The position numbers were made by a program, and so were the translations under genes. A DNA stretch of 64,000 nt from Leptolyngbya sp. NIES-3755 (GTDB taxonomy: Bacteria; Cyanobacteriota; Cyanobacteriia; Leptolyngbyales; Leptolyngbyaceae), in contig AP017308.1 of assembly GCA_001548435.1 (NCBI GenBank), forward strand, positions 2,303,030 through 2,367,029, read 5' to 3'. The notes beneath the pieces are model-generated. The model worked only from the letters and a program-made list of their open reading frames with translations. It was not told where the DNA came from and did no database searches. Numbering within the stretch: the stretch's first letter is position 1; the number at the start of each line of letters is the position of its first letter. Positions 1 through 64,000 of the stretch are shown in pieces.

Positions 1-1
1 T

Positions 2-577
2 GAACTCGTTCAGCAAGCAACTCAATTATCTGAGCCAGAAGCACGAAAGAAAATTCATTGCTCTAGCTTTTTTGGATCTAAACGTGGACTGCTCAACGTG
101 CAAAACCAAGCCGTATTTAAGCAACATTTAATTCAGGATCAGGAGATTGCTTGGATTAATGAAAAATCTTGGTGGTGTGATGCGGACTTATTTAGCTATC
201 TCACATTTCGGTCTGGTCTTCCCACGTTCAATTTCACGCTTAGCCCTGATGGACAAGATCGAACTGGAAACTGTGCGGATGGCGATCCCTTTGTTGTGCG
301 GGATCAGGTGTTGTACAACCAAGATGGATTAAAGCCGATTCACCGACTGCACTACATGGGGTATTCGTCGATCGAGTTTACGCGCCTGTCCCAAGGAGAA
401 GCCGTACAACTTCCACATGAAGAAGTTTTTCTACACTACCGTTTCCTCAAAAATCCCGCTGAAAAACCGCGATCGCTAAAGCCGCCTAGCCCGGTGGTAA
501 AGTTCAATCGTTTCATCGGTAAAGCGGCAAATAAAGCGAGTACAACCCTTGAGAATTTTGTCGGTCAGCGGAACTAG
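2..577 (+). CDS. C-terminal part of an unidentified cyanobacterial protein, possibly sugar-transferase-like (5' end outside window)
   Basis: The frame is open from base 2 to the TAG at 577, so the start lies upstream of the window; a GTG at 98 is in frame but need not be the start. The visible 191 residues are rich in Trp, Tyr and His (for example WINEKSWWCDAD and HRLHYMGYSS) and end in a Pro/Lys-rich tail. The DAD motif, the late His/Tyr stretch and the downstream glycosyltransferases suggest a nucleotide-sugar transferase-like fold, similar to a cyanobacteria-specific family I only half remember (Npun_R2821 type). No signal peptide or membrane segment is visible in this part. Being a coding region is well supported; the function is a guess from context. 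Confidence 0.6.
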   Translation, partial: ELVQQATQLSEPEARKKIHCSSFFGSKRGLLNVQNQAVFKQHLIQDQEIAWINEKSWWCDADLFSYLTFRSGLPTFNFTLSPDGQDRTGNCADGDPFVVRDQVLYNQDGLKPIHRLHYMGYSSIEFTRLSQGEAVQLPHEEVFLHYRFLKNPAEKPRSLKPPSPVVKFNRFIGKAANKASTTLENFVGQRN

Positions 578-621
578 AATGCTCTAAAAGCGCGTTGAGT
601 GCCTTGTTTGAGATCAATCTG

Positions 622-652
622 TTGCCCGTTCTGAGCATATCGGAGCGGGCAA
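622..652. terminator. Inverted repeat between convergent genes
   Basis: TTGCCCG at 622-628 pairs with CGGGCAA at 646-652 in the gap between the convergent genes ending at 577 and 664. There is no long T-run, so termination is inferred from position and symmetry. Confidence 0.45.
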
Positions 653-663
653 ACATTTCACTG

Positions 664-1530
664 CTAATTTGCAATCTTAGGCTTCAAACCGCCCTTCCGA
701 ACATAAGTCCAAACATAGCGACCTGCTGAAAATGCTTGTTTAGAATTCTGCGGCAACGTTGGGAGAGCATTCGACCAAGGAGATTGTTTCAAATACTTCC
801 AATAAATCGCTTTATCAGGGTTCAGACACCAAATTTGCCAGGGCTTAAGCGAACCCACAAAATGCACGATCGCTGCATCTTCACCCAACTGCGATCGCTC
901 TGTCGATAAGTCCACCAGCGAATTCCATTTCTCTGGCAACTGCAAGAAGTGACCATCAATAATCTTGTTCAACGCATCCTGATCGACAAAGCGAATCATC
1001 TCAGGATGGTCATTCACAAATTGCATTGCTTTCGTGGGAATTTGATCCCGTCGCCACGCTGCTAGATTGATCAACATCACACCTGAATTGAAGTAGTAAT
1101 CATTTTGCAACTCCAGGCGCTTTTTATTCGTGACCACTCGATGACCCCAAGCCGCGATCGGATAATCTGAAATGTCTAGGTTCGATAGTTCGGCAAGTGA
1201 ACTCCTCACGACTAAATCGGAATCCAAGTAGAGAATTCGATCGAGATCTTTTGGTAGAACTTCGGCAGCCATCAAGCGGAAATAAGCCGCGATCGAGAAA
1301 TGAGCCGACAGTTTAAAACTGCTAAATTGCTTGCCATCAATCTCATAAATACAAAATTCAACCGCATGATTCTTCTTCAGCAAATCGAGTTTGGGTTGTA
1401 GCGATTGACTCGCTCGATCGGTAATGATGTGAACTTTAGAAACTTGCCCCGGATTGTTGATCAACAGTGAGGTTACTGCCACACCAAAATGCTGTTCATA
1501 GCGGGTATCAAAGCAAAATAAGACTTCCAT
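664..1530 (-). CDS. Glycosyltransferase family 8 (LgtC/GATL-like)
   Basis: A 288-residue retaining glycosyltransferase expected to move a hexose from a nucleotide sugar to a surface glycan on the cytoplasmic side of the membrane. The metal-binding DXD motif is DSD at about residues 103-105 (context ILYLDSDLVV). Other GT8 signatures follow in order: YFNSGVMLINL near 146, FVDQDALN near 181, and HFVG near 224 with KPW close behind. It starts at ATG with MEVLFCFDTRYE, typical of the GT8 N-terminus. It has no signal peptide or membrane helix. The neighbouring O-antigen ligase-like protein and the GT39 and GT2 enzymes suggest a shared exopolysaccharide or lipopolysaccharide task. The donor and acceptor cannot be read from sequence. 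Confidence 0.88.
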   Translation of the reverse strand: MEVLFCFDTRYEQHFGVAVTSLLINNPGQVSKVHIITDRASQSLQPKLDLLKKNHAVEFCIYEIDGKQFSSFKLSAHFSIAAYFRLMAAEVLPKDLDRILYLDSDLVVRSSLAELSNLDISDYPIAAWGHRVVTNKKRLELQNDYYFNSGVMLINLAAWRRDQIPTKAMQFVNDHPEMIRFVDQDALNKIIDGHFLQLPEKWNSLVDLSTERSQLGEDAAIVHFVGSLKPWQIWCLNPDKAIYWKYLKQSPWSNALPTLPQNSKQAFSAGRYVWTYVRKGGLKPKIAN

Positions 1531-1580
1531 GAGAAACTCTTGAGAAATTTGCTCCTAGTGTGCCCAAGCGCGATCGAGCC

Positions 1581-3176
1581 TTATTTGCGCTTTTTCTTCT
1601 TTTTCTTCGGATCTTCAACGGGGAGCGGCTCTAATCGATCGAGTTCCGGTAACCTCAACGCTACTCCAGCAAAAAACCAGTAATACACCGCAACTGGGTC
1701 AACATCCAACGGATAGTAGTAAGTGTTGTAGCTAATGCACAGAACAAACGTCCAGAAAACGGCTCCATAGCCTCGGATGTTCTTATCTTTGATGCCTCGA
1801 AACGCTCTAAAACAAGCGACCGTTAAACTCGTAACCAAGACAAGAAACAGAATCGTCCCAATCGGTCCAATTTCATACATGACCTTGGGATAGTAGGTCT
1901 CAATCAGTCTCGTATCCCCCAATGCCCGTGCAGAGTTCGTCGCTCGTCCTAATCCTTTTCCTAATAGACTCGCGCTAGATGCCACCATTTCAAACTGTTC
2001 GTGGATAAACGCATCGGGGGGTGAAGCATTCCAACGACCGATCGCACTATCGAGTCGTTCTTGAACCACGGCTGGATTTGATGCCATCGCAACCACGATC
2101 GCGCCCGCTAACCCAACCCCGATCGGAATAAATCGCTTCAAATTTGCGATCTGCCCAGTCGTGAATAACTGAATCGCGATCATGGTGGGAACGAGCATCA
2201 AGGCAATCCGCTGTCCACAAATCACCGCCATGATAATCGTCATCACCATGCCAATGCCGCCGATGATTTTCCAGATCAAATTTCGATCGAAGAACGTTAC
2301 CGCAAATGTCGTAAATGCGCTGGTAATCAAGTACCATCCCCACTGCCACGGAGCCACAAACGTTCCGGGTAGTCGAATTACGCCTTGTTCTGGAGTGTAG
2401 AGGAGTGCTCCACCCACAAAGCACCGCGCATCTAGGGAAGCTCTGAATAATTCCGCGCCTTCGCCAACCGTTCCTTTACACCGCCCTGTTTTCAGCATCA
2501 TGTACTGCACAAACGCCAATCCACAGCAGATGATCACGACCACAACGGTAATTCGCATCAAATTGTAGACATCCTGCTTTCGCTTCATTAAATAGTAGGC
2601 GCAGGGAATCAGCGGTGCATACCCCAGCAGCACTTTCAAGCCCAAAATTCCCATGAAAAACGGCTTTTCAGAAGGACTGCCTGTAAACTGTTGTGCTCCA
2701 TTGACAAACAGCAACACTAGAACACAATACGCCAGCAGCAATAAAAGCGGCGTTTTGCTCGACTTCGGGATCATCATCGAGAACTTGTGCTGCTTACAGT
2801 ACTGATAAATCGCGATTAAGGCAGGAACGTACATGCCATCTTTCGCCAACTGCATCAGCGGATTGTTCCCGACGGTTGCATAAGTGATCGTGCCCCCGAA
2901 CGGCATATAAATCAGAAAGGCATGAAGGGCGTACCACGGAAATTTGAAGGACAGCATCAGTGTGAGAACACCAACAAATCCGCCGCCGCCCCCTTTAATT
3001 CCGCCGATCGCAAAGAGCGCCATTCCCACCACGATCGAGATCAAAGTCGCCATTGAGATAAAACTGATCGCTGCTTTGCGGGCTTGAATCGATTTGCGCT
3101 TTTCCGCTAACCGCTCTTTCAAGCTCAATGTGGAATCAGTCTCGATCGAAGATTTTCCTTTCCGCTTTTTTGCCAT
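1581..3176 (-). CDS. O-antigen ligase / Wzy polymerase-like multi-pass membrane protein
   Basis: A 531-residue integral membrane protein. The first 45 residues are basic and cytoplasmic, about ten or more hydrophobic helices follow, and the C-terminus is a run of lysines (KKKKKKRK). The layout, with a large central loop carrying two Cys (GRCKGTVGEG, DARCFVGG) and a late G-I-G-R/A-T-N-S-A-R-A region, fits the WaaL/Wzy family that joins polysaccharide to its acceptor or polymerises repeat units in the periplasm. The gene lies 50 bp upstream of the GT8 gene on the same strand, so the two are probably co-transcribed. The family shows little primary conservation, so ligase versus polymerase cannot be decided. 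Confidence 0.75.
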   Translation of the reverse strand: MAKKRKGKSSIETDSTLSLKERLAEKRKSIQARKAAISFISMATLISIVVGMALFAIGGIKGGGGGFVGVLTLMLSFKFPWYALHAFLIYMPFGGTITYATVGNNPLMQLAKDGMYVPALIAIYQYCKQHKFSMMIPKSSKTPLLLLLAYCVLVLLFVNGAQQFTGSPSEKPFFMGILGLKVLLGYAPLIPCAYYLMKRKQDVYNLMRITVVVVIICCGLAFVQYMMLKTGRCKGTVGEGAELFRASLDARCFVGGALLYTPEQGVIRLPGTFVAPWQWGWYLITSAFTTFAVTFFDRNLIWKIIGGIGMVMTIIMAVICGQRIALMLVPTMIAIQLFTTGQIANLKRFIPIGVGLAGAIVVAMASNPAVVQERLDSAIGRWNASPPDAFIHEQFEMVASSASLLGKGLGRATNSARALGDTRLIETYYPKVMYEIGPIGTILFLVLVTSLTVACFRAFRGIKDKNIRGYGAVFWTFVLCISYNTYYYPLDVDPVAVYYWFFAGVALRLPELDRLEPLPVEDPKKKKKKRK

Positions 3177-3279
3177 CTGAGCCGGACAACCTGAGTACCG
3201 TTGTCAAAATAAGCACTTGGATCATAGCCGAGAACCCTCGATCGGGAAGACTAATTGCAGCCCTGCATCGACTCGAACT

Positions 3280-4899
3280 ATGATTCATTCCAATGCTCTG
3301 CTCTACTGGCGGAAAAAGTTATCGTTAGAATTGCTACTTGGTTGTGCGATCGTCATCGGACTCTGTTTCCGCCTCTTCAATCTCGGAACTCGCGAATTCT
3401 GGTACGACGAAGTCTTGTCGCTCTTGCTCTCTACAGGTCAAAGACCGAAGTACTCGCTCCCCGACAGCACGATCGCGCTTTCTCAGATCACAACCCTCTT
3501 ATCTGTGCCATCAGAAGGGTCAATTCCTGACTTTCTAAAAACGCTACAAGGTTTAGTTCGAGGTCTCTACAGCGGAGAACCCCATCCCCCCATCTTTTTC
3601 TTTACTCACCACGTTTGGTTGCGCCTGTTTGGAAATAGCGAAATCGCGATGCGAAGTTTACCCCTGCTCTGGAGTGTGGGCGCGATCGCAGCCGCTTATG
3701 GATTAGGACGGAAACTAATCGATCGACGGGGCGGATTAATTTTTGCAGCACTCTTAGCGACGAATCCTCTGTATTTATTCCACTCGCTAAATGTCCGAAT
3801 GTATACACCGCTCGTATTGTGGGCAATTCTCAGCGTTTGGGCACTGCTTGAAATCATCGATCGACCGCGTTGGAAATGGCAAATTGCGTTCATTGTGTCG
3901 ATCGTAGGTGGCTTATTAACGTTTTATCTATTCGCCTACTGGGTTGTTGTTCTCGCGGCGTTGATCCTTGTATTAGATCGCAAACATTGGATTCAGCATG
4001 GTATGAGAATGTCGATCGCTGGATTGCTCACAATTCCCTGGGCAATTTCTGGCACGTTAAAACAATTGCGAAATGCTGACCTCGATCGATTTGGGGTGCG
4101 AGAAGGCAACCCTGTCTTTTTACATCTGCAAGATCTCTTCCAAACGGTAGGGACGCATTTGATTGTTGGCGATTGGGCAACCAGTTTAACGCCGGGGATC
4201 ATCGCACTCATCGGGCTGTTCACCAGTATCGGACTTGGACTAGCTGCAATCTACCTTTGGAAGTCTGGTCAAAAAAGGCGCTTGACGATAGCGTTGGGGA
4301 TGAGTATATTGCCCCTGCTCCTAGCATTTTGCGTCGATGTTCTCACACGAAAATACACGTTGGGATTTGGATGGGGTCGAGCGCTGATCTTTGTGCTGCC
4401 AGGATGTTTATTGCTGATGACGATCGCAATTCGACAACTCAAGGCGACTCAAGGCTTCGTAGCTCTCATGCTACTGTTGCTGTATCTCGCGATCGACATT
4501 GGGGATTTGACTTTGAGACCGCGATCGATGTTTCATCAAGTGGCGGAAATGGTTCAACTCGACTCGACTCCGGTACTGATTGCAATGGATTCCAAGGCTT
4601 GGGGACACGTCAATCGTCTGGCGTACTACATCCCATCGACTAGCCGTGTGGATTTGTTAGCTCAGCCTGCCAGTCAACTCGCAACCCATCTCAAAGCCGC
4701 ACTGGATCAATCCAAGTATCGTCGGGTCATTTGGCTTGAAAGTGCTGCTCCGGTTTGGTCTGCGCCTGCTACCGCGATCGAACACCAGCAAATTCAGCAA
4801 GTTTTAGAGGAACGATTCTCGATCTCCAAGACTCAATCTCTCCAGGGAACTATGAGCCTGGATGAGTTTCAACTTAACCTGTATCAAGCTGCCCAATAA
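3280..4899 (+). CDS. ArnT/PMT-type glycosyltransferase (GT39-like), multi-pass membrane protein
   Basis: 539 residues from the ATG at 3280; a TTG 63 bases upstream is in frame but gives a polar extension without family character. A first membrane helix near residue 20 is followed by the hallmark FWYDEVLS motif, whose acidic pair sits in the first periplasmic loop of GT39 enzymes and is catalytic in relatives. Around ten hydrophobic helices follow, then a soluble C-terminal part of about 130 residues. These enzymes use polyprenyl-phosphate sugars as donors. The next gene, a polyprenyl-phosphate GT2, could supply that donor, which supports a two-step pathway (inference). It is transcribed divergently from the O-antigen ligase-like gene. 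Confidence 0.8.
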   Translation: MIHSNALLYWRKKLSLELLLGCAIVIGLCFRLFNLGTREFWYDEVLSLLLSTGQRPKYSLPDSTIALSQITTLLSVPSEGSIPDFLKTLQGLVRGLYSGEPHPPIFFFTHHVWLRLFGNSEIAMRSLPLLWSVGAIAAAYGLGRKLIDRRGGLIFAALLATNPLYLFHSLNVRMYTPLVLWAILSVWALLEIIDRPRWKWQIAFIVSIVGGLLTFYLFAYWVVVLAALILVLDRKHWIQHGMRMSIAGLLTIPWAISGTLKQLRNADLDRFGVREGNPVFLHLQDLFQTVGTHLIVGDWATSLTPGIIALIGLFTSIGLGLAAIYLWKSGQKRRLTIALGMSILPLLLAFCVDVLTRKYTLGFGWGRALIFVLPGCLLLMTIAIRQLKATQGFVALMLLLLYLAIDIGDLTLRPRSMFHQVAEMVQLDSTPVLIAMDSKAWGHVNRLAYYIPSTSRVDLLAQPASQLATHLKAALDQSKYRRVIWLESAAPVWSAPATAIEHQQIQQVLEERFSISKTQSLQGTMSLDEFQLNLYQAAQ

Positions 4900-4926
4900 T
4901 CTCTGTCGTCTTACTCAAATTGTCGC

Positions 4927-6156
4927 ATGATTGTCCCTCCTTCCCTGCTTCCGCCCCCCTCTGGTGCATTAAGAATTCCATACGGTTCCGAGCTTGAGAG
5001 AGTCACTAAGCCTGTTTACTTCTCGCTCGTGGTTCCGACTTACAACGAGGGGCGAAATGTCGAACAGGTGGTGCGCGTTTTATCCAGCCTGCTCGATCAT
5101 GCGCTACCAGACGATTATGAGTTGATTATTGTCGATGATAATAGTCCCGATCGTACTTGGGAAGTCGCGCAGCAGATGACGGTAGAGTATCCGAATTTGC
5201 GGGTAATGCGGCGACAGGATGAACGGGGACTGTCAACGGCTGTGATCCGAGGATGGCAAGCCGCTCGTGGCGAAGTTTTAGGAGTGATTGACGGAGACTT
5301 ACAGCACCCGCCAGAAGTTTTGCTTAAACTCCTTCAAGCAGTGAAGAATGGTGCAGATTTAGCAGTCGCGAGTCGTCACGTTGAGGGCGGCGGTACAAGC
5401 GATTGGGGATTTATTCGTCGATTTCTGTCCCGTGGAGCGCAATTGCTCGGACTCGTGATCTTACCGACCGTGGTGGGGCGCGTCTCTGATCCGATGAGTG
5501 GCTACTTTATGGTGAGACGAAACGCGATCGCGGATTGTCTCATGAGTCCGCTGGGCTACAAGATTCTGCTCGAAGTGCTGGGTCGGGGTCGCGTCGATCG
5601 AGTGACTGAAGTGGGCTATGTCTTCCAAGAGCGTCAAGAAGGCGAAAGTAAAGTCACTTGGAAGCAGTACATTGAATACTTGATGCACCTTGGAAAACTG
5701 CGATCGCGGGGACGAATCAGCCGACTGCGAGAAAAATTCCAGTTGGGACGCTTCTTACGATTCGGTTTGGTCGGACTCAGTGGCGTATTCGTGGATATGC
5801 TCGTACTGTACCTCTTGAGCGATCCCACAATGCTCGCTTGGAATTTGACTCGGAGTAAAATCATCGCGTCGGAATTAGCGATCGTCAATAATTTCCTCTG
5901 GAATGACCTTTGGACGTTTGGTGACATTTCCCGCAGTCAACGGGGCAATCGTACTCGATTCAAGCGGTTTCTCAAGTTCAATCTCATTTGCTTGATGGGT
6001 TTGATTCTGAACGTCTTGATCTTGAATCTGCTGTACAACGCCTTCGGAATCAATCGCTATGTCGCGAATCTGATTGCGATCGTGCTGGTCACGTTCTGGA
6101 ACTTCTGGATCAATCTCAAACTGAGTTGGCGTGTGACCGACGTGCGACGGAAATAA
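4927..6156 (+). CDS. Dolichol/polyprenyl-phosphate glycosyltransferase GT2 fused to a GtrA domain
   Basis: A 409-residue two-domain protein. Residues about 30-265 are a GT2 domain with SLVVPTYNEG, DDNSPDRT and GDLQHPP (the DXD equivalent), as in dolichyl-phosphate mannose synthases. Residues about 275-405 form a four-helix GtrA module (RFLRFGLVGLSGVFVDM at its start), thought to anchor the enzyme or help flip the lipid-linked sugar. The gene starts 27 bp after the GT39 gene, so an operon is very likely: this enzyme would charge the lipid carrier and GT39 would use it. The fusion is known in cyanobacteria and archaea. The sugar specificity is unknown. Confidence 0.9.
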   Translation: MIVPPSLLPPPSGALRIPYGSELERVTKPVYFSLVVPTYNEGRNVEQVVRVLSSLLDHALPDDYELIIVDDNSPDRTWEVAQQMTVEYPNLRVMRRQDERGLSTAVIRGWQAARGEVLGVIDGDLQHPPEVLLKLLQAVKNGADLAVASRHVEGGGTSDWGFIRRFLSRGAQLLGLVILPTVVGRVSDPMSGYFMVRRNAIADCLMSPLGYKILLEVLGRGRVDRVTEVGYVFQERQEGESKVTWKQYIEYLMHLGKLRSRGRISRLREKFQLGRFLRFGLVGLSGVFVDMLVLYLLSDPTMLAWNLTRSKIIASELAIVNNFLWNDLWTFGDISRSQRGNRTRFKRFLKFNLICLMGLILNVLILNLLYNAFGINRYVANLIAIVLVTFWNFWINLKLSWRVTDVRRK

Positions 6157-6171
6157 TTTCTGAGAATAAGC

Positions 6172-6212
6172 CTGGCGAATAAATTTGCAGTTGTACAAAT
6201 TCTATTCGCCAG
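6172..6212. terminator. Perfect 10-bp inverted repeat, likely bidirectional terminator
   Basis: CTGGCGAATA at 6172-6181 is repeated inverted at 6203-6212, between the convergent GT2-GtrA gene and hisD. The arms pair perfectly and are followed by GCAAAAGTTTT on the plus strand. Confidence 0.65.
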
Positions 6213-6224
6213 CAAAAGTTTTAC

Positions 6225-7535
6225 CTACGACTCGCCTTCTAAATCGTTCATCCGAACTCGCACAGAATTGGCGTGTGAATGTAGCCCTTCTGCGGTCGCA
6301 AGGGTGTCAACGGCACTCGCGACTTTCTGAAGTGCGATCGGCGAATATTGAATCAAGCTAGAGTGCTTCAAGAACGTCTCGACTCCAAGCGGTGAAGCAT
6401 ATCGAGCCGATCCAGAAGTTGGAAGCGTGTGATTCGGTCCCGCAAGATAATCCCCCACCGCTTCAGGAGTCGAATCACCTAAGAAGATCGCGCCTGCGTG
6501 TCGAATGTTTTGCAGCAATTCCCACGGATCAGCCACTTCGAGTTCTAAGTGTTCGGGAGCGAATTCATTGGAAAGTTCTGCTGCTGCTTCTAAAGATTCA
6601 ACGACGATCACAATGCCGTAATGTGCGATCGCTTTCTCGGTCAAAATCCGACGCGGATGATCAATCAACTGTTGTTCAACCTCGTCCACGACTTTCCGCG
6701 CCAAAATTGGATCGGTTGTGATCAGAATCGAAGCCGCCATCGCATCATGTTCCGCTTGAGCCAGCATATCCGCCGCCACATGAGTCGGATGTGCCGTATG
6801 ATCCGCGATCACTAAAACTTCTGAAGGTCCCGCCAGCGAATCAATTCCAACCGTTCCATACACAAGTTTTTTCGCCAACGTGACATAAATATTGCCAGGT
6901 CCCGTGATCACATCGACTTTCGGAATCGTTTCAGTTCCATAAGCCAATGCGCCAACCGCTTGCGCTCCTCCAACCCGATAAATCTCAGTCACGCCTGCTT
7001 CTTGAGCCGCAACCAGAACCGCCGGATTAATCGCTTTATCTTTTCCGGGCGGTGTCACCATCACGACTCTTGGCACTTGAGCCACGATCGCAGGAACCGC
7101 ATTCATCAGAACTGTACTCGGATAGCAAGCTTTTCCACCTGGAACGTACAAACCCGCACGATCGACAGGCGTATACCGTTTTCCCAGCACGACCTCATCA
7201 TCGCCAAAATGTACCCAACTCTTTGGGACACGCTGACGGTGAAATGCCTCAATCTGCTGACGCGCTAGACGAATTGCGGAAAGGAGTTCGCCAGAAACTT
7301 GGTGGTACGCATCTTCAAGTTCACGCGCACTCACTTTTAATTCTTCAGGCGTTAATTCTTGTTGATCAAACTCTAGCGTGTACGCCAATAACGCTCGATC
7401 GCCTTGTCGTTTAACAGCTTGCAGTACCTCCCGGACTGTCGCTTCTTTATGAACAACTTGATCGTCATGAGTGCGATCGCAAATTCGTCGCAGTTCAGAT
7501 CTTGCCTCAGCCCACTGAGTGATAATTCGCAGCAT
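6225..7535 (-). CDS. hisD: Histidinol dehydrogenase
   Basis: A 436-residue zinc enzyme that oxidises L-histidinol to L-histidine in two NAD-dependent steps, the end of histidine synthesis. Visible family blocks include YVPGGKACYPSTVLMN near 131, VGGAQAVGALAYGT near 187, ITGPGNIYV near 210, the GPSEVLV loop, AQAEHDAMA with Gln/His zinc ligands, and NEFAPEHLEL plus PNHTLPTSG with the catalytic and zinc-binding His/Glu towards the C-terminus. Length is normal and the ATG start gives a standard N-terminus. No other his gene lies nearby, as is usual in cyanobacteria where his genes are scattered. It is divergent from rpsT. Confidence 0.97.
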   Translation of the reverse strand: MLRIITQWAEARSELRRICDRTHDDQVVHKEATVREVLQAVKRQGDRALLAYTLEFDQQELTPEELKVSARELEDAYHQVSGELLSAIRLARQQIEAFHRQRVPKSWVHFGDDEVVLGKRYTPVDRAGLYVPGGKACYPSTVLMNAVPAIVAQVPRVVMVTPPGKDKAINPAVLVAAQEAGVTEIYRVGGAQAVGALAYGTETIPKVDVITGPGNIYVTLAKKLVYGTVGIDSLAGPSEVLVIADHTAHPTHVAADMLAQAEHDAMAASILITTDPILARKVVDEVEQQLIDHPRRILTEKAIAHYGIVIVVESLEAAAELSNEFAPEHLELEVADPWELLQNIRHAGAIFLGDSTPEAVGDYLAGPNHTLPTSGSARYASPLGVETFLKHSSLIQYSPIALQKVASAVDTLATAEGLHSHANSVRVRMNDLEGES

Positions 7536-7644
7536 GGAGTTAGAAGTGTCAGTCGTAAAAGAACCCGTCCGAGATGATGCAGGGTTTGAATGATTCTAAC
7601 GATCTCGCGCCTAAATTGGGGAGCTTCGTCTCGTCTTTATTTAG

Positions 7645-8046
<402 letters not shown>

Positions 8047-8850
8047 ATGCAACTGATCGATACTCACGTTCATATCAATTTCGACGCATTTGAGCCTGAC
8101 TTGGATGCGATCGCTGCGCGTTGGCGTGAGGCAGGGGTGGTTCGTCTTGTTCACTCCTGTGTTGAGCCATCAGAATTCGATGAGATTCGAGCGTTAGCCG
8201 ATCGATTTCCTGAACTCTTTTTTGCGGTGGGACTCCACCCGTTAGATGTTAAGGAAAAATGGTCGGATCGCTCAGTTTCGGAGATTCTGACTCTCGCGCA
8301 ATCGGACCCACGAGTGGTTGCGATCGGGGAAATGGGCTTGGATTTTTTCAAAGCAGAGAATCGAGAACAGCAAATCGAAGCATTTCGGGCGCAGTTAGCG
8401 ATCGCGAAACAATTAGATTTGCCTGTGATCATTCACTGTCGCGATGCCGCTGAAACAATGGGACAAGTGTTGAGGCAGTTTTGCCAGGAACACGGACAAG
8501 TCAAAGGCGTGATGCACTGCTGGGGCGGGACTCCTGAAGAAACTCGATGGTTTCTTGATTTAGGGTTTTACATCAGCTTTAGTGGAACGGTGACGTTTAA
8601 GAATGCGAAGCAAATTCACGAATCGGCGCGAATTGTGCCTAGCGATCGTATCTTGATCGAAACCGATTGCCCGTTTCTTGCTCCCGTTCCAAAGCGTGGT
8701 GAACGACGGAATGAGCCTTCATACGTTCAGTACGTGGCGCGTCAGGTGGCAGCTTTACGGGAAATTCCCCTAGAGCAATTGGCAGCCCAAACCACTCAAA
8801 ACGCTTGTCAACTTTTCGGTCTAACGGTTCCTGAACTTGCGTCAGTGTGA
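8047..8850 (+). CDS. tatD: TatD-family metal-dependent DNase
   Basis: A 267-residue TIM-barrel hydrolase. All metal-ligand motifs are present in order: DTHVHIN (residues 4-10), [14 protein letters not shown] with the bridging Glu, IHCRDA, MHCWGG and ETDCPFLAP with the final Asp. TatD proteins are 3'-5' exonucleases linked to DNA repair and D-aminoacyl-tRNA editing relatives. The ATG follows the rpsT stop with no gap. The order rpsT-tatD-rpoB-rpoC1-rpoC2 is a conserved cyanobacterial arrangement, which strengthens the call. Length is normal for the family. Confidence 0.95.
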
Positions 8851-8868
8851 TCCTTAAAAATCTTGTTC

Positions 8869-8903
8869 CCTCTCCCTGGGGAGAGGGCTAGGGTGAGGGC
8901 AAA
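8869..8903. repeat. Dispersed CCCTCTCCC-TGGGG inverted-repeat element
   Basis: A GC-rich palindrome, CCCTCTCC-CTGG-GGAGAGGG followed by CTAGGGTGAGGGC, stands 18 bases after the tatD stop. Related copies occur at 23394-23482. It could act as the tatD terminator. The 8851-9278 gap holds this element, the rpoB promoter and otherwise no recognisable gene. Confidence 0.7.
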
Positions 8904-9209
8904 TCCGACTCTCGAAAATTCTCTCAAATCGATCACACAAATTTGCGGGATCGTCAAGACACAAAATGAAAAACTTGCGCCATAATGAGAGGAGTGCGAA
9001 AATTACTAGGCTAAATTTTGACCACTCTTGACCTGTTGACTCCTCAACCTCTCTTTTGAGAAGTTGACCCCAAAACGAATCAAGGCTTCGCGGCTCACCT
9101 TTTTCGTTCCAACCCTCAGAAACCTTGGAGGCTCAACTGGCTACTATCCCGTCCACTTAACTGAATATTCCGCCGTTTTGGGATTCTTAAGAAGCCCAAA
9201 CTTTTTGCA

Positions 9210-9238
9210 TTGACATATTTTTGCAATTACCGTAAAAT
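9210..9238 (+). promoter_or_regulatory. Sigma70-type promoter of the rpoB operon
   Basis: TTGACA at 9210-9215 and TAAAAT at 9233-9238 are separated by exactly 17 bases, placing transcription start near 9245 and leaving a short leader before the rpoB ATG at 9279. This is a near-consensus housekeeping promoter, so rpoB can be transcribed separately from rpsT-tatD. Confidence 0.75.
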
Positions 9239-9278
9239 CTGGGATTCGCGATCGCCCGCGACCCTTCAGAGGAGACGC

Positions 9279-12200
9279 ATGACTGAGCAGCTGACGACCT
9301 ACAACACTCCCGCCTTCGTGTTACCGGATTTAGTCGAGATTCAGCGGGCAAGCTTCCGCTGGTTCCTCGAAGAAGGCTTGATCGAAGAACTCGATAGTTT
9401 TTCGCCTATTACTGACTATACCGGGAAGTTAGAACTTCACTTCATCGGGAAGAACTTCAAGCTGAAGCGCCCGAAGTACGATGTGGATGAAGCGAAACGC
9501 CGGGATAGCACTTACGCGGTTCAAATGTACGTCCCCACTCGCCTCATCAATAAAGAGACTGGGGAAATCAAAGAGCAGGAAGTCTTTATCGGAGACTTGC
9601 CGTTGATGACCGATCGCGGAACGTTCATCATTAACGGTGCAGAACGGGTGATCGTCAACCAGATCGTCCGTAGTCCTGGCGTGTACTACAAATCAGAAAC
9701 CGATAAGAACGGTCGTCGGACTTACAACGCGAGTTTGATTCCGAACCGTGGCGCGTGGCTGAAATTTGAAACCGATAAGAACGACTTGGTTTGGGTACGA
9801 ATCGATAAGACTCGGAAATTGTCGGCTCAAGTGTTATTGAAAGCATTGGGTCTGACCGATAACGAGATCTTTGATTCGTTGCGTCATCCAGAGTACTTCC
9901 AGAAAACGATCGAGAAAGAAGGTCAGTACGGCGAAGAAGAAGCGCTGATGGAGCTTTACCGGAAATTGCGTCCAGGTGAACCTCCGACCGTTTCCGGTGG
10001 TGCACAGCTTTTAGAATCCCGATTCTTTGATCCCAAACGCTACGACTTGGGCAAAGTGGGACGCTACAAGCTGAACAAGAAACTCCGCCTGAATGTACCC
10101 GAAACAACTCGCGTTTTAACACCGCAAGACATCCTGAGCGCGATCGACTATTTGATCAACCTTGAGTTCGATATCGGCATGATCGACGATATTGACCACT
10201 TGGGTAATCGTCGTGTTCGATCGGTCGGTGAACTGCTTCAAAACCAAGTTCGAGTCGGCTTAAACCGTTTAGAAAGAATCATTCGGGAACGGATGACGGT
10301 TTCTGATGCAGATTCATTGACTCCTGCTTCCTTGGTGAACCCGAAACCGCTGGTCGCTGCGATCAAAGAATTCTTTGGATCGTCGCAGTTGTCACAGTTT
10401 ATGGATCAAACGAATCCATTAGCTGAATTGACCCACAAACGTCGGATTAGTGCATTAGGTCCGGGCGGTCTAACTCGTGAACGCGCAGGTTTCGCGGTTC
10501 GTGACATTCACCCGTCACACTATGGGCGGATTTGTCCGATCGAGACTCCTGAAGGTCCAAACGCAGGTCTGATCGGATCGCTTGCAACCCACGCACGAGT
10601 CAATCCTTACGGCTTTATCGCAACTCCTTATTACAAGGTGGAAAACGGTCGCGTTCGGAAAGACATTCCCGCAGTCTATATGACGGCAGACGAAGAAGAC
10701 GATCTGCGGGTAGCAGCGGGTGACATCAACACCGATGAAGACAACAACATTATCGGGGAATCGATCGCGGTTCGTTACCGTCAAGACTTTACGACCGCAA
10801 CCCCTGAGGAAGTGGACTATGTAGCCGTTTCTCCAGTGCAAATCATCTCAGTTGCAACCTCGCTGATTCCGTTCCTCGAACACGATGACGCGAACCGAGC
10901 GCTGATGGGATCGAACATGCAACGTCAGGCGGTTCCTCTGTTGCGTCCAGAACGTCCTTTAGTGGGAACGGGCTTGGAAGCACAGGCAGCACGTGACTCT
11001 GGAATGGTGATCGTGAGCCGTTGCGATGGTGAAGTGAGCTATGTCGATGCAAATTCGATCAGAGTTCGCGACGCGCAAACGAATAAAGAGATCGAGTATC
11101 AAGTTCAGAAATATCAGCGATCGAACCAGGATACTTGTTTGAACCAGCGCCCGATCGTATTTGTCGGTGACAAGGTTTCCGCAGGTGAAATTCTCGCGGA
11201 TGGTTCTGCAACTGAGCGCGGCGAATTGGCACTTGGTCAAAACATTCTCGTGGCGTACATGCCGTGGGAAGGTTACAACTACGAGGACGCGATTCTAATC
11301 AGTGAACGCCTGGTGTATGACGACGTTTATACCTCGATTCACATTGAGAAATACGAGATTGAAGCGCGTCAGACGAAGCTTGGACCTGAAGAAATCACTC
11401 GCGAAATTCCGAACGTCGGTGAAGATTCGCTGCGCCAATTGGACGAAAACGGCATCATTCGCATCGGTGCTTACGTTGAAGCGGGCGATATTCTCGTCGG
11501 TAAAGTCACGCCGAAAGGTGAATCGGATCAGCCCCCTGAAGAAAAACTCTTGAGAGCGATCTTCGGTGAAAAGGCTCGTGATGTGCGCGATAACTCGCTG
11601 CGTGTTCCCAACGGTGAAAAAGGTCGGATCGTTGATGTCCGGGTATTTACTCGTGAGCAAGGTGATGAACTGCCACCGGGTGCAAACATGGTCGTTCGCG
11701 TCTACGTTGCACAAAAACGGAAGATTCAAGTCGGCGACAAGATGGCGGGACGGCATGGAAACAAAGGAATTATCTCGCGGATTTTACCGATCGAAGATAT
11801 GCCCTACTTGCCTGATGGCACTCCCGTTGATATCGTCCTCAATCCGCTGGGTGTACCGAGTCGGATGAACGTTGGTCAAGTCTACGAATGTCTCTTGGGC
11901 TGGGCGGCTGAATGTCTCGAAGCTCGATTCAAGATCGTGCCGTTCGATGAAATGCACGGGGAAGAGAAATCGCGTGAATCGGTTCATGGCAAGCTCCAAG
12001 AAGCTCAAGACTCCCGGATTAAAGCGACTGCCGATGGCTACTGGCTCTATAACCCAGACGACCCAGGCAAAATCCAAGTCTACGACGGACGAACCGGAGA
12101 AGCCTTCGATCGACCCATTACGATCGGTAAAGCGTACATGCTGAAACTGGTCCACTTGGTAGACGACAAGATCCATGCACGATCGACCGGACCTTACTCG

Positions 12201-12602
12201 CTGGTCACTCAGCAGCCGTTGGGTGGAAAAGCGCAGCAAGGTGGACAGCGATTCGGAGAAATGGAAGTGTGGGCACTCGAAGCATTCGGAGCCGCTTACA
12301 CACTTCAAGAATTGCTGACTGTGAAATCCGACGACATGCAGGGACGGAATGAAGCGCTGAATGCGATCGTCAAAGGTAAAGCGATTCCACGACCTGGAAC
12401 ACCCGAATCATTCAAGGTGTTAATGCGAGAATTGCAGTCGCTCTGTCTGGATGTCGCCGTTCACAAAGTCGAAACCAAAGATGACGGCAGCAGCCGCGAT
12501 ATGGAAGTCGATTTGATGGCAGATGTCAACAGCCGTCGTGCTCCGTCTCGTCCGACCTACGAATCGATTTCACGTGAATCGCTCGAAGACGACGAAGATT
12601 AA
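9279..12602 (+). CDS. rpoB: RNA polymerase beta subunit
   Basis: 1107 residues from the ATG at 9279, which sits just after AGAGGAGACGC and yields [17 protein letters not shown]; the longer in-frame reading from TTG 9210 begins inside the promoter and is rejected. The beta subunit forms half of the RNA polymerase active-site cleft. Visible conserved blocks include [15 protein letters not shown], the rifampicin-pocket region [18 protein letters not shown] and [47 protein letters not shown] and the C-terminal [15 protein letters not shown]. The Gln, Asp, His and Arg positions of the rifampicin pocket look wild type. Length is typical of cyanobacteria, which lack the large insertions of enterobacterial RpoB. 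Confidence 0.99.
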
Positions 12603-12605
12603 CCA

Positions 12606-12691
12606 GGTGCGAGGTGTGAGGTGCGAGGTGTGAGGTCAAGAACTTCAGCCTCCCCGCACCCCGCACCCCGTACCCCGCACCTCAATTTTTT
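12606..12691 (+). repeat. Heptanucleotide-repeat hairpin with T-run between rpoB and rpoC1
   Basis: Four GTGYGAG-type heptamers (12606-12635) face four CCCCGYA-type heptamers (12649-12681), which together can fold into a stem of about 30 bp with a 13-base loop and scattered mismatches or G-U pairs. TTTTTT follows at 12686-12691, as in an intrinsic terminator. It occupies most of the 115-bp rpoB-rpoC1 gap; an AAGGA ribosome-binding site at 12705-12709 then precedes rpoC1. Confidence 0.85.
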
Positions 12692-12717
12692 GTCTCTAAC
12701 AACTCAAGGACAACACG

Positions 12718-14583
12718 ATGCCAAAGCTAGAACAGCGGTTTGACTATGTAAAAATCGGTCTGGCATCTCCGGAGCGCATTCGCCAATGGGGAGAGCGGAC
12801 TTTACCAAATGGGCAAGTCGTTGGAGAAGTCACCAAGCCAGAAACGATTAATTACCGCACTCTCAAGCCCGAAATGGATGGCTTGTTTTGTGAGCGGATT
12901 TTTGGACCTGCTAAGGATTGGGAATGCCATTGCGGAAAATATAAGCGCGTTCGTCACCGGGGAATCGTGTGTGAACGCTGCGGCGTGGAAGTAACCGAAT
13001 CGCGGGTGCGTCGTCACCGGATGGGATACATCAAACTCGCGGCTCCAGTGGCTCACGTTTGGTATCTCAAAGGGATTCCGAGCTACATGGCGATTTTGCT
13101 CGATATGCCTCTGCGTGATGTGGAGCAGATCGTTTACTTCAACGCTTATGTCGTTCTCAATGCTGGAAATGCTGAGAATCTGACTTACAAGCAATTGTTG
13201 ACAGAAGATCAGTGGATTGAAATCGAAGACGAACTGTACAGCGAAGATTCGCAGCTAGTTGGAGTCGAAGTTGGTATCGGTGCGGAAGCATTGAAGCAAC
13301 TTTTACAAGACATTAATTTGGACGAAGAAGCAGAGAGACTGCGCGAAGAAATTGCAGTTTCTAAAGGGCAAAAACGCGCCAAGTTGATCAAACGTCTGCG
13401 GGTATTGGATAACTTCATCGCTACCGGATCGCTACCCGATTGGATGGTGCTGGATGTAATCCCTGTGATTCCGCCAGATTTGCGTCCGATGGTTCAGTTG
13501 GATGGTGGACGATTTGCGACTTCGGACTTGAACGATCTTTATCGTCGTGTGATCAACCGGAATAACCGTTTGGCACGTTTGCAAGAAATTCTCGCACCAG
13601 AAATCATCGTGCGGAACGAAAAGCGGATGTTGCAAGAGGCGGTCGATGCACTGATTGATAACGGTCGTCGCGGTCGGACTGTGGTTGGCGCGAATAACCG
13701 TCCATTGAAATCTCTGTCTGACATTATCGAAGGGAAACAGGGTCGATTCCGTCAAAACTTGCTCGGTAAGCGGGTTGACTACTCTGGACGATCGGTCATC
13801 GTGGTGGGTCCAAAACTGAAAATTCATCAGTGCGGACTACCGAGAGAAATGGCGATCGAGCTTTTCCAACCGTTCGTGATTCATCGCTTGATTCGTCAAG
13901 GCTTAGTCAACAATATCAAAGCCGCGAAGAAACTGATTCAGCGCAATGATCCAACCGTTTGGGACGTGCTCGAAGAGGTGATCGAAGGACACCCCGTATT
14001 CCTCAACCGCGCTCCGACGCTGCACCGCTTGGGGATTCAAGCCTTTGAACCGATTTTGGTAGACGGTCGTGCGATTCAACTGCACCCGCTCGTTTGTCCG
14101 GCGTTTAACGCAGACTTTGACGGAGACCAAATGGCGGTTCACGTTCCTCTCTCGCTTGAAGCTCAGGCAGAAGCACGACTCCTCATGCTGGCATCGAACA
14201 ACATTCTTTCGCCTGCAACGGGTCGCCCGATCATTACACCGAGCCAAGATATGGTCTTGGGCTGCTACTACCTGACCGCAGACAATCCAGATGCCAGCCA
14301 GGTCGAAGGACGCTACTTCTCTAGTTTGGATGATGCAATCACGGCATACGAACAGCAGCAAGTCGATTTGCACTCTTATGTTTGGGTGCGATTTGATGGG
14401 GAAGTGGAAGGCGGCTTTGGCGAGTTGATCGAGCAGCAAGAAACAGATGGCATTGTCACCAAAATCTACGAAGCTTGTCGCAGACGAGAAGATACAGACG
14501 GCAGCGTGATTTCTCAATACATCAAAACGACACCAGGGCGGATTATCTACAACAAGACGGTGATTGATGCGTTAGCGGGCTAG
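12718..14583 (+). CDS. rpoC1: RNA polymerase gamma subunit (N-terminal half of beta')
   Basis: A 621-residue subunit found only in cyanobacteria and plastids, where rpoC is split in two. It carries the zinc-binding motif [20 protein letters not shown] near residues 66-90, the rudder and lid region, and the catalytic [12 protein letters not shown] motif near 460, whose three Asp hold the active-site magnesium. [16 protein letters not shown] and [17 protein letters not shown] are also intact. The ATG has a good AAGGA ribosome-binding site 8 bases upstream. Length matches other cyanobacterial gamma subunits. It lies between the two repeat hairpins described separately. Confidence 0.99.
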
Positions 14584-14586
14584 TCA

Positions 14587-14675
14587 GGTGTGAGGTGTGA
14601 GGTGTGAGGTGTGAGGAGGAAAATAATTGAACCCCCCGCACCCCGCACCCCACACCCTGCACCCCAATACACATC
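14587..14675 (+). repeat. Heptanucleotide-repeat inverted element between rpoC1 and rpoC2
   Basis: Four GTGTGAG heptamers (14587-14616) and a facing CCCCGCA/CCCCACA-type array (14632-14675) form a second imperfect hairpin in the rpo operon. It is related to the one at 12606-12691 but has no T-run after it. It supplies the spurious N-terminal extension of rpoC2 if the GTG at 14611 is wrongly taken as start. Confidence 0.8.
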
Positions 14676-14697
14676 TCATGGCACAAATGGGGCACAA

Positions 14698-17600
14698 ATG
14701 GCAGAGCAGAACTCAGAAAAGCAAGTTTTTCGCAATCAGGTTATCAACAAAAAAGAACTCACAAACCTGATCTCATGGGCGTTCACCAATTATGGCACTG
14801 CCCGCACTGCACAAATGGCAGACTTGATCAAAGATCTAGGCTTCCGGTATGCAACACGAGCAGGAGTTTCGATCAGCGTTGATGATTTGCAAATCCCGCC
14901 GACCAAGAAAGCGCTTCTTGATGCCGCAACCGAAACGATTCGCGACACTGAAGAGAAGTACACACGCGGCGAAATCACTGAAGTTGAACGGTTCCAAAAG
15001 GTGATTGATACCTGGAACGGAGCCAGTGAAGAACTGAAAGATGAAGTGGTTCGACACTTTCGATCGAACAATCCTCTCAACTCGGTTTACATGATGGCGT
15101 TCTCTGGAGCACGGGGTAACATCTCCCAGGTTCGTCAGTTGGTCGGGATGCGCGGTCTGATGGCAAACCCACAAGGGGAAATCATCGACTTACCGATTAA
15201 GACCAACTTCCGAGAAGGTTTGACCGTCACTGAGTACATTATTTCCTCTTACGGTGCGCGGAAAGGTCTCGTAGATACAGCACTTAGAACGGCTGACTCT
15301 GGATACTTAACTCGTCGATTAGTCGATGTCTCGCAAGACGTGATCATTCGTGAACTCGATTGCGGTACAGAGCGAGGAATTCCCGTTCGTCCGATGATGG
15401 ATGGCGATCGCGTTTTAATCCCGCTGAAAAATCGTCTCCTCGGTCGCGTTGCGGCTCAAGACGTGCTTAATCCTGAAAACGGAGAAGTGATCGTCGCACG
15501 TAACGAAGCGATCTCCGATGACATTGCTCAAATCATTGGTAAGAAGAAAGTCGAACAAGTCGTTGTACGATCGCCGCTCACCTGTGAATCCGCTCGATCA
15601 GTGTGTCAGCACTGTTATGGATGGAGTTTGGCACACGCACACATGGTCGATATTGGAGAAGCGGTCGGAATTATCGCGGCTCAATCGATCGGGGAACCGG
15701 GCACACAGTTGACGATGCGGACATTCCACACGGGTGGGGTCTTCACCGGAGAAATGGCGCGTCAAGAGAAAGCGAACTTCGCTGGAACCGTAAAAGTTCC
15801 GAAGCGCTTGAGAACTCGCCCCTACCGGACTCGCCACGGGGAAGATGCGCTGATTGTCGAATCGGCTGGCTCAGAAATCAAAGTCACCGTTGAAGGAGCC
15901 AATTCACAGCAGCAAGATTTCACCGTTTCGCAGGGTGCGACCTTGATGGTGAGAGATGGACAGAAAGTCAAAGCTGGACAGATTTTGGCAGAAGTTCCTT
16001 TAACCGGACGCGGACGCAAGACAACTGAAAAAGCGTCGAAAGACGTGGCATCTGACCTCGCGGGTGAAGTTCGGTTCGCAGATGTCGTACCCGAAGAAAA
16101 GAAAGACCGTCAAGGCAATACGACTCGGACTGCACAGAGAGGCGGTTTGATGTGGGTGCTATCGGGTGAAGTGTACAACCTGCCACCGGGTGCTGAACCT
16201 GTTGTTAAGAATGGCGATCGAGTCGAAGCGGGTGGAACGATCGCAGAAACCAAACTGGTGACTGAAAACGGTGGGGTCGTTCGACTCTCAGAAACCGCTT
16301 CGGAAAACAGCAAAGGTGGACGTGAGCTTCAAATTATTACCGCATCGGTGATGTTGGATGAAGCGCGAGTTCGGGCGGAAACGCATCAAGGACGCGATCA
16401 GTACATGCTCGAAACCACGGGCAATCAGACCTTCTTACTGAAAGCGACACCCGGAACTCAGGTCACGAACGGACAAGTCGTGGCAGAACTGAGAGACGAT
16501 CGCTATCACACCCAGACCGGAGGCATTATCAAATACTCTGGCGTGGAAGTGGGTAAGAAAGGAAAAGCCAAACTCGGTTACGAAGTGATCAAGGGCGGAA
16601 CGCTACTTTGGATTCCTGAAGAAGCGCATGAAGTCAACAAAGACATTTCACTGCTGATGGTCGAAGACGGTCAGTACGTGGAAGCAGGCACAGAAGTTGT
16701 GAAAGATATCTTCTGTCAAAGCAACGGTGTGATCGAAGTGACTCAGAAGAATGACATTCTGCGCGAAGTTGTGATCAAACCGGGCGATCTGCACATGATC
16801 GATAGCCTGGACGATGTGATCACACGGGAAGCAGTCTTGGTCAATCCTGGACAACAAGTGATGCCGGGATTGGTTTCTGATGAACTGCGATATGCCGAAT
16901 ATGTTGAAACGCCTGAAGGTCCGGCAATTCTGCTGCGTCCAGTGACGGAATTCAACGTACCGGATGAGCCGTCTGTGCCGAGCCAAGATTCGACCAAAGA
17001 AGATTCTGGACGGGCAATTCGCCTCAGAGCCGTACAACGCCTGCCGTATAAAGATGGTGAGCGCGTCAAATCGGTTGAAGGATTGGAACTGCTCCGGACT
17101 CAGCTTGTTCTCGAAGTCGATCAAGATGCTCAACTCGCAGCCGACATCGAATTGATTCCTGATGAGACCGATCCAGAGGTCATGCGCTTACAGCTTGTGA
17201 TCCTCGAAGCGCTGGTGATTCGTCGTGATATCGCGGCAGATGTCACTCAGGGTAGTACCCAAACTGAAGTGATGGTCAAAGATGGCGACCAGATTTCGGC
17301 GGGTGCGGTCGTGGCTCGGACGAAGATTCAGTGTAAAGAAGCGGGCGAAGTTCAAGGGATTCGACAAGGAGCGGAATCGATTCGACGCATTCTCGTGGTG
17401 CGCGATGCCGATACAGTTACGATCGAAGCCAACAGTCCAACCGCGAAAGCAGGTGAACTCCTGATTGCTGGAACCGACGTGGGTTCAGGTGTGACGCTTG
17501 AAGAATCTGGTCAAGTGCTCAACGTTGCTGGAAATCAAGTGACACTGCGGGTGGCTCGTCCGTACCGCGTCTCTCCGGGTGCAGTCTTGCACGTCGATGA

Positions 17601-18663
17601 TGGAGACTTGGTACAACGGGGCGATAATCTCGTACTGCTGATTTTCGAGCGCACCAAGACTGGAGATATCATTCAAGGTCTACCGAGAATTGAGGAACTG
17701 CTCGAAGCGCGGAAACCCAAAGAAGGGTGTATCCTGGCTCGACGGGCGGGAACTGCTCAAGTGGTGTACGGCGAGGATGATTCGGTCGAAGTGAAGGTCG
17801 TCGATCGAGAAGGTTTGATTACCGAATACCCGATCGGTCCTGGACAAAACGTGATCATCTCCGATGGTCAAGAAGTGGCGGCTGGAGAACGACTCACCGA
17901 TGGTCCTGCCAATCCCCATGAACTGCTGGAAGTCATGTTCAAAGCAAAGCTAGAGGAAGGCGCGTTACACGATGCTTCACTGTTCAGCCTGCGGGAAGTA
18001 CAAACTTTCTTGGTGAACGAAGTGCAGTCGGTCTATCAATCTCAAGGCATTGATATTTCGGACAAGCATATCGAAGTCGTCGTGCGTCAGATGACCTCGA
18101 AAGCACGAGTCGAAGATGGTGGCGATACGACGATGCTACCGGGTGAGTTGGTGGAAATCTACCAAATCGAACAGGTGAATGATGCCATGTCGATTACGGG
18201 TGGTGCACCTGCTCAATACGAACCCGTGTTGCTCGGTATTACCAAAGCTTCATTGAACACGGATAGCTTCATCTCAGCAGCAAGTTTCCAAGAAACGACT
18301 CGCGTTCTGACCGAAGCCGCGATCGAAGGAAAATCCGACTGGCTGCGCGGTCTGAAAGAAAACGTGATCATTGGTCGTCTGATTCCGGCTGGAACGGGCT
18401 TCAATGCTTACGAAGAAGTCGGTAGCCCTGATGTTGATCCGGTCTACGATCCGACCATCTTTGATGAGGATACGGACTTCTCGGAAATGGTGCTTGACGA
18501 TCGTACGGCTCGTTCTTACGGCTTAGAGACTTTGGAGGAACGCCCAAGTTTCAGCTTTGAGAGCTTTGGAAGCACAGATGATACTGATTCTGATTCGATC
18601 TACTCGCCAATCTTGGATGATGACGATGACTTGATTGCAGATGATATGGATGAAGACCTGTAG
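14698..18663 (+). CDS. rpoC2: RNA polymerase beta' subunit (C-terminal half)
   Basis: 1321 residues from the ATG at 14698 ([20 protein letters not shown]). An in-frame GTG at 14611 would add residues encoded by the GC-rich heptamer repeat and is rejected. The bridge-helix/trigger-loop region is clear: [19 protein letters not shown] near 135 and [17 protein letters not shown] near 345. Zinc-ligand cysteines sit in LDCGT and the later [11 protein letters not shown]. Between the two trigger-loop halves lies the large cyanobacterial SI3 insertion, here around 600 residues of repeated beta-rich modules. The end of the trigger loop and anchor region resumes at [19 protein letters not shown]. The C-terminus is very acidic, rich in Asp and Glu. 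Confidence 0.98.
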
Positions 18664-18685
18664 CCTATAGCACTCCTATTCATTA

Positions 18686-18720
18686 GAACCTCCTGGAATT
18701 TTCTGGGAGGTTTTTGTTTG
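18686..18720 (+). terminator. Intrinsic terminator of the rpo operon
   Basis: AACCTCC and GGGAGGTT arms around a short AT-rich loop are followed by TTTTTGTTTG, about 25 bases after the rpoC2 stop. This is a classic rho-independent terminator. Confidence 0.88.
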
Positions 18721-18780
18721 TGGATGAACGACTCTGAGGGCACTATAAGAACGACTTAACCGCCCCCATTGTTGAGCGCG

Positions 18781-19521
18781 ATGCTTCTCCGTGACATGAT
18801 ACAAGGTGCTGAATGTGATCCATTCTCAAAATTCAAACTGTCTGTTGTGATTCCTTGCTACAACGAGCTAGGCACGATCGAAACCGTGATTCGGACAATC
18901 AAAGCGGCTCCCATTCCTCACCTGGAAATTATTGTGGTCGATGATTGCTCTACTGATGGCACGACTGAATTGTTAAGATCGAGACTTGAATCTCAAGTGG
19001 ATCAAGTCTTGTACCATACGACGAATCGCGGTAAAGGAGCAGCATTGAGAACGGGATTTGCTGCCATTACTGGGGACATTGCGATCGTGCAAGATGCAGA
19101 TTTAGAGTACGATCCGCAGGAATTTCCCCTGATGATTAAACCGATCGTGGAGGGTCGAGCGGATGTCGTGTTTGGATCGCGGTTCGCTGGAAATCAGCCG
19201 CATCGCGTCGTTTATTACTGGCACATGGTGGGAAACAAGTTTCTGACGACGCTTTCCAACATGATGACGAATATCAATCTCACCGATATGGAAACGTGCT
19301 ATAAAGCCTTTCGTCGTGAGGTGATCCAGGGATTGCGGATCGAAGAGAATCGATTTGGATTTGAACCAGAAATCACAGCGAAAGTCGCAAAAATGGGCTG
19401 CCGAATTTACGAAGTGGGTATCGCTTATTATGGGCGAACGTACAAAGAGGGCAAGAAAATTGGCTGGAAAGATGGATTTCGGGCGATTTATTGCATTCTG
19501 AAATATAACTTGCTCAGTTGA
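18781..19521 (+). CDS. Glycosyltransferase family 2 (DPM1/polyprenyl-phosphate type)
   Basis: 246 residues from the ATG at 18781; a TTG 12 bases upstream is also in frame. The GT2 nucleotide-binding and DXD motifs are present: [15 protein letters not shown] near 20, [10 protein letters not shown] near 53, [12 protein letters not shown] near 85 and [12 protein letters not shown] near 110. The ending [16 protein letters not shown] is typical of single-domain cyanobacterial DPM1-like enzymes that transfer a sugar to polyprenyl phosphate in the cytoplasm. It has no GtrA domain, unlike the gene at 4927. The stop codon lies exactly at the edge of the transposon remnant that follows, so the last few residues may have been altered by that insertion. 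Confidence 0.9.
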
Positions 19522-19833
19522 CATATCTCCTCGAACTAAAAGGTGCGAGGATTCCCAAGCGCTTTGGCATCGCCGCTTAGTCTCTACAGGATCGCTCCCC
19601 TTGTTTCCTGCTTCATTGCAACTGCCTCCACTCGATTCGGAGTGTTCTGGTCTTATGCTCGCTCCACAGGCTTTAAGCTTTACCCCGCTTTCCCGGATGT
19701 CCCTCGGTATGGGTCGGGAGAAACTTGGTTTTCGTCTTTCCCAGAGATATCGTACTATGTTCAAATGTACTTGTAAAGCCGTCGTAGAACAACGGGGTTT
19801 TAGACCCATTCTCCTGATAAACACTTACGGATG
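19522..19833 (-). pseudogene. Decayed right end of an IS200/IS605-type element with TnpB C-terminal remnant
   Basis: The gap holds no intact gene. On the minus strand one frame reads KLKACGASIRPEHSESSGG and then CNEAGN, resembling the variable tail of TnpB (ACG motif followed by a KQE-like motif). It is followed by a small stem-loop (CCTCG...CGAGG, 19529-19554 region) and the end TATGTCAAC, as in right ends of cyanobacterial IS605 elements. The catalytic core and left end are absent or frameshifted. This is pattern recognition rather than an alignment, so the family assignment is tentative. It separates the GT2 gene from the methyltransferase. Confidence 0.45.
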
Positions 19834-19835
19834 TT

Positions 19836-20420
19836 GTGATTAGAGAAAAGTTGAAAAAAGAGCGTGAACCTTTATTAGAGCCAGTCCTGCGATGGCTGCG
19901 TTTGCGACGAGTCATTGCGGAAATTCCAGAACACTCGATCGTCTTAGATGTGGGGTGCGGACGCAAGGCGGCGTTTTTGAAAGCGATCGCACCTCGAATT
20001 CAGCAAGGCTACGGGGTCGATTTCAAAGTGGCAGAATTTCAAACCGACAAGCTGACAGCCATTCAGGTCCATTTGGGCGAAGAACTGCCGTTTGCTGATG
20101 CGAGTTTTGATGTCGTGACGATGTTAGCCGTGCTGGAACATATTGAGCACGAGCAGGCAATTTTGCAAGAAATTCATCGGGTGCTGAAACCGGGTGGAAA
20201 GCTAGTTTTAACTGTGCCTTCGATTTGGGCGCAACCCGTTCTGGAATTTCTCTCGTATCGATTGCGGATTGTAGACGAAGCGGAAATTCGGGATCACAAA
20301 CGATACTACGATCGTCAAACGCTGAAACGAGTTTTGATCCAGGTTGCTGGATTTGAGCGGCTTCGACATCAATATTTTCAGATGTGGATGAATAATTTTT
20401 GTACGGTGATCAAAGGTTGA
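19836..20420 (+). CDS. Class I SAM-dependent methyltransferase
   Basis: A 194-residue methyltransferase beginning at GTG 19836. The SAM-binding glycine motif is VLDVGCGRKAAFL near residue 37, motif II/III is VVTMLAVLEHIEHE near 89-102, and LKPGGKLVLTVPS near 115 is the standard post-motif of the Methyltransf_11 fold. The substrate is unknown. The adjacent GT2 suggests a sugar, lipid or polyprenyl target, and many cyanobacteria pair a GT2 with such a methyltransferase (inference). The gene is on the same strand as the GT2 but is separated by the transposon remnant, which may have broken a former operon. Confidence 0.85.
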   Translation: MIREKLKKEREPLLEPVLRWLRLRRVIAEIPEHSIVLDVGCGRKAAFLKAIAPRIQQGYGVDFKVAEFQTDKLTAIQVHLGEELPFADASFDVVTMLAVLEHIEHEQAILQEIHRVLKPGGKLVLTVPSIWAQPVLEFLSYRLRIVDEAEIRDHKRYYDRQTLKRVLIQVAGFERLRHQYFQMWMNNFCTVIKG

Positions 20421-20545
20421 AGCATCAAAAGTTTTAGGGTCGTCTCGATCGTTTTTCAATTTTGCTAGTGGTTCGCTCCAACAATCCGCTAATCTAGAAG
20501 ACCAAGGAAAAAATCACATCTCCTCACTTTTAGGAGTGGTGCTTC

Positions 20546-21541
20546 ATGCCGAATTCCGTCGATCGTCGTCCGATTTTGCTCGATTTTGAAAAACCTCTGG
20601 CTGAACTCGAAGCCCGAATTATTAAGCTGCGCGAGTTAGCTGAAGAAAGCGAGGTGGATTTGTCTGATAAGATCGCTGCGCTTGAACAACGCACGATCGA
20701 GCTTCGTAAAGAGATTTTTAGCGGTTTGACTCCCGGACAGCGGCTTCAAGTGGCTCGCCACCCTCGCCGCCCTAGTACGCTCGATTACATTCAAGTCATT
20801 AGTGATGAATGGATGGAGCTACATGGCGATCGAGGTGGACACGATGATCCGGCAGTCGTTGGAGGCGTGGGACGAATTGAAGGTCGTCCGGTCGTGATGT
20901 TGGGTCAGCAAAAAGGACGCAACACGAAAGATAATATCCAGCGCAATTTTGGACAGGCTTCTCCTAGTGGCTATCGGAAGGCGATTCGACTGATGGAACA
21001 TGCTGATCGCTTTGGAATGCCGATTCTGACCTTTATTGATACGCCTGCTGCATGGGCGGGATTAGAGGCGGAACAATTTGGGCAAGGGGAAGCGATCGCG
21101 TATAACCTGCGCGAAATGTTTGGGTTTGAAGTGCCGATTATCTGTAGCGTGATCGGAGAAGGCGGATCAGGGGGCGCATTAGCGATCGGGGTTGGGGAAC
21201 GATTGCTGATGTTTGAACATGCCGTCTACAGTGTTGCACCTCCGGAAACTTGTGCGACGATCCTTTGGCGGGATGCGACGAAAGCGGCTCAAGCAGCAGA
21301 AGCTTTGAAAATCACGGCTCCTGATTTGAAAGAATTGGGAATTGCTGATGAAGTGTTAACTGAACCGATCGGCGGCGCACATAGCGATCCATTAGAAGCC
21401 GCAGAAACGCTCAAAGCGGCAATTTTGCGAAATTTAGCAGCGTTGGATCAGCTCACCCCGACGCAACGAAAGGAACTGCGCTATCAGAAGTTCCGCAACA
21501 TTGGCGTATTCACTGAAACAGGATTGCCTTCGCATGTCTGA
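20546..21541 (+). CDS. accA: Acetyl-CoA carboxylase carboxyltransferase subunit alpha
   Basis: A 331-residue subunit that with AccD transfers the carboxyl group from biotin to acetyl-CoA, giving malonyl-CoA for fatty acid synthesis. Family blocks: [14 protein letters not shown] at the N-terminus, [64 protein letters not shown] with the oxyanion-hole glycines, and [16 protein letters not shown]. The ATG at 20546 follows AGGAG by 9 bases; that AGGAG can pair with a CTCCT just upstream. Length is normal for the family. Confidence 0.98.
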
Positions 21542-21901
21542 GTCCTGAGCGGTTTGAAACGACAAGATCTCTAAAATCAGGGGTATGAATTTTGGCGTAT
21601 TCTTTTGTCCGCACACCCGCTTGGAAATGAATCTCCGGGCGGACTCAATCGCAGTGACAGATCCTCATCAGCACGAAATTTTGGACGCGCCCCAAGATTG
21701 CACCTTGGCAAGATATAATTAGTAACTGACGTAACGATTTGTAAAACTCGCTCATTTTTCACCTTTGCAAACCTTTTCCACTCAAGCTTTTTCCGGTTCT
21801 TCGCTCTTCATTCGATCGCCGTTTTGCATCGCTACGCTCCATCGCAAATGACCGAAGACCATTTTTCAATTCCAGCCCCCTATTGAGGTTTTTGAGGATT
21901 C
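21542..21901. other. Intergenic region without recognised gene
   Basis: A 360-bp gap between accA and the SDR gene. It contains a 45-codon open frame (21585-21722) with no recognisable product and a TATAAT at 21714-21719 that lacks a convincing -35 partner. No RNA gene or repeat was recognised. Confidence 0.5.
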
Positions 21902-22627
21902 ATGAGTTCCTCCACCCATCGATGTGCCCTGATTACTGGGGCAAGTAGCGGCATCGGACAAGCCACGACGATCGCATTCGCCAAAGCGGGAATCGATGTT
22001 GTTCTTGTTAGCCGCACTCAGTCCAAACTTGATGCCGTCGCAGCAGAAGCGCGATCGCTCGGAGTTCATGCTCACACTTGTGCGATCGATTTAGCAGAAG
22101 TCGCACAAGTGCGATCGAAGCTCGAAGCGCTCGTTTCTGAAGTCGGCGCAATTGACATTCTTGTGAATAACGCAGGGATGGGATATACAGGCAGTCTTGC
22201 AGAAATGTCTCTAAGCGACTGGCAGCGAGTCATGGATTTGAATGTCACCAGCGTTTTTCAGTGCATTCAAGCGATTCTGCCTGGAATGCGATCGCAAAAA
22301 CGCGGCACGATTATTAATATTGCCTCGATCGCAGCGCATCAAACTTTTCCCGACTGGGGCGCGTACTGCGTCAGTAAGTTTGGGATTCTAGCACTCTCGA
22401 AAACCTTAGCGGCAGAAGAACGTTCGCATGGAATTCGAGTTGTAACCCTCTCACCGGGGTCGGTGAATACATCCCTTTGGGACACCGAAACGGTGCAGGC
22501 AGACTTCGATCGTTCAGCCATGTTGACCCCAGACATTGTTGCCGATGCGATCGTGCAAGCTGCCACCCTGAACAATCGAGCAGTGGTCGAAGAGATGATT
22601 CTCATGCCCAATGCTGGAACGTTCTGA
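21902..22627 (+). CDS. Short-chain dehydrogenase/reductase (SDR)
   Basis: A 241-residue Rossmann-fold oxidoreductase. The cofactor motif TGASSGIG is at residues 13-20, NNAGMG near 89-94, catalytic Ser in NIASIAAH near 139, and the YxxxK pair in YCVSKFG near 152-158. After the first beta-alpha unit, SRTQSKLD fits an NADP(H)-preferring enzyme. Length is that of a classical SDR. A FabG-like 3-ketoacyl-ACP reductase, sepiapterin-reductase-like or sugar reductase role is possible. Its position directly upstream of folE (57-bp gap) invites a pteridine link but does not prove it. Confidence 0.9.
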
Positions 22628-22683
22628 GTCGAGATTTCCAGTTAAACGGTTTCGTTTTTTGCACACTTAATTTTGCAACAATC

Positions 22684-23364
22684 ATGACTATTGCTTCTCC
22701 GAATGGATTCAGCGCTAAGAACAAATTAGAATCAAGACCCGATCGCAATACGCAGAACGGTCTAGAAGCCAAAATTAAACCGCCGAGTGAAGAGACCTCC
22801 GAAGAGATGATGGAGGCGGTGCGAACGATGTTAGTTGGGGTGGGTGAAGATCCTGAGCGCGAAGGCTTGCTGAAGACTCCGAAACGGGTGGCGGATGCGA
22901 TGCGGTTCTTGACCAGTGGCTACAATCAATCTCTGGAAGAATTGGTAAACGGCGCGATTTTTGATGAAGGGCACAATGAAATGGTGCTGGTGCGCGATAT
23001 CAATTTCTTTAGCTTGTGTGAACATCACATGCTGCCGTTTATGGGTCGGGCACATGTGGCTTATATTCCAAATGAAAAGGTTGTGGGCTTGAGTAAGTTG
23101 GCGCGGATTGTGGAAATGTACTCGCGACGCTTGCAGGTTCAGGAGCGGTTAACTCGTCAGGTGGCGGAAGCATTGCAGGAAGTTCTTCAGCCACGTGGGG
23201 TTGCAGTGGTGATGGAAGCTTCTCACATGTGTATGGTGATGCGTGGGGTGCAGAAGCCCGGATCTTGGACGGTCACGAGTGCGATGGTGGGATGTTTTCA
23301 GGATGATCAAAAGACTCGTGAGGAGTATCTGAACTTGATTCGTCATCAGCCTTCGTTCTGGTAA
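22684..23364 (+). CDS. folE: GTP cyclohydrolase I
   Basis: 226 residues from the ATG at 22684 (MTIASPNGF); the longer open frame from 22477 overlaps the SDR gene and is rejected. The enzyme opens GTP to 7,8-dihydroneopterin triphosphate, the first step to folate and, in cyanobacteria, to pterin glycosides. Zinc and catalytic motifs are intact: [19 protein letters not shown], then [23 protein letters not shown] and the second Cys/His in [11 protein letters not shown]. The N-terminal 40 residues are a variable extension. Length is typical of FolE1. Confidence 0.97.
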
Positions 23365-23393
23365 GGGGAAGGGGTTTAGAATAGGCGGGTTTG

Positions 23394-23482
23394 CCCTCAC
23401 CCCAGCCCTCTCCCTGGGGGAGAGGGAGCAAGAGTCTGGTTCCTCTTCTCCCTGGGGAGAAGGGGCTAGGGGATGAGGGCAA
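23394..23482. repeat. Two tandem CCCTCTCCC-TGGGG palindromic elements
   Basis: CCCTCTCCCTGGGGGAGAGGG followed shortly by CTTCTCCCTGGGGAGAAGGGG lie between the convergent folE and trpF genes and resemble the element at 8869-8903. Each half can form a GC-rich hairpin, so the pair may serve as a two-way terminator. Confidence 0.7.
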
Positions 23483-23486
23483 AGAT

Positions 23487-24119
23487 TTAAGCGATCGACG
23501 ACGATTCAAGCACTTTAAATAACTGTGCAACACGCTCCAGGTTTTTATCGCCTGGGGCGTTTTCTAATCCGCTTGATAAGTCAATACCATCGGGTGCAAC
23601 TAAGCTTAGAGCATCATTCACATTGTTCGGATTGAGTCCACCTGCTAACCACCAATCGCAAGTCGGTCGAAATTGTTTCAGCATTGTCCAATCGATCGAT
23701 AATCCGGTTCCGCCTGCTTGAGTCGGATGATACGCATCTAGTAGTAAAACATCAACCTGAGATTGATAGTCGATCGATAGTTCTAGATCAGCTTGAGATC
23801 GAATTCGCAATGCTTTGATCACTTTGACATTCAATGCTCGGACTTGCTGACAAAATTCGGGTGATTCTGCTCCGTGAAGTTGAACGATGTTTAGGTTTGT
23901 GATCGCAACAGTTTCTCGAATCGTATCGATCGGAGCATCAAGGAACACACCGACTCGATCGACTGATAGCTGATTGGTAATCGATCGGATATTTGCAGCA
24001 TCAATATAACGGGGAGTTCCTGGAACACAGATAAAGCCGATCGCAGTTGCTCCGGATTGTTCAATCGCGATCGCTTGATCGAGCTTCGTAATGCCGCAGA
24101 TTTTGACTTGTAAGCTCAT
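23487..24119 (-). CDS. trpF: Phosphoribosylanthranilate isomerase
   Basis: A 210-residue TIM-barrel enzyme that isomerises N-(5-phosphoribosyl)anthranilate in tryptophan synthesis. The start MSLQVKICGITKLDQA carries the catalytic Cys of the KICGI motif. The later IVQLHGAESPEFC, VLLLDAY with the catalytic Asp, GGTGLSIDW and LAGGLNPNNV phosphate-binding loop complete the family pattern. Length is normal. It is isolated from other trp genes, as is common in cyanobacteria. Confidence 0.96.
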   Translation of the reverse strand: MSLQVKICGITKLDQAIAIEQSGATAIGFICVPGTPRYIDAANIRSITNQLSVDRVGVFLDAPIDTIRETVAITNLNIVQLHGAESPEFCQQVRALNVKVIKALRIRSQADLELSIDYQSQVDVLLLDAYHPTQAGGTGLSIDWTMLKQFRPTCDWWLAGGLNPNNVNDALSLVAPDGIDLSSGLENAPGDKNLERVAQLFKVLESSSIA

Positions 24120-24176
24120 CGTTAGAATTGTTGTGTTTTCTCATAGCTTATCAAGTGCCGGAGTAGTATAGGCAAT

Positions 24177-24390
24177 ATGTACAGCGGAAACCTTATGATG
24201 CAAGCAGATCAGCCAAATCGTCGCAAAAAATACACTTTGGATGAACTTCTAAAAGGTATGACTCCAGAGCAGTGTCACGCCGCGGTTAAAATGGGAACAC
24301 CTGTCGGAAAGGAAGCCTGGTAGCGTGGAAAAAGTATCGATCGATATCCTTGAGGAAGTGGTGGCGAAGGTTTCGACGTTACTGAGTTGA
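24177..24390 (+). pseudogene. Relict mazEF toxin-antitoxin locus (C-terminal scraps of antitoxin and toxin)
   Basis: A 48-codon frame (ATG 24177 to TAG 24323) encodes a MazE/ChpR-like antitoxin tail: YTLDELLKGMTP near residues 19-30 and the diagnostic MGTPVGKEAW ending. The DNA-binding AbrB half is missing. Starting one base after its stop, GTG 24325 to TGA 24390 encodes 21 residues, VSIDILEEVVAKVSTLLS, like the last helix of MazF/PemK toxins; the rest of the toxin is absent. The order and spacing match an intact mazEF pair from which the antitoxin N-terminus and toxin body were deleted. I infer an inactive remnant; the 48-residue piece might still be made. Confidence 0.6.
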
Positions 24391-24435
24391 ATTTCGCGAT
24401 CGCTTACAATGTGAAGAATAGAACTCTGTAAAGCC

Positions 24436-24687
24436 ATGCTGAAAGAAAAAGTAAAGCAACAGATCGATAAGCTGAACGAGGAGCAACTAAAACAAGTTGA
24501 GAGCTTTATTGCAACGCTGCAAATTCAAGCTCAGCAGTCTCAGGAACCCAGACGATTTTGGGAGACAGCAACACCAGAAGAATGGGTGAGAAGCTTTCAG
24601 GAAATGGTTGCACAATTTCCCAAAACTGGGGGAAGCTTATCCGATGAAGCTTGCGATCGAGAAAGCATTTACTACGGCGAAGAATGA
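24436..24687 (+). CDS. Small antitoxin-like protein (orphan)
   Basis: An 83-residue acidic, helical protein starting at ATG 24436. The N-terminal KVKQQIDKLNEEQLKQVESFI helix followed by WxxATPEEWVRSFQEM resembles small cyanobacterial antitoxins that precede PIN or RelE toxins. No toxin gene follows: the next feature is the terminator shared with pilQ on the opposite strand. It lies 45 bp after the mazEF remnant, so both may be leftovers of one accessory spot. The coding nature is supported by the start, composition and clean stop. The antitoxin role is inferred. Confidence 0.6.
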   Translation: MLKEKVKQQIDKLNEEQLKQVESFIATLQIQAQQSQEPRRFWETATPEEWVRSFQEMVAQFPKTGGSLSDEACDRESIYYGEE

Positions 24688-24702
24688 CACAGTATTGCTG
24701 CA

Positions 24703-24735
24703 ATAAAAAAGCCAGAGTTCGGAACCCTGGCACTG
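24703..24735. terminator. Bidirectional terminator between the small antitoxin-like gene and pilQ
   Basis: GCCAG-GGTTC-like arms (GCCAGAGTTCGG and its inverted AACCCTGGC) are preceded by AATAAAAAA on the plus strand, so transcription from pilQ meets a hairpin followed by TTTTTTATT. Confidence 0.8.
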
Positions 24736-24756
24736 TGGATCTAAATTGAATTTGAG

Positions 24757-27228
24757 TTAGCGGTTCTCTTGTTGTTGCAAGAACTGACGCACTTCGCGAC
24801 CGGGAACATAACCGTAACCAAAATTAGATTGATCACTGTCATCCAGAATTTGAGGTGTCAGCATTACAATCACTTCTTGGCGTTGATTCTCACGGTTAGT
24901 GCTTCTGAACAGCGAACCCAACAGCGGCAGATCACCGAGAATTGGGACTTTTCTGACTGAAGCACGATCGCTTTCCTGAATGATTCCGGACAAGATTAAG
25001 GTTTGTCCATCTCTCAATCGAATTAGACCCGATTGGATTTCACGTCGCGACAACAGAACAACTCGACCTGCACCGGTGTCAACGCTGTTAACTGGAGCAG
25101 TGACAGAAGGATTGATTCTGACAGACACAAAGCCATTATCGTCGATTCGTTCGAGTGTAATGTCGAGTTTCAGTCCAGCTTCCTGCCTTTCTAGCTCAAC
25201 TGTTTCTCGACTAACACCAGCAGTATCAGTTCGGGTAATTCTAGTGTTAGTAATTACATCTTGAGTCAGATTAACGTTTGCTTTTTCCCCTTCTTGCACA
25301 ACAACTGTCGGATCAGTCAAAATTTTCGCATTTCCGCTTGTGACTTGCGACTGCAATCGCGCTAGAAATTGGCTAGGGAACTGGAACAATGTGGGAAGCG
25401 AAGAGATAACACTGCCAATCGTTCCAGGGGCAAAGGTTGTAGTTCTTGCTCCTGTAGCGGGGTCAGTCACTGTCGAACTAATAGACTGAGTTGCTGGAGT
25501 AATGTCGGTGATACCTGGTTGGAAAGGATTTTGGATTCGTACTGAGCGTGTGAGGAAGGTGCCATCTCCATTTGGAATGTCTTGAACCACTCTGCCATCG
25601 CTCAATACTCGCAGCCCTGGAGAGGTGTTTGGAACAGTCACAGTATTATTGAGATCAATAAACGTGTTGCTGCCAGAGTAGGGATTGTTGATGATTGGAC
25701 GACCACTTAAACTAGCATTTGCTTCTGTATTGTTAGGGGGTCTGTATTGTCCAAAGTTGAAGACTGCCGCGCCTCGGTCAACATTGAAGAAATTATTACC
25801 AATGCCAAACGAGAAGCTGGTATTGAAATCATCGGTCTTCAGCAAGTTCACATCAACAATCTTCACGTTGATTGCAACTTGACGCTTCCGGGCATCGAGT
25901 TGACCTAGAAGACGAGTTGCAATTTCGACTTTGCGGGGTGCGCCTGTCAGAGTGATTGAATTTAATCGATCGTTTGATGACACAGACAAGCCACGCAGAA
26001 CTAGCGGCGCAGTTCCTTCTGTCGCTCGAAGTGAAAGAATTGAGGGTGTTCTTCTTTCGATAACTCGTGCCCCTGCACCTTCTCCAACGGTTTGGATCTC
26101 AACTTGTTCAAATGGACGCTGAGTTTCTGCACCCTGAGTGGTCAAGAATGCGGCTGCATCTGAAACCGAAACTTGATTGAGGCGAACAGTACGAGAAATA
26201 ATGTTCCGAGCATCATCGGGCAAGCGAGGTCCGACAAAGATGGTTCGTCCAACTCGGTTCACATCTAACGCTGCACAACTTCCTGCGCCACCAGACGCGC
26301 CTCCTGCATTTGCAACCGGAATACAAGCCACTCTCAACACATAGTTGAACACATCCTGAACCGACTCATTTTGGATGTCTAGAGAGATCGTTGGTCCATT
26401 AGGTCTAGCGGCTCCTGCTGCGGCTCCAGGTTGTGCGCCTGCTGCACCCGATTCACTATAAGCCAAGTTCAAATTTGCAGCACGAGCTAATAGCGATAGG
26501 ACTTCTCTCACAGGAGCATCCCGCAGAACTAAGCGTGGAATTCGCTCGTTTGTACCCAAATCCACTAAAGTTGGCGAGGTATCAATCTGAGAAATTGCCT
26601 GATCACCGACTGGAGGTGCAACGGCTCTTCTCATCAAGGGTGGAGTTGGAGCAACCGGAACTGTTGGCTGACCTTGATTTGGCACTTGAGCACTCGGTAC
26701 AAAAGGAGCAACCGGAGTCGTTGAATTCGGTACTGCTTGAGCAACCGGAGTCGTAGGCAAAGGAGCCGATCGAGTCGATTGTGCCTGAGCCGTTGTCATT
26801 GGAGCAGCGGCAGTCGGTTGAGGGTTCGGAGTGCTACCACCGCCTGCACCGGACACATTGAAGATCACACCTTGTTCATTTCGAGAAGCAATTTGTCCGA
26901 TCGGGGCTGCATTCGTTCCCACCACGGTCACTTGAACGCCGTTTGCACCAGAAGGAATCACCGAAATTTGAGCAATTCCAGGAGCGGGATTGTTCTGGCG
27001 GAAGGGTTGAGTGATTTGGGCATTGAACACATACGCATTCCAGGTGTTGCCGCGATTGACATTGAAAACTTGCGGGGCTTTGCTACCTTGGGTTTCGAGA
27101 ACCACATCAAAGCCCGCTCCATTGGGATTGACGCGAACATTGGTGACTTGGGTGGGATTCGCGATCGCAGGACTCACGAGAGCGAGAGTCGCGGCAGTTG
27201 CAATACTAATTGCTCGAAGCTCTTTCAC
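24757..27228 (-). CDS. pilQ: Type IV pilus secretin PilQ
   Basis: 823 residues from GTG 27228, chosen because an AAGAGGAG ribosome-binding site lies about 10 bases upstream and the product starts with a signal peptide (VKELRAISIATAATLALVSPAIA). The longer frame from 27369 runs through the repeat and overlaps pilO. PilQ forms the outer-membrane pore for pilus extrusion. Order: an AMIN domain near residues 30-120, a Pro/Gln/Thr-rich linker to about 225, secretin and N-domain repeats (PRLVLRDAPVREVLSLLARAA), and the C-terminal secretin beta domain with TDPTVVVQEGEKA and ILSGIIQ...VPILGDLPLLGSLF. It is the last gene of pilMNOQ; cyanobacteria normally lack pilP here. Confidence 0.95.
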   Translation of the reverse strand: MKELRAISIATAATLALVSPAIANPTQVTNVRVNPNGAGFDVVLETQGSKAPQVFNVNRGNTWNAYVFNAQITQPFRQNNPAPGIAQISVIPSGANGVQVTVVGTNAAPIGQIASRNEQGVIFNVSGAGGGSTPNPQPTAAAPMTTAQAQSTRSAPLPTTPVAQAVPNSTTPVAPFVPSAQVPNQGQPTVPVAPTPPLMRRAVAPPVGDQAISQIDTSPTLVDLGTNERIPRLVLRDAPVREVLSLLARAANLNLAYSESGAAGAQPGAAAGAARPNGPTISLDIQNESVQDVFNYVLRVACIPVANAGGASGGAGSCAALDVNRVGRTIFVGPRLPDDARNIISRTVRLNQVSVSDAAAFLTTQGAETQRPFEQVEIQTVGEGAGARVIERRTPSILSLRATEGTAPLVLRGLSVSSNDRLNSITLTGAPRKVEIATRLLGQLDARKRQVAINVKIVDVNLLKTDDFNTSFSFGIGNNFFNVDRGAAVFNFGQYRPPNNTEANASLSGRPIINNPYSGSNTFIDLNNTVTVPNTSPGLRVLSDGRVVQDIPNGDGTFLTRSVRIQNPFQPGITDITPATQSISSTVTDPATGARTTTFAPGTIGSVISSLPTLFQFPSQFLARLQSQVTSGNAKILTDPTVVVQEGEKANVNLTQDVITNTRITRTDTAGVSRETVELERQEAGLKLDITLERIDDNGFVSVRINPSVTAPVNSVDTGAGRVVLLSRREIQSGLIRLRDGQTLILSGIIQESDRASVRKVPILGDLPLLGSLFRSTNRENQRQEVIVMLTPQILDDSDQSNFGYGYVPGREVRQFLQQQENR

Positions 27229-27260
27229 GGGGGTAACACTCCTCTTAGGGGGAATAAGGG

Positions 27261-27289
27261 TATGGGGTGTGGGGTGTGGGGTGCGAGGT
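27261..27289 (-). repeat. Heptanucleotide repeat between pilO and pilQ
   Basis: Three to four TGGGGTG heptamers ending in CGAGG occupy the 91-bp pilO-pilQ gap. The sequence is the same type as the rpoB-rpoC1 and rpoC1-rpoC2 repeats, but only one arm is present. Confidence 0.7.
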
Positions 27290-27319
27290 TGGATTGGATT
27301 TTCCTCACTCCCGAAAACG

Positions 27320-28195
27320 TTATGGTTTTGGAGGCTGTTGGGCAGCTTGAACCGCTTGTCGATCGACATCGGTTAACGGCATCAGTGCATCCATTTGGAA
27401 GGTCGTTGTAATTTGGTTGTCTGGTTGGCAGTTCGTCAGATAGCGAATCGTGCCATCAGGCTGAATCTCGTACAGTCCTTCTGCGATTTTGTTATCAACG
27501 ACTTTTACGTTTAGATTGCGAACTAGGATCAACGGCTGCAAACGCTCGATCGTTCTAAAAATTGACTGCGTTTGATTGAAGTTGCCGCGAATCTCGACAT
27601 CGATCGATTGGCGCTTCAGCTTGTTATCGATCGGCGCACCGAGAGAACCATCATTGACCACGATCGCGCCAACTTCACTCGGCTTAAATCGGTGCAATTT
27701 CGCTTCTGCCACCAGTTTTCCAAACTTATCTTCAAACTCCTGAGCGCCCCCTGGAGTTGCAAATGCCTGCCGCACATACACAGGACAGCCATTTAATTTT
27801 GTGTTTCTCGCAGCGAGTAATCCAGCATTGTTGCGCTCGATTAATTGATTGAGATCAAACAAGAGCGTATTTAAGGTTTTCTCGTTCGCAAATAATCCAT
27901 AGACCTGATCACGTTTTTGTTTCGCTTTCGCTAATTGATCTTTCGCGTCTTGGATTTGTTTACGAATTGCACCTTGTTGCTCAAGCTGAGTCGTTTTCTC
28001 TTGCACGGCTGCACTCAGCGTTTGATTGGTTTCCCAGGCAGGCATCACCAGATAGTTGAACAATGCACCCGCACCAAGCAACCCCAACACACCCAGAAGC
28101 ACTCCGCTAATGGTGGGCGTAAATGTGATCCCAAACGCCGTGGGATAGTTTGGAGCATTCTCAAACTCCGAATCAGGAATAAAATCAGCGGTCAT
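27320..28195 (-). CDS. pilO: Type IV pilus inner-membrane protein PilO
   Basis: 291 residues with one membrane segment near residues 25-52 (GVLLGVLGLLGAGALFNYLV), then a coiled coil (TLSAAVQEKTTQLEQQ...KDQLAKAKQKRD) and a periplasmic ferredoxin-like domain ending near 280. PilO pairs with PilN and couples the cytoplasmic PilM ring to the secretin. Its ATG overlaps the pilN stop by four bases (ATGA at 28192-28195), which indicates tight translational coupling. It matches the cyanobacterial PilO type rather than that of proteobacteria. Confidence 0.9.
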   Translation of the reverse strand: MTADFIPDSEFENAPNYPTAFGITFTPTISGVLLGVLGLLGAGALFNYLVMPAWETNQTLSAAVQEKTTQLEQQGAIRKQIQDAKDQLAKAKQKRDQVYGLFANEKTLNTLLFDLNQLIERNNAGLLAARNTKLNGCPVYVRQAFATPGGAQEFEDKFGKLVAEAKLHRFKPSEVGAIVVNDGSLGAPIDNKLKRQSIDVEIRGNFNQTQSIFRTIERLQPLILVRNLNVKVVDNKIAEGLYEIQPDGTIRYLTNCQPDNQITTTFQMDALMPLTDVDRQAVQAAQQPPKP

Positions 28196-29070
28196 GGTGT
28201 CTTCGCTCCGTCTTTTTGAGTCGCTGCGGGAGTCGGCGATTTCGGCGTAGCAGTCTCCGAAATTACACCGCGTTGTTTTAAGGCTTCGATCCGAGTCACC
28301 AAACCGACTGCACCTTTACGATCGAGTTCTCGAATCAGTTCCGAAGCAGGGACATCATTGATCGCCGTTGTGATCGTGAAGGAGACTCTTCTCGGTAAGC
28401 GAGGGGCTTTGAATTGACCCACTTCCCGCTCAACTCCTGGGAACTTCGGAATCTGTAACGTTTTCTCCTCACCCAACTCCGCACTGACCACTTTGGTTTG
28501 GTCGGCTCTCAGAAAGTTCGATTGCTGAAGCGTCAACATAAAATCATTGACATCATTCATCGAACTCGCCGTCCCTTGAATCTGAATCCGAGAGGAAACA
28601 GGGGCAGCCGAGGCAACCGGGGTCGTCCCTGCTGGAGGAGGAGTCGTTGCAGTTGGAGCAACTTGCGTGATCGAAGCAAGCTGAATCGTCGCAGGCAGTC
28701 GATCGCGAATGTCCTGAGTCATCGCAGACCAAGGCTTGATCTGGTTAAACACGGAAGCGAGTGCTTCTGCTTCTGCGGTTGCCTGTTTCGCTTCTTCCTG
28801 AACCTTCGATAAGTTCTTCTTCTCGGTTTCTAAGTTACCGAGTTGAACATCGAGATCCGCCTGCTGCTTTTCTAAGTCCCCGTTTCGCAGTGTCAGAATT
28901 CCAAGAAGTGCTGCCGCTACTGCTGGAAAGAAGACCAATGCAGCAAATCCCAGATACAACGGACGACGATCCGTGGGTGAAATCGAAGGTTTACCCCGAC
29001 CACCACCGCGTTTTTTATCGGACTTGATCTCTGATCGATCGTTGAGAAAATTGACATCTAAACTGTACAT
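28192..29070 (-). CDS. pilN: Type IV pilus inner-membrane protein PilN
   Basis: 292 residues. The start MYSLDVNFLNDR gives the conserved short N-terminal motif that binds PilM. A basic stretch precedes one membrane segment at about residues 38-62 (LGFAALVFFPAVAAALLGI), then a coiled coil rich in Glu/Gln/Ala and a periplasmic domain. The C-terminus is Pro/Thr-rich. The gene starts directly after the pilM stop (29071) and overlaps pilO by four bases. Length is longer than in Pseudomonas PilN because of extra central and C-terminal linkers, as usual in cyanobacteria. Confidence 0.9.
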   Translation of the reverse strand: MYSLDVNFLNDRSEIKSDKKRGGGRGKPSISPTDRRPLYLGFAALVFFPAVAAALLGILTLRNGDLEKQQADLDVQLGNLETEKKNLSKVQEEAKQATAEAEALASVFNQIKPWSAMTQDIRDRLPATIQLASITQVAPTATTPPPAGTTPVASAAPVSSRIQIQGTASSMNDVNDFMLTLQQSNFLRADQTKVVSAELGEEKTLQIPKFPGVEREVGQFKAPRLPRRVSFTITTAINDVPASELIRELDRKGAVGLVTRIEALKQRGVISETATPKSPTPAATQKDGAKTP

Positions 29071-30159
29071 TTACCACGCCTCCCGCAGTCCTAAACCGAG
29101 TACGACACCCAGACTGGGACGAAGATTTTCTGGAATCTCACTTGCTCCGAGCGACAAAGATGAAACCGGGTCAATCAAGCTACAAGGCAGACTTAATCGC
29201 TGAGTGAAAAATTCATCCAACTGCCCGATCGCGGCTCCAGGTCCCGCCAACATCACCTGAGCAACTTCCAGGTTCTCGCCTTGATTCAGGTAAAAATCAA
29301 TCGATCGCCGCAGTTCATCGCTCAGTTCTCCCAACACTCGCAACATTGCTGCTGCACCTGGATTCCCTCCCGGTCGATTAGAATCCCCGGTCGGAATCGT
29401 CATGCCTTGAAGCAAATCAATGTTGCGGGATGGCGGTAGATTCATCGCTCTCGATAGAGCAGATTGAATCTGATAGGTTCCAATTGGAACCGTCCGCGAA
29501 AACTGAGGAACCCCATCCACCGCGATCGAGATTTCCGTGTTCTCAAACTCGATATCCACGAGTGCCACCGCTTCTTGAGGTGCAAACTGGCGCAACTGTT
29601 CGCGAATCGTCCGAATCAGCGAGAAGCTACTGACTTCCAAAACGTCCACTGTTAATCCAGCTTGTTGGAACGTATTCAAGTAAGTATCAGTGACTTCTTT
29701 GCGGGTGGCGACGAGCAGAACTTGAACCTTTTCGATCCCGTCTTCGTCCACGAATAAACCGAGCTTTTGATAATCGACATCAGCTTCCTCGCGAGGGAAC
29801 GGCAGATATAAACCTGCTTCCTGGTTGAGCACCATTTCGCGCAATTCTCGATCGTCGAGTTCTGCCGGAACCGGGATAATTCTTGTCACCGTATCGCGTC
29901 CACCGGGAACTGCGGTTGCCACCTGTTTCACTTTAATTTTGTGTTCGGCTAACGCAGATTGAATAATCTCAGCCATCGCGGGCGGATCGGCAATTTGCCC
30001 TTCGTGAAACACACCTTCAGGAATGGGAACCGTGGCATAAGTGCCAAGCCGAAAGCCTTGCCCCTGTTTACGAAGGAGCGCAATATTGAGGCGATCGGCG
30101 GCTAACTCAATGCCAACCCCCTTTGATTTTTTTGAGAATAAACTCTTGACGTTAACCAC
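29071..30159 (-). CDS. pilM: Type IV pilus assembly ATPase-like protein PilM
   Basis: A 362-residue actin/FtsA-fold cytoplasmic protein that binds the N-terminus of PilN. Visible actin-fold elements: VGIELAADRLNIALL at the phosphate-1 loop, VATAVPGGRDTVTRIIPVPAELD, the central VALVDIEFENTEISIAV phosphate-2 strand, QVMLAGPGAAIGQLDEFF near 310 and the final SLGVVLGLGLREAW. First gene of pilMNOQ. A long upstream gap (30160-30928) probably contains the operon promoter. Confidence 0.94.
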   Translation of the reverse strand: MVNVKSLFSKKSKGVGIELAADRLNIALLRKQGQGFRLGTYATVPIPEGVFHEGQIADPPAMAEIIQSALAEHKIKVKQVATAVPGGRDTVTRIIPVPAELDDRELREMVLNQEAGLYLPFPREEADVDYQKLGLFVDEDGIEKVQVLLVATRKEVTDTYLNTFQQAGLTVDVLEVSSFSLIRTIREQLRQFAPQEAVALVDIEFENTEISIAVDGVPQFSRTVPIGTYQIQSALSRAMNLPPSRNIDLLQGMTIPTGDSNRPGGNPGAAAMLRVLGELSDELRRSIDFYLNQGENLEVAQVMLAGPGAAIGQLDEFFTQRLSLPCSLIDPVSSLSLGASEIPENLRPSLGVVLGLGLREAW

Positions 30160-30928
30160 TGTTTGTTAGCCCGCTGTAAGTGAATGAGTAACAGGTGTTG
30201 TGCGATCGAGAATCGCAGTCTAGTTTGAGTGATTACACGCAAAGTAAACAGAAAATCTGTTACTCTATTGAAAATTGATCGAGATCAATCTCTCGTGTAA
30301 CGAACTTAGACTGCCCAGGTTTTTGCAAGAATAAACAAGTCAATTCAAAAAAGCTGGAAAATCTCTGAAATCGTTGGTAATAAAAGCATTGAGGCAATAA
30401 AAATGGAGCGAATTTCGGATAGAAATCACTCTAAATTGCTCAATTTGCGAGAGTTGTTTTAGCTAGAATTTACAATTTTTTCGGGTGTTCTTCGTTCAAC
30501 TAAGTATCGCTACAGAAGCCTCCTTGATGTAAGAAATGACACTCCTAATTGTGCATACTACACGCGATTTTAAAAGTGGAACGACTAATTTTGTAGGGAA
30601 GAGATAGTGAGGTTAGGATAAGACATTGAGCCGTTTCTTGAATGCCTTGAAGCGTCGAAATGATCGAGGTAATATACTTTGAGAACGGGCTTGGAGCGAG
30701 TTTTAGGCTTTGATAAAGTTCGACTCGATCGACTGTAGAAATACGGGGATAAATTGAATGAAATTGAAGTGAAATCCGTAGAATTAATGTCGATTAGAAA
30801 GTGGAATTGTTGATCGACTTACAGAAGTGAAGGATTTGATCTTGTGACGGTTCAACGGAAACTTTTCGCTTCGTTGGTAGGGGCGAACCCCAGATAATCC
30901 TTCACTCGAATCATTCATCAAACCAGCC
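30160..30928. other. Long intergenic region upstream of pilM
   Basis: About 770 bp without a credible gene between pilM (start) and minC (end), both on the minus strand. AACAGA-AAA-TCTGTT at 30247-30261 is a perfect dyad about 90 bases upstream of pilM and could be an operator. The rest is AT-rich with no recognised RNA or repeat. Confidence 0.55.
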
Positions 30929-31792
30929 CTAATCGTCTTTCCGCATCGAAAAGTCCGTCGCTCTTGCAATCCGAATACTCCCCTGTGGCGACACATACGC
31001 CACCTCTGGAAAATACTGAGCAGGTGGCGTTTCCGGTGCACGAGCCACATAATCCGCAATCCGAATCTGCGTCGGCTCCAATTGCAGAGCCATAATCAGA
31101 GACTTCACATTTCCCTTACATCCCGCATGAGCGACACCTCGCAGCCGACCCCAAACGAGAATATCGCCCTCTGCAATGATCGTACTTCCCGGATTCAGAT
31201 CGCCCATCACAACCACCGTTCCGTTATGACGAATTTCAGTCCCCGATCGTAATGTCATCTGAATATAAAGCGGTTCCTCCATTGCTACCGCTGTCTCTTG
31301 CTTTGCAGCTAATGGATCGACGGCTGTAATTTGCTCGACCGAATAGCCAGCCGTTGCAGCGACGACCGCAGTTTGACGACGACGAGTATGAACTGATTTG
31401 AGTTGGAGTTGGACATCTGTTAGCGCTTCCGCGATCGCGCTCAGTTGCCTGGTGTCGAGTAAGCGATCGTCTGCGATCAAATGCACGATTGTATTCGGCT
31501 GCCACTGGCGTTCGCGTCCCATTAATAATTGTTTCAACTGCTGCCACAATTCCCCCCACGCCAGTGCTACCTTGGAAGCCGCCTCTGATTCGGGCGGTAA
31601 GATCAAACTCAGAACCCCATCTTTGGCTTTGAGACGGACTTGGAGATCCTCGATCGCGATTTTTGGGACTTCAGGCGTTTCGAGCGGGGGGAGATCGAGC
31701 AAATCCGCATCGACATCTGGGCTGGAAACGGCTTCCGGGCTGATTGGAGTAGGGTCGTTTGACAGAGGCGAAAGAGAAGTATCAGAAGTCAT
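30929..31792 (-). CDS. minC: Septum site-determining protein MinC
   Basis: A 287-residue inhibitor of FtsZ assembly. Residues 1-45 are a Pro/Asp-rich acidic linker, then the N-terminal FtsZ-binding domain to about 150. The C-terminal beta-helix domain is plain: TLRSGTEIRHNGTVVVMGDLNPGSTIIAEGDILVWGRLRGVAHAG near 178-225, then the MinD-contact ALQLEPTQIRIADYVAR region. In many cyanobacteria minC stands directly before minD-minE; here those genes lie about 19 kb away. Length fits cyanobacterial MinC with its variable N-terminal extension. Confidence 0.95.
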   Translation of the reverse strand: MTSDTSLSPLSNDPTPISPEAVSSPDVDADLLDLPPLETPEVPKIAIEDLQVRLKAKDGVLSLILPPESEAASKVALAWGELWQQLKQLLMGRERQWQPNTIVHLIADDRLLDTRQLSAIAEALTDVQLQLKSVHTRRRQTAVVAATAGYSVEQITAVDPLAAKQETAVAMEEPLYIQMTLRSGTEIRHNGTVVVMGDLNPGSTIIAEGDILVWGRLRGVAHAGCKGNVKSLIMALQLEPTQIRIADYVARAPETPPAQYFPEVAYVSPQGSIRIARATDFSMRKDD

Positions 31793-31944
31793 GCCTTAAC
31801 TTGGGGCTGCAACGGATAGATCATATTCACTCACTGGTCGGTTTGCAACATTGTTTCGATCGATAGACGCGATCCCCAAGTTTTTTCATTAGGGTTTGAT
31901 GGCAATTTTCTGACAAATCGAGTGTGAGTTTAATAGGAGTTAAG

Positions 31945-34344
31945 ATGTCAGACCTGATTCAAGCTGTTCTGAAGAGTGATGAAAAGTCCGATTTACGTAA
32001 CTTTGCCAGTGTGTTGAGGGCATTTGGTAAACGCTACCTGCTCAGAAACGAAATCTTACAGTTGTTTGATGAATTTTCTCAACAGTTGAAAAAACAGAAT
32101 TCATCTCAGTTAGAGAAATTGATTCGTTATGTGCAGGAAATTATTGTCGAAGATCGGAATCTATATTTCATCATTCGTCCAAAAATTGCACGACAAGAGG
32201 CATATCGATTGTTGGAAGATTTGACGATCGAGCCAATCACGATTCAGGAATTACTTGATATTCGCGATCGCTTTGTGAATCATTACCATCCACAAGAAGG
32301 GGATGTCTTTGAAATTGATTTTGCGCCTTTTTATGATTATTCGCCTGTTCTGCGCGATTCAAAAAATATTGGAAAGGGCGTGGAATTTCTGAATCGCTAT
32401 TTGTCGAGCCGAATTTTTCAGGATTCCAAGAAAGGACAAGAGACGCTGTTTCAATTTCTACAATTGCACCAATATAACGGAATGCAATTGTTGATTAATG
32501 GGCGAATTCGATCATCGGAAGAATTGAGCGATCGAGTCAAACAGGCTTTGGGAATTTTAAGCGATCGTGATCCAAATGAATCGTATGAATTTTTCCGATT
32601 TGACTTACAAAATATTGGATTTGAACCGGGTTGGGGAAATACTGTTGCGCGAGTCAAAGAGACTTTAGAAATTTTAGATCAATTAATTGACTCGCCGGAT
32701 CACCAAACTCTAGAAACCTTTGTTTCCCGAATTCCGATGATCTTTCGAGTTGCAATTATTTCACCACACGGATGGTTTGGACAAGAAGGCGTTTTGGGCA
32801 GACCAGATACAGGCGGACAAGTCGTTTATATTCTGGATCAAGTCAAAAGTTTAGAGAAACAATTACAGGAAGACCTTGCACTTGCAGGATTAGAGATCAG
32901 TCCAAAAGTAATCGTTTTGACTCGACTTATTCCCAATAGTGATGGAACGCTTTGTAATCAGCGACTTGAGAAAATTCATGGAACAATAGATGCTTGGATT
33001 TTGCGAGTTCCACTTCGCGAGTTTAATCCTAATTTGACACAGAATTGGATTTCTCGATTTGAGATTTGGTCATATTTAGAAACTTTCTCGATCGATGCTG
33101 AACGCGAACTCAAAGCCGAGTTCCAAGGTAGACCGGATTTAATTATTGGAAACTATACCGATGGCAATCTCGTTGCATTCTTGCTCTCAAGACGATTAAA
33201 AGTAACGTATTGCATTATTGCTCATGCACTTGAAAAATCAAAATATTTATTTAGCAATCTTTACTGGCAGGAATCCGAAGAAAAATATCATTTCTCTTTG
33301 CAATTCACAGCCGATTTAATCGCGATGAATGGTGCAAATTTCATCATCAGTAGCACCTATCAAGAAATCGTCGGAACCCCAGAAAGTGTTGGGCAATATG
33401 AGTCTTACAAATCCTTTACGATGCCAGATTTATATCATGTTGTGAATGGGATTGAATTATTTAGCCCCAAATTTAATGTCGTTCCTCCAGGTGTGAATGA
33501 GTCAGTTTATTTCCCATTCACTCGAACCGAAGATCGATTATTGAACGATCGACAACGATTAGAAAATCTATTGTTCACCGATGAAGATCCAGATTCAATT
33601 TTCGGAACACTCGATGATCCGAATAAGCGCCCATTATTTTCGATGGCAAGGCTCGATCGGATTAAAAATCTTACTGGACTTGCAGAAGCTTATGGAAAAA
33701 GTGAAGCGCTCCAAACTCGCTGTAATCTAATTTTAATCGCTGGAAAGCTTCGAGTTGACGACTCCAGCGATTACGAAGAAATTAGCGAAATTGAGAGACT
33801 ATATGAAATTATCGATCGATACAATCTCAACGGCAAAATTCGCTGGCTCGGTGTGCGATTGCCAAAAGGTGACACCGGAGAAGTTTATCGAGTGATTGCC
33901 GATCGACAAGGCATTTTCGTGCAGCCAGCTTTATTTGAAGCATTCGGATTGACCATTCTCGAATCCATGATCACCGGACTTCCAACCTTTGCGACTCGAT
34001 TTGGAGGTCCACTCGAAATTATTCAAGATAAAGTCAACGGCTTCTACATCAATCCAACCGATCACGAAGAAGTTGCAAACGTGATTCTGGAGTTTCTGGC
34101 TCAATGCGATCGCGATCCGAACTATTGGAATGAAATTGCTCAGAAAGGAATCGATCGCGTTTACAGTTCCTACACCTGGAAGATTCACACGACTCGATTG
34201 TTATCGCTGGCAAAAATCTACGGATTCTGGAACTATACGTCTCAAGAAAACCGCGAAGACTTACTCAGATACGTTGAATCGCTGTTTTATCTTTTGTACA
34301 AACCCAGAGCGCAACGATTATTACAGGAACAAATGCAGCAATAG
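31945..34344 (+). CDS. susA: Sucrose synthase
   Basis: 799 residues from the ATG at 31945, which has AGGAG about 7 bases upstream; a GTG at 31924 is in frame but the ribosome-binding site would lie inside it. The enzyme reversibly converts sucrose and a nucleoside diphosphate into NDP-glucose and fructose. The N-terminal 250 residues are the regulatory region, followed by a GT-B catalytic core: SPHGWFGQEGVLGRPDTGGQVVYILDQ near 260, GNYTDGNLVAFLLS near 410, then VVPPGVNESVYFPF, SMARLDRIKNLTGLAEA and the donor-site QPALFEAFGLTILESM with the E-x7-E motif. It is single in the window with no sucrose-phosphate synthase beside it. Confidence 0.95.
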   Translation: MSDLIQAVLKSDEKSDLRNFASVLRAFGKRYLLRNEILQLFDEFSQQLKKQNSSQLEKLIRYVQEIIVEDRNLYFIIRPKIARQEAYRLLEDLTIEPITIQELLDIRDRFVNHYHPQEGDVFEIDFAPFYDYSPVLRDSKNIGKGVEFLNRYLSSRIFQDSKKGQETLFQFLQLHQYNGMQLLINGRIRSSEELSDRVKQALGILSDRDPNESYEFFRFDLQNIGFEPGWGNTVARVKETLEILDQLIDSPDHQTLETFVSRIPMIFRVAIISPHGWFGQEGVLGRPDTGGQVVYILDQVKSLEKQLQEDLALAGLEISPKVIVLTRLIPNSDGTLCNQRLEKIHGTIDAWILRVPLREFNPNLTQNWISRFEIWSYLETFSIDAERELKAEFQGRPDLIIGNYTDGNLVAFLLSRRLKVTYCIIAHALEKSKYLFSNLYWQESEEKYHFSLQFTADLIAMNGANFIISSTYQEIVGTPESVGQYESYKSFTMPDLYHVVNGIELFSPKFNVVPPGVNESVYFPFTRTEDRLLNDRQRLENLLFTDEDPDSIFGTLDDPNKRPLFSMARLDRIKNLTGLAEAYGKSEALQTRCNLILIAGKLRVDDSSDYEEISEIERLYEIIDRYNLNGKIRWLGVRLPKGDTGEVYRVIADRQGIFVQPALFEAFGLTILESMITGLPTFATRFGGPLEIIQDKVNGFYINPTDHEEVANVILEFLAQCDRDPNYWNEIAQKGIDRVYSSYTWKIHTTRLLSLAKIYGFWNYTSQENREDLLRYVESLFYLLYKPRAQRLLQEQMQQ

Positions 34345-34349
34345 AATTA

Positions 34350-34380
34350 CGATCGCCCTTGTTTGTTCTGAGGGCGATCG
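34350..34380. terminator. Perfect inverted repeat between convergent susA and Uma2 genes
   Basis: CGATCGCCCT at 34350-34359 is repeated inverted at 34371-34380 around an 11-base loop. It lies between the two converging stops and includes HIP1-like sequence. Confidence 0.65.
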
Positions 34381-34384
34381 CGGT

Positions 34385-35212
34385 TTAAGATTCTGGCAAT
34401 TGATTTGGATCAAATCCCTGCGATCGTAAAAACGCTTCCAATTGCTCTACTCGTTGCCGTTCTTGTTCTGCCCGTTGACGCTCCAGTTCTGCCCGTTGCT
34501 GTTCTTGGTCGGCACGTTGCTGTTCTTGGTCGGCACGTTGCTGTTCTTGGTCGGCTCGTTCATCAGACGACAGCAACAAATTCCCCTCACTATCCCACCA
34601 TCGCAACCACGGTAGAGTTTGATTGGCATATTGTCCTTCCCAAATTCCCAACTCCACCCCGATTGAAGCAATGGGAAAATGTCCCCGTTCGTTCGGTTGA
34701 CAGCGCTGATAACGATTCGCGATCAGTTCATACACTTCCACAGAAGCTTTTTCCACTTCGTAAATTGCATAAAACGGAATGTGAATTGCTTGCTCGTACA
34801 CCCAAAACTTCCCCGCTTTAGCAGACTCGCTACTGAATGGAGACGTGTAATCTCGCTCCTCTGTCCCATCCCCAGAGACAAACTCGATCGCAATCAACGG
34901 CGCAATAATTTCCTTCCACATCACATAGGAGCGGCGCGTCTGACCATCCAGCAACGGAGACACATTCGGAACATAGAACCAGTCTGGCGCTTCGGCTCCT
35001 CGCTCTGGTGGATCAGTCAATCGCCAATAAATGCCGCAGTCTTGCCCGATCGCATACTGTCCATCCGGATGCAGCGCGTTCAAAGTCGGTCGAATTGAAG
35101 TGGTGAGCAGAATGCTCTGCGGATGTTCCTGGAAGTTCTTCACGAATGTACCATCGGACTCTGGCAACTGAGTATGATCCGGCAAGCTGAGAGGGGGTTT
35201 AGCGATCGTCAT
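34385..35212 (-). CDS. Uma2 family (DUF820) restriction-endonuclease-fold protein with a charged repeat tail
   Basis: 275 residues. Residues about 30-190 form the Uma2 domain found in large cyanobacterial families, a PD-(D/E)XK nuclease fold of unknown substrate; IAIEFVSGDGTEERD and FWVYEQAIHIPFYAIYEV cover the active-site strands. Residues 218-262 are a highly charged helix built of seven-residue RADQEQQ-type units, encoded by 21-bp DNA repeats at about 34491-34560. A final LRSQGFDPNQLPE tail is typical of these proteins. The gene is isolated, convergent with susA. Its role is not known, although mobile-element or restriction links are often proposed. Confidence 0.85.
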   Translation of the reverse strand: MTIAKPPLSLPDHTQLPESDGTFVKNFQEHPQSILLTTSIRPTLNALHPDGQYAIGQDCGIYWRLTDPPERGAEAPDWFYVPNVSPLLDGQTRRSYVMWKEIIAPLIAIEFVSGDGTEERDYTSPFSSESAKAGKFWVYEQAIHIPFYAIYEVEKASVEVYELIANRYQRCQPNERGHFPIASIGVELGIWEGQYANQTLPWLRWWDSEGNLLLSSDERADQEQQRADQEQQRADQEQQRAELERQRAEQERQRVEQLEAFLRSQGFDPNQLPES

Positions 35213-35317
35213 TCAGGGCATCCTCCGATCGAACAGCAATTGCTCTCATTGTAATGTAATTCTTTTGTTCTACTCTAATGAGTCAAAAAAAGAGGGATTG
35301 CTCCCTCTCTGGTCGAT

Positions 35318-36523
35318 TTAGAGTTCCGATTCGACTTCTCGTTTTTTGCGGTACTTCAGTGCCATCGCGCTCACTAACGTTAAAGCTGCAATCGTGCTAG
35401 GTTCTGGTACTTTCACAGGCTTCGGTGTGGTCACTCTGGGAGGCGGAGTTGGATTGCTCGGTGGTGTGGGTGGAGTTGGATCATTCGGTTTCGTACCATC
35501 GATCGGGGTATCAAACAGCGGTGGATTTGCTGGGGGATTCGCTGGGGGATTCGGATTTGTGGGCGGATTTGTGCTCGGTGGATTTGTGCTTGTGGGCGGA
35601 TTTGCTGGGGGATTGTCGATCGGGGGATTCGCTGGAGGATTCGGATTTGTGGGCGGATTTGTGCTCGGTGGATTTGTGTTTGTGGGCGGATTTGCTGGAG
35701 GATTCGGATTTGTGGGCGGATTTGTGCTCGGTGGATTAACCGTGATCGATGTACCGCGACCCGTACCACTTGCACCTGAAAGATTCAGAGATGTACTATC
35801 AATGCTTTGATAACGAACTCCAAAATTGCTGAGGCTCAGCGTATTGACGCTACCACTTAGAGCAAGGGTAAAGCTGAAGTTTCCAGAGTCAAAAGTTCCA
35901 GGAAGTGAAGTACTGTTGCTGACTCCTCCATTGGAACCACCCTGACAGTTACTTCCACTGTTGAAGCAGACATCAACGTTGCCGAACTGATTTGGGAAAG
36001 AACCGTCCAAATGAGACCGATTGAAGAGTCCGTTTGTCGTCGCACTCAGCAGCGTTCCACTGGTGTCGAAGCCAAATCCTGAAACTCGTGAGAAGATGTC
36101 ACCGCTGGAAGTATTGTCGAGCAGGGCATCGAAAGTCGCGATCGTGTTTCCGTTCTGTGTGGTGAAACCTTTGAAGGTTAAATCCACAAACGAGGTTAAT
36201 CCGCTAACGGTGTTGGTACTCACATTTCCGTCAAAGTTGATGCGGAAGATCTTACCCAGGTCTGCAAGTCCGACTGAAAAAGAACTGGTTGCAGGTGTCG
36301 CTGATTGAGTTGGAGCGACAACGGTTTGGGTTGGAGTCTGGGTTGTAGTTGGAGTCTGAGTTGGAGTTGGAGTCTGAGTCTGTGTGGGAGAGTTGCGGTT
36401 GCTGTTACTGTTGCTGTTAGCATTGTTTGCTTTTGCGAATGCTGGATTTGCAACCAGTAACAGCGTTAAACTCGCAACTCCAGAACAGAGCATTGAAAGA
36501 GTCGGAGACAAGTTATTGGACAT
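35318..36523 (-). CDS. PEP-CTERM surface protein with Pro/Asn repeat linker
   Basis: 401 residues. The N-terminal signal peptide is clear (SGVASLTLLLVANPAFA), followed by an Asn/Ser run and a Thr/Gln/Pro linker. Residues 80-245 form a beta-rich domain with a Cys pair (DVCFNSGSNCQGG). Residues 250-325 are a low-complexity NPPTNPNPPANPP array encoded by minisatellite DNA at about 35520-35740. The C-terminus has the PEP-CTERM signal VPEPSTIAALTLVSAMALKYRKK, recognised by exosortase and removed in the wall or sheath. It is probably an extracellular matrix protein. It is single and its ligand is unknown. Confidence 0.85.
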   Translation of the reverse strand: MSNNLSPTLSMLCSGVASLTLLLVANPAFAKANNANSNSNSNRNSPTQTQTPTPTQTPTTTQTPTQTVVAPTQSATPATSSFSVGLADLGKIFRINFDGNVSTNTVSGLTSFVDLTFKGFTTQNGNTIATFDALLDNTSSGDIFSRVSGFGFDTSGTLLSATTNGLFNRSHLDGSFPNQFGNVDVCFNSGSNCQGGSNGGVSNSTSLPGTFDSGNFSFTLALSGSVNTLSLSNFGVRYQSIDSTSLNLSGASGTGRGTSITVNPPSTNPPTNPNPPANPPTNTNPPSTNPPTNPNPPANPPIDNPPANPPTSTNPPSTNPPTNPNPPANPPANPPLFDTPIDGTKPNDPTPPTPPSNPTPPPRVTTPKPVKVPEPSTIAALTLVSAMALKYRKKREVESEL

Positions 36524-36960
36524 CTGAGTAAATTGGACACTATGTGTATAGGCTATTACATCAATCTATTGAACATTCATGATGATTTTGCTGACTTAGA
36601 GAACTCTTCATACAGATTCCGTACTTCGGTAATTTTACGGTGAACCTTGAGTCAGTCTGAGGGATTTTCTGCTGAAAGAGAAGCAGAATTCCGCTGTTCA
36701 CTGAGAATACACTCCGGAGTTAGATTAATCTACAAGTCGAAACTCAGTAAAAACTCGGAAATAAGAAATACCATTACGCACGAAATTAAGTAAGATACCC
36801 GCTTTTACGGATTCTGCATTTTTACCGAGGTCAATTGAGAAAAGAGTCGATGACTAAGCGCACTGGAATCGATTTTCTACACTCCCGTGATTTCAGCATT
36901 GTCGCCCGCTTGATTCTCGACATAATGGTTTCTGTTTTGACAGCGCCGTGAGTCAAGAAT
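36524..36960. other. Intergenic region between divergent genes
   Basis: 437 bp between the divergent PEP-CTERM and EnvC-like genes. It is AT-rich and presumably holds both promoters; no clear -35/-10 pair, RNA gene or repeat stands out. Confidence 0.5.
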
Positions 36961-38115
36961 ATGAATACGATCGTTCAATCGTTGTCTTCTCTCAAAAAGC
37001 TACTGATCGGGTTGTGCTGTGTGGCATTACTGTGTTTACCGGTTGCTGCTCAAGAGATTGATCAACTTAAACAGCAGCAGCAACAATTAGATCAACAGCG
37101 ATCGCAGATTCAAAAAGAGCGTGAGAAAGTTCAACGCCAAGAGCGATCGGCACAAACAGATCTCAATGGCATTCGGCGCAATATTCAAGCAACAACAGGT
37201 CAGATTCAAACCACGGAAGCGAAGTTAACGAATGCAAATCGAGTGTTGAAGAAACTAGAAGCGCAACTGGGAGAAGCAGAGAAAAGCTATCAGCAAAGAC
37301 AATCTGCAACCGCTTCCCGCTTACGATTTTTGCAACGTCAACAAGAGAGTCGAGGTTGGGCAGTTCTATTGCAGAGTGAGAATTTGAATGATTTTCTCGA
37401 TCGACGATTCCGTTTGAAGCAAATTTATAAAAACGATCGACGAAATTTGGCTGAACTCAAAACTGAGGCGGAAAAGGTCGATCGGCAACGTCAACAAGTC
37501 GAGCAGCAAAAGATCAATATCACTTTGTTAGCTCAACAATTGATGGTGCAGAAAGCTCAATTCGAGCAGCAGGCGGAATCTCAGAAAGAAATTGTTGAAC
37601 GGCTCAGAACGAATCGTCGTGCGCTTGAAGCCGCAGAAGCTCAACTTGAAAAAGATTCTAAGAGCATTGGCGAACTGATTCAAAGACGAATTGCCGAAGA
37701 ACGAGCTAAAAATGGCATCGTCATCTTAGGAACGGGACAGTTTAACTTACCGAGTGATGGTCCAATTACGAGCGGATTTGGCTATCGAACTCATCCAATC
37801 TTAGGCTATCAACGGTTTCATGCTGGAGTTGATTTTGGTGCAGACTTTGGACATCCGATTTTGGCTGCCGATCGCGGAACGGTGATTTTTGCTGGCTGGT
37901 ATGGTGGTTATGGAAATTCGATTATTCTTGATCACGGCAATGGAATTACGACGATGTATGCCCATGCTCAAGAACTATATGTATCTGAAGGTGAAACGGT
38001 AGAGCGTGGGAAAGCGATCGCGGCTACGGGTTCTACTGGACTATCGACTGGACCTCATTTGCATTTTGAAGTGCGTGAGAATGGTGAGCCTGTTGATCCG
38101 ATGAACTATCTATAA
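36961..38115 (+). CDS. EnvC/NlpD-like murein hydrolase activator (M23 peptidase domain)
   Basis: 384 residues with a signal peptide (LLIGLCCVALLCLPVAAQ), a long coiled coil at about 30-250 rich in Gln, Arg and Glu, and a LytM/M23 domain at the C-terminus (residues about 265-380). The M23 zinc site looks intact: GYRTHPILGYQRFHAGVDFGADFG supplies the first His and Asp, and the later MYAHAQ and HLHFEV supply the HxH motif. EnvC proteins with an intact site can cut peptidoglycan, and degenerate ones activate amidases. It is likely periplasmic and acts in cell separation. It lies just before the CRISPR leader. Confidence 0.93.
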   Translation: MNTIVQSLSSLKKLLIGLCCVALLCLPVAAQEIDQLKQQQQQLDQQRSQIQKEREKVQRQERSAQTDLNGIRRNIQATTGQIQTTEAKLTNANRVLKKLEAQLGEAEKSYQQRQSATASRLRFLQRQQESRGWAVLLQSENLNDFLDRRFRLKQIYKNDRRNLAELKTEAEKVDRQRQQVEQQKINITLLAQQLMVQKAQFEQQAESQKEIVERLRTNRRALEAAEAQLEKDSKSIGELIQRRIAEERAKNGIVILGTGQFNLPSDGPITSGFGYRTHPILGYQRFHAGVDFGADFGHPILAADRGTVIFAGWYGGYGNSIILDHGNGITTMYAHAQELYVSEGETVERGKAIAATGSTGLSTGPHLHFEVRENGEPVDPMNYL

Positions 38116-38374
38116 GAAGTGCGATCGATTCTGGTTGGAAGAACTGCATCAAGTTTCTGCGATCGTTCTATAATGAGGCAAGTTTTTGGCAAACCGAAGC
38201 GGGGGCAAAATCCCTGGGAGGTTCGCCAAATCGCTGGAACCAAGACAATTCAATAGTTTTGAGGATCGGTAAGAAAGCGTCGATCGTAGAATAAAGGCTG
38301 AGATCATGGTTTCAGATGACCTTTGCCAAAAACGGCTGTAGAATCCTTGTTCAGTAAGGGTTCTGGGGCGCGGA
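38116..38374 (+). promoter_or_regulatory. CRISPR leader region
   Basis: The 259 bp between the EnvC-like gene and the first repeat contain TATAAT at 38169-38174, a possible -10 for array transcription. An 11-bp inverted repeat with one mismatch (38185-38195 with 38220-38230) encloses a G-rich stem (GGGGGCAAAATCCC). The block resembles cyanobacterial CRISPR leaders with a conserved GGCAAACC...GGTTCGCC hairpin (from memory). Leader-proximal repeats are identical while the far end is decayed, which agrees with a leader on the left. Confidence 0.6.
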
Positions 38375-39414
38375 CTTTCGCACCTACTAATCCCGGCAAC
38401 GGGACTGAAACTTTCGATCGGGTCGTAGTGCGAACACTTGCCCTCGATCGCTTTCGCACCTACTAATCCCGGCAACGGGACTGAAACCTTTGTTCCTTGG
38501 ACTTGCCCGATGACTGCAAAAATCTTTCGCACCTACTAATCCCGGCAACGGGACTGAAACAATTCCTTGAGATGCTGGATGATTGGAGGCATGATCTTTC
38601 GCACCTACTAATCCCGGCAACGGGACTGAAACCCTCAACGAGTTCAGACAGATAGGATAACGCCATCTTTCGCACCTACTAATCCCGGCAACGGGACTGA
38701 AACCCGAAAAAGTCCGAAGTGAACTGATTATTGCTCCAGCTTTCGCACCTACTAATCCCGGCAACGGGACTGAAACGATCCGCACTGGCGCGAAGCTTGC
38801 AATAACTCGCCTTTCGCACCTACTAATCCCGGCAACGGGACTGAAACCGATCGCTCGGATGCTGATGAAGTGACCGTTCTGATCTTTCGCACCTACTAAT
38901 CCCGGCAACGGGACTGAAACGAATACTTGCCCACTCGTAGGAAACTTTCTCTAGCTTTCGCACCTACTAATCCCGGCAACGGGACTGAAACTTCATTGTG
39001 TTAGTCAGTTTCGACACCGATACATCAGGTCTTTCGCACCTACTAATCCCGGCAACGGGACTGAAACTGGCAATGTTTGAGGTGGAACTGATTCCCGTAG
39101 ATGCTTTCGCACCTACTAATCCCGGCAACGGGACTGAAACAGCGCTCCGATGTCAGCTGGCAGAATTCCAAAGAATGCCTTTCGCACCTACTAATCCCGG
39201 CAACGGGACTGAAACTAATAACGAACTCTGGACAAGTGAAGAAGCGAGTCTTTCGCACCTACTAATCCCGGCAACGGGACTGAAACGCGAAATCATTTCC
39301 CCTAGTTACTGTAAGCTTCGTGCTTTCGCACCTACTAATCCCGGCAACGGGACTGAAACATATTCTTGCCGTCGCTGCCCGACTTTGCGATCGACACTTT
39401 CGCACCTACTAATC
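38375..39414 (+). CRISPR. CRISPR array, subtype I-D-like repeat, 14 full repeats and one truncated
   Basis: Fourteen identical 37-bp repeats (starting CTTTCGCACCTACTAA and ending GGGACTGAAAC) begin at 38375, 38451, 38524, 38596, 38667, 38740, 38811, 38884, 38955, 39031, 39104, 39179, 39250 and 39323. A truncated repeat of 18 matching bases starts at 39397. The 14 spacers are 39, 36, 35, 34, 36, 34, 36, 34, 39, 36, 38, 34, 36 and 37 bp long and all differ. The repeat carries a CCCG-GCAA-CGGG hairpin and would leave the 8-base ACTGAAAC handle. It closely resembles the Synechocystis CRISPR1 (subtype I-D) repeat. No cas gene lies anywhere in the window. Confidence 0.97.
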
Positions 39415-39460
39415 TTGCCAGGGATTATACTTCTAGAATATTTCGTACTTCGGCTCAATC

Positions 39461-39844
39461 ATGTCAGAAGAATCACAAAGCAATTTAGAAGATCGAATCA
39501 TTGATCTAGAGTCGAGTATGGGCGATGTTAAATCTGCAATCAATCAGTTAATTGACTACTCTGTGCAGAATAATGAACGCCTAACTAATTCAGTCGATCA
39601 ACTCGCTCAAGTCGTGCAGACCCTCGCGGAAGGAACAAGTCAGCAAGTCGATCGTGTCACTCAGCGACTCAATCAACTCACCGAAACAACGCAGACTTTA
39701 GCGGAGTCCGTTGCATCTGACCGTGAGAACACTCAGCGGAGACTGAATCAGCTAGAGGAATCAAACCGCTCGATCCAAGCTGCCGTCGATCGCTTCGATC
39801 AACTTCTAGATTACCTCATTCGTCGGGATGGTGATCGTACTTGA
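39461..39844 (+). CDS. Coiled-coil protein of unknown function
   Basis: 127 acidic residues starting at ATG 39461 (MSEESQSNLEDR). Almost the whole protein has heptad periodicity with Leu/Val/Ile at core positions, for example VDRVTQRLNQLTETTQTLAES and TQRRLNQLEESNR. It has no Cys, no signal peptide and no membrane segment, so it is presumably a cytoplasmic fibrous dimer or trimer. Two related segments (about 42-70 and 65-110) suggest internal duplication. It begins 46 bp after the decayed last CRISPR repeat, but that neighbour is probably coincidental. Confidence 0.75.
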   Translation: MSEESQSNLEDRIIDLESSMGDVKSAINQLIDYSVQNNERLTNSVDQLAQVVQTLAEGTSQQVDRVTQRLNQLTETTQTLAESVASDRENTQRRLNQLEESNRSIQAAVDRFDQLLDYLIRRDGDRT

Positions 39845-39859
39845 ATACCCGCCTTTTGC

Positions 39860-39900
39860 AGAGCGAGGCTGATTGCTAGTCTGGCTCACAATCTCGCTCT
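39860..39900. terminator. Inverted repeat between convergent genes
   Basis: AGAGCGAG at 39860-39867 pairs perfectly with CTCGCTCT at 39893-39900 in the gap between the coiled-coil gene and mnmG, which converge. The loop is long (25 bases) and there is no strong T-run. Confidence 0.45.
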
Positions 39901-39918
39901 GGTCATTTTATCGATCGT

Positions 39919-41817
39919 CTAAACTACTCCCGCCATTCGACGCGCTTGGATCTCTAGATAAATCAGCAAGGCATTGATATCGGCAGGATTCACACCCCCA
40001 ATTCGACTCGCCTGCCCGATCGTTAAAGGTCGAACTTTCGAGAGTTTTTCTCGCGCTTCTTTTGAAAGCGTTTCAATCTCGTCATAGTTCAATGATTCGG
40101 AGAGCTTGCGGTGTTCTTGCTTGCTGATTTGATCAATTTGATGTTGTTGTCGCTGAATGTAGCCAGAGTATTTGATATCGATCTCTGCACCTTCTTTCTC
40201 GGATTGAGCTAAGTTCACATTGCCTAAGTTGTATCGCTCTAGATCCACATAGTGAAATCCAGAACGACGTAGCAATTCAGCAAGTGTGATTGATCCTTTG
40301 ATCGCTTGCTGGGTTGATCGTACGATCGCTTTCCCCACTTCATCGAGTTCTTTCACTCGCGTTTCATGCAGTCGTTCTTTCTCTGCTGCAATGTTCTCTT
40401 GTTTTTGAGTAAACAATGTCCAGCGTCGATCGTCGATTAGTCCAATCTCGCGTCCTAAAGGCGTTAAACGTTGATCTGCATTGTCCGATCGCAGAATGAG
40501 ACGATACTCCGATCGAGACGTTAGCATTCGATAAGGTTCGCGTAGATCCTTGGTACAAAGATCATCAATCAATGTTCCAATGTAGCTTTGTTCGCGGGGG
40601 AAGATGACCATTTCTTGACCCTGACACAATCGAGCCGCATTGATACCCGCAACTAATCCCTGAGTCGCAGCTTCTTCATATCCAGTTGTGCCATTAACTT
40701 GTCCAGCACAGAACAATCCGCTGATCTTCTTAGTCATCAGGGTTGGATAGCACTGGGTTGCTGGTAGATAGTCATACTCAACTGCATAAGCGGGGCGCAG
40801 CATCGCACAGGTTTCGAGACCCGGAAGCGATCGCAACATCTGCAACTGAACTTTCTCAGGTAATCCCGTTGAAAATCCTTGGATGTAAAGTTCTGGAATG
40901 TCTCGACCTTCTGGCTCGATAAAGATCTGATGGCTTTCTTTATCTGCAAATCGCACAATTTTATCTTCGATGCTCGGACAGTATCGAGGTCCTTTCGCAT
41001 CCACCCAACCACCATACACAGGGGATAAATGTAAGTTCTCACGAATGATTCGATGTGTTTCTGCGGTCGTGCGAGTTAAATGACAGTCCATTGTTTCGCG
41101 CTCAATCCAAACTTCTGGATCAAAGCTGAACCAGCGAACCTCAGAATCACTCGGTTGGCGTTCGAGAACATTGAAATTGACAGAACGTCGATCGACTCGT
41201 GCAGGCGTTCCAGTTTTCAATCGTCCGGTCTCAAATCCAAATCGATTCAACGTATCGGTTAAGCCGATCGCTGCAAATTCTCCTGCGCGACCTGCATCCA
41301 TTGATTTATTGCCGACCCAAATTTTTCCACCTAGAAACGTTCCGGTGGTCAGCACGACTGCTTTACACTCAAACGCTACACCGAAGTAAGTTTCGACCCC
41401 GATTACTTCATCATTTGCGTTCAGAACTAGATCCGTTGCCATGCCTTCCCGGATCGTTAAATTCTCCTGATTTTCAACGATCGTTTTCATGAGCGCTGCA
41501 TATTCGCGCTTATCGGTTTGTGCCCGTAACGCCCACACCGCAGGACCACGCGACGAATTCAGAATCCGTTTTTGCAGATAAGTCCGATCCGCCATTTTGC
41601 CAATCTCACCGCCCAAAGCGTCCGCTTCATGGACTAGCTGAGATTTGGCAGGTCCTCCGACTGCCGGATTACAAGGCTGCCAAGCGATTTTGTCGAGATT
41701 CAGCGTCAGCAGCAACGTCCGACAGCCCAATCGTGCGGTTGCCAGAGCCGCCTCACATCCTGCGTGTCCGGCTCCCACAACAACCACATCATACGAATCA
41801 AGAAACTCTACGCTCAT
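39919..41817 (-). CDS. mnmG: tRNA uridine 5-carboxymethylaminomethyl modification enzyme MnmG (GidA)
   Basis: A 632-residue FAD protein that with MnmE modifies the wobble uridine (U34) of several tRNAs. It starts with a dinucleotide-binding motif, [20 protein letters not shown] near 11-31. Other signatures are [46 protein letters not shown], the [27 protein letters not shown] block near 368 and [20 protein letters not shown] near 435. The C-terminal helical domain that binds MnmE ends normally ([12 protein letters not shown]). Length is typical. The gene diverges from lexA with a short gap of 137 bp. Confidence 0.97.
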
Positions 41818-41922
41818 AGTTCATCGGCTTATCGGTGCAATCTCTATTCTAAAGGGGAACTTGAAACTCAAGCAGGATACCGGGAATGTTAGAGAAATCT
41901 AGAATTATCACTAAAGATCAGA

Positions 41923-41946
41923 TATTCTAATAAGTACACTTGTTCT
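41923..41946 (+). promoter_or_regulatory. lexA promoter -10 and LexA (SOS) box
   Basis: AGTACACTTGTTCT at 41933-41946 matches the cyanobacterial LexA consensus RGTACNNNDGTWCB at every defined position and ends 8 bases before the lexA ATG. A TATTCT at 41923-41928 is a likely -10. A repressor bound here would overlap the transcription start, so autoregulation is inferred. Confidence 0.8.
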
Positions 41947-41954
41947 AAATCGTC

Positions 41955-42587
41955 ATGAGTGACCTCTCTCCTCCCAAACAAAAATTACTCGACTGGCTAG
42001 AAGATCATATCGATCGATATCATTCTGTGCCGTCCTATGGTGAGATGGCAGCGGCATTAGGCTACAAATCAAAAGATACAATTCGGTTTCACTTAATCGA
42101 TCTCAGAGACGCGGGCTATGTCGCTTGGAAAGAAGGTTCGGTAAAGTCACTCGTGATTTGTAAACCTCGATCGAGAAACATTCCAATCCTGGGCGTAATT
42201 GCAGCAGGTGGACTGGTCGAAACCTTTGCTGATTCTGATGTTGGAGAGTACGTCGATGTTTCAACTCTGCCGCATTTTGTGGGGAAGCGACGACAGCAGA
42301 TGAATCAGTATTTCGCGCTGCGGGTTCGGGGGGATAGCATGATCGGAGCCGCGATCGCAGATGGCGACGTGGTAATTCTCAGAAAAGAATCCGAACCGAA
42401 AACGATTAGAAACGGTGAAATTGTCGCAGCAAGATTTGAAACTCAGACGACCTTGAAACACTTATTCTGGAGCGGCGATCAGATTATTTTGCAGCCTGCA
42501 AATCCGAGCTATCCGGTGATTGAAAAGCAAGCTAAAGAAGTCGCGATCGAGGGTGTCTTTGTCGGTCTAGTACGCGGTCTAGTTTAG
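41955..42587 (+). CDS. lexA: LexA repressor, with intact self-cleavage residues
   Basis: A 210-residue repressor of the SOS regulon. Residues 1-65 form the winged-helix DNA-binding domain (SVPSYGEMAAALGYKSKDTIRFHL recognition region). The cleavage site is Ala84-Gly85 in LGVIAAGGLVE, the catalytic Ser is S128 in RGDSMIG, and the general-base Lys is K168 in TTLKHL, so RecA-triggered self-cleavage is possible. This differs from Synechocystis 6803 LexA, reported to lack these residues. The perfect LexA box upstream supports autoregulation. Length is normal for the family. Confidence 0.95.
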   Translation: MSDLSPPKQKLLDWLEDHIDRYHSVPSYGEMAAALGYKSKDTIRFHLIDLRDAGYVAWKEGSVKSLVICKPRSRNIPILGVIAAGGLVETFADSDVGEYVDVSTLPHFVGKRRQQMNQYFALRVRGDSMIGAAIADGDVVILRKESEPKTIRNGEIVAARFETQTTLKHLFWSGDQIILQPANPSYPVIEKQAKEVAIEGVFVGLVRGLV

Positions 42588-42655
42588 CTCTCAAGGCAGA
42601 GATTTCCCCGAATCGAAACTGAAACAATAGAGCAGTAATCCTCAGAGTTTGTTCT

Positions 42656-43552
42656 ATGACTTTCAGTTTCTTTGATTTGATCTGGGTATTCTTCATTTTT
42701 TCATCCTTACAACCGCTCTGGCAGCGAAGACAAACCGAAACGCGACGGTTTAGAACGCTGAAAGACATCGAGCGGAAGCGAAATAGCCGCGTTATTCTAT
42801 TGGTTCACCGTCAAGAATCGATTAGCTTGTTAGGGATTCCGCTATCTCGATACATTACGATCGAAGACTCTGAACAGATTCTCCGTGCCGTTCGATTGAC
42901 TCCGCCTGATGTCCCGATCGATCTGATTCTGCATACTCCAGGTGGATTGGTACTTGCAACTGAGCAGATCGCTCGTGCCTTGATTCGCCACCCTGCAAAA
43001 GTAACCGTCTATGTTCCCCACTATGCAATGAGCGGTGGAACGATGTTGGCATTAGCGGCAGATGAGATTGTGATGGATGCGAATGCCGTTTTGGGTCCGG
43101 TTGATCCGCAGTTGGGCAATTTTCCAGCAGCAAGTGTGATCAAAGTGGTGGAAGAGAAGCCGATCGGAGATATTGATGATCAGACTTTGATCATGGCGGA
43201 CTTGTCACGGAAAGCGATCGCACAAGTTCAGCGATTTGTTCGCACTCTATTAAAAGATACAATTCCGAATCCTAAGATTGATCCAGACAAAATTGAAAAC
43301 GTGATCGATGCGTTGACGACTGGGAAAGTGACGCACGATTATCCAATCACTGTGGAGGAAGCTTCGGAATTGGGGTTGCCGATTACCGTGGGACTCGATC
43401 GAGAAATTTACGATCTGATGGAATTGTATCCGCAGCCTCAAGGCGGTCGTCCCTCGGTGCAATATATTCCATTGCCGTATGAGCGCCGTCCGACGTTGCC
43501 AGAGCCGAAAGGTAGACCATTACCGGAGGGAACGCGGGTACAGCGGGATTAA
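42656..43552 (+). CDS. Membrane-anchored Clp-fold serine protease of the SDH family (SppA/ClpP-like)
   Basis: 298 residues. The first 20 residues form an N-terminal membrane anchor (DLIWVFFIFSSLQPLW), with a basic stretch after it, so the catalytic part faces one side of the membrane. The crotonase/ClpP fold shows oxyanion-hole glycines in ILHTPGGLV (near 92-99) and the nucleophile S126 in HYAMSGGTMLAL; a Lys/Asp partner follows. The family (SDH proteinase, DUF114-like) is poorly characterised and related to signal-peptide peptidase SppA. It lies 68 bp after lexA on the same strand and might share its SOS control (inference). Confidence 0.85.
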   Translation: MTFSFFDLIWVFFIFSSLQPLWQRRQTETRRFRTLKDIERKRNSRVILLVHRQESISLLGIPLSRYITIEDSEQILRAVRLTPPDVPIDLILHTPGGLVLATEQIARALIRHPAKVTVYVPHYAMSGGTMLALAADEIVMDANAVLGPVDPQLGNFPAASVIKVVEEKPIGDIDDQTLIMADLSRKAIAQVQRFVRTLLKDTIPNPKIDPDKIENVIDALTTGKVTHDYPITVEEASELGLPITVGLDREIYDLMELYPQPQGGRPSVQYIPLPYERRPTLPEPKGRPLPEGTRVQRD

Positions 43553-43635
43553 TTTCGGGGATTCTAGCTCCGTTTCAATTCCGTCCCGGATTTCCATTCA
43601 CAGGCGAGACCGAGACGGAGCAAAGAACCCGGATT

Positions 43636-44598
43636 TTACAAGACCTTCGCCCGTAACCAAGAGATTGGCAACAACGACATTTTTCGCATCCCCGGCACAT
43701 ACGCCCGACGATTGAAATTGTCGTAATTGTTATTCTCGATCGCGTTCAAAATTCGGCTATACAGCATCAACGCGGACCAAACGGGCCATCTCGCATCTTC
43801 ATTCAGCGAACCAATTCCCCGCTCTGCCTGCGTATAAAACTGTCGCGCTCGATCGATTTGGAATTTCATTAACGCCTTCCATCGATCGTCATTTACACCT
43901 TTAAACAAATCATCCTCGGTATATCCAAACCGCTCTAGATCTTCCAAAGGTAGATAAATCCGACCCCGACGCGCATCTTCACCGATATCGCGCAAAATAT
44001 TGGTTAACTGTTTCGCCACACCGAGCGCGATCGCATCATCCAGCGGTGAATAACTCGTATCAGGACGATACCACGGCACACTTTTATCTGGCTCTGCCAA
44101 TCCCATCACATTGGTAGACATCAGCCCGACTGTACTGGCTACCCGATAGCAATACAGATAAAGCTCATCAAAAGTCTGGTAACGGCTGCGATAGAGATCC
44201 ATCCGCTGTCCAGCAATCATGTCGCGAAACGGTTGAATGTCGATCGGGAACCGTTCCACCGTATCGACCAGTGCCACATCAAAATCATCTTCTGGGTAGC
44301 CCGCAAAGATTTTTTCTAAGCGGGTTTCCCACTGATCGAGGGTGTCATCGGTTGCCAATTTGCCGTTCAAGCCATCTACTAATTCATCGGTACGACGACA
44401 CCAGACATAAATCGCCCAAATCGCCCGCCGTTTCTCAGCAGGAAATAACAGGGTCGCCAAGTAGAAAGACTTGGTGAAGTGTTCCATCAATTGGCGGCAC
44501 TGTTCGTAAGCTTCATCGACAGAAGCCAACGATCGTACAAAGGAAGAGGGTTGTTCGGGCAATTGCAGCATTCGTAAGACAGATGGAAGGGTTGACAA
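43636..44598 (-). CDS. crtB: Phytoene synthase
   Basis: A 320-residue enzyme that joins two geranylgeranyl diphosphates into phytoene, the first committed step to carotenoids. Both Asp-rich metal-binding motifs are visible: RRTDELVDG near 97-105 and LRDIGEDARRGRIYLPLEDL near 225. Other family blocks are FTKSFYLATLLFP, YCYRVASTVGLM and AIALGVAKQLTNILRD. The gene lies four bases after the crtP stop on the same strand, the classical cyanobacterial crtP-crtB operon. Length is normal. Confidence 0.97.
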   Translation of the reverse strand: MSTLPSVLRMLQLPEQPSSFVRSLASVDEAYEQCRQLMEHFTKSFYLATLLFPAEKRRAIWAIYVWCRRTDELVDGLNGKLATDDTLDQWETRLEKIFAGYPEDDFDVALVDTVERFPIDIQPFRDMIAGQRMDLYRSRYQTFDELYLYCYRVASTVGLMSTNVMGLAEPDKSVPWYRPDTSYSPLDDAIALGVAKQLTNILRDIGEDARRGRIYLPLEDLERFGYTEDDLFKGVNDDRWKALMKFQIDRARQFYTQAERGIGSLNEDARWPVWSALMLYSRILNAIENNNYDNFNRRAYVPGMRKMSLLPISWLRAKVL

Positions 44599-44602
44599 AG
44601 CG

Positions 44603-46033
<1,431 letters not shown>

Positions 46034-46601
46034 CTACTTGTGATCGACAATTCGGTTCAATTATACGTTGCGAACCGTTACATTTTTTGACTTGCTGCAA
46101 AAAGTTGGGTGCAGTTGGGTAGAGAGAATTGTGCGATCGATAATCCAGCAAATCCTGATACTGAAAGCACTGCATCGTTTTTTACATTTAGTTCCGTACA
46201 ATTTTAGTGTTTTTAATCTGAAACAGAACTCATGCGAGTTGTCAGCAAACGAAAAGAATCACCTAAATAAAATAAACTCGCGTTAGGATACGGAGCGAAT
46301 TCGATCAGAAACATTACAGTCTCACTACTTATTCGTTCCGCCCACTGTTTTTCACTGGGCTTTCTGAAGTTTTGGTGGTGCTTAACTGACCCAATGTAAT
46401 GAATTTGATCGACTTCGTATGCTTCGATACCTCGCTTGATTGAGGTTCTTTGGTATGTCTGTCTGGGCTGACAGTTGCTTGTGTTCCTCAAGCTGTCGCC
46501 ATCGTTTTTACTCGTTCCTGATTGTGCCAATTACTGCACGAAATCGTTGCCGTTCCGAAAATCGCGGCTGAGTTTGTCGTCGAATGATAGAGGAATTTTG
46601 A
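46034..46601. other. Intergenic region between divergent crtP and the PA14-type gene
   Basis: 568 bp that likely carries both promoters. One minus-strand frame of 105 codons (46213-46530) shows no recognisable features and is not accepted as a gene. No RNA gene or repeat was recognised. Confidence 0.5.
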
Positions 46602-48692
46602 ATGGTGTTAGACCCGACTCCTAGTATGCAGGGAGATCTCGGTAGCTTTAGCTTGCCAAAAAATGTCACTGCTGCTTTATCTACTGACCCGAATCCGGAT
46701 ACGCTTTTTCCCGCACTCAATGTGGTTGCTGCTTCAAGTTCAACAACTTATGGCGCAATGGGATTCAAAGCAGAATATTTCAACGATACGAACCTGACCC
46801 AGAGGGCGATTATTCGCACTGATCCAACGATCGATTTCAATTGGGGACGAAATTCTCCCAACCAAGCGGTGAATTCTGATAATTTCTCCGTTCGCTGGAC
46901 AGGTCAACTTTACCCGCTCTATTCCGAGGCTTATACCTTTTCCGCCGATGCAGACGATCGCATTCGCGTGTGGGTCAATGATCAATTGCTGATCGATCGA
47001 TGGGATGTTCCAAGCGATCGTAATCCGACGATCAATCTCGATGCAGGACAGAACTACAGCATTCGAGTGGAATACGCAGAAATTGGAGGAGATGCCAGCG
47101 CTAGATTACAGTGGTCGAGTCCGAGTCAGACGAGAGAAATCATTCCGCAAAGTCAGCTAAAATCGCCGTTCATCAGCATCAATACGAATCCAGGTGCGGC
47201 TTTGATGAGCGATGTCCGAGACATTGATATTAATAGTCTCACTCCGATTAACGATAGTTTAAGTTCTGAGAATCTTTCGGATTTCTATCGATTTACGCTG
47301 ACACAATCCACTGCGATTAACGTCACCATTGGAAGTCTAGCTGCTAACGTAGATCTCAAACTGCTTAATGAGCGGGGCGATATTATTAGCACGTCTGCCA
47401 ATGATGGAACCATGATGGAATCAATTGCCGCAGTTTTGAGCGCTGGAACGTATATGCTCCAGGTCTTTTCTAATCAGCCCGTGAATACGCAGTATGTGAT
47501 GACTTCTGCGATCGCGGATACGATTCGAGAACGGGCGAGACCTGCTGATACCTTCATCGACTCGATCGGAATCAATACGCATTTACGCTACACCGGGCTA
47601 ACGTATGGACGCTTCGATGATTTGGTTGTGCCGCGCTTAAAAGAAATGGGAATCCGTCATATTCGGGATGGTGGAAACGATCCGAATCTGTATCCCAAAC
47701 TGAGACGACTGGCAGAGAATGGCATCAAGACAACGCTGATTATGGACCCACGCGACGGGGTGACTCCTGATAATGCGGTTTCGCTGATCAAAGCAGGAAT
47801 GCCGGGAATCGAAATGGTCGAAGGTCCGAATGAATGGGATGCGGGGAACATGAACTATAAAGGTGCAACGTTCCCAGATGGATTGCGGTTGTATCAATCG
47901 GAGTTGTATCGCGCTGTCAAAAATGATCCGATGACTTCAAAGTTGCCCGTTTTGATTCCATCAATGGCACAACCGGAGAATGCTGAACCGCTTGGATCGT
48001 CGCTGGCTCAATTTAGCGATTACGCCAATATGCACAGTTATTCTGGGGGACGAATTCCATCCTTTGACTTCGATCGACGTTGGCTGCCGCTAACGCGGAA
48101 ATATTCGGACAACAAGACGATTATTGCCACGGAAACGGGATATCACAACGCGATCAACGATCGGGAAACCACCCACAAAGCTGTGACCGAACAAGTCTCA
48201 GCGAAGTATATTCCACGCACGTTCCTGGAGTTCTTCAATCGAGGAGTTAAGCGGACGTTTCTCTATGAATTTCTGGATCAGCGTCCCTTGCCTGATGCAG
48301 AAAACAACTTTGGGATTATTCGGGCAGATGGAACTCCGAAACCTGCGTTTTATGCGCTGCGGAACATGATCCAGGTGTTGAATGATAAGCCTGGAAGTAC
48401 CGCAAATGGGGCGCTGTCTTACTATTTCAGCGGGGATGTCAAAGATTTACGTCACATGTTGCTGCAAAAGAGTAGTGGTGACTTTTATCTGGTGATGTGG
48501 CTGAACTCTGAAAGTACGGATGCGACGAAGACTCAGCGGGTGACGGTGAATTTGTTGACTCCGACACAGCAAGCCGCGACCTTTTTACCGAATCGATCGG
48601 CTTCCGCGACTGCAACGTTTAATACGCCGAGTCGGGTGACGATGGATGTTCCGGATGCACCGATTATTCTGAAGGTTGTCCCGAAAACGTGA
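46602..48692 (+). CDS. Large PA14 + PPC + TIM-barrel glycosidase-like protein
   Basis: 696 residues from ATG 46602, with GAGGA 8 bases upstream. Residues about 55-195 are a PA14-like carbohydrate-binding module (GFKAEYFNDTNL, RWTGQLYP, YTFSADADDRIRVWVNDQLLIDRW, YSIRVEYAE). Residues about 215-305 are a PPC-type calcium/adhesion domain (YRFTLTQSTAINVTIGSLAANVDLKLL). Residues about 315-600 look like a clan-A glycoside-hydrolase barrel: FIDSIGINTHLRY, then MVEGPNEWDAGN with a candidate acid/base Glu, and IIATETGYHNA with a candidate nucleophile Glu. A C-terminal beta-sandwich ends at 696. There is no classical signal peptide, so export, if any, is non-standard. Substrate unknown. Confidence 0.75.
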   Translation: MVLDPTPSMQGDLGSFSLPKNVTAALSTDPNPDTLFPALNVVAASSSTTYGAMGFKAEYFNDTNLTQRAIIRTDPTIDFNWGRNSPNQAVNSDNFSVRWTGQLYPLYSEAYTFSADADDRIRVWVNDQLLIDRWDVPSDRNPTINLDAGQNYSIRVEYAEIGGDASARLQWSSPSQTREIIPQSQLKSPFISINTNPGAALMSDVRDIDINSLTPINDSLSSENLSDFYRFTLTQSTAINVTIGSLAANVDLKLLNERGDIISTSANDGTMMESIAAVLSAGTYMLQVFSNQPVNTQYVMTSAIADTIRERARPADTFIDSIGINTHLRYTGLTYGRFDDLVVPRLKEMGIRHIRDGGNDPNLYPKLRRLAENGIKTTLIMDPRDGVTPDNAVSLIKAGMPGIEMVEGPNEWDAGNMNYKGATFPDGLRLYQSELYRAVKNDPMTSKLPVLIPSMAQPENAEPLGSSLAQFSDYANMHSYSGGRIPSFDFDRRWLPLTRKYSDNKTIIATETGYHNAINDRETTHKAVTEQVSAKYIPRTFLEFFNRGVKRTFLYEFLDQRPLPDAENNFGIIRADGTPKPAFYALRNMIQVLNDKPGSTANGALSYYFSGDVKDLRHMLLQKSSGDFYLVMWLNSESTDATKTQRVTVNLLTPTQQAATFLPNRSASATATFNTPSRVTMDVPDAPIILKVVPKT

Positions 48693-48696
48693 TGAT

Positions 48697-48741
48697 ATTG
48701 CGATCGATTTGATGCAAGTTATTCAACGAATCGATCGCAAT
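48697..48741. terminator. Perfect 13-bp inverted repeat at the convergent gene end
   Basis: ATTGCGATCGATT at 48697-48709 is repeated inverted at 48729-48741, beginning 5 bases after the PA14-type gene stop and extending into the last codons of the CrtISO-like gene. It could terminate both transcripts and contains HIP1-like cores. Confidence 0.6.
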
Positions 48742-50228
48742 AATTCCAAATGTTTGCCCACAGGCGCGATCGTATTCGCTGCGATCATGCCACTCGCTGC
48801 CACCGCAGGTAGTCCAATCCCCGGAAAGGTCGAATCTCCACAACATAACAGTCCTGAAATCGGAGTCATCGCACTCGGAAATAATCCATCGGTGGCGCGA
48901 ATGGCGGCTCCATAGGTTCCTCGATATCGACGCAAAAATCGTTCATGCGTGATCGGAGTTCCGACTAGCGAGAGTTCAGTTCTCGATCGAATATCGGGTA
49001 TCACGCGCTCTAACGCTTTCCACATGATCTGCGATCGCTGTTGCTTCAGTTCCTCGTAATTCTCGCCCTGCTCCCAAATCTTGTAGGGTTCATTCCCCGG
49101 TGTATACACATGAATCGCATGTTTTCCCGGTGGTGCAAGCGATGGATCAAGAATGGATGGAATTGAAATAAGCACGACATTCTGAGGCGCAGTGATGCCT
49201 AGATTCCAATCATTCACCACAATATGATGACACGCGATCGAGTCTAATCCCTGTCCATCAATCCCCAAGTGCAAGTGCATAAAACTATCACAGGTCGGTG
49301 TCGCTTGCCGTTCTTGCTCAAATCGTTTTGGGAAAGAATCAACTAGCTTTAGCGTGTCCCAGATGGAAGCATTTGAAACCACATAACGCGATCGCAGTTC
49401 TTCGCCATTTCGCAGTCGAACGCCCACCGCTTTTTGGTTCTCGACTAGAACTTTTTCCACGTGCGCTCTGAATCGAACTTTGCCGCCGTACTTTTCAATC
49501 CCATGAACGAATGCTTGAACGATCGCACCACTTCCACCCTTTGGATAGTCCAATTTCACATTCGGGCGATACCAATCCGCGAACATAAATGCCACCTCAG
49601 CCGCATTCGTACTATCCGCAGGCAGTCCTGAGAGCAAAAAGCACAATAGATCGAGCCAATTCCGAATGAACGGATCAGTGACGACTCGATTCATCACAGG
49701 TGCAAATGCTCCGGTTAATTGAGCAAGCCCGATCGCATTTTGCAGCATCGACGGTAGAAACTGTCCAACGCTTAAAATTGCTCCTAAGTCATACCGCACC
49801 GCAGCCGGAGGAAGCGCGATCGCAGCTTTCGCCAACGGAGTCATGACTTCCTGCAATCGTCGCCATTCTGCAACCGCTGATTCACCGCGCAACTGGTGTA
49901 AGACTTCACAGAATTGGGAAGCTCCGACTTGCGTATCGAACGTGCCTTCTGGCAAACAACAGCCCCAAGTCTCGTAATTCAGCCATTCGATCTCTTCGTC
50001 GATCGCATCTAACACTTGTCGTAAAGGATTCGGAGACGGACTGTATGACATGCCCGAATACAGCGAAGGACCGGAATCGAAAACGTATCCATCGCGTTCA
50101 AAACTGTGAGCGGCTCCACCTGCGATCGCATGACTTTCACAGACCAAAACTTCAAAGCCATACTTTGCCAAAATCGCTGCACAACTCAAGCCCCCGATCC
50201 CGCTTCCGATAACAATCACATCGCTCAT
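48723..50228 (-). CDS. CrtISO/CrtH-like FAD-dependent oxidoreductase
   Basis: 501 residues. The N-terminal FAD motif is DVIVIGSGIGGLSCAAILAKYG near 3-24, followed by ESHAIAGGAAHSFERDGYVFDSGPSLYSG, as in carotenoid isomerases and desaturases. The C-terminal motif LLCCGDSTFPGIGLPAVAASG near 460 completes the FAD site. It resembles CrtH/CRTISO, which isomerises poly-cis lycopene, but the middle region differs enough that a different carotenoid or retinoid-like substrate is possible. It lies 2.7 kb from crtP, but on the other side of the PA14-type gene. It is the only gene on this strand between crtP and the tandem repeat. Confidence 0.8.
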   Translation of the reverse strand: MSDVIVIGSGIGGLSCAAILAKYGFEVLVCESHAIAGGAAHSFERDGYVFDSGPSLYSGMSYSPSPNPLRQVLDAIDEEIEWLNYETWGCCLPEGTFDTQVGASQFCEVLHQLRGESAVAEWRRLQEVMTPLAKAAIALPPAAVRYDLGAILSVGQFLPSMLQNAIGLAQLTGAFAPVMNRVVTDPFIRNWLDLLCFLLSGLPADSTNAAEVAFMFADWYRPNVKLDYPKGGSGAIVQAFVHGIEKYGGKVRFRAHVEKVLVENQKAVGVRLRNGEELRSRYVVSNASIWDTLKLVDSFPKRFEQERQATPTCDSFMHLHLGIDGQGLDSIACHHIVVNDWNLGITAPQNVVLISIPSILDPSLAPPGKHAIHVYTPGNEPYKIWEQGENYEELKQQRSQIMWKALERVIPDIRSRTELSLVGTPITHERFLRRYRGTYGAAIRATDGLFPSAMTPISGLLCCGDSTFPGIGLPAVAASGMIAANTIAPVGKHLELLRSIR

Positions 50229-50259
50229 GGTTCAGAATTTCCATTTTTTGTTTAATGTA

Positions 50260-50418
50260 CCGTGACGAATGCCTGCTCTGTCGTACTCAACTTTTTCCCT
50301 GTCGTAACGAACGCTGGCTCTGTCGGAACGAATGCTTGTCCTGTGGTGACGAATATTTGCTCTGTCGTAACGAACGCTGGCTCTGTCGTAACGAATGCTT
50401 ATCCTGTGGTGACGAACG
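50260..50418 (+). repeat. 21-bp tandem repeat with 63-bp higher-order period
   Basis: Units of 21 bp follow CTGTCGTAACGAAYGCTKGCT: a degenerate unit at 50278-50298, then 50299-50319, 50320-50340, 50341-50361, 50362-50382, 50383-50403 and a partial one to 50418. Units at 50299 and 50362 are identical, so every third unit matches best (63-bp super-period). It occupies the start of the 456-bp gap between the CrtISO-like gene and minD; the rest of the gap to 50684 shows nothing coding. Confidence 0.85.
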
Positions 50419-50684
50419 TTTTGACTTTAGTTGCGATCCTCGATAGGACGCTGATTTAGAAAATGTCACGATCGTTCACCCCTGCCGTAAATCTTTGTAG
50501 ATCAGGACTCGCGAGAATTATTGCTTGCGCTATGCTAGTGGGCGATCGACCCCGAATTTGAAGACTTTTCTTTATCTAATACCAAAATCGTGCTAGATTC
50601 TGAACGCTTCAAATTCCGAATTCTGATATCCTATAGAACCTGTAATTAGGATATTCCGTTCACTTCCAAGGCGGATTTTTATTA

Positions 50685-51488
50685 ATGGCGCGTATCATCG
50701 TAATCACTTCGGGAAAAGGTGGAGTCGGCAAGACCACCACGACCGCTAATCTCGGTATGGCATTGGCAAAACGGCGACGGAAAGTGGCTGTAATTGATGC
50801 TGACTTTGGATTGAGAAATTTAGACTTATTACTAGGACTCGAAAATCGCGTGGTCTATACAGCGGTGGAAGTCCTCGCTGGACAGTGCCGCTTAGAACAG
50901 GCTCTTGTGAAAGATAAGCGATTCCAGAATTTAGTTCTACTGCCTGCTGCCCAAAACCGCACTAAGGAAGCCGTCACTCCGGATCAGATGCGGCAACTGG
51001 TGAATGCGTTATCACGGGTGTATGAGTACATTTTGATCGATTGTCCTGCCGGGATCGAGATGGGATTCCAGAACGCGATCGCGGCTGCACGAGAAGCGAT
51101 TATCGTGACCACTCCGGAGATTGCAGCGGTTCGAGATGGCGATCGGGTGATCGGACTGCTCGAAGCAAACAACATTAAACGGATCAATCTGATTGTGAAT
51201 CGTATCCGACCGAATATGGTGCAGGCAAACGATATGATGTCCGTGGAAGATGTGCAGGAGATCTTAGCGGTGCAACTGCTTGGAGTCGTACCGGATGATG
51301 AGAAAGTGATTGTTTCGACGAATAAAGGCGAACCGCTGGTATTATCAGAAACACCTTCGCAAGCCGCGATCGCATTTGACAACATTGTGCGCCGATTGGA
51401 AGGGGAGCGAGTACCCTTGATGAACTTAGAACCGCCAAAAGAAGGGTTCTTTGCTCGATTGTTTGGTCGATTCTCAGGTAAGAACTAA
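50685..51488 (+). CDS. minD: Septum site-determining ATPase MinD
   Basis: A 267-residue membrane-binding ATPase that recruits MinC and is cleared by MinE. The deviant Walker A motif GKGGVGKTTTTANLGMAL is at residues 9-26, DADFGLRNLDLLLGLE near 39-54, and IDCPAGIE near 119-126. The C-terminal amphipathic helix that inserts in membrane is present (GFFARLFGRFSGKN). First gene of minD-minE-aroE; minE begins 27 bp later. Confidence 0.98.
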   Translation: MARIIVITSGKGGVGKTTTTANLGMALAKRRRKVAVIDADFGLRNLDLLLGLENRVVYTAVEVLAGQCRLEQALVKDKRFQNLVLLPAAQNRTKEAVTPDQMRQLVNALSRVYEYILIDCPAGIEMGFQNAIAAAREAIIVTTPEIAAVRDGDRVIGLLEANNIKRINLIVNRIRPNMVQANDMMSVEDVQEILAVQLLGVVPDDEKVIVSTNKGEPLVLSETPSQAAIAFDNIVRRLEGERVPLMNLEPPKEGFFARLFGRFSGKN

Positions 51489-51515
51489 ATTTTTCCACCG
51501 TTTGCATCTCTGCTC

Positions 51516-51902
51516 ATGATCACTGAACTTCTCGAACGCTTATTTCCTCGTGGTATAGATAATAGCCGCACTGATGTCAAACGTCGGTTGAAGCTGGTTT
51601 TGGCACACGATCGGGCTGATTTACCACCGCACATGGTCGAGGAGTTGCGGAAGGAAATTCTCGATGTGGTGTCACGCTATGTCGAACTTGATGAAGGCAT
51701 GGAGTTTTCATTGGAAAATCATCAGCGATCGACTTCTCTGATTGCCAATTTGCCGATAAAGCGCATTCGGACAATGCCAGATTCAACCCCGGCGGATGAT
51801 GCGATTCAGCTTGATCTCACGCTGACAGAAGCCGTTTTAACCGAAGATCCGCCTACTAAAACTGAACCTGCTAAGCCTGCTCCTCCCAAGCTCAAAGAAT
51901 GA
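51516..51902 (+). CDS. minE: Cell division topological specificity factor MinE
   Basis: A 128-residue protein. The N-terminal [13 protein letters not shown] is the membrane-targeting part, followed by [28 protein letters not shown], the MinD-stimulating and beta-strand region. The C-terminus has an extra 30 residues rich in Thr, Asp, Pro and Lys (ending KPAPPKLKE), longer than Escherichia MinE. The aroE ATG overlaps the stop (ATGA at 51899-51902), indicating translational coupling. Confidence 0.95.
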
Positions 51903-52750
51903 ACCGAATCACGGGTAAGACAAAGCTACTGGGTGTGATTGGTGATCCGATCGAACATTCACTCTCTCCGATCATGCACAACGCGGCGATCGAGCAGATG
52001 AAGATCGATTTCGCGTATGTTCCCTTTCACATTCGATCCGATGATCTCCGAACTGCGATCGCTGGCTTCGAGGCGATTGATCTAGAGGGCTTCAGCGTCA
52101 CGATTCCGCATAAACAATCGATCATGCCGCTATTAACTGAGATTACCGATGTAGCGAAAGCGATCGGGGCGGTAAATACGGTTTGGAAAAGCGATCGCGG
52201 TTGGTGTGGGACGAATACCGATATTGTTGGCTTTATTGCACCGTTAAAAGAACGAGAATGGAAATCCTCGATCGCGCTGATCCTTGGAAATGGTGGAGCC
52301 GCCAGAGCCGTTGTGGCTGGATGCGATCAACTCGGATTTTCAGAAATTCACGTGGTCGGACGGAATGCTGAGAAGCTTCAGGAATTTGCTCAATCTTGGA
52401 GCTTAGATTCGCTCTCGGTTCATTCCTGGGAAGAACTCTCTAAACTTCTGCCTAGTGCGGATTTGATTGTGAATACGACTCCGATCGGCATGTCACCGCA
52501 CTCGGATCAATCGCCTTTGACCGAAGAACAGGCGGATCTGATGCAATCGGGTACGATCGCGTATGACTTAATCTATGTCCCAAATCCAACCAAGTTTTTA
52601 CAACAGGCACAACAAAGGAGTGCTGAAGCGATCGACGGTTTAGAAATGCTCGTTCAACAAGGTGCAGCCGCCTTAAAGATTTGGACACAGCAGAGCGTTC
52701 CCGATGATGTCATGCGTCGATCTCTGCGAGTTCATCTTGGCTTTGAGTAG
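51899..52750 (+). CDS. aroE: Shikimate dehydrogenase
   Basis: A 283-residue NADPH-dependent enzyme that reduces 3-dehydroshikimate in aromatic amino acid synthesis. Visible family residues: [16 protein letters not shown] near 17-32 (shikimate binding), [16 protein letters not shown] with catalytic Lys, NTDIVGF with catalytic Asp, and the NADP motif [10 protein letters not shown] near 129-138. The 4-base overlap with minE is notable, since division and aromatic synthesis have no known link. Confidence 0.96.
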
Positions 52751-52848
52751 AATTCGGATTTGATTTAACGAAGTTAATTTCTGCATCAAAATCATAGTTC
52801 GTGATACCAAACTTGATAGCGTGAGAGTATCCTTTTCTGGAGTTCGCA

Positions 52849-54135
52849 ATGTCTTCTCTCCTATCGGATGCCTCCCAACGATTACAGCAAGCTCTGAAAT
52901 ACACCACACTCTCAGAGGATGCGATCGAGTCTCTGAAATACGCAAAAGCTTCCTTATCGGTTGCCATTCCAGTGCGAATGGATGATGGTTCGCTCAAAGT
53001 ATTCCAAGGCTACCGAGTTCGCTACGACGATTCACGTGGAGCAGGCAAAGGAGGAGTCAGATATCATCCGAATGTCACCTTGGACGAAGTGCAATCGTTA
53101 GCATTTTGGATGACCTTTAAGTGTGCAGCGTTGAGCTTACCGTTTGGAGGAGCGAAGGGCGGAATTGCAGTCAATCCGAAGATCCTATCGCGGCTAGAAC
53201 TAGAGCGATTGAGTCGGGGATACATCGATGCGATCGCAGATTTTATCGGACCGGATACGGACATTCTTGCACCGGATGTTTACACGAATGCGATGGTGAT
53301 GGGCTGGATGATGGATCAATACAGCATCATTCGACGGCAGAACACACCGGGAGTCGTGACTGGAAAGCCGATCGCAATGGGTGGAAGTTTAGGACGAGAT
53401 ACCGCCACCGCAATGGGAGCATTGTTTGTCATTGAGGCAATGTTACCCAAGTTTGAAATGAAGCCGCAAAATACCACGATTGCAGTGCAGGGATTTGGTA
53501 ATGCGGGAGCGACGATCGCAGAATTACTTCATCAAGCTGGCTACAAAATCGTGGCGGTGAGCGATTCTAAAGGAGCCATTTATTCCAAAACTGGATTAGA
53601 TATTCCAAGCATTCGACAGCATAAGAATTCGACTCGTGAAATTCAAGCAGTGTACTGTGAAGGGAGCGTTTGTAATATTGCAGATCACGATCGGATTACC
53701 AACGAAGAACTATTAGAACTTGAGGTTGATATTCTACTTCCTGCTGCATTAGAGAATCAGATTACAGAGGTGAATGCACACAACATCAAAGCAAAGCTAA
53801 TCTTTGAGCTTGCGAATGGTCCGATTACCTCTAGTGCAGATGCAATTTTAGAGAACAAAGGCATCTATGTTTTTCCAGATATTCTGGTGAATGCGGGTGG
53901 CGTAACGGTGAGCTACTTTGAATGGGTGCAGAACCGGAATGGATTGTATTGGACATTGGGCGAAGTCAATCAATCGCTCCGACGAAAGATGGTTGAAGAA
54001 GCAGAGCGAATTTGGTCGATCGCACAAGAGATGTCGATTTCAATCCGAACGGCGGCGTATGTTCATGCCTTGAGACGATTGGGAGAAGCGATCGATGCGA
54101 AAGGAACTCGCAACTATTACACAAGCCGAACCTAG
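52849..54135 (+). CDS. gdhA: Glutamate dehydrogenase (Glu/Leu/Phe/Val dehydrogenase family)
   Basis: A 428-residue hexameric-type enzyme interconverting glutamate and 2-oxoglutarate with ammonium. Substrate-site residues are seen in GGVRYHPNVTLDEVQSLAFWMTFKCA and the catalytic Lys in PFGGAKGGI near 98; DILAPDVYTN and GKPIAMGGSLGRDTATAMG follow. The nucleotide-binding motif is VQGFGNAGATIAELL near 205. NGPITSSAD and LVNAGGVTVSYFEW are near the C-terminal part. It resembles cyanobacterial and Gram-positive RocG-type enzymes. NAD versus NADP preference is uncertain. Starts at ATG 52849 with GGAG 6-10 bases upstream. Confidence 0.96.
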   Translation: MSSLLSDASQRLQQALKYTTLSEDAIESLKYAKASLSVAIPVRMDDGSLKVFQGYRVRYDDSRGAGKGGVRYHPNVTLDEVQSLAFWMTFKCAALSLPFGGAKGGIAVNPKILSRLELERLSRGYIDAIADFIGPDTDILAPDVYTNAMVMGWMMDQYSIIRRQNTPGVVTGKPIAMGGSLGRDTATAMGALFVIEAMLPKFEMKPQNTTIAVQGFGNAGATIAELLHQAGYKIVAVSDSKGAIYSKTGLDIPSIRQHKNSTREIQAVYCEGSVCNIADHDRITNEELLELEVDILLPAALENQITEVNAHNIKAKLIFELANGPITSSADAILENKGIYVFPDILVNAGGVTVSYFEWVQNRNGLYWTLGEVNQSLRRKMVEEAERIWSIAQEMSISIRTAAYVHALRRLGEAIDAKGTRNYYTSRT

Positions 54136-54139
54136 CCAA

Positions 54140-55168
54140 TTAAGCTTTCGCGCCGCGCTTCCATTCACTGAACCCTTTACCTAAAATGACGAAGAGCACT
54201 AATAAACCTTGAATGACTCCAGCTAATGAAGATTCAAGATTGAGATCTAACGGCAATCTGAGGCTACCGATATTGAGAACACTGAAGAAAAACGCGATCG
54301 GTAAAAGCAACCAAGCATTCATTCCAGCAAGCAATGTCACCAACAGCGCGAGAAAGCCTAAACCGCTGGAAATGTTCGGAATCAATCGGTGGAAAACTGC
54401 GACGACTTGAATCGCGCCTGCTATTCCTGCAAACGCGCCACAAATCGCGAATGAGCTTAGAAGCTGACGAACTGACGGAATTCCTAACACGTATGAAGCT
54501 CGGAGATTTTGCCCGACTGCTCGGAGTTTCAGACCAAAATGAGTCCTGCCGAGAACGACGATCGTAATCACGAGTGAAATCAATGCAAGTAAAACCGCGA
54601 TCGGGCTTGCATCGGTATTTCCAAAGGTCGGCAACCAAAGCGATTCTGGAAACTGTTCAGTCCCGCTCATCGATGCTACACCCGGACGCTTCCAAGGTCC
54701 AAACACTAAATACAATGCCAAACCGTCTGCAAGGAAGTTCAGACCTAATCCTGCAAAGATTTCATTGATTCGACCATAGATATTGAGCACACCCGCAAAC
54801 AATCCCCAAAACATTCCCCCCACGCCACCTGCCAGAATTGCTAGAAACAGCGCAATCGCGGGTGGTAAGTTATCTTGTGTCAATCGCAGCATGAAAGTCG
54901 TTGCAATGCCACCAAAGGCGATTTGTCCTTCGATTCCTAAGTTGTACAGTCCAGCAGTGAACGTGAACAATAAACCGCAAGAGCAAATTAACAAGGGAGC
55001 TAAGGTTGCAATGACACGGGCGAACTGTCCGGGTGTACCAAATGCACCTGCAATCATTTCGGTGAGAACTTCGATCGGGGATGCGCCTGCAAATAGAATA
55101 ATGATCATCGTGAGGATCAGAGCTAAAGCGATCGAGCCGATTTGATACGTTAGTGTGCGATTGAGCAT
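54140..55168 (-). CDS. BMP-family nucleoside ABC transporter, permease subunit
   Basis: 342 residues from the ATG at 55168 (MLNRTLTYQIG); the longer frame to 55213 overlaps the opposing gene. About nine hydrophobic helices, with the family signature GLYNLGIEGQIAFGG near 90 and AICGAFAGIAGAIQV near 250, as in YufP/NupP-type permeases. The transporter family normally has two different permease genes; only one is present here. It is separated from the ATPase and binding-protein genes by an opposing gene. The predicted substrates are nucleosides or purines (family inference). Confidence 0.9.
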   Translation of the reverse strand: MLNRTLTYQIGSIALALILTMIIILFAGASPIEVLTEMIAGAFGTPGQFARVIATLAPLLICSCGLLFTFTAGLYNLGIEGQIAFGGIATTFMLRLTQDNLPPAIALFLAILAGGVGGMFWGLFAGVLNIYGRINEIFAGLGLNFLADGLALYLVFGPWKRPGVASMSGTEQFPESLWLPTFGNTDASPIAVLLALISLVITIVVLGRTHFGLKLRAVGQNLRASYVLGIPSVRQLLSSFAICGAFAGIAGAIQVVAVFHRLIPNISSGLGFLALLVTLLAGMNAWLLLPIAFFFSVLNIGSLRLPLDLNLESSLAGVIQGLLVLFVILGKGFSEWKRGAKA

Positions 55169-55191
55169 TGATTTGAAGTTGAGGTAACAGT

Positions 55192-55818
55192 GTGGTTCAG
55201 TCAAAGCCTGCAAAGTCGATTAAATTGGCAGATTTGAGAGTGCAATTTGGATTGCAGCGGACAGAAGTGGACGGATTCTTTCTGGAATGGTTGGAAGGAT
55301 TGTCAGAGCTATCAGAATTTGAGAGACAGCGATTGGATCAAGTGCGACGACAGTATCTTTATTTGCTGGAATATCCAGTGTTAGAAGGGATTGTCAAAAT
55401 GGTTGTATTGTCTCCATTGCTAGAGTTAGCAGGATTTTATCAAGAGCCATTTCGGGTTGAGGGAGAAACCAGCGTTCAAGTGAGCGCGATCGATGAAGAT
55501 GAAATCATTCAAGGCAATATTGATGTTTTAATTGTTCAGAATCAGTTTTGGATCACGGTGGTTGAAGCAAAAAATTCGGAACTTTCCCTCACTAAAGCTT
55601 TACCGCAAGCACTCGCCTATATGTTGGCAAATCCAATGAAAGATCAGCCAGGATTTGGAGTGGTGATGAATGGGAGTGAGTTTCAGTTTTTGAAGTTAGT
55701 TCATCAGCCGTCACCTCAATATGCTTTATCTGATGTGTTTTCCCTCCTGAATCGTGGAAATGATTTGTATTCGGTGCTGAGCATTTTTAAGAGGCTTGGA
55801 TCTCTGGTGCAGCACTGA
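55192..55818 (+). CDS. HSDR_N-like PD-(D/E)XK nuclease-fold protein
   Basis: 208 residues from GTG 55192, with GAGG about 8 bases upstream. The nuclease core pattern is D111 in QGNIDVLIV, then E125 and K127 in ITVVEAKNSE, and a QxxxY helix (Q139 to Y143 in PQALAY). This matches the N-terminal domain of type I restriction subunit R, found as free-standing small proteins in many cyanobacteria, with unknown function. It has no helicase domain. It runs opposite to the flanking ABC genes and its 3' end overlaps the ATPase gene by 32 bases, so it probably entered the operon secondarily. Confidence 0.8.
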   Translation: MVQSKPAKSIKLADLRVQFGLQRTEVDGFFLEWLEGLSELSEFERQRLDQVRRQYLYLLEYPVLEGIVKMVVLSPLLELAGFYQEPFRVEGETSVQVSAIDEDEIIQGNIDVLIVQNQFWITVVEAKNSELSLTKALPQALAYMLANPMKDQPGFGVVMNGSEFQFLKLVHQPSPQYALSDVFSLLNRGNDLYSVLSIFKRLGSLVQH

Positions 55819-57319
55819 TTGATTCTGTTTCGGTCAAGCGTCCTCCGATCATTTGTCCGAGCTTTTCGACGGTGAGTTTTGAGGTTTCGATCGGGGAAGA
55901 AACTTGACCGCCGCTAAAGACTAAAACTCGATCGCTGTATTGCATAATTTCATCCAAGTCCGATGACATAAACAAAATTGTTGTTCCGGTCTGACATCGG
56001 GCAATTAATTGTTGCCAAACCCATAAGGTGGATTCGATGTCTAAGCCGCGTGTGGGATGTTCCATTAACAATAGATTTAAAGGCACAGGTAACAGTGCGA
56101 GTTGAGTTCGTTGCTGGTTTCCACCTGATAGACGCTCAACCTGGGAAGTAGGTTTGCCTCGAATGTTGAAAGTCGCGATCGCTTCAATTGCTTTTTGATG
56201 ACTTCCTTTCCAGTCGATCATGAGCTTCTGTGATGGATTTCTCAAAATCACATGCTCGTGTATCGATAGTCCTCGAATTAAGCCATCTTTTAATCGATCG
56301 GCGGGAGAGTAGCCAATTCCAGATTTGAGATAGTCCGAATAAGGCTTTTGAGTCATATCGGAATCATCGATCGTGACTCTCCCCGATGCAGGTTTGATCA
56401 ATCCAGCACAAAGGAGTAACAAGAGTTGCTGTCCACTTCCTTCAAGTCCTGCAAGCCCGATTACTTCGCCTTTGTAAGCAGTGAAGCTGCCCATATTTAG
56501 AGTTAAGCGATCGTCTTTTACAACAACATTGTTCAACTCCAACATGGGTTCAGTTTGTCGAGTGACAGGTTTCATCGGTGGAGCGAGTTCTTTGCCGAAG
56601 ATTAGATCAATTAGAACCGAGTCAGGGCAAGGAATTTTAACATTGCCGACGACTTTGCCGGAACGCATGACTGTGACTCGATCGCACAATTCCTCGACAT
56701 CTTCCAACTTATGCGACACAAAGATCACAGATTTACCTTCGGAAGCCAGTTGTCTTGCAGCATTGAACAATGCAGTTTTTTGATCTGCTGAAATTCCAGT
56801 CGTTGGCTCATCGAGAATTAGAGTTTTAACGCCCAAAGAAAGTAAGCGAATGATTTCAAGCTGTTGACGCTCTCCGACTGTGAGATCAGAAACGCGATCG
56901 TTGGGATTGAGCGAGAAGTTAAACGATTCAGTCAAGCGGAGAAATTCTCGACGAGCGCGATCAGGATTCACGAACTTCAAACCAGAGAAAATACCTTTGG
57001 AAAGCACTTCACCTCGACCCACCATGAAATTGTCTAAGACCGTTAACGGTGGGAAATCGAGCGGATCTTGGTGCAACATTCCAACCCCCGATCGAATCGC
57101 ATCGGCTGGAGTTCTGACATTTGCAGGCTTGCCATCGAAGAGAACTTGACCCGAATCGCGACTGATGAAGCCACTGAGAACTTTCACGATCGTGCTTTTA
57201 CCCGCACCATTTTCGCCTAATAATCCGTGAATGCTACCTGCTTCGACAGTCATCGAAACATCATCATTCGCAAGTACTGTTCCAAAGCGTTTTGTAATCT
57301 GTTGAAGTTCGATTCGCAT
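55787..57319 (-). CDS. BMP-family nucleoside ABC transporter, ATP-binding protein (two ABC domains)
   Basis: 510 residues from the ATG at 57319 (MRIELQQITKRFGTV); the frame from 57352 adds 11 residues upstream of the natural start. The first ABC domain has Walker A GLLGENGAGKSTIVK near 34, signature LTVGERQQLEII near 139 and Walker B LILDEPTTGI near 159. The second half lacks a classic Walker A and shows GLAGLEGSGQQLLL near 293 and a signature-like SGGNQQRTQLALLPV, as usual for sugar/nucleoside ABC ATPases. Upstream of it on the same strand is the binding protein (56 bp gap). Confidence 0.93.
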   Translation of the reverse strand: MRIELQQITKRFGTVLANDDVSMTVEAGSIHGLLGENGAGKSTIVKVLSGFISRDSGQVLFDGKPANVRTPADAIRSGVGMLHQDPLDFPPLTVLDNFMVGRGEVLSKGIFSGLKFVNPDRARREFLRLTESFNFSLNPNDRVSDLTVGERQQLEIIRLLSLGVKTLILDEPTTGISADQKTALFNAARQLASEGKSVIFVSHKLEDVEELCDRVTVMRSGKVVGNVKIPCPDSVLIDLIFGKELAPPMKPVTRQTEPMLELNNVVVKDDRLTLNMGSFTAYKGEVIGLAGLEGSGQQLLLLLCAGLIKPASGRVTIDDSDMTQKPYSDYLKSGIGYSPADRLKDGLIRGLSIHEHVILRNPSQKLMIDWKGSHQKAIEAIATFNIRGKPTSQVERLSGGNQQRTQLALLPVPLNLLLMEHPTRGLDIESTLWVWQQLIARCQTGTTILFMSSDLDEIMQYSDRVLVFSGGQVSSPIETSKLTVEKLGQMIGGRLTETESISAAPEIQAS

Positions 57320-57374
57320 AGTTTCACACAGCAGTAAAAATGTGGTTCGCATCGACTACGAACCACGACTCATC

Positions 57375-58613
57375 CTATTTACTCGGACCTTCCATTCCCG
57401 CCAACAACTGCGGCATATACCAAATTTGTTGGTCAGTTGCAGTCGCTCCCGCTTTTACAAACTCAGTTCCATCCTGGAATTGAATCGGACCGCGATAAAG
57501 ATTAATACTGCCATCTGCCATGCCTTTGACAAACTGATCCAGGAACTTCTTGTTATCGCCCAAAGCCTGTCCAGGATTAAAGCCGATCATGTTCTTCTGA
57601 GGTGAAGTCAGGTTTTGGAAGTCTACACCTGACCAGACAAATTCACTTGGATAGTTACCTGATTTGGCTTTCTGAAGAGCATCTGTATATGGCAGTGACC
57701 AACGGTAGAAAGGGACCCCCAGACAAATATTTGGAGCGAGTGAACACCCTGTTTCTAAGTCGTAGTGCACGAACTTGACGGGTTTTCCAGCATCAGCGGC
57801 TTTCTTCCCTTGAACAGCAGCTTCAGGCGTATCAATTCCACTCATCACCACATCGAAACCACCATTGTAGTAATCATCTGCAACTTTGGTCGGATCAAGC
57901 GTTTTGCCGGGAATGTTGAACCAGAAACCAATCCAAGTTACTTTGAAATCCAGATCGGCAGCAGGACGTTTGCGATAGTTCTCCCAGCAATATTTAGCAC
58001 CGAGAAATGCAGCAGAAGCATAGCGTCGGGTCTCATCATTGATCAAAGCACCGAGATAGCCGATTTTCCCGGTTTGTGTTCCTAATGCAGCAGAACATCC
58101 TGCAATCATCTTGCCGAACTCCATCCGTCCCATGATGTTGCTCAGGTTCGGTTGATTCTTGAAGTTTTGCCCTTCTTTCCAGGCATAGTCACCCGACGCA
58201 TGGATCACTTTCACATCGGGATGTTTTTTCGCGGTTTCGAGTGCATCATCTTTGAAATCGTCAGAGTTGAAGATCACAAGCTTTGCACCTTTCGCAATCA
58301 GGTCGTCTGCAACTTGGGAACCTCGCACATTCGGTCGATCGGCGGGATTCACTTTATCGACAAATTCCAGTTTAGTTCCGGGCACGTTTTTGACTGCGCC
58401 TTCGATCCCTTCGTAGTGGGCTTGGTTCCAGCCTGCATCATTTCTGGGTCCGACTAAAACCATGCCGACTACGAAATCGCCACTGCCCCCTGCGGCTGGA
58501 GAAGATGCCGTTTGATTTGGGGTGTTCCCTGTACCACAAGCTCCCACGATCGAGCCTAATGCAATTGCAAATCCAGCTTGTCGGAGCATTCGAGAAAGCC
58601 AATACTTTGTCAT
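57375..58613 (-). CDS. BMP-family ABC transporter substrate-binding lipoprotein
   Basis: 412 residues. A lipoprotein signal peptide ends in the lipobox IVGAC at residues 22-26, so the mature protein is anchored by Cys26. A Gly/Ser linker precedes the Bmp domain: FVVGMVLVGPRNDAGWNQAHYEGIEGA near 46, ADDLIAKGAKLVIFNSDDFKDDAL near 102, and a two-lobed periplasmic fold. Residues 150-170 (PNLSNIMGRMEFGKMIAGC) are typical of BMP/PnrA proteins that bind purine nucleosides. First gene of the minus-strand transporter cluster; substrate inferred. Confidence 0.93.
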   Translation of the reverse strand: MTKYWLSRMLRQAGFAIALGSIVGACGTGNTPNQTASSPAAGGSGDFVVGMVLVGPRNDAGWNQAHYEGIEGAVKNVPGTKLEFVDKVNPADRPNVRGSQVADDLIAKGAKLVIFNSDDFKDDALETAKKHPDVKVIHASGDYAWKEGQNFKNQPNLSNIMGRMEFGKMIAGCSAALGTQTGKIGYLGALINDETRRYASAAFLGAKYCWENYRKRPAADLDFKVTWIGFWFNIPGKTLDPTKVADDYYNGGFDVVMSGIDTPEAAVQGKKAADAGKPVKFVHYDLETGCSLAPNICLGVPFYRWSLPYTDALQKAKSGNYPSEFVWSGVDFQNLTSPQKNMIGFNPGQALGDNKKFLDQFVKGMADGSINLYRGPIQFQDGTEFVKAGATATDQQIWYMPQLLAGMEGPSK

Positions 58614-58779
58614 ATTTTGGAGAAATTAAAACAGTGATGAGGTGTGGGAGCGACGATAATAGTTTGCTCTCGGATTATCACGAATTGATGCGATCGCAAA
58701 ATGTATCCGAAACCACATCAAATTATCAAGATTCGCTAAGATTCCAAAGAAATACAGAAATTTTTAAGCTGTTTATTCT

Positions 58780-61389
58780 TTAAGCGATCGAGCCTCGAAC
58801 CAGTACGACAGTGCAATCACAGCGACGAGCGATCGCTTCTGGGATATTGCCTTGGATCGCTTGCTGCAATAATCCTTCACGAGTCGCACCCAATACAATC
58901 ACATCACATTGATCTTTTTGCGCCAGATCAATCACTGCATCAGAGACAGAATTCGCACAAACAGGCATGAGTTCGACTGGACATGATAGGCGATCGCTTA
59001 AAAATTTCATGGATTCATTGAGCGAATTCGGATCAGGTAACTCTCTCTGAGGCTGATGAATTTGGCACAAACAAATTTCTGGATGATGAGCGAGTTTTGC
59101 AAGTCCGGGCATTAAGCGAATAGCTTGACGAGAATTCGGTCCGCCTGCCGTGGGAATCAACCATCGATCGAGCGTGGTTCCTTCTCCGAATTTTACTAAT
59201 ACGACATCGCAGTTTGCTTGGCGAATCATTGTATCGACTACATTTCCGAAGATGCGTCCGGGAGTTGAAGTTTCACCGTTCCAGCCCATGATGATTACAT
59301 CAATGTGTCGCTCTTTGATTGTTTCGAGAATTGCCTGAGAAATTTCATGCGTGACACGAACTTGAGTATGAACAGAGATTTTCCATTGTTTGCCCAAGTG
59401 AGCCGCTTTCTTGAGGAGTTTGCGGCTAATGGTGGTTGAAACCGCAGTTTCGGCAGGATTGCGATGACGAGCGATCGGGATTACTTGCAAACATTCCAAT
59501 TCATATTCTCGATCGTGTGCGATCGAGGCTGCCATTTGCAACAATCGTCCAGCGGTTTGCGGATTCGCGATCGGAACTAAGACTCGACCTTTTCCGGTTT
59601 CGGGTGCACGAGTTTGATAAACCACATAAGATGGCTCTGGTTGAGGTCCAACTTGAGCATGATTCGAGAGCTTGTCCGATTCAGCCCGAATAATATCAGC
59701 GCGAGTAATAATGCCAACGAGCTTGCGACGATCCACCACAGGCAATCGACTGATTTTATATCGGTTTAATAAATACAAAACCTGACTGAGTGGATCATGT
59801 GGATTCACTGTGACAGGTTTGGGAGTCATGATTTCACTCAAAGGCTGAGTGTGATCTAAATGTCGATCGCTAATATGCGCCAAATCTGTTTCGGTGACGA
59901 TTCCCACTAACTTTCCATCATCAACAACCGGAAAACCGCGATGATGCGATCGAGAAAATGCCTGAATTGCTTCGTCTAAACTAATTTGACTCGGTAACGT
60001 TTCGACTCGTCGCTGCATTAAATCTTCTGCGGTTAAACCAGACAATCGCGTTTCCATCTCTGGATTTGTGGCTTGCAGATGAATGCCTCGATATTCCAAT
60101 AAATGCTTGTAAACTGAGCCGCTAAAAGTACTTTCTGCAACGAGATAAGCAGTGACAGATCCGATCATGAGAGGAAGTACCACATTGAAATCGGTGGTCA
60201 TCTCGAACACAATCACGATCGCAGTAATGGGACCACGAGTGACCGCACTAAAAAACGCTCCCATTCCCGTTAATGCAGCCGTCGTCGTGAGCGCAGTACT
60301 CAAATCTAAACCGAGTGGAATTCCAGCATTCTCAATACTCTGAGCCGCGAAACTAATGAGATAGCCCAAAGCCGATCCCAAAATCAGCGAAGGTGCAAAC
60401 AATCCGCCGGGCGCACCTGACCCGAACGCGACAAGGGTTAGAACAAATTTTGTGATGAAGAGAACGGCTGTGATTCGCCAGCCTAACTCACTCGTGATCC
60501 ACACTTCTTGCAGGCTGGCACTATCTCGTAATGCACTGGGGAGAATCGCGATCGCTAATCCAGACAATCCACCCGCAAACGCAATCCGAAACGGTAAGCT
60601 CCAATTCAAACTTTTGCGATTGAGCTTCAGACTGAATAAAATCCCCCGCACAAAGAGCGATCCAAGCAGCCCCGAAACAATGCCAACGATTAAAAAGATC
60701 GGAATCGACGTGACGCTAAAGCTGGTCATAATGTCCATTCCGTAGGGCGTTCCGTTAAATCCTTGCCCTCCCAAAAGCCTCGATACAACTGCCCCAACAA
60801 ACGAAGCTAAGATCGCAGTTCCAAGCGTTAAACCTGAAACATCTTGTAAAAGCTCTTCAACCACGAAAAGCACACCTGCGATCGGTGCATTAAATCCCGC
60901 CGCTAATCCCGCTGCCGCTCCTGCTGCAATTAATTGTCTGCGATGAACTGGAGAAGTTGGAACCCAATCACTTAACTGTGCTGCGATCGCGGCTCCAATC
61001 TGAACCGTGGGACCTTGCCGCCCTAGATTCAATCCTGATCCGAGTGTCAGTAACGTTGTTGTAAGTTTTGCGATCGCGACTCTCAAATCTAAAGCGCTCG
61101 AAACCCCACCCAGAGCCGCTTTCACTTGTGGAATTCCACTACCTGCAACTTCAGGCGCAAACTGTTCAATTAACCATCCTGCCAACAATCCCGCAACAAT
61201 CCCGATCGCAGGCAACACGATCCAAGCGGGATAAATCGTTGCCGAATATAATCGCCACTGACTGAGCCAGCCGACTCCTTGTTTCAGTGTGACTGCCGCC
61301 AGTCCCGATACGAATCCAATCAAACACGCTTCAAAAACTGCGAGTTGTTTCGGTGATACCGCACTCAGCCTAAATCTCGATAGCCGCAT
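58780..61389 (-). CDS. ClC-family chloride channel/transporter with CBS and Usp domains
   Basis: 869 residues. Residues about 15-430 form the ClC membrane domain: SGIPQVKAAL (selectivity Ser84), LNLGRQGPTVQIG (gating position, see finding), VVEEL (internal Glu178/179) and GAPGGLFAPS. The gating Glu of the usual GREGP motif is Gln125 here. A pair of CBS domains covers about 455-575 (TAEDLMQRRVET, SEIMTPKPVTVNP). Two universal-stress-protein domains cover about 600-740 and 745-869 (GRVLVPIANPQTAG, then IVLGATREG). CBS domains often bind ATP or AMP, and the Usp domains suggest energy or stress control. Cytoplasmic tail is unusually long. Confidence 0.94.
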   Translation of the reverse strand: MRLSRFRLSAVSPKQLAVFEACLIGFVSGLAAVTLKQGVGWLSQWRLYSATIYPAWIVLPAIGIVAGLLAGWLIEQFAPEVAGSGIPQVKAALGGVSSALDLRVAIAKLTTTLLTLGSGLNLGRQGPTVQIGAAIAAQLSDWVPTSPVHRRQLIAAGAAAGLAAGFNAPIAGVLFVVEELLQDVSGLTLGTAILASFVGAVVSRLLGGQGFNGTPYGMDIMTSFSVTSIPIFLIVGIVSGLLGSLFVRGILFSLKLNRKSLNWSLPFRIAFAGGLSGLAIAILPSALRDSASLQEVWITSELGWRITAVLFITKFVLTLVAFGSGAPGGLFAPSLILGSALGYLISFAAQSIENAGIPLGLDLSTALTTTAALTGMGAFFSAVTRGPITAIVIVFEMTTDFNVVLPLMIGSVTAYLVAESTFSGSVYKHLLEYRGIHLQATNPEMETRLSGLTAEDLMQRRVETLPSQISLDEAIQAFSRSHHRGFPVVDDGKLVGIVTETDLAHISDRHLDHTQPLSEIMTPKPVTVNPHDPLSQVLYLLNRYKISRLPVVDRRKLVGIITRADIIRAESDKLSNHAQVGPQPEPSYVVYQTRAPETGKGRVLVPIANPQTAGRLLQMAASIAHDREYELECLQVIPIARHRNPAETAVSTTISRKLLKKAAHLGKQWKISVHTQVRVTHEISQAILETIKERHIDVIIMGWNGETSTPGRIFGNVVDTMIRQANCDVVLVKFGEGTTLDRWLIPTAGGPNSRQAIRLMPGLAKLAHHPEICLCQIHQPQRELPDPNSLNESMKFLSDRLSCPVELMPVCANSVSDAVIDLAQKDQCDVIVLGATREGLLQQAIQGNIPEAIARRCDCTVVLVRGSIA

Positions 61390-61449
61390 GGCTTTGAGGA
61401 ACGAAGATGCTAGATTATCGTATCCGAGACTGGGGCAATTGAAATTCTT

Positions 61450-62124
61450 CTAGACAGGAGATTGCACTTCAGAATCTTTTGCGATCGCGGCTTGTTCAAT
61501 TTCCGGTTGTGCAACAGGCTTGACCGCTGGAGCCAACGATTTTTCCGCTTGCAATTCTTTTTCCTGAAACAGCAACGCGCCTAAATGTACGATCGATAAT
61601 CCCACCGCTGCCAACGAAACCACATAACTATGCAGCGCATACAAGTGAGCGACCGTTAACGTTCCAACTGATCCGCCTGTAAGAATGTCCCGCAGAGTTG
61701 CACCGATAAAGGGAATTGCTTCGATCGTGCCTAATTCAATCTTGAGCCGCCAGAATCCTAATTGATTCCAGTTGAGAATCATCGCAGTCCAACTTAATCC
61801 GATCGCGCTCAACGTAAAGAGAATTCCGCTAATCCAAGCCGTCAACCAACTGCGACGAAACCGTTCACCCAAAAACATCACCACAATTTGCACCAGACCC
61901 AACACAATCACGAAGTTGCCCGACAAATTGTGCAGCGTATGAACCAACCAGCCGTAAGGAACTTCTGTGTCGATCGCTTGCAAGGAATCATACGCGCCGC
62001 CCGCAGTGGGAACGTAGTAGAACGCGATCAGAATTCCAGAGGTCACTCCCACAAATGTAAGAGTGAGAATCGAAACGGCGAGAACGGTCGATAGCCGTCG
62101 CAGGAAAAAGGCAGGATTCAGCAT
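61450..62124 (-). CDS. Divergent cytochrome b6 paralogue (cytochrome b N-terminal domain)
   Basis: 224 residues with four membrane helices. Cytochrome b6 landmarks are recognisable: FYYVPT near 35-40, YGWLVHTLHNLSGN with H65, and TLTVAHLYALHSYVV with H165 and H180. Aligned by eye with PetB, H65 and H165 correspond to the haem-bp pair. The partner of H180 in the haem-bn pair is Gln79, and the haem-ci cysteine position is Val14. The C-terminal 40 residues are an extra Ala/Glu/Pro-rich tail. It lies 60 bp upstream of the ClC gene on the same strand and may be co-transcribed. Not the b6f petB itself. Confidence 0.85.
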   Translation of the reverse strand: MLNPAFFLRRLSTVLAVSILTLTFVGVTSGILIAFYYVPTAGGAYDSLQAIDTEVPYGWLVHTLHNLSGNFVIVLGLVQIVVMFLGERFRRSWLTAWISGILFTLSAIGLSWTAMILNWNQLGFWRLKIELGTIEAIPFIGATLRDILTGGSVGTLTVAHLYALHSYVVSLAAVGLSIVHLGALLFQEKELQAEKSLAPAVKPVAQPEIEQAAIAKDSEVQSPV

Positions 62125-62334
62125 GACGAGGCTCGATAATGAATAGTTTTGTGAATTTCTGTTAAGTGGATTTTAACGAAATTCTAGAGTGCGAGAAATG
62201 ATTCTTAATTTTTCTGACTACGAACTGCAATCTTCCTCAGAATACGAATTCTCGATCGAACCTTCACTCTGTCTAAACGCAGAACCTCAAACGAACGCGA
62301 TAAAATAAGTCCCTGAAGCTTTGGGGACAAAACC

Positions 62335-63057
62335 TTGCCTACTCTTGGTGTCAACATTGACCACATTGCAACCATTCGTCAAGCTCGTCGCACCGTCGAA
62401 CCTGATCCCGTTGCCGCTGCTGTTCTCGCAGAACTCGCTGGAGCCGATGGAATTACCGTCCACCTGCGCGAAGATCGCCGTCATATTCAAGATCACGATG
62501 TTCAACTCCTGCGCCAAACGGTTCGGACACATCTGAATCTAGAAATGGCAGCCACCGATGAAATGGTATCGATCGCGCTTGATCTCAAACCCGATTACGT
62601 CACACTCGTTCCCGAAAAACGCGAAGAAGTCACGACTGAGGGCGGACTCGAAATCGCAGGACAACTCGATCGGATGACCGAAGTGGTAAGTACGCTTCAA
62701 AATTCGGGCATTCCCGTCAGTCTCTTTATCGATGCCGATCCCGAACAAATCGAAGCCTCGGCTGCCACGGGTGCAAAATTCATCGAACTGCACACCGGAC
62801 AATATGCCGGGTCGTATTCCGAAGAAGGACAAGCCAAAGAATTAGAAATCCTGTCTCAAGGTTGTGAAATCGCGATCGCGGCGGGTCTCCGAATCAATGC
62901 CGGACACGGATTGACCTATTGGAATGTTCACTCGATCGCACGACTCCCCGGCATGGAAGAATTGAATATTGGACACACGATCATTAGTCGCGCTGTTCTC
63001 GTTGGATTAGAACGAGCGGTGCGAGAAATGAAGCAAGCCATTCGCGGCGAACTCTAA
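62335..63057 (+). CDS. pdxJ: Pyridoxine 5'-phosphate synthase
   Basis: A 240-residue TIM-barrel enzyme that makes pyridoxine 5'-phosphate from deoxyxylulose 5-phosphate and 3-amino-2-oxopropyl phosphate (DXP-independent route excluded by presence of PdxJ). The start is TTG 62335, giving the canonical (M)[19 protein letters not shown]. Further motifs: [49 protein letters not shown] with catalytic Glu, [23 protein letters not shown], and [14 protein letters not shown] near 197 with the essential His. No ATG gives a sensible alternative. Confidence 0.97.
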
Positions 63058-63093
63058 GTTATTCCGGATTTTTTTGAAAAAGGACTGATCAAT

Positions 63094-63420
63094 ATGACGA
63101 CTTACTACTACGTTTTGGCAAGCCAGAAATTTTTGCTGGAAGAAGAACCAATGGATGAGGTTCTGAATGAACGATATCGCGATTACAAAGACAAAGGCAG
63201 AGAAATCGATTTCTGGGTGATCAAAGAACCTGCTTTCCTTGAAGCTCCCGAAATGGCAGAAATCAAAGCCAAATGTCCCCGTCCCTGTGTTGCGATCGTC
63301 TCAACCCACAAACAATTTATTACTTGGCTAAAGCTGCGTCTAGAATATGTCATCACCGGAGAGTACCAGCAATCGGAAACACTCCCGAATCCGCTGGGAT
63401 CTCTAGAACCTGTTTCTTAG
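63094..63420 (+). CDS. ycf54: Ycf54, partner of the Mg-protoporphyrin IX monomethyl ester cyclase
   Basis: A 108-residue protein found in oxygenic phototrophs that is needed for assembly or activity of the aerobic cyclase, which forms the chlorophyll E ring. The start MTTYYYVLASQKFLLEEEP is almost the Synechocystis Ycf54 N-terminus (from memory), and EIDFWVIKEPAFLEAPE, VAIVSTHKQFITWLKLRLEYVITGE and PNPLGSLEP complete the family. Length is normal. It starts 36 bp after pdxJ and may be co-transcribed. It is strong evidence for a chlorophyll-making organism. Confidence 0.95.
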   Translation: MTTYYYVLASQKFLLEEEPMDEVLNERYRDYKDKGREIDFWVIKEPAFLEAPEMAEIKAKCPRPCVAIVSTHKQFITWLKLRLEYVITGEYQQSETLPNPLGSLEPVS

Positions 63421-63435
63421 TCTCTCTAAACTTCT

Positions 63436-64000
63436 ATGCCTCAGACGACGCTTCAATCGGTTTTCACAGGACTCGCAGGAGTCACCCTTGCTTTCAGTGG
63501 AATGCCTCTTGCCCAAGCACAACTCCCGAACTGTCAGGCTCCTCGATCGAATGAATTCCTCTTGCTGATTGTGACCCGCACTCCAGAATCCCAAGCGCGG
63601 GTTCGCAGCGTCGTCTCTCGCACTGCTGATGTCTCAGTCTGCAACTATTTCGGTGAAACGGTCACACGAGTCGGCGGCTACCGAGATGCAGACACGGCAA
63701 ATTCTTGGGCAAATTACCTCAATGACACGGTTCGACTCCGAGCGTTTGTGGCAACTCCTCCTGGTGGAAGTCAGGTCGCCAATCGAGGAGATGTTCCGCC
63801 GGTTCAACCGCAACCTGTTCAACCCTTAGTCGTCCGTCCTCCGGTCGAATCTGCTTCTGGAGGCTACAACCCTCAACGCCTCGGAGAAGGTTTTGCAGTC
63901 ATCGTCAATCACTACAATCGTCCTGAAGTTGCCGTCCAAGTCAAACAAGTTTTGAACCGAAACATTGGACTGGCTTCATTTGAGCAGCGTCCTTATCTGT
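63436..64000 (+). CDS. Secreted SPOR-like repeat protein (3' end outside window)
   Basis: An open frame runs from ATG 63436 to the window edge: at least 188 residues. A signal peptide is clear (SVFTGLAGVTLAFSGMPLAQA), with cleavage expected before QLPNC. Two related segments follow, LLIVTRTPESQARVRSVVSR and, after a Pro/Gln/Val linker, FAVIVNHYNRPEVAVQVKQV. These resemble SPOR-like repeats with DADTANSWANYL between them, as seen in cyanobacterial cell-wall proteins. A role at the envelope is likely but not shown. It lies 15 bp after ycf54, which is close, although the functions differ. Confidence 0.75.
   Translation, partial: MPQTTLQSVFTGLAGVTLAFSGMPLAQAQLPNCQAPRSNEFLLLIVTRTPESQARVRSVVSRTADVSVCNYFGETVTRVGGYRDADTANSWANYLNDTVRLRAFVATPPGGSQVANRGDVPPVQPQPVQPLVVRPPVESASGGYNPQRLGEGFAVIVNHYNRPEVAVQVKQVLNRNIGLASFEQRPYL

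Follow-up and report, generated by a model that had tools for sequence, protein, structure and literature searches.

Subtype I-D CRISPR–Cas systems are well described in cyanobacteria, where the Synechocystis 6803 type combines a characteristic gene set with a repeat of about 37 nt that carries a ACTGAAAC handle, and with an array that adjoins cas2 (PMC10212523). The leaders of cyanobacterial I-D arrays are 202–220 bp in length and contain three motifs (PMC10212523). Arrays may also lie far from any cas gene. According to work cited in PMC10715143, remote or orphan cas-less arrays of Anabaena 7120 are served in trans, and such arrays are tied to a distant system through their repeat and its Cas6.

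Here, we describe a cas-less array of Leptolyngbya sp. NIES-3755, located in a window (the whole stretch of DNA analysed, 64 000 nt; C1:2303030–2367029) of a 6.76 Mb genome assembled in four contigs and 99.99% complete. Repeat, leader and gene content make it very likely that this array is a remote array of the single subtype I-D system of the genome and is served by it in trans. The system resembles the Synechocystis 6803 type in its gene set, its repeat length and handle, its leader of about 202 bp and the junction of cas2 with an array at the main locus. It differs in that three arrays, whose repeats vary slightly, are scattered over the genome, a four-helix gene separates cas1 from cas2, and cas2 is frameshifted. 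The link to a distant system through repeat and Cas6 is as in Anabaena 7120; as a difference, the present array displays its origin as a fossil of the cas2 3′ end ahead of the leader. This fossil is a sequence trace that shows how an array linked to cas genes can give rise to one without them. With one cas1, one cas2 and one cas6 for three arrays, the genome also offers a clean natural case for service in trans and for memory without acquisition.

Structure of the array

The array occupies the following window positions.

38375 to 39396, plus strand: CRISPR array of 14 complete 37-nt repeats and 14 spacers (repeat and spacer listing)
39397 to 39414, plus strand: truncated terminal repeat of 18 nt at the leader-distal end (repeat listing)

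Fourteen perfect copies of the repeat CTTTCGCACCTACTAATCCCGGCAACGGGACTGAAAC span positions 38375–39359, starting at 38375, 38451 and onwards to 39323 with a period of 71–76 nt. The 14 spacers are 34–39 nt long (mean 36.0) and no two are alike; repeat 15 stops after 18 nt. The locus thus consists of identical direct repeats and unique spacers of similar length, as a CRISPR array does, and fourteen exact 37-nt copies at this spacing cannot have arisen by chance. A first-pass annotation of the window had listed 14 identical repeats and 14 differing spacers and had taken the repeat truncated after 18 bases as the leader-distal end; we recovered the same counts and coordinates, with the leader on the opposite side. 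Downstream of the array, a 127-aa coiled-coil ORF (39461–39844) has no homologue in ten relatives.

A single I-D locus 1.12 Mb from the array

In the window, tblastn with a set of Cas proteins of the I-D, variant I-D and III-B types gave no match at E ≤ 0.1, PADLOC returned only weak and non-specific matches (coiled-coil, HTH, redox) for the ten ORFs flanking the array, and every genome-wide match to cas1, cas2, csc2, cas6 and RAMP proteins fell outside the window. These searches agree with the earlier statement that the window is devoid of cas genes. The genome holds one cas1, one csc2, one cas2 and one cas6, all at C1:3474–3479 kb, 1.12 Mb from the window array. The NCBIfam names at this locus are Cas3′ I-D, Cas10d, Csc2, Csc1, Cas6, Cas4, Cas1d and Cas2. 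The operon (L041) runs in the order Cas3′, a nucleotidyltransferase-like/HEPN-like pair, Cas10d, Csc2, Csc1, Cas6, Cas4, Cas1d, a four-helix protein and Cas2; after cas2 come a leader and a three-repeat array. The interference genes form a complete set with open reading frames. An apparent lack of cas2 at the locus was dismissed when a profile search found the gene out of frame.

The nucleotidyltransferase-like and HEPN-like pair between cas3 and cas10d (L041:9842–10992) was assigned by inspection. The effector module looks swapped: the effector genes of G006 (L079) and G007 (L083/L084) are 26–44% identical to those of this genome or undetected by tblastn, and their adaptation genes are 79–90% identical.

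Repeats and leaders shared by three arrays

The genome-wide search for I-D cas genes and like arrays that the first-pass annotation had proposed yielded this one I-D locus and two further related arrays, namely that of the I-D locus itself and a third of 15 repeats at C1:2221361–2222417, 119 kb upstream of the window array. The window repeat is identical to the I-D-locus repeat at 34 of 37 nt. Variation among the three arrays is confined to positions 8–12, except that one repeat in the 2.22 Mb array has A as its first base, and within any one array the variant is uniform. The last 25 nt are common to all three and comprise a predicted TCCCG-GCAA-CGGGA hairpin and the ACTGAAAC handle.

The DNA ahead of the first repeat is likewise related.

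38173 to 38374, plus strand: I-D leader of about 202 bp, recognized by alignment with its counterparts before the other two arrays and by a conserved block of about 47 nt

The window leader aligns end to end with the other two leaders, with 82–92% identity by part and 86–92% over 231 alignment columns. Its conserved 47-nt block ends about 145 bp ahead of the first repeat and belongs to an imperfect inverted repeat (TTGGCAAACC/GGTTCGCCAA). Among 29 loci, nearly all of them from relatives, the block lies upstream of the array in 24, ending 84–161 bp before it (mostly 142–157 bp). A best match of at least 33/47 occurs in 38 of the 58 loci with cas2-adjacent DNA, usually 10–27 bp past the end of cas2. 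The array therefore shares its repeat with an array adjacent to cas10d, csc2 and csc1, has a leader of I-D type and is accompanied by complete interference genes, and the earlier description of the repeat as subtype I-D-like holds, since its 3′ half and the leader match the sole complete I-D interference locus of the genome.

Probable service in trans

The window array is an ordinary cyanobacterial I-D memory, a canonical array distant from its cas genes, and we infer from these relations that it is transcribed, processed and used in trans. Its leader would drive a precursor RNA, which the sole Cas6, whose gene lies 1.12 Mb away in the I-D operon, would cut at the shared hairpin to leave the ACTGAAAC handle. 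The crRNAs would then load a Cas10d/Csc2/Csc1/Cas6 complex, with Cas3′ and Cas10d expected to act on the target DNA. The first-pass annotation had offered two choices, Cas proteins acting in trans or a stranded array; the single complete I-D locus, which has the 3′ half of the repeat and the leader in common with the window array, upholds the former and not the latter.

Near 3.15 Mb (L215/L216; C1:3148–3156 kb) lies a type III-B cmr locus, which could be a second user. That the array mainly feeds this Cmr effector is very improbable: the locus lacks a cas1 or cas6 of its own nearby, which would fit borrowing, but it owns arrays whose unrelated repeat ends in TTGGAAAC, whereas the window array agrees with the I-D locus in both repeat and leader. 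Window-array crRNAs may nevertheless be shared with the III-B effector.

Spacer targets

Protospacers were sought in phages and plasmids by distant blastn, in viral contigs by means of eight spacer patterns and in genomes of the genus; none of these searches, which include the comparison with phage and plasmid collections proposed earlier, gave a convincing target. Against the genome itself outside the arrays, no spacer match reached E 0.01 and no self-targeting was seen. The one weak match, to spacer 14 at 29/33 positions, falls within a prophage-like stretch of G008, inside a 756-aa ORF adjoining a BstA-family gene (L217:6991–10431). It was also the only match available for a look-up of the GTN PAM; GTC stands one base off the protospacer, so the match serves as a lead only.

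Origin of the window array

The similarity to the I-D locus continues beyond the leader.

38122 to 38172, plus strand: fossil of the cas2 3′ end, the last 16 or so codons to the former stop TAA, from in-register alignment with cas2 tails

Altogether, the 253 bp preceding the array align to the 3′ end of I-D cas2 and its leader. The cas2 tails of G006, G007 and the genome's own I-D locus align with the fossil in register; it reads EELHQVSAIVL before the stop against SEKPRQVSAIVL before the stop. Its local score against the cas2 tail is 52; the best of 20 000 random 60-mers from the same genome scores 34. Most of the cas2 tail is missing before the 2.22 Mb array and its syntenic partner in G006, so the tail is no required part of the leader, and a fossil of the copying event is the best reading of it. 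The 253 bp, which include this fossil, indicate that the window array descends from a copied cas2–leader–array junction.

The site of insertion would be the interval flanked by an M23 peptidase gene and mnmG, in which the window array lies. G006 is the nearest relative with this site, and its neighbouring genes there are mostly about 95% identical at the protein level; its interval holds a CHRD-like gene (by inspection) and no array, which led us to reject an orthologous array site there. We also rejected the solo array of G006 as an orthologue of the window array, since that solo array is syntenic with the 2.22 Mb array. Leaders diverge by 8–14% within the genome and by 13% from that of the G006 solo array; because divergence within the genome is about that between species, either the copy is old or the leader has been exchanged since. 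The array was probably copied from the I-D locus long ago.

State of cas2 and of adaptation

New spacers would require the distant Cas1, Cas2 and Cas4. In this assembly, the sole cas2 (L041:18931–19223, or C1:3478930–3479222) has one base missing near codon 7–8. Its conserved body has no upstream in-frame ATG, GTG or TTG; compared with G007 and G005, the ATG that does lie upstream (L041:18931) is out of phase by one base. The start is intact in three relatives (G005, G006 and G007), G006 having its own ATG near the body. With cas2 frameshifted, a frozen memory is a more likely state of the window array than continued growth; spacer acquisition may now be off, and its loss is probable. The first-pass annotation had read identical repeats as a sign of recent activity, which does not follow, as every array is uniform in the repeat variant that it carries, and the frameshift of the only cas2 in the assembly also speaks against it.

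The break could be a sequencing or assembly error. That adaptation still works, the frameshift being such an error or bypassed and the array still acquiring spacers in trans, is a genuine but somewhat doubtful possibility. The rest of cas2 has a dN/dS of 0.11 (0.04–0.07 among relatives) and is still constrained, which makes the break either a recent one or an error, and a full canonical leader is present. Against this stand the lack of an in-frame start, the intact starts of the three relatives and 3780 aa of other genes compared without a frame break, which indicates that errors are not common in this assembly.

A stranded relic, no longer transcribed or used and decaying, is unlikely. The truncated last repeat, the frameshifted cas2 and the lack of spacer targets would suit it; all 14 repeats are perfect, however, the leader with its conserved block is intact and the interference genes are open. 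A broader reading, plausible though slightly less likely than not, is that new I-D arrays are born when the cas2-tail/leader/array junction is copied to distant sites; the three-array set of this strain would now be frozen, its single cas2 broken and its interference kept.

The four-helix gene between cas1 and cas2 (TIGR02436; L041:18400–18930 and L079:4234–4700) was not found at this position in about 70 other cas1–cas2 loci. In the only two species that have it there, this genome (G000) and G006, GGTGTGGGG/CACCCCACAC inverted simple repeats lie on both sides of it.
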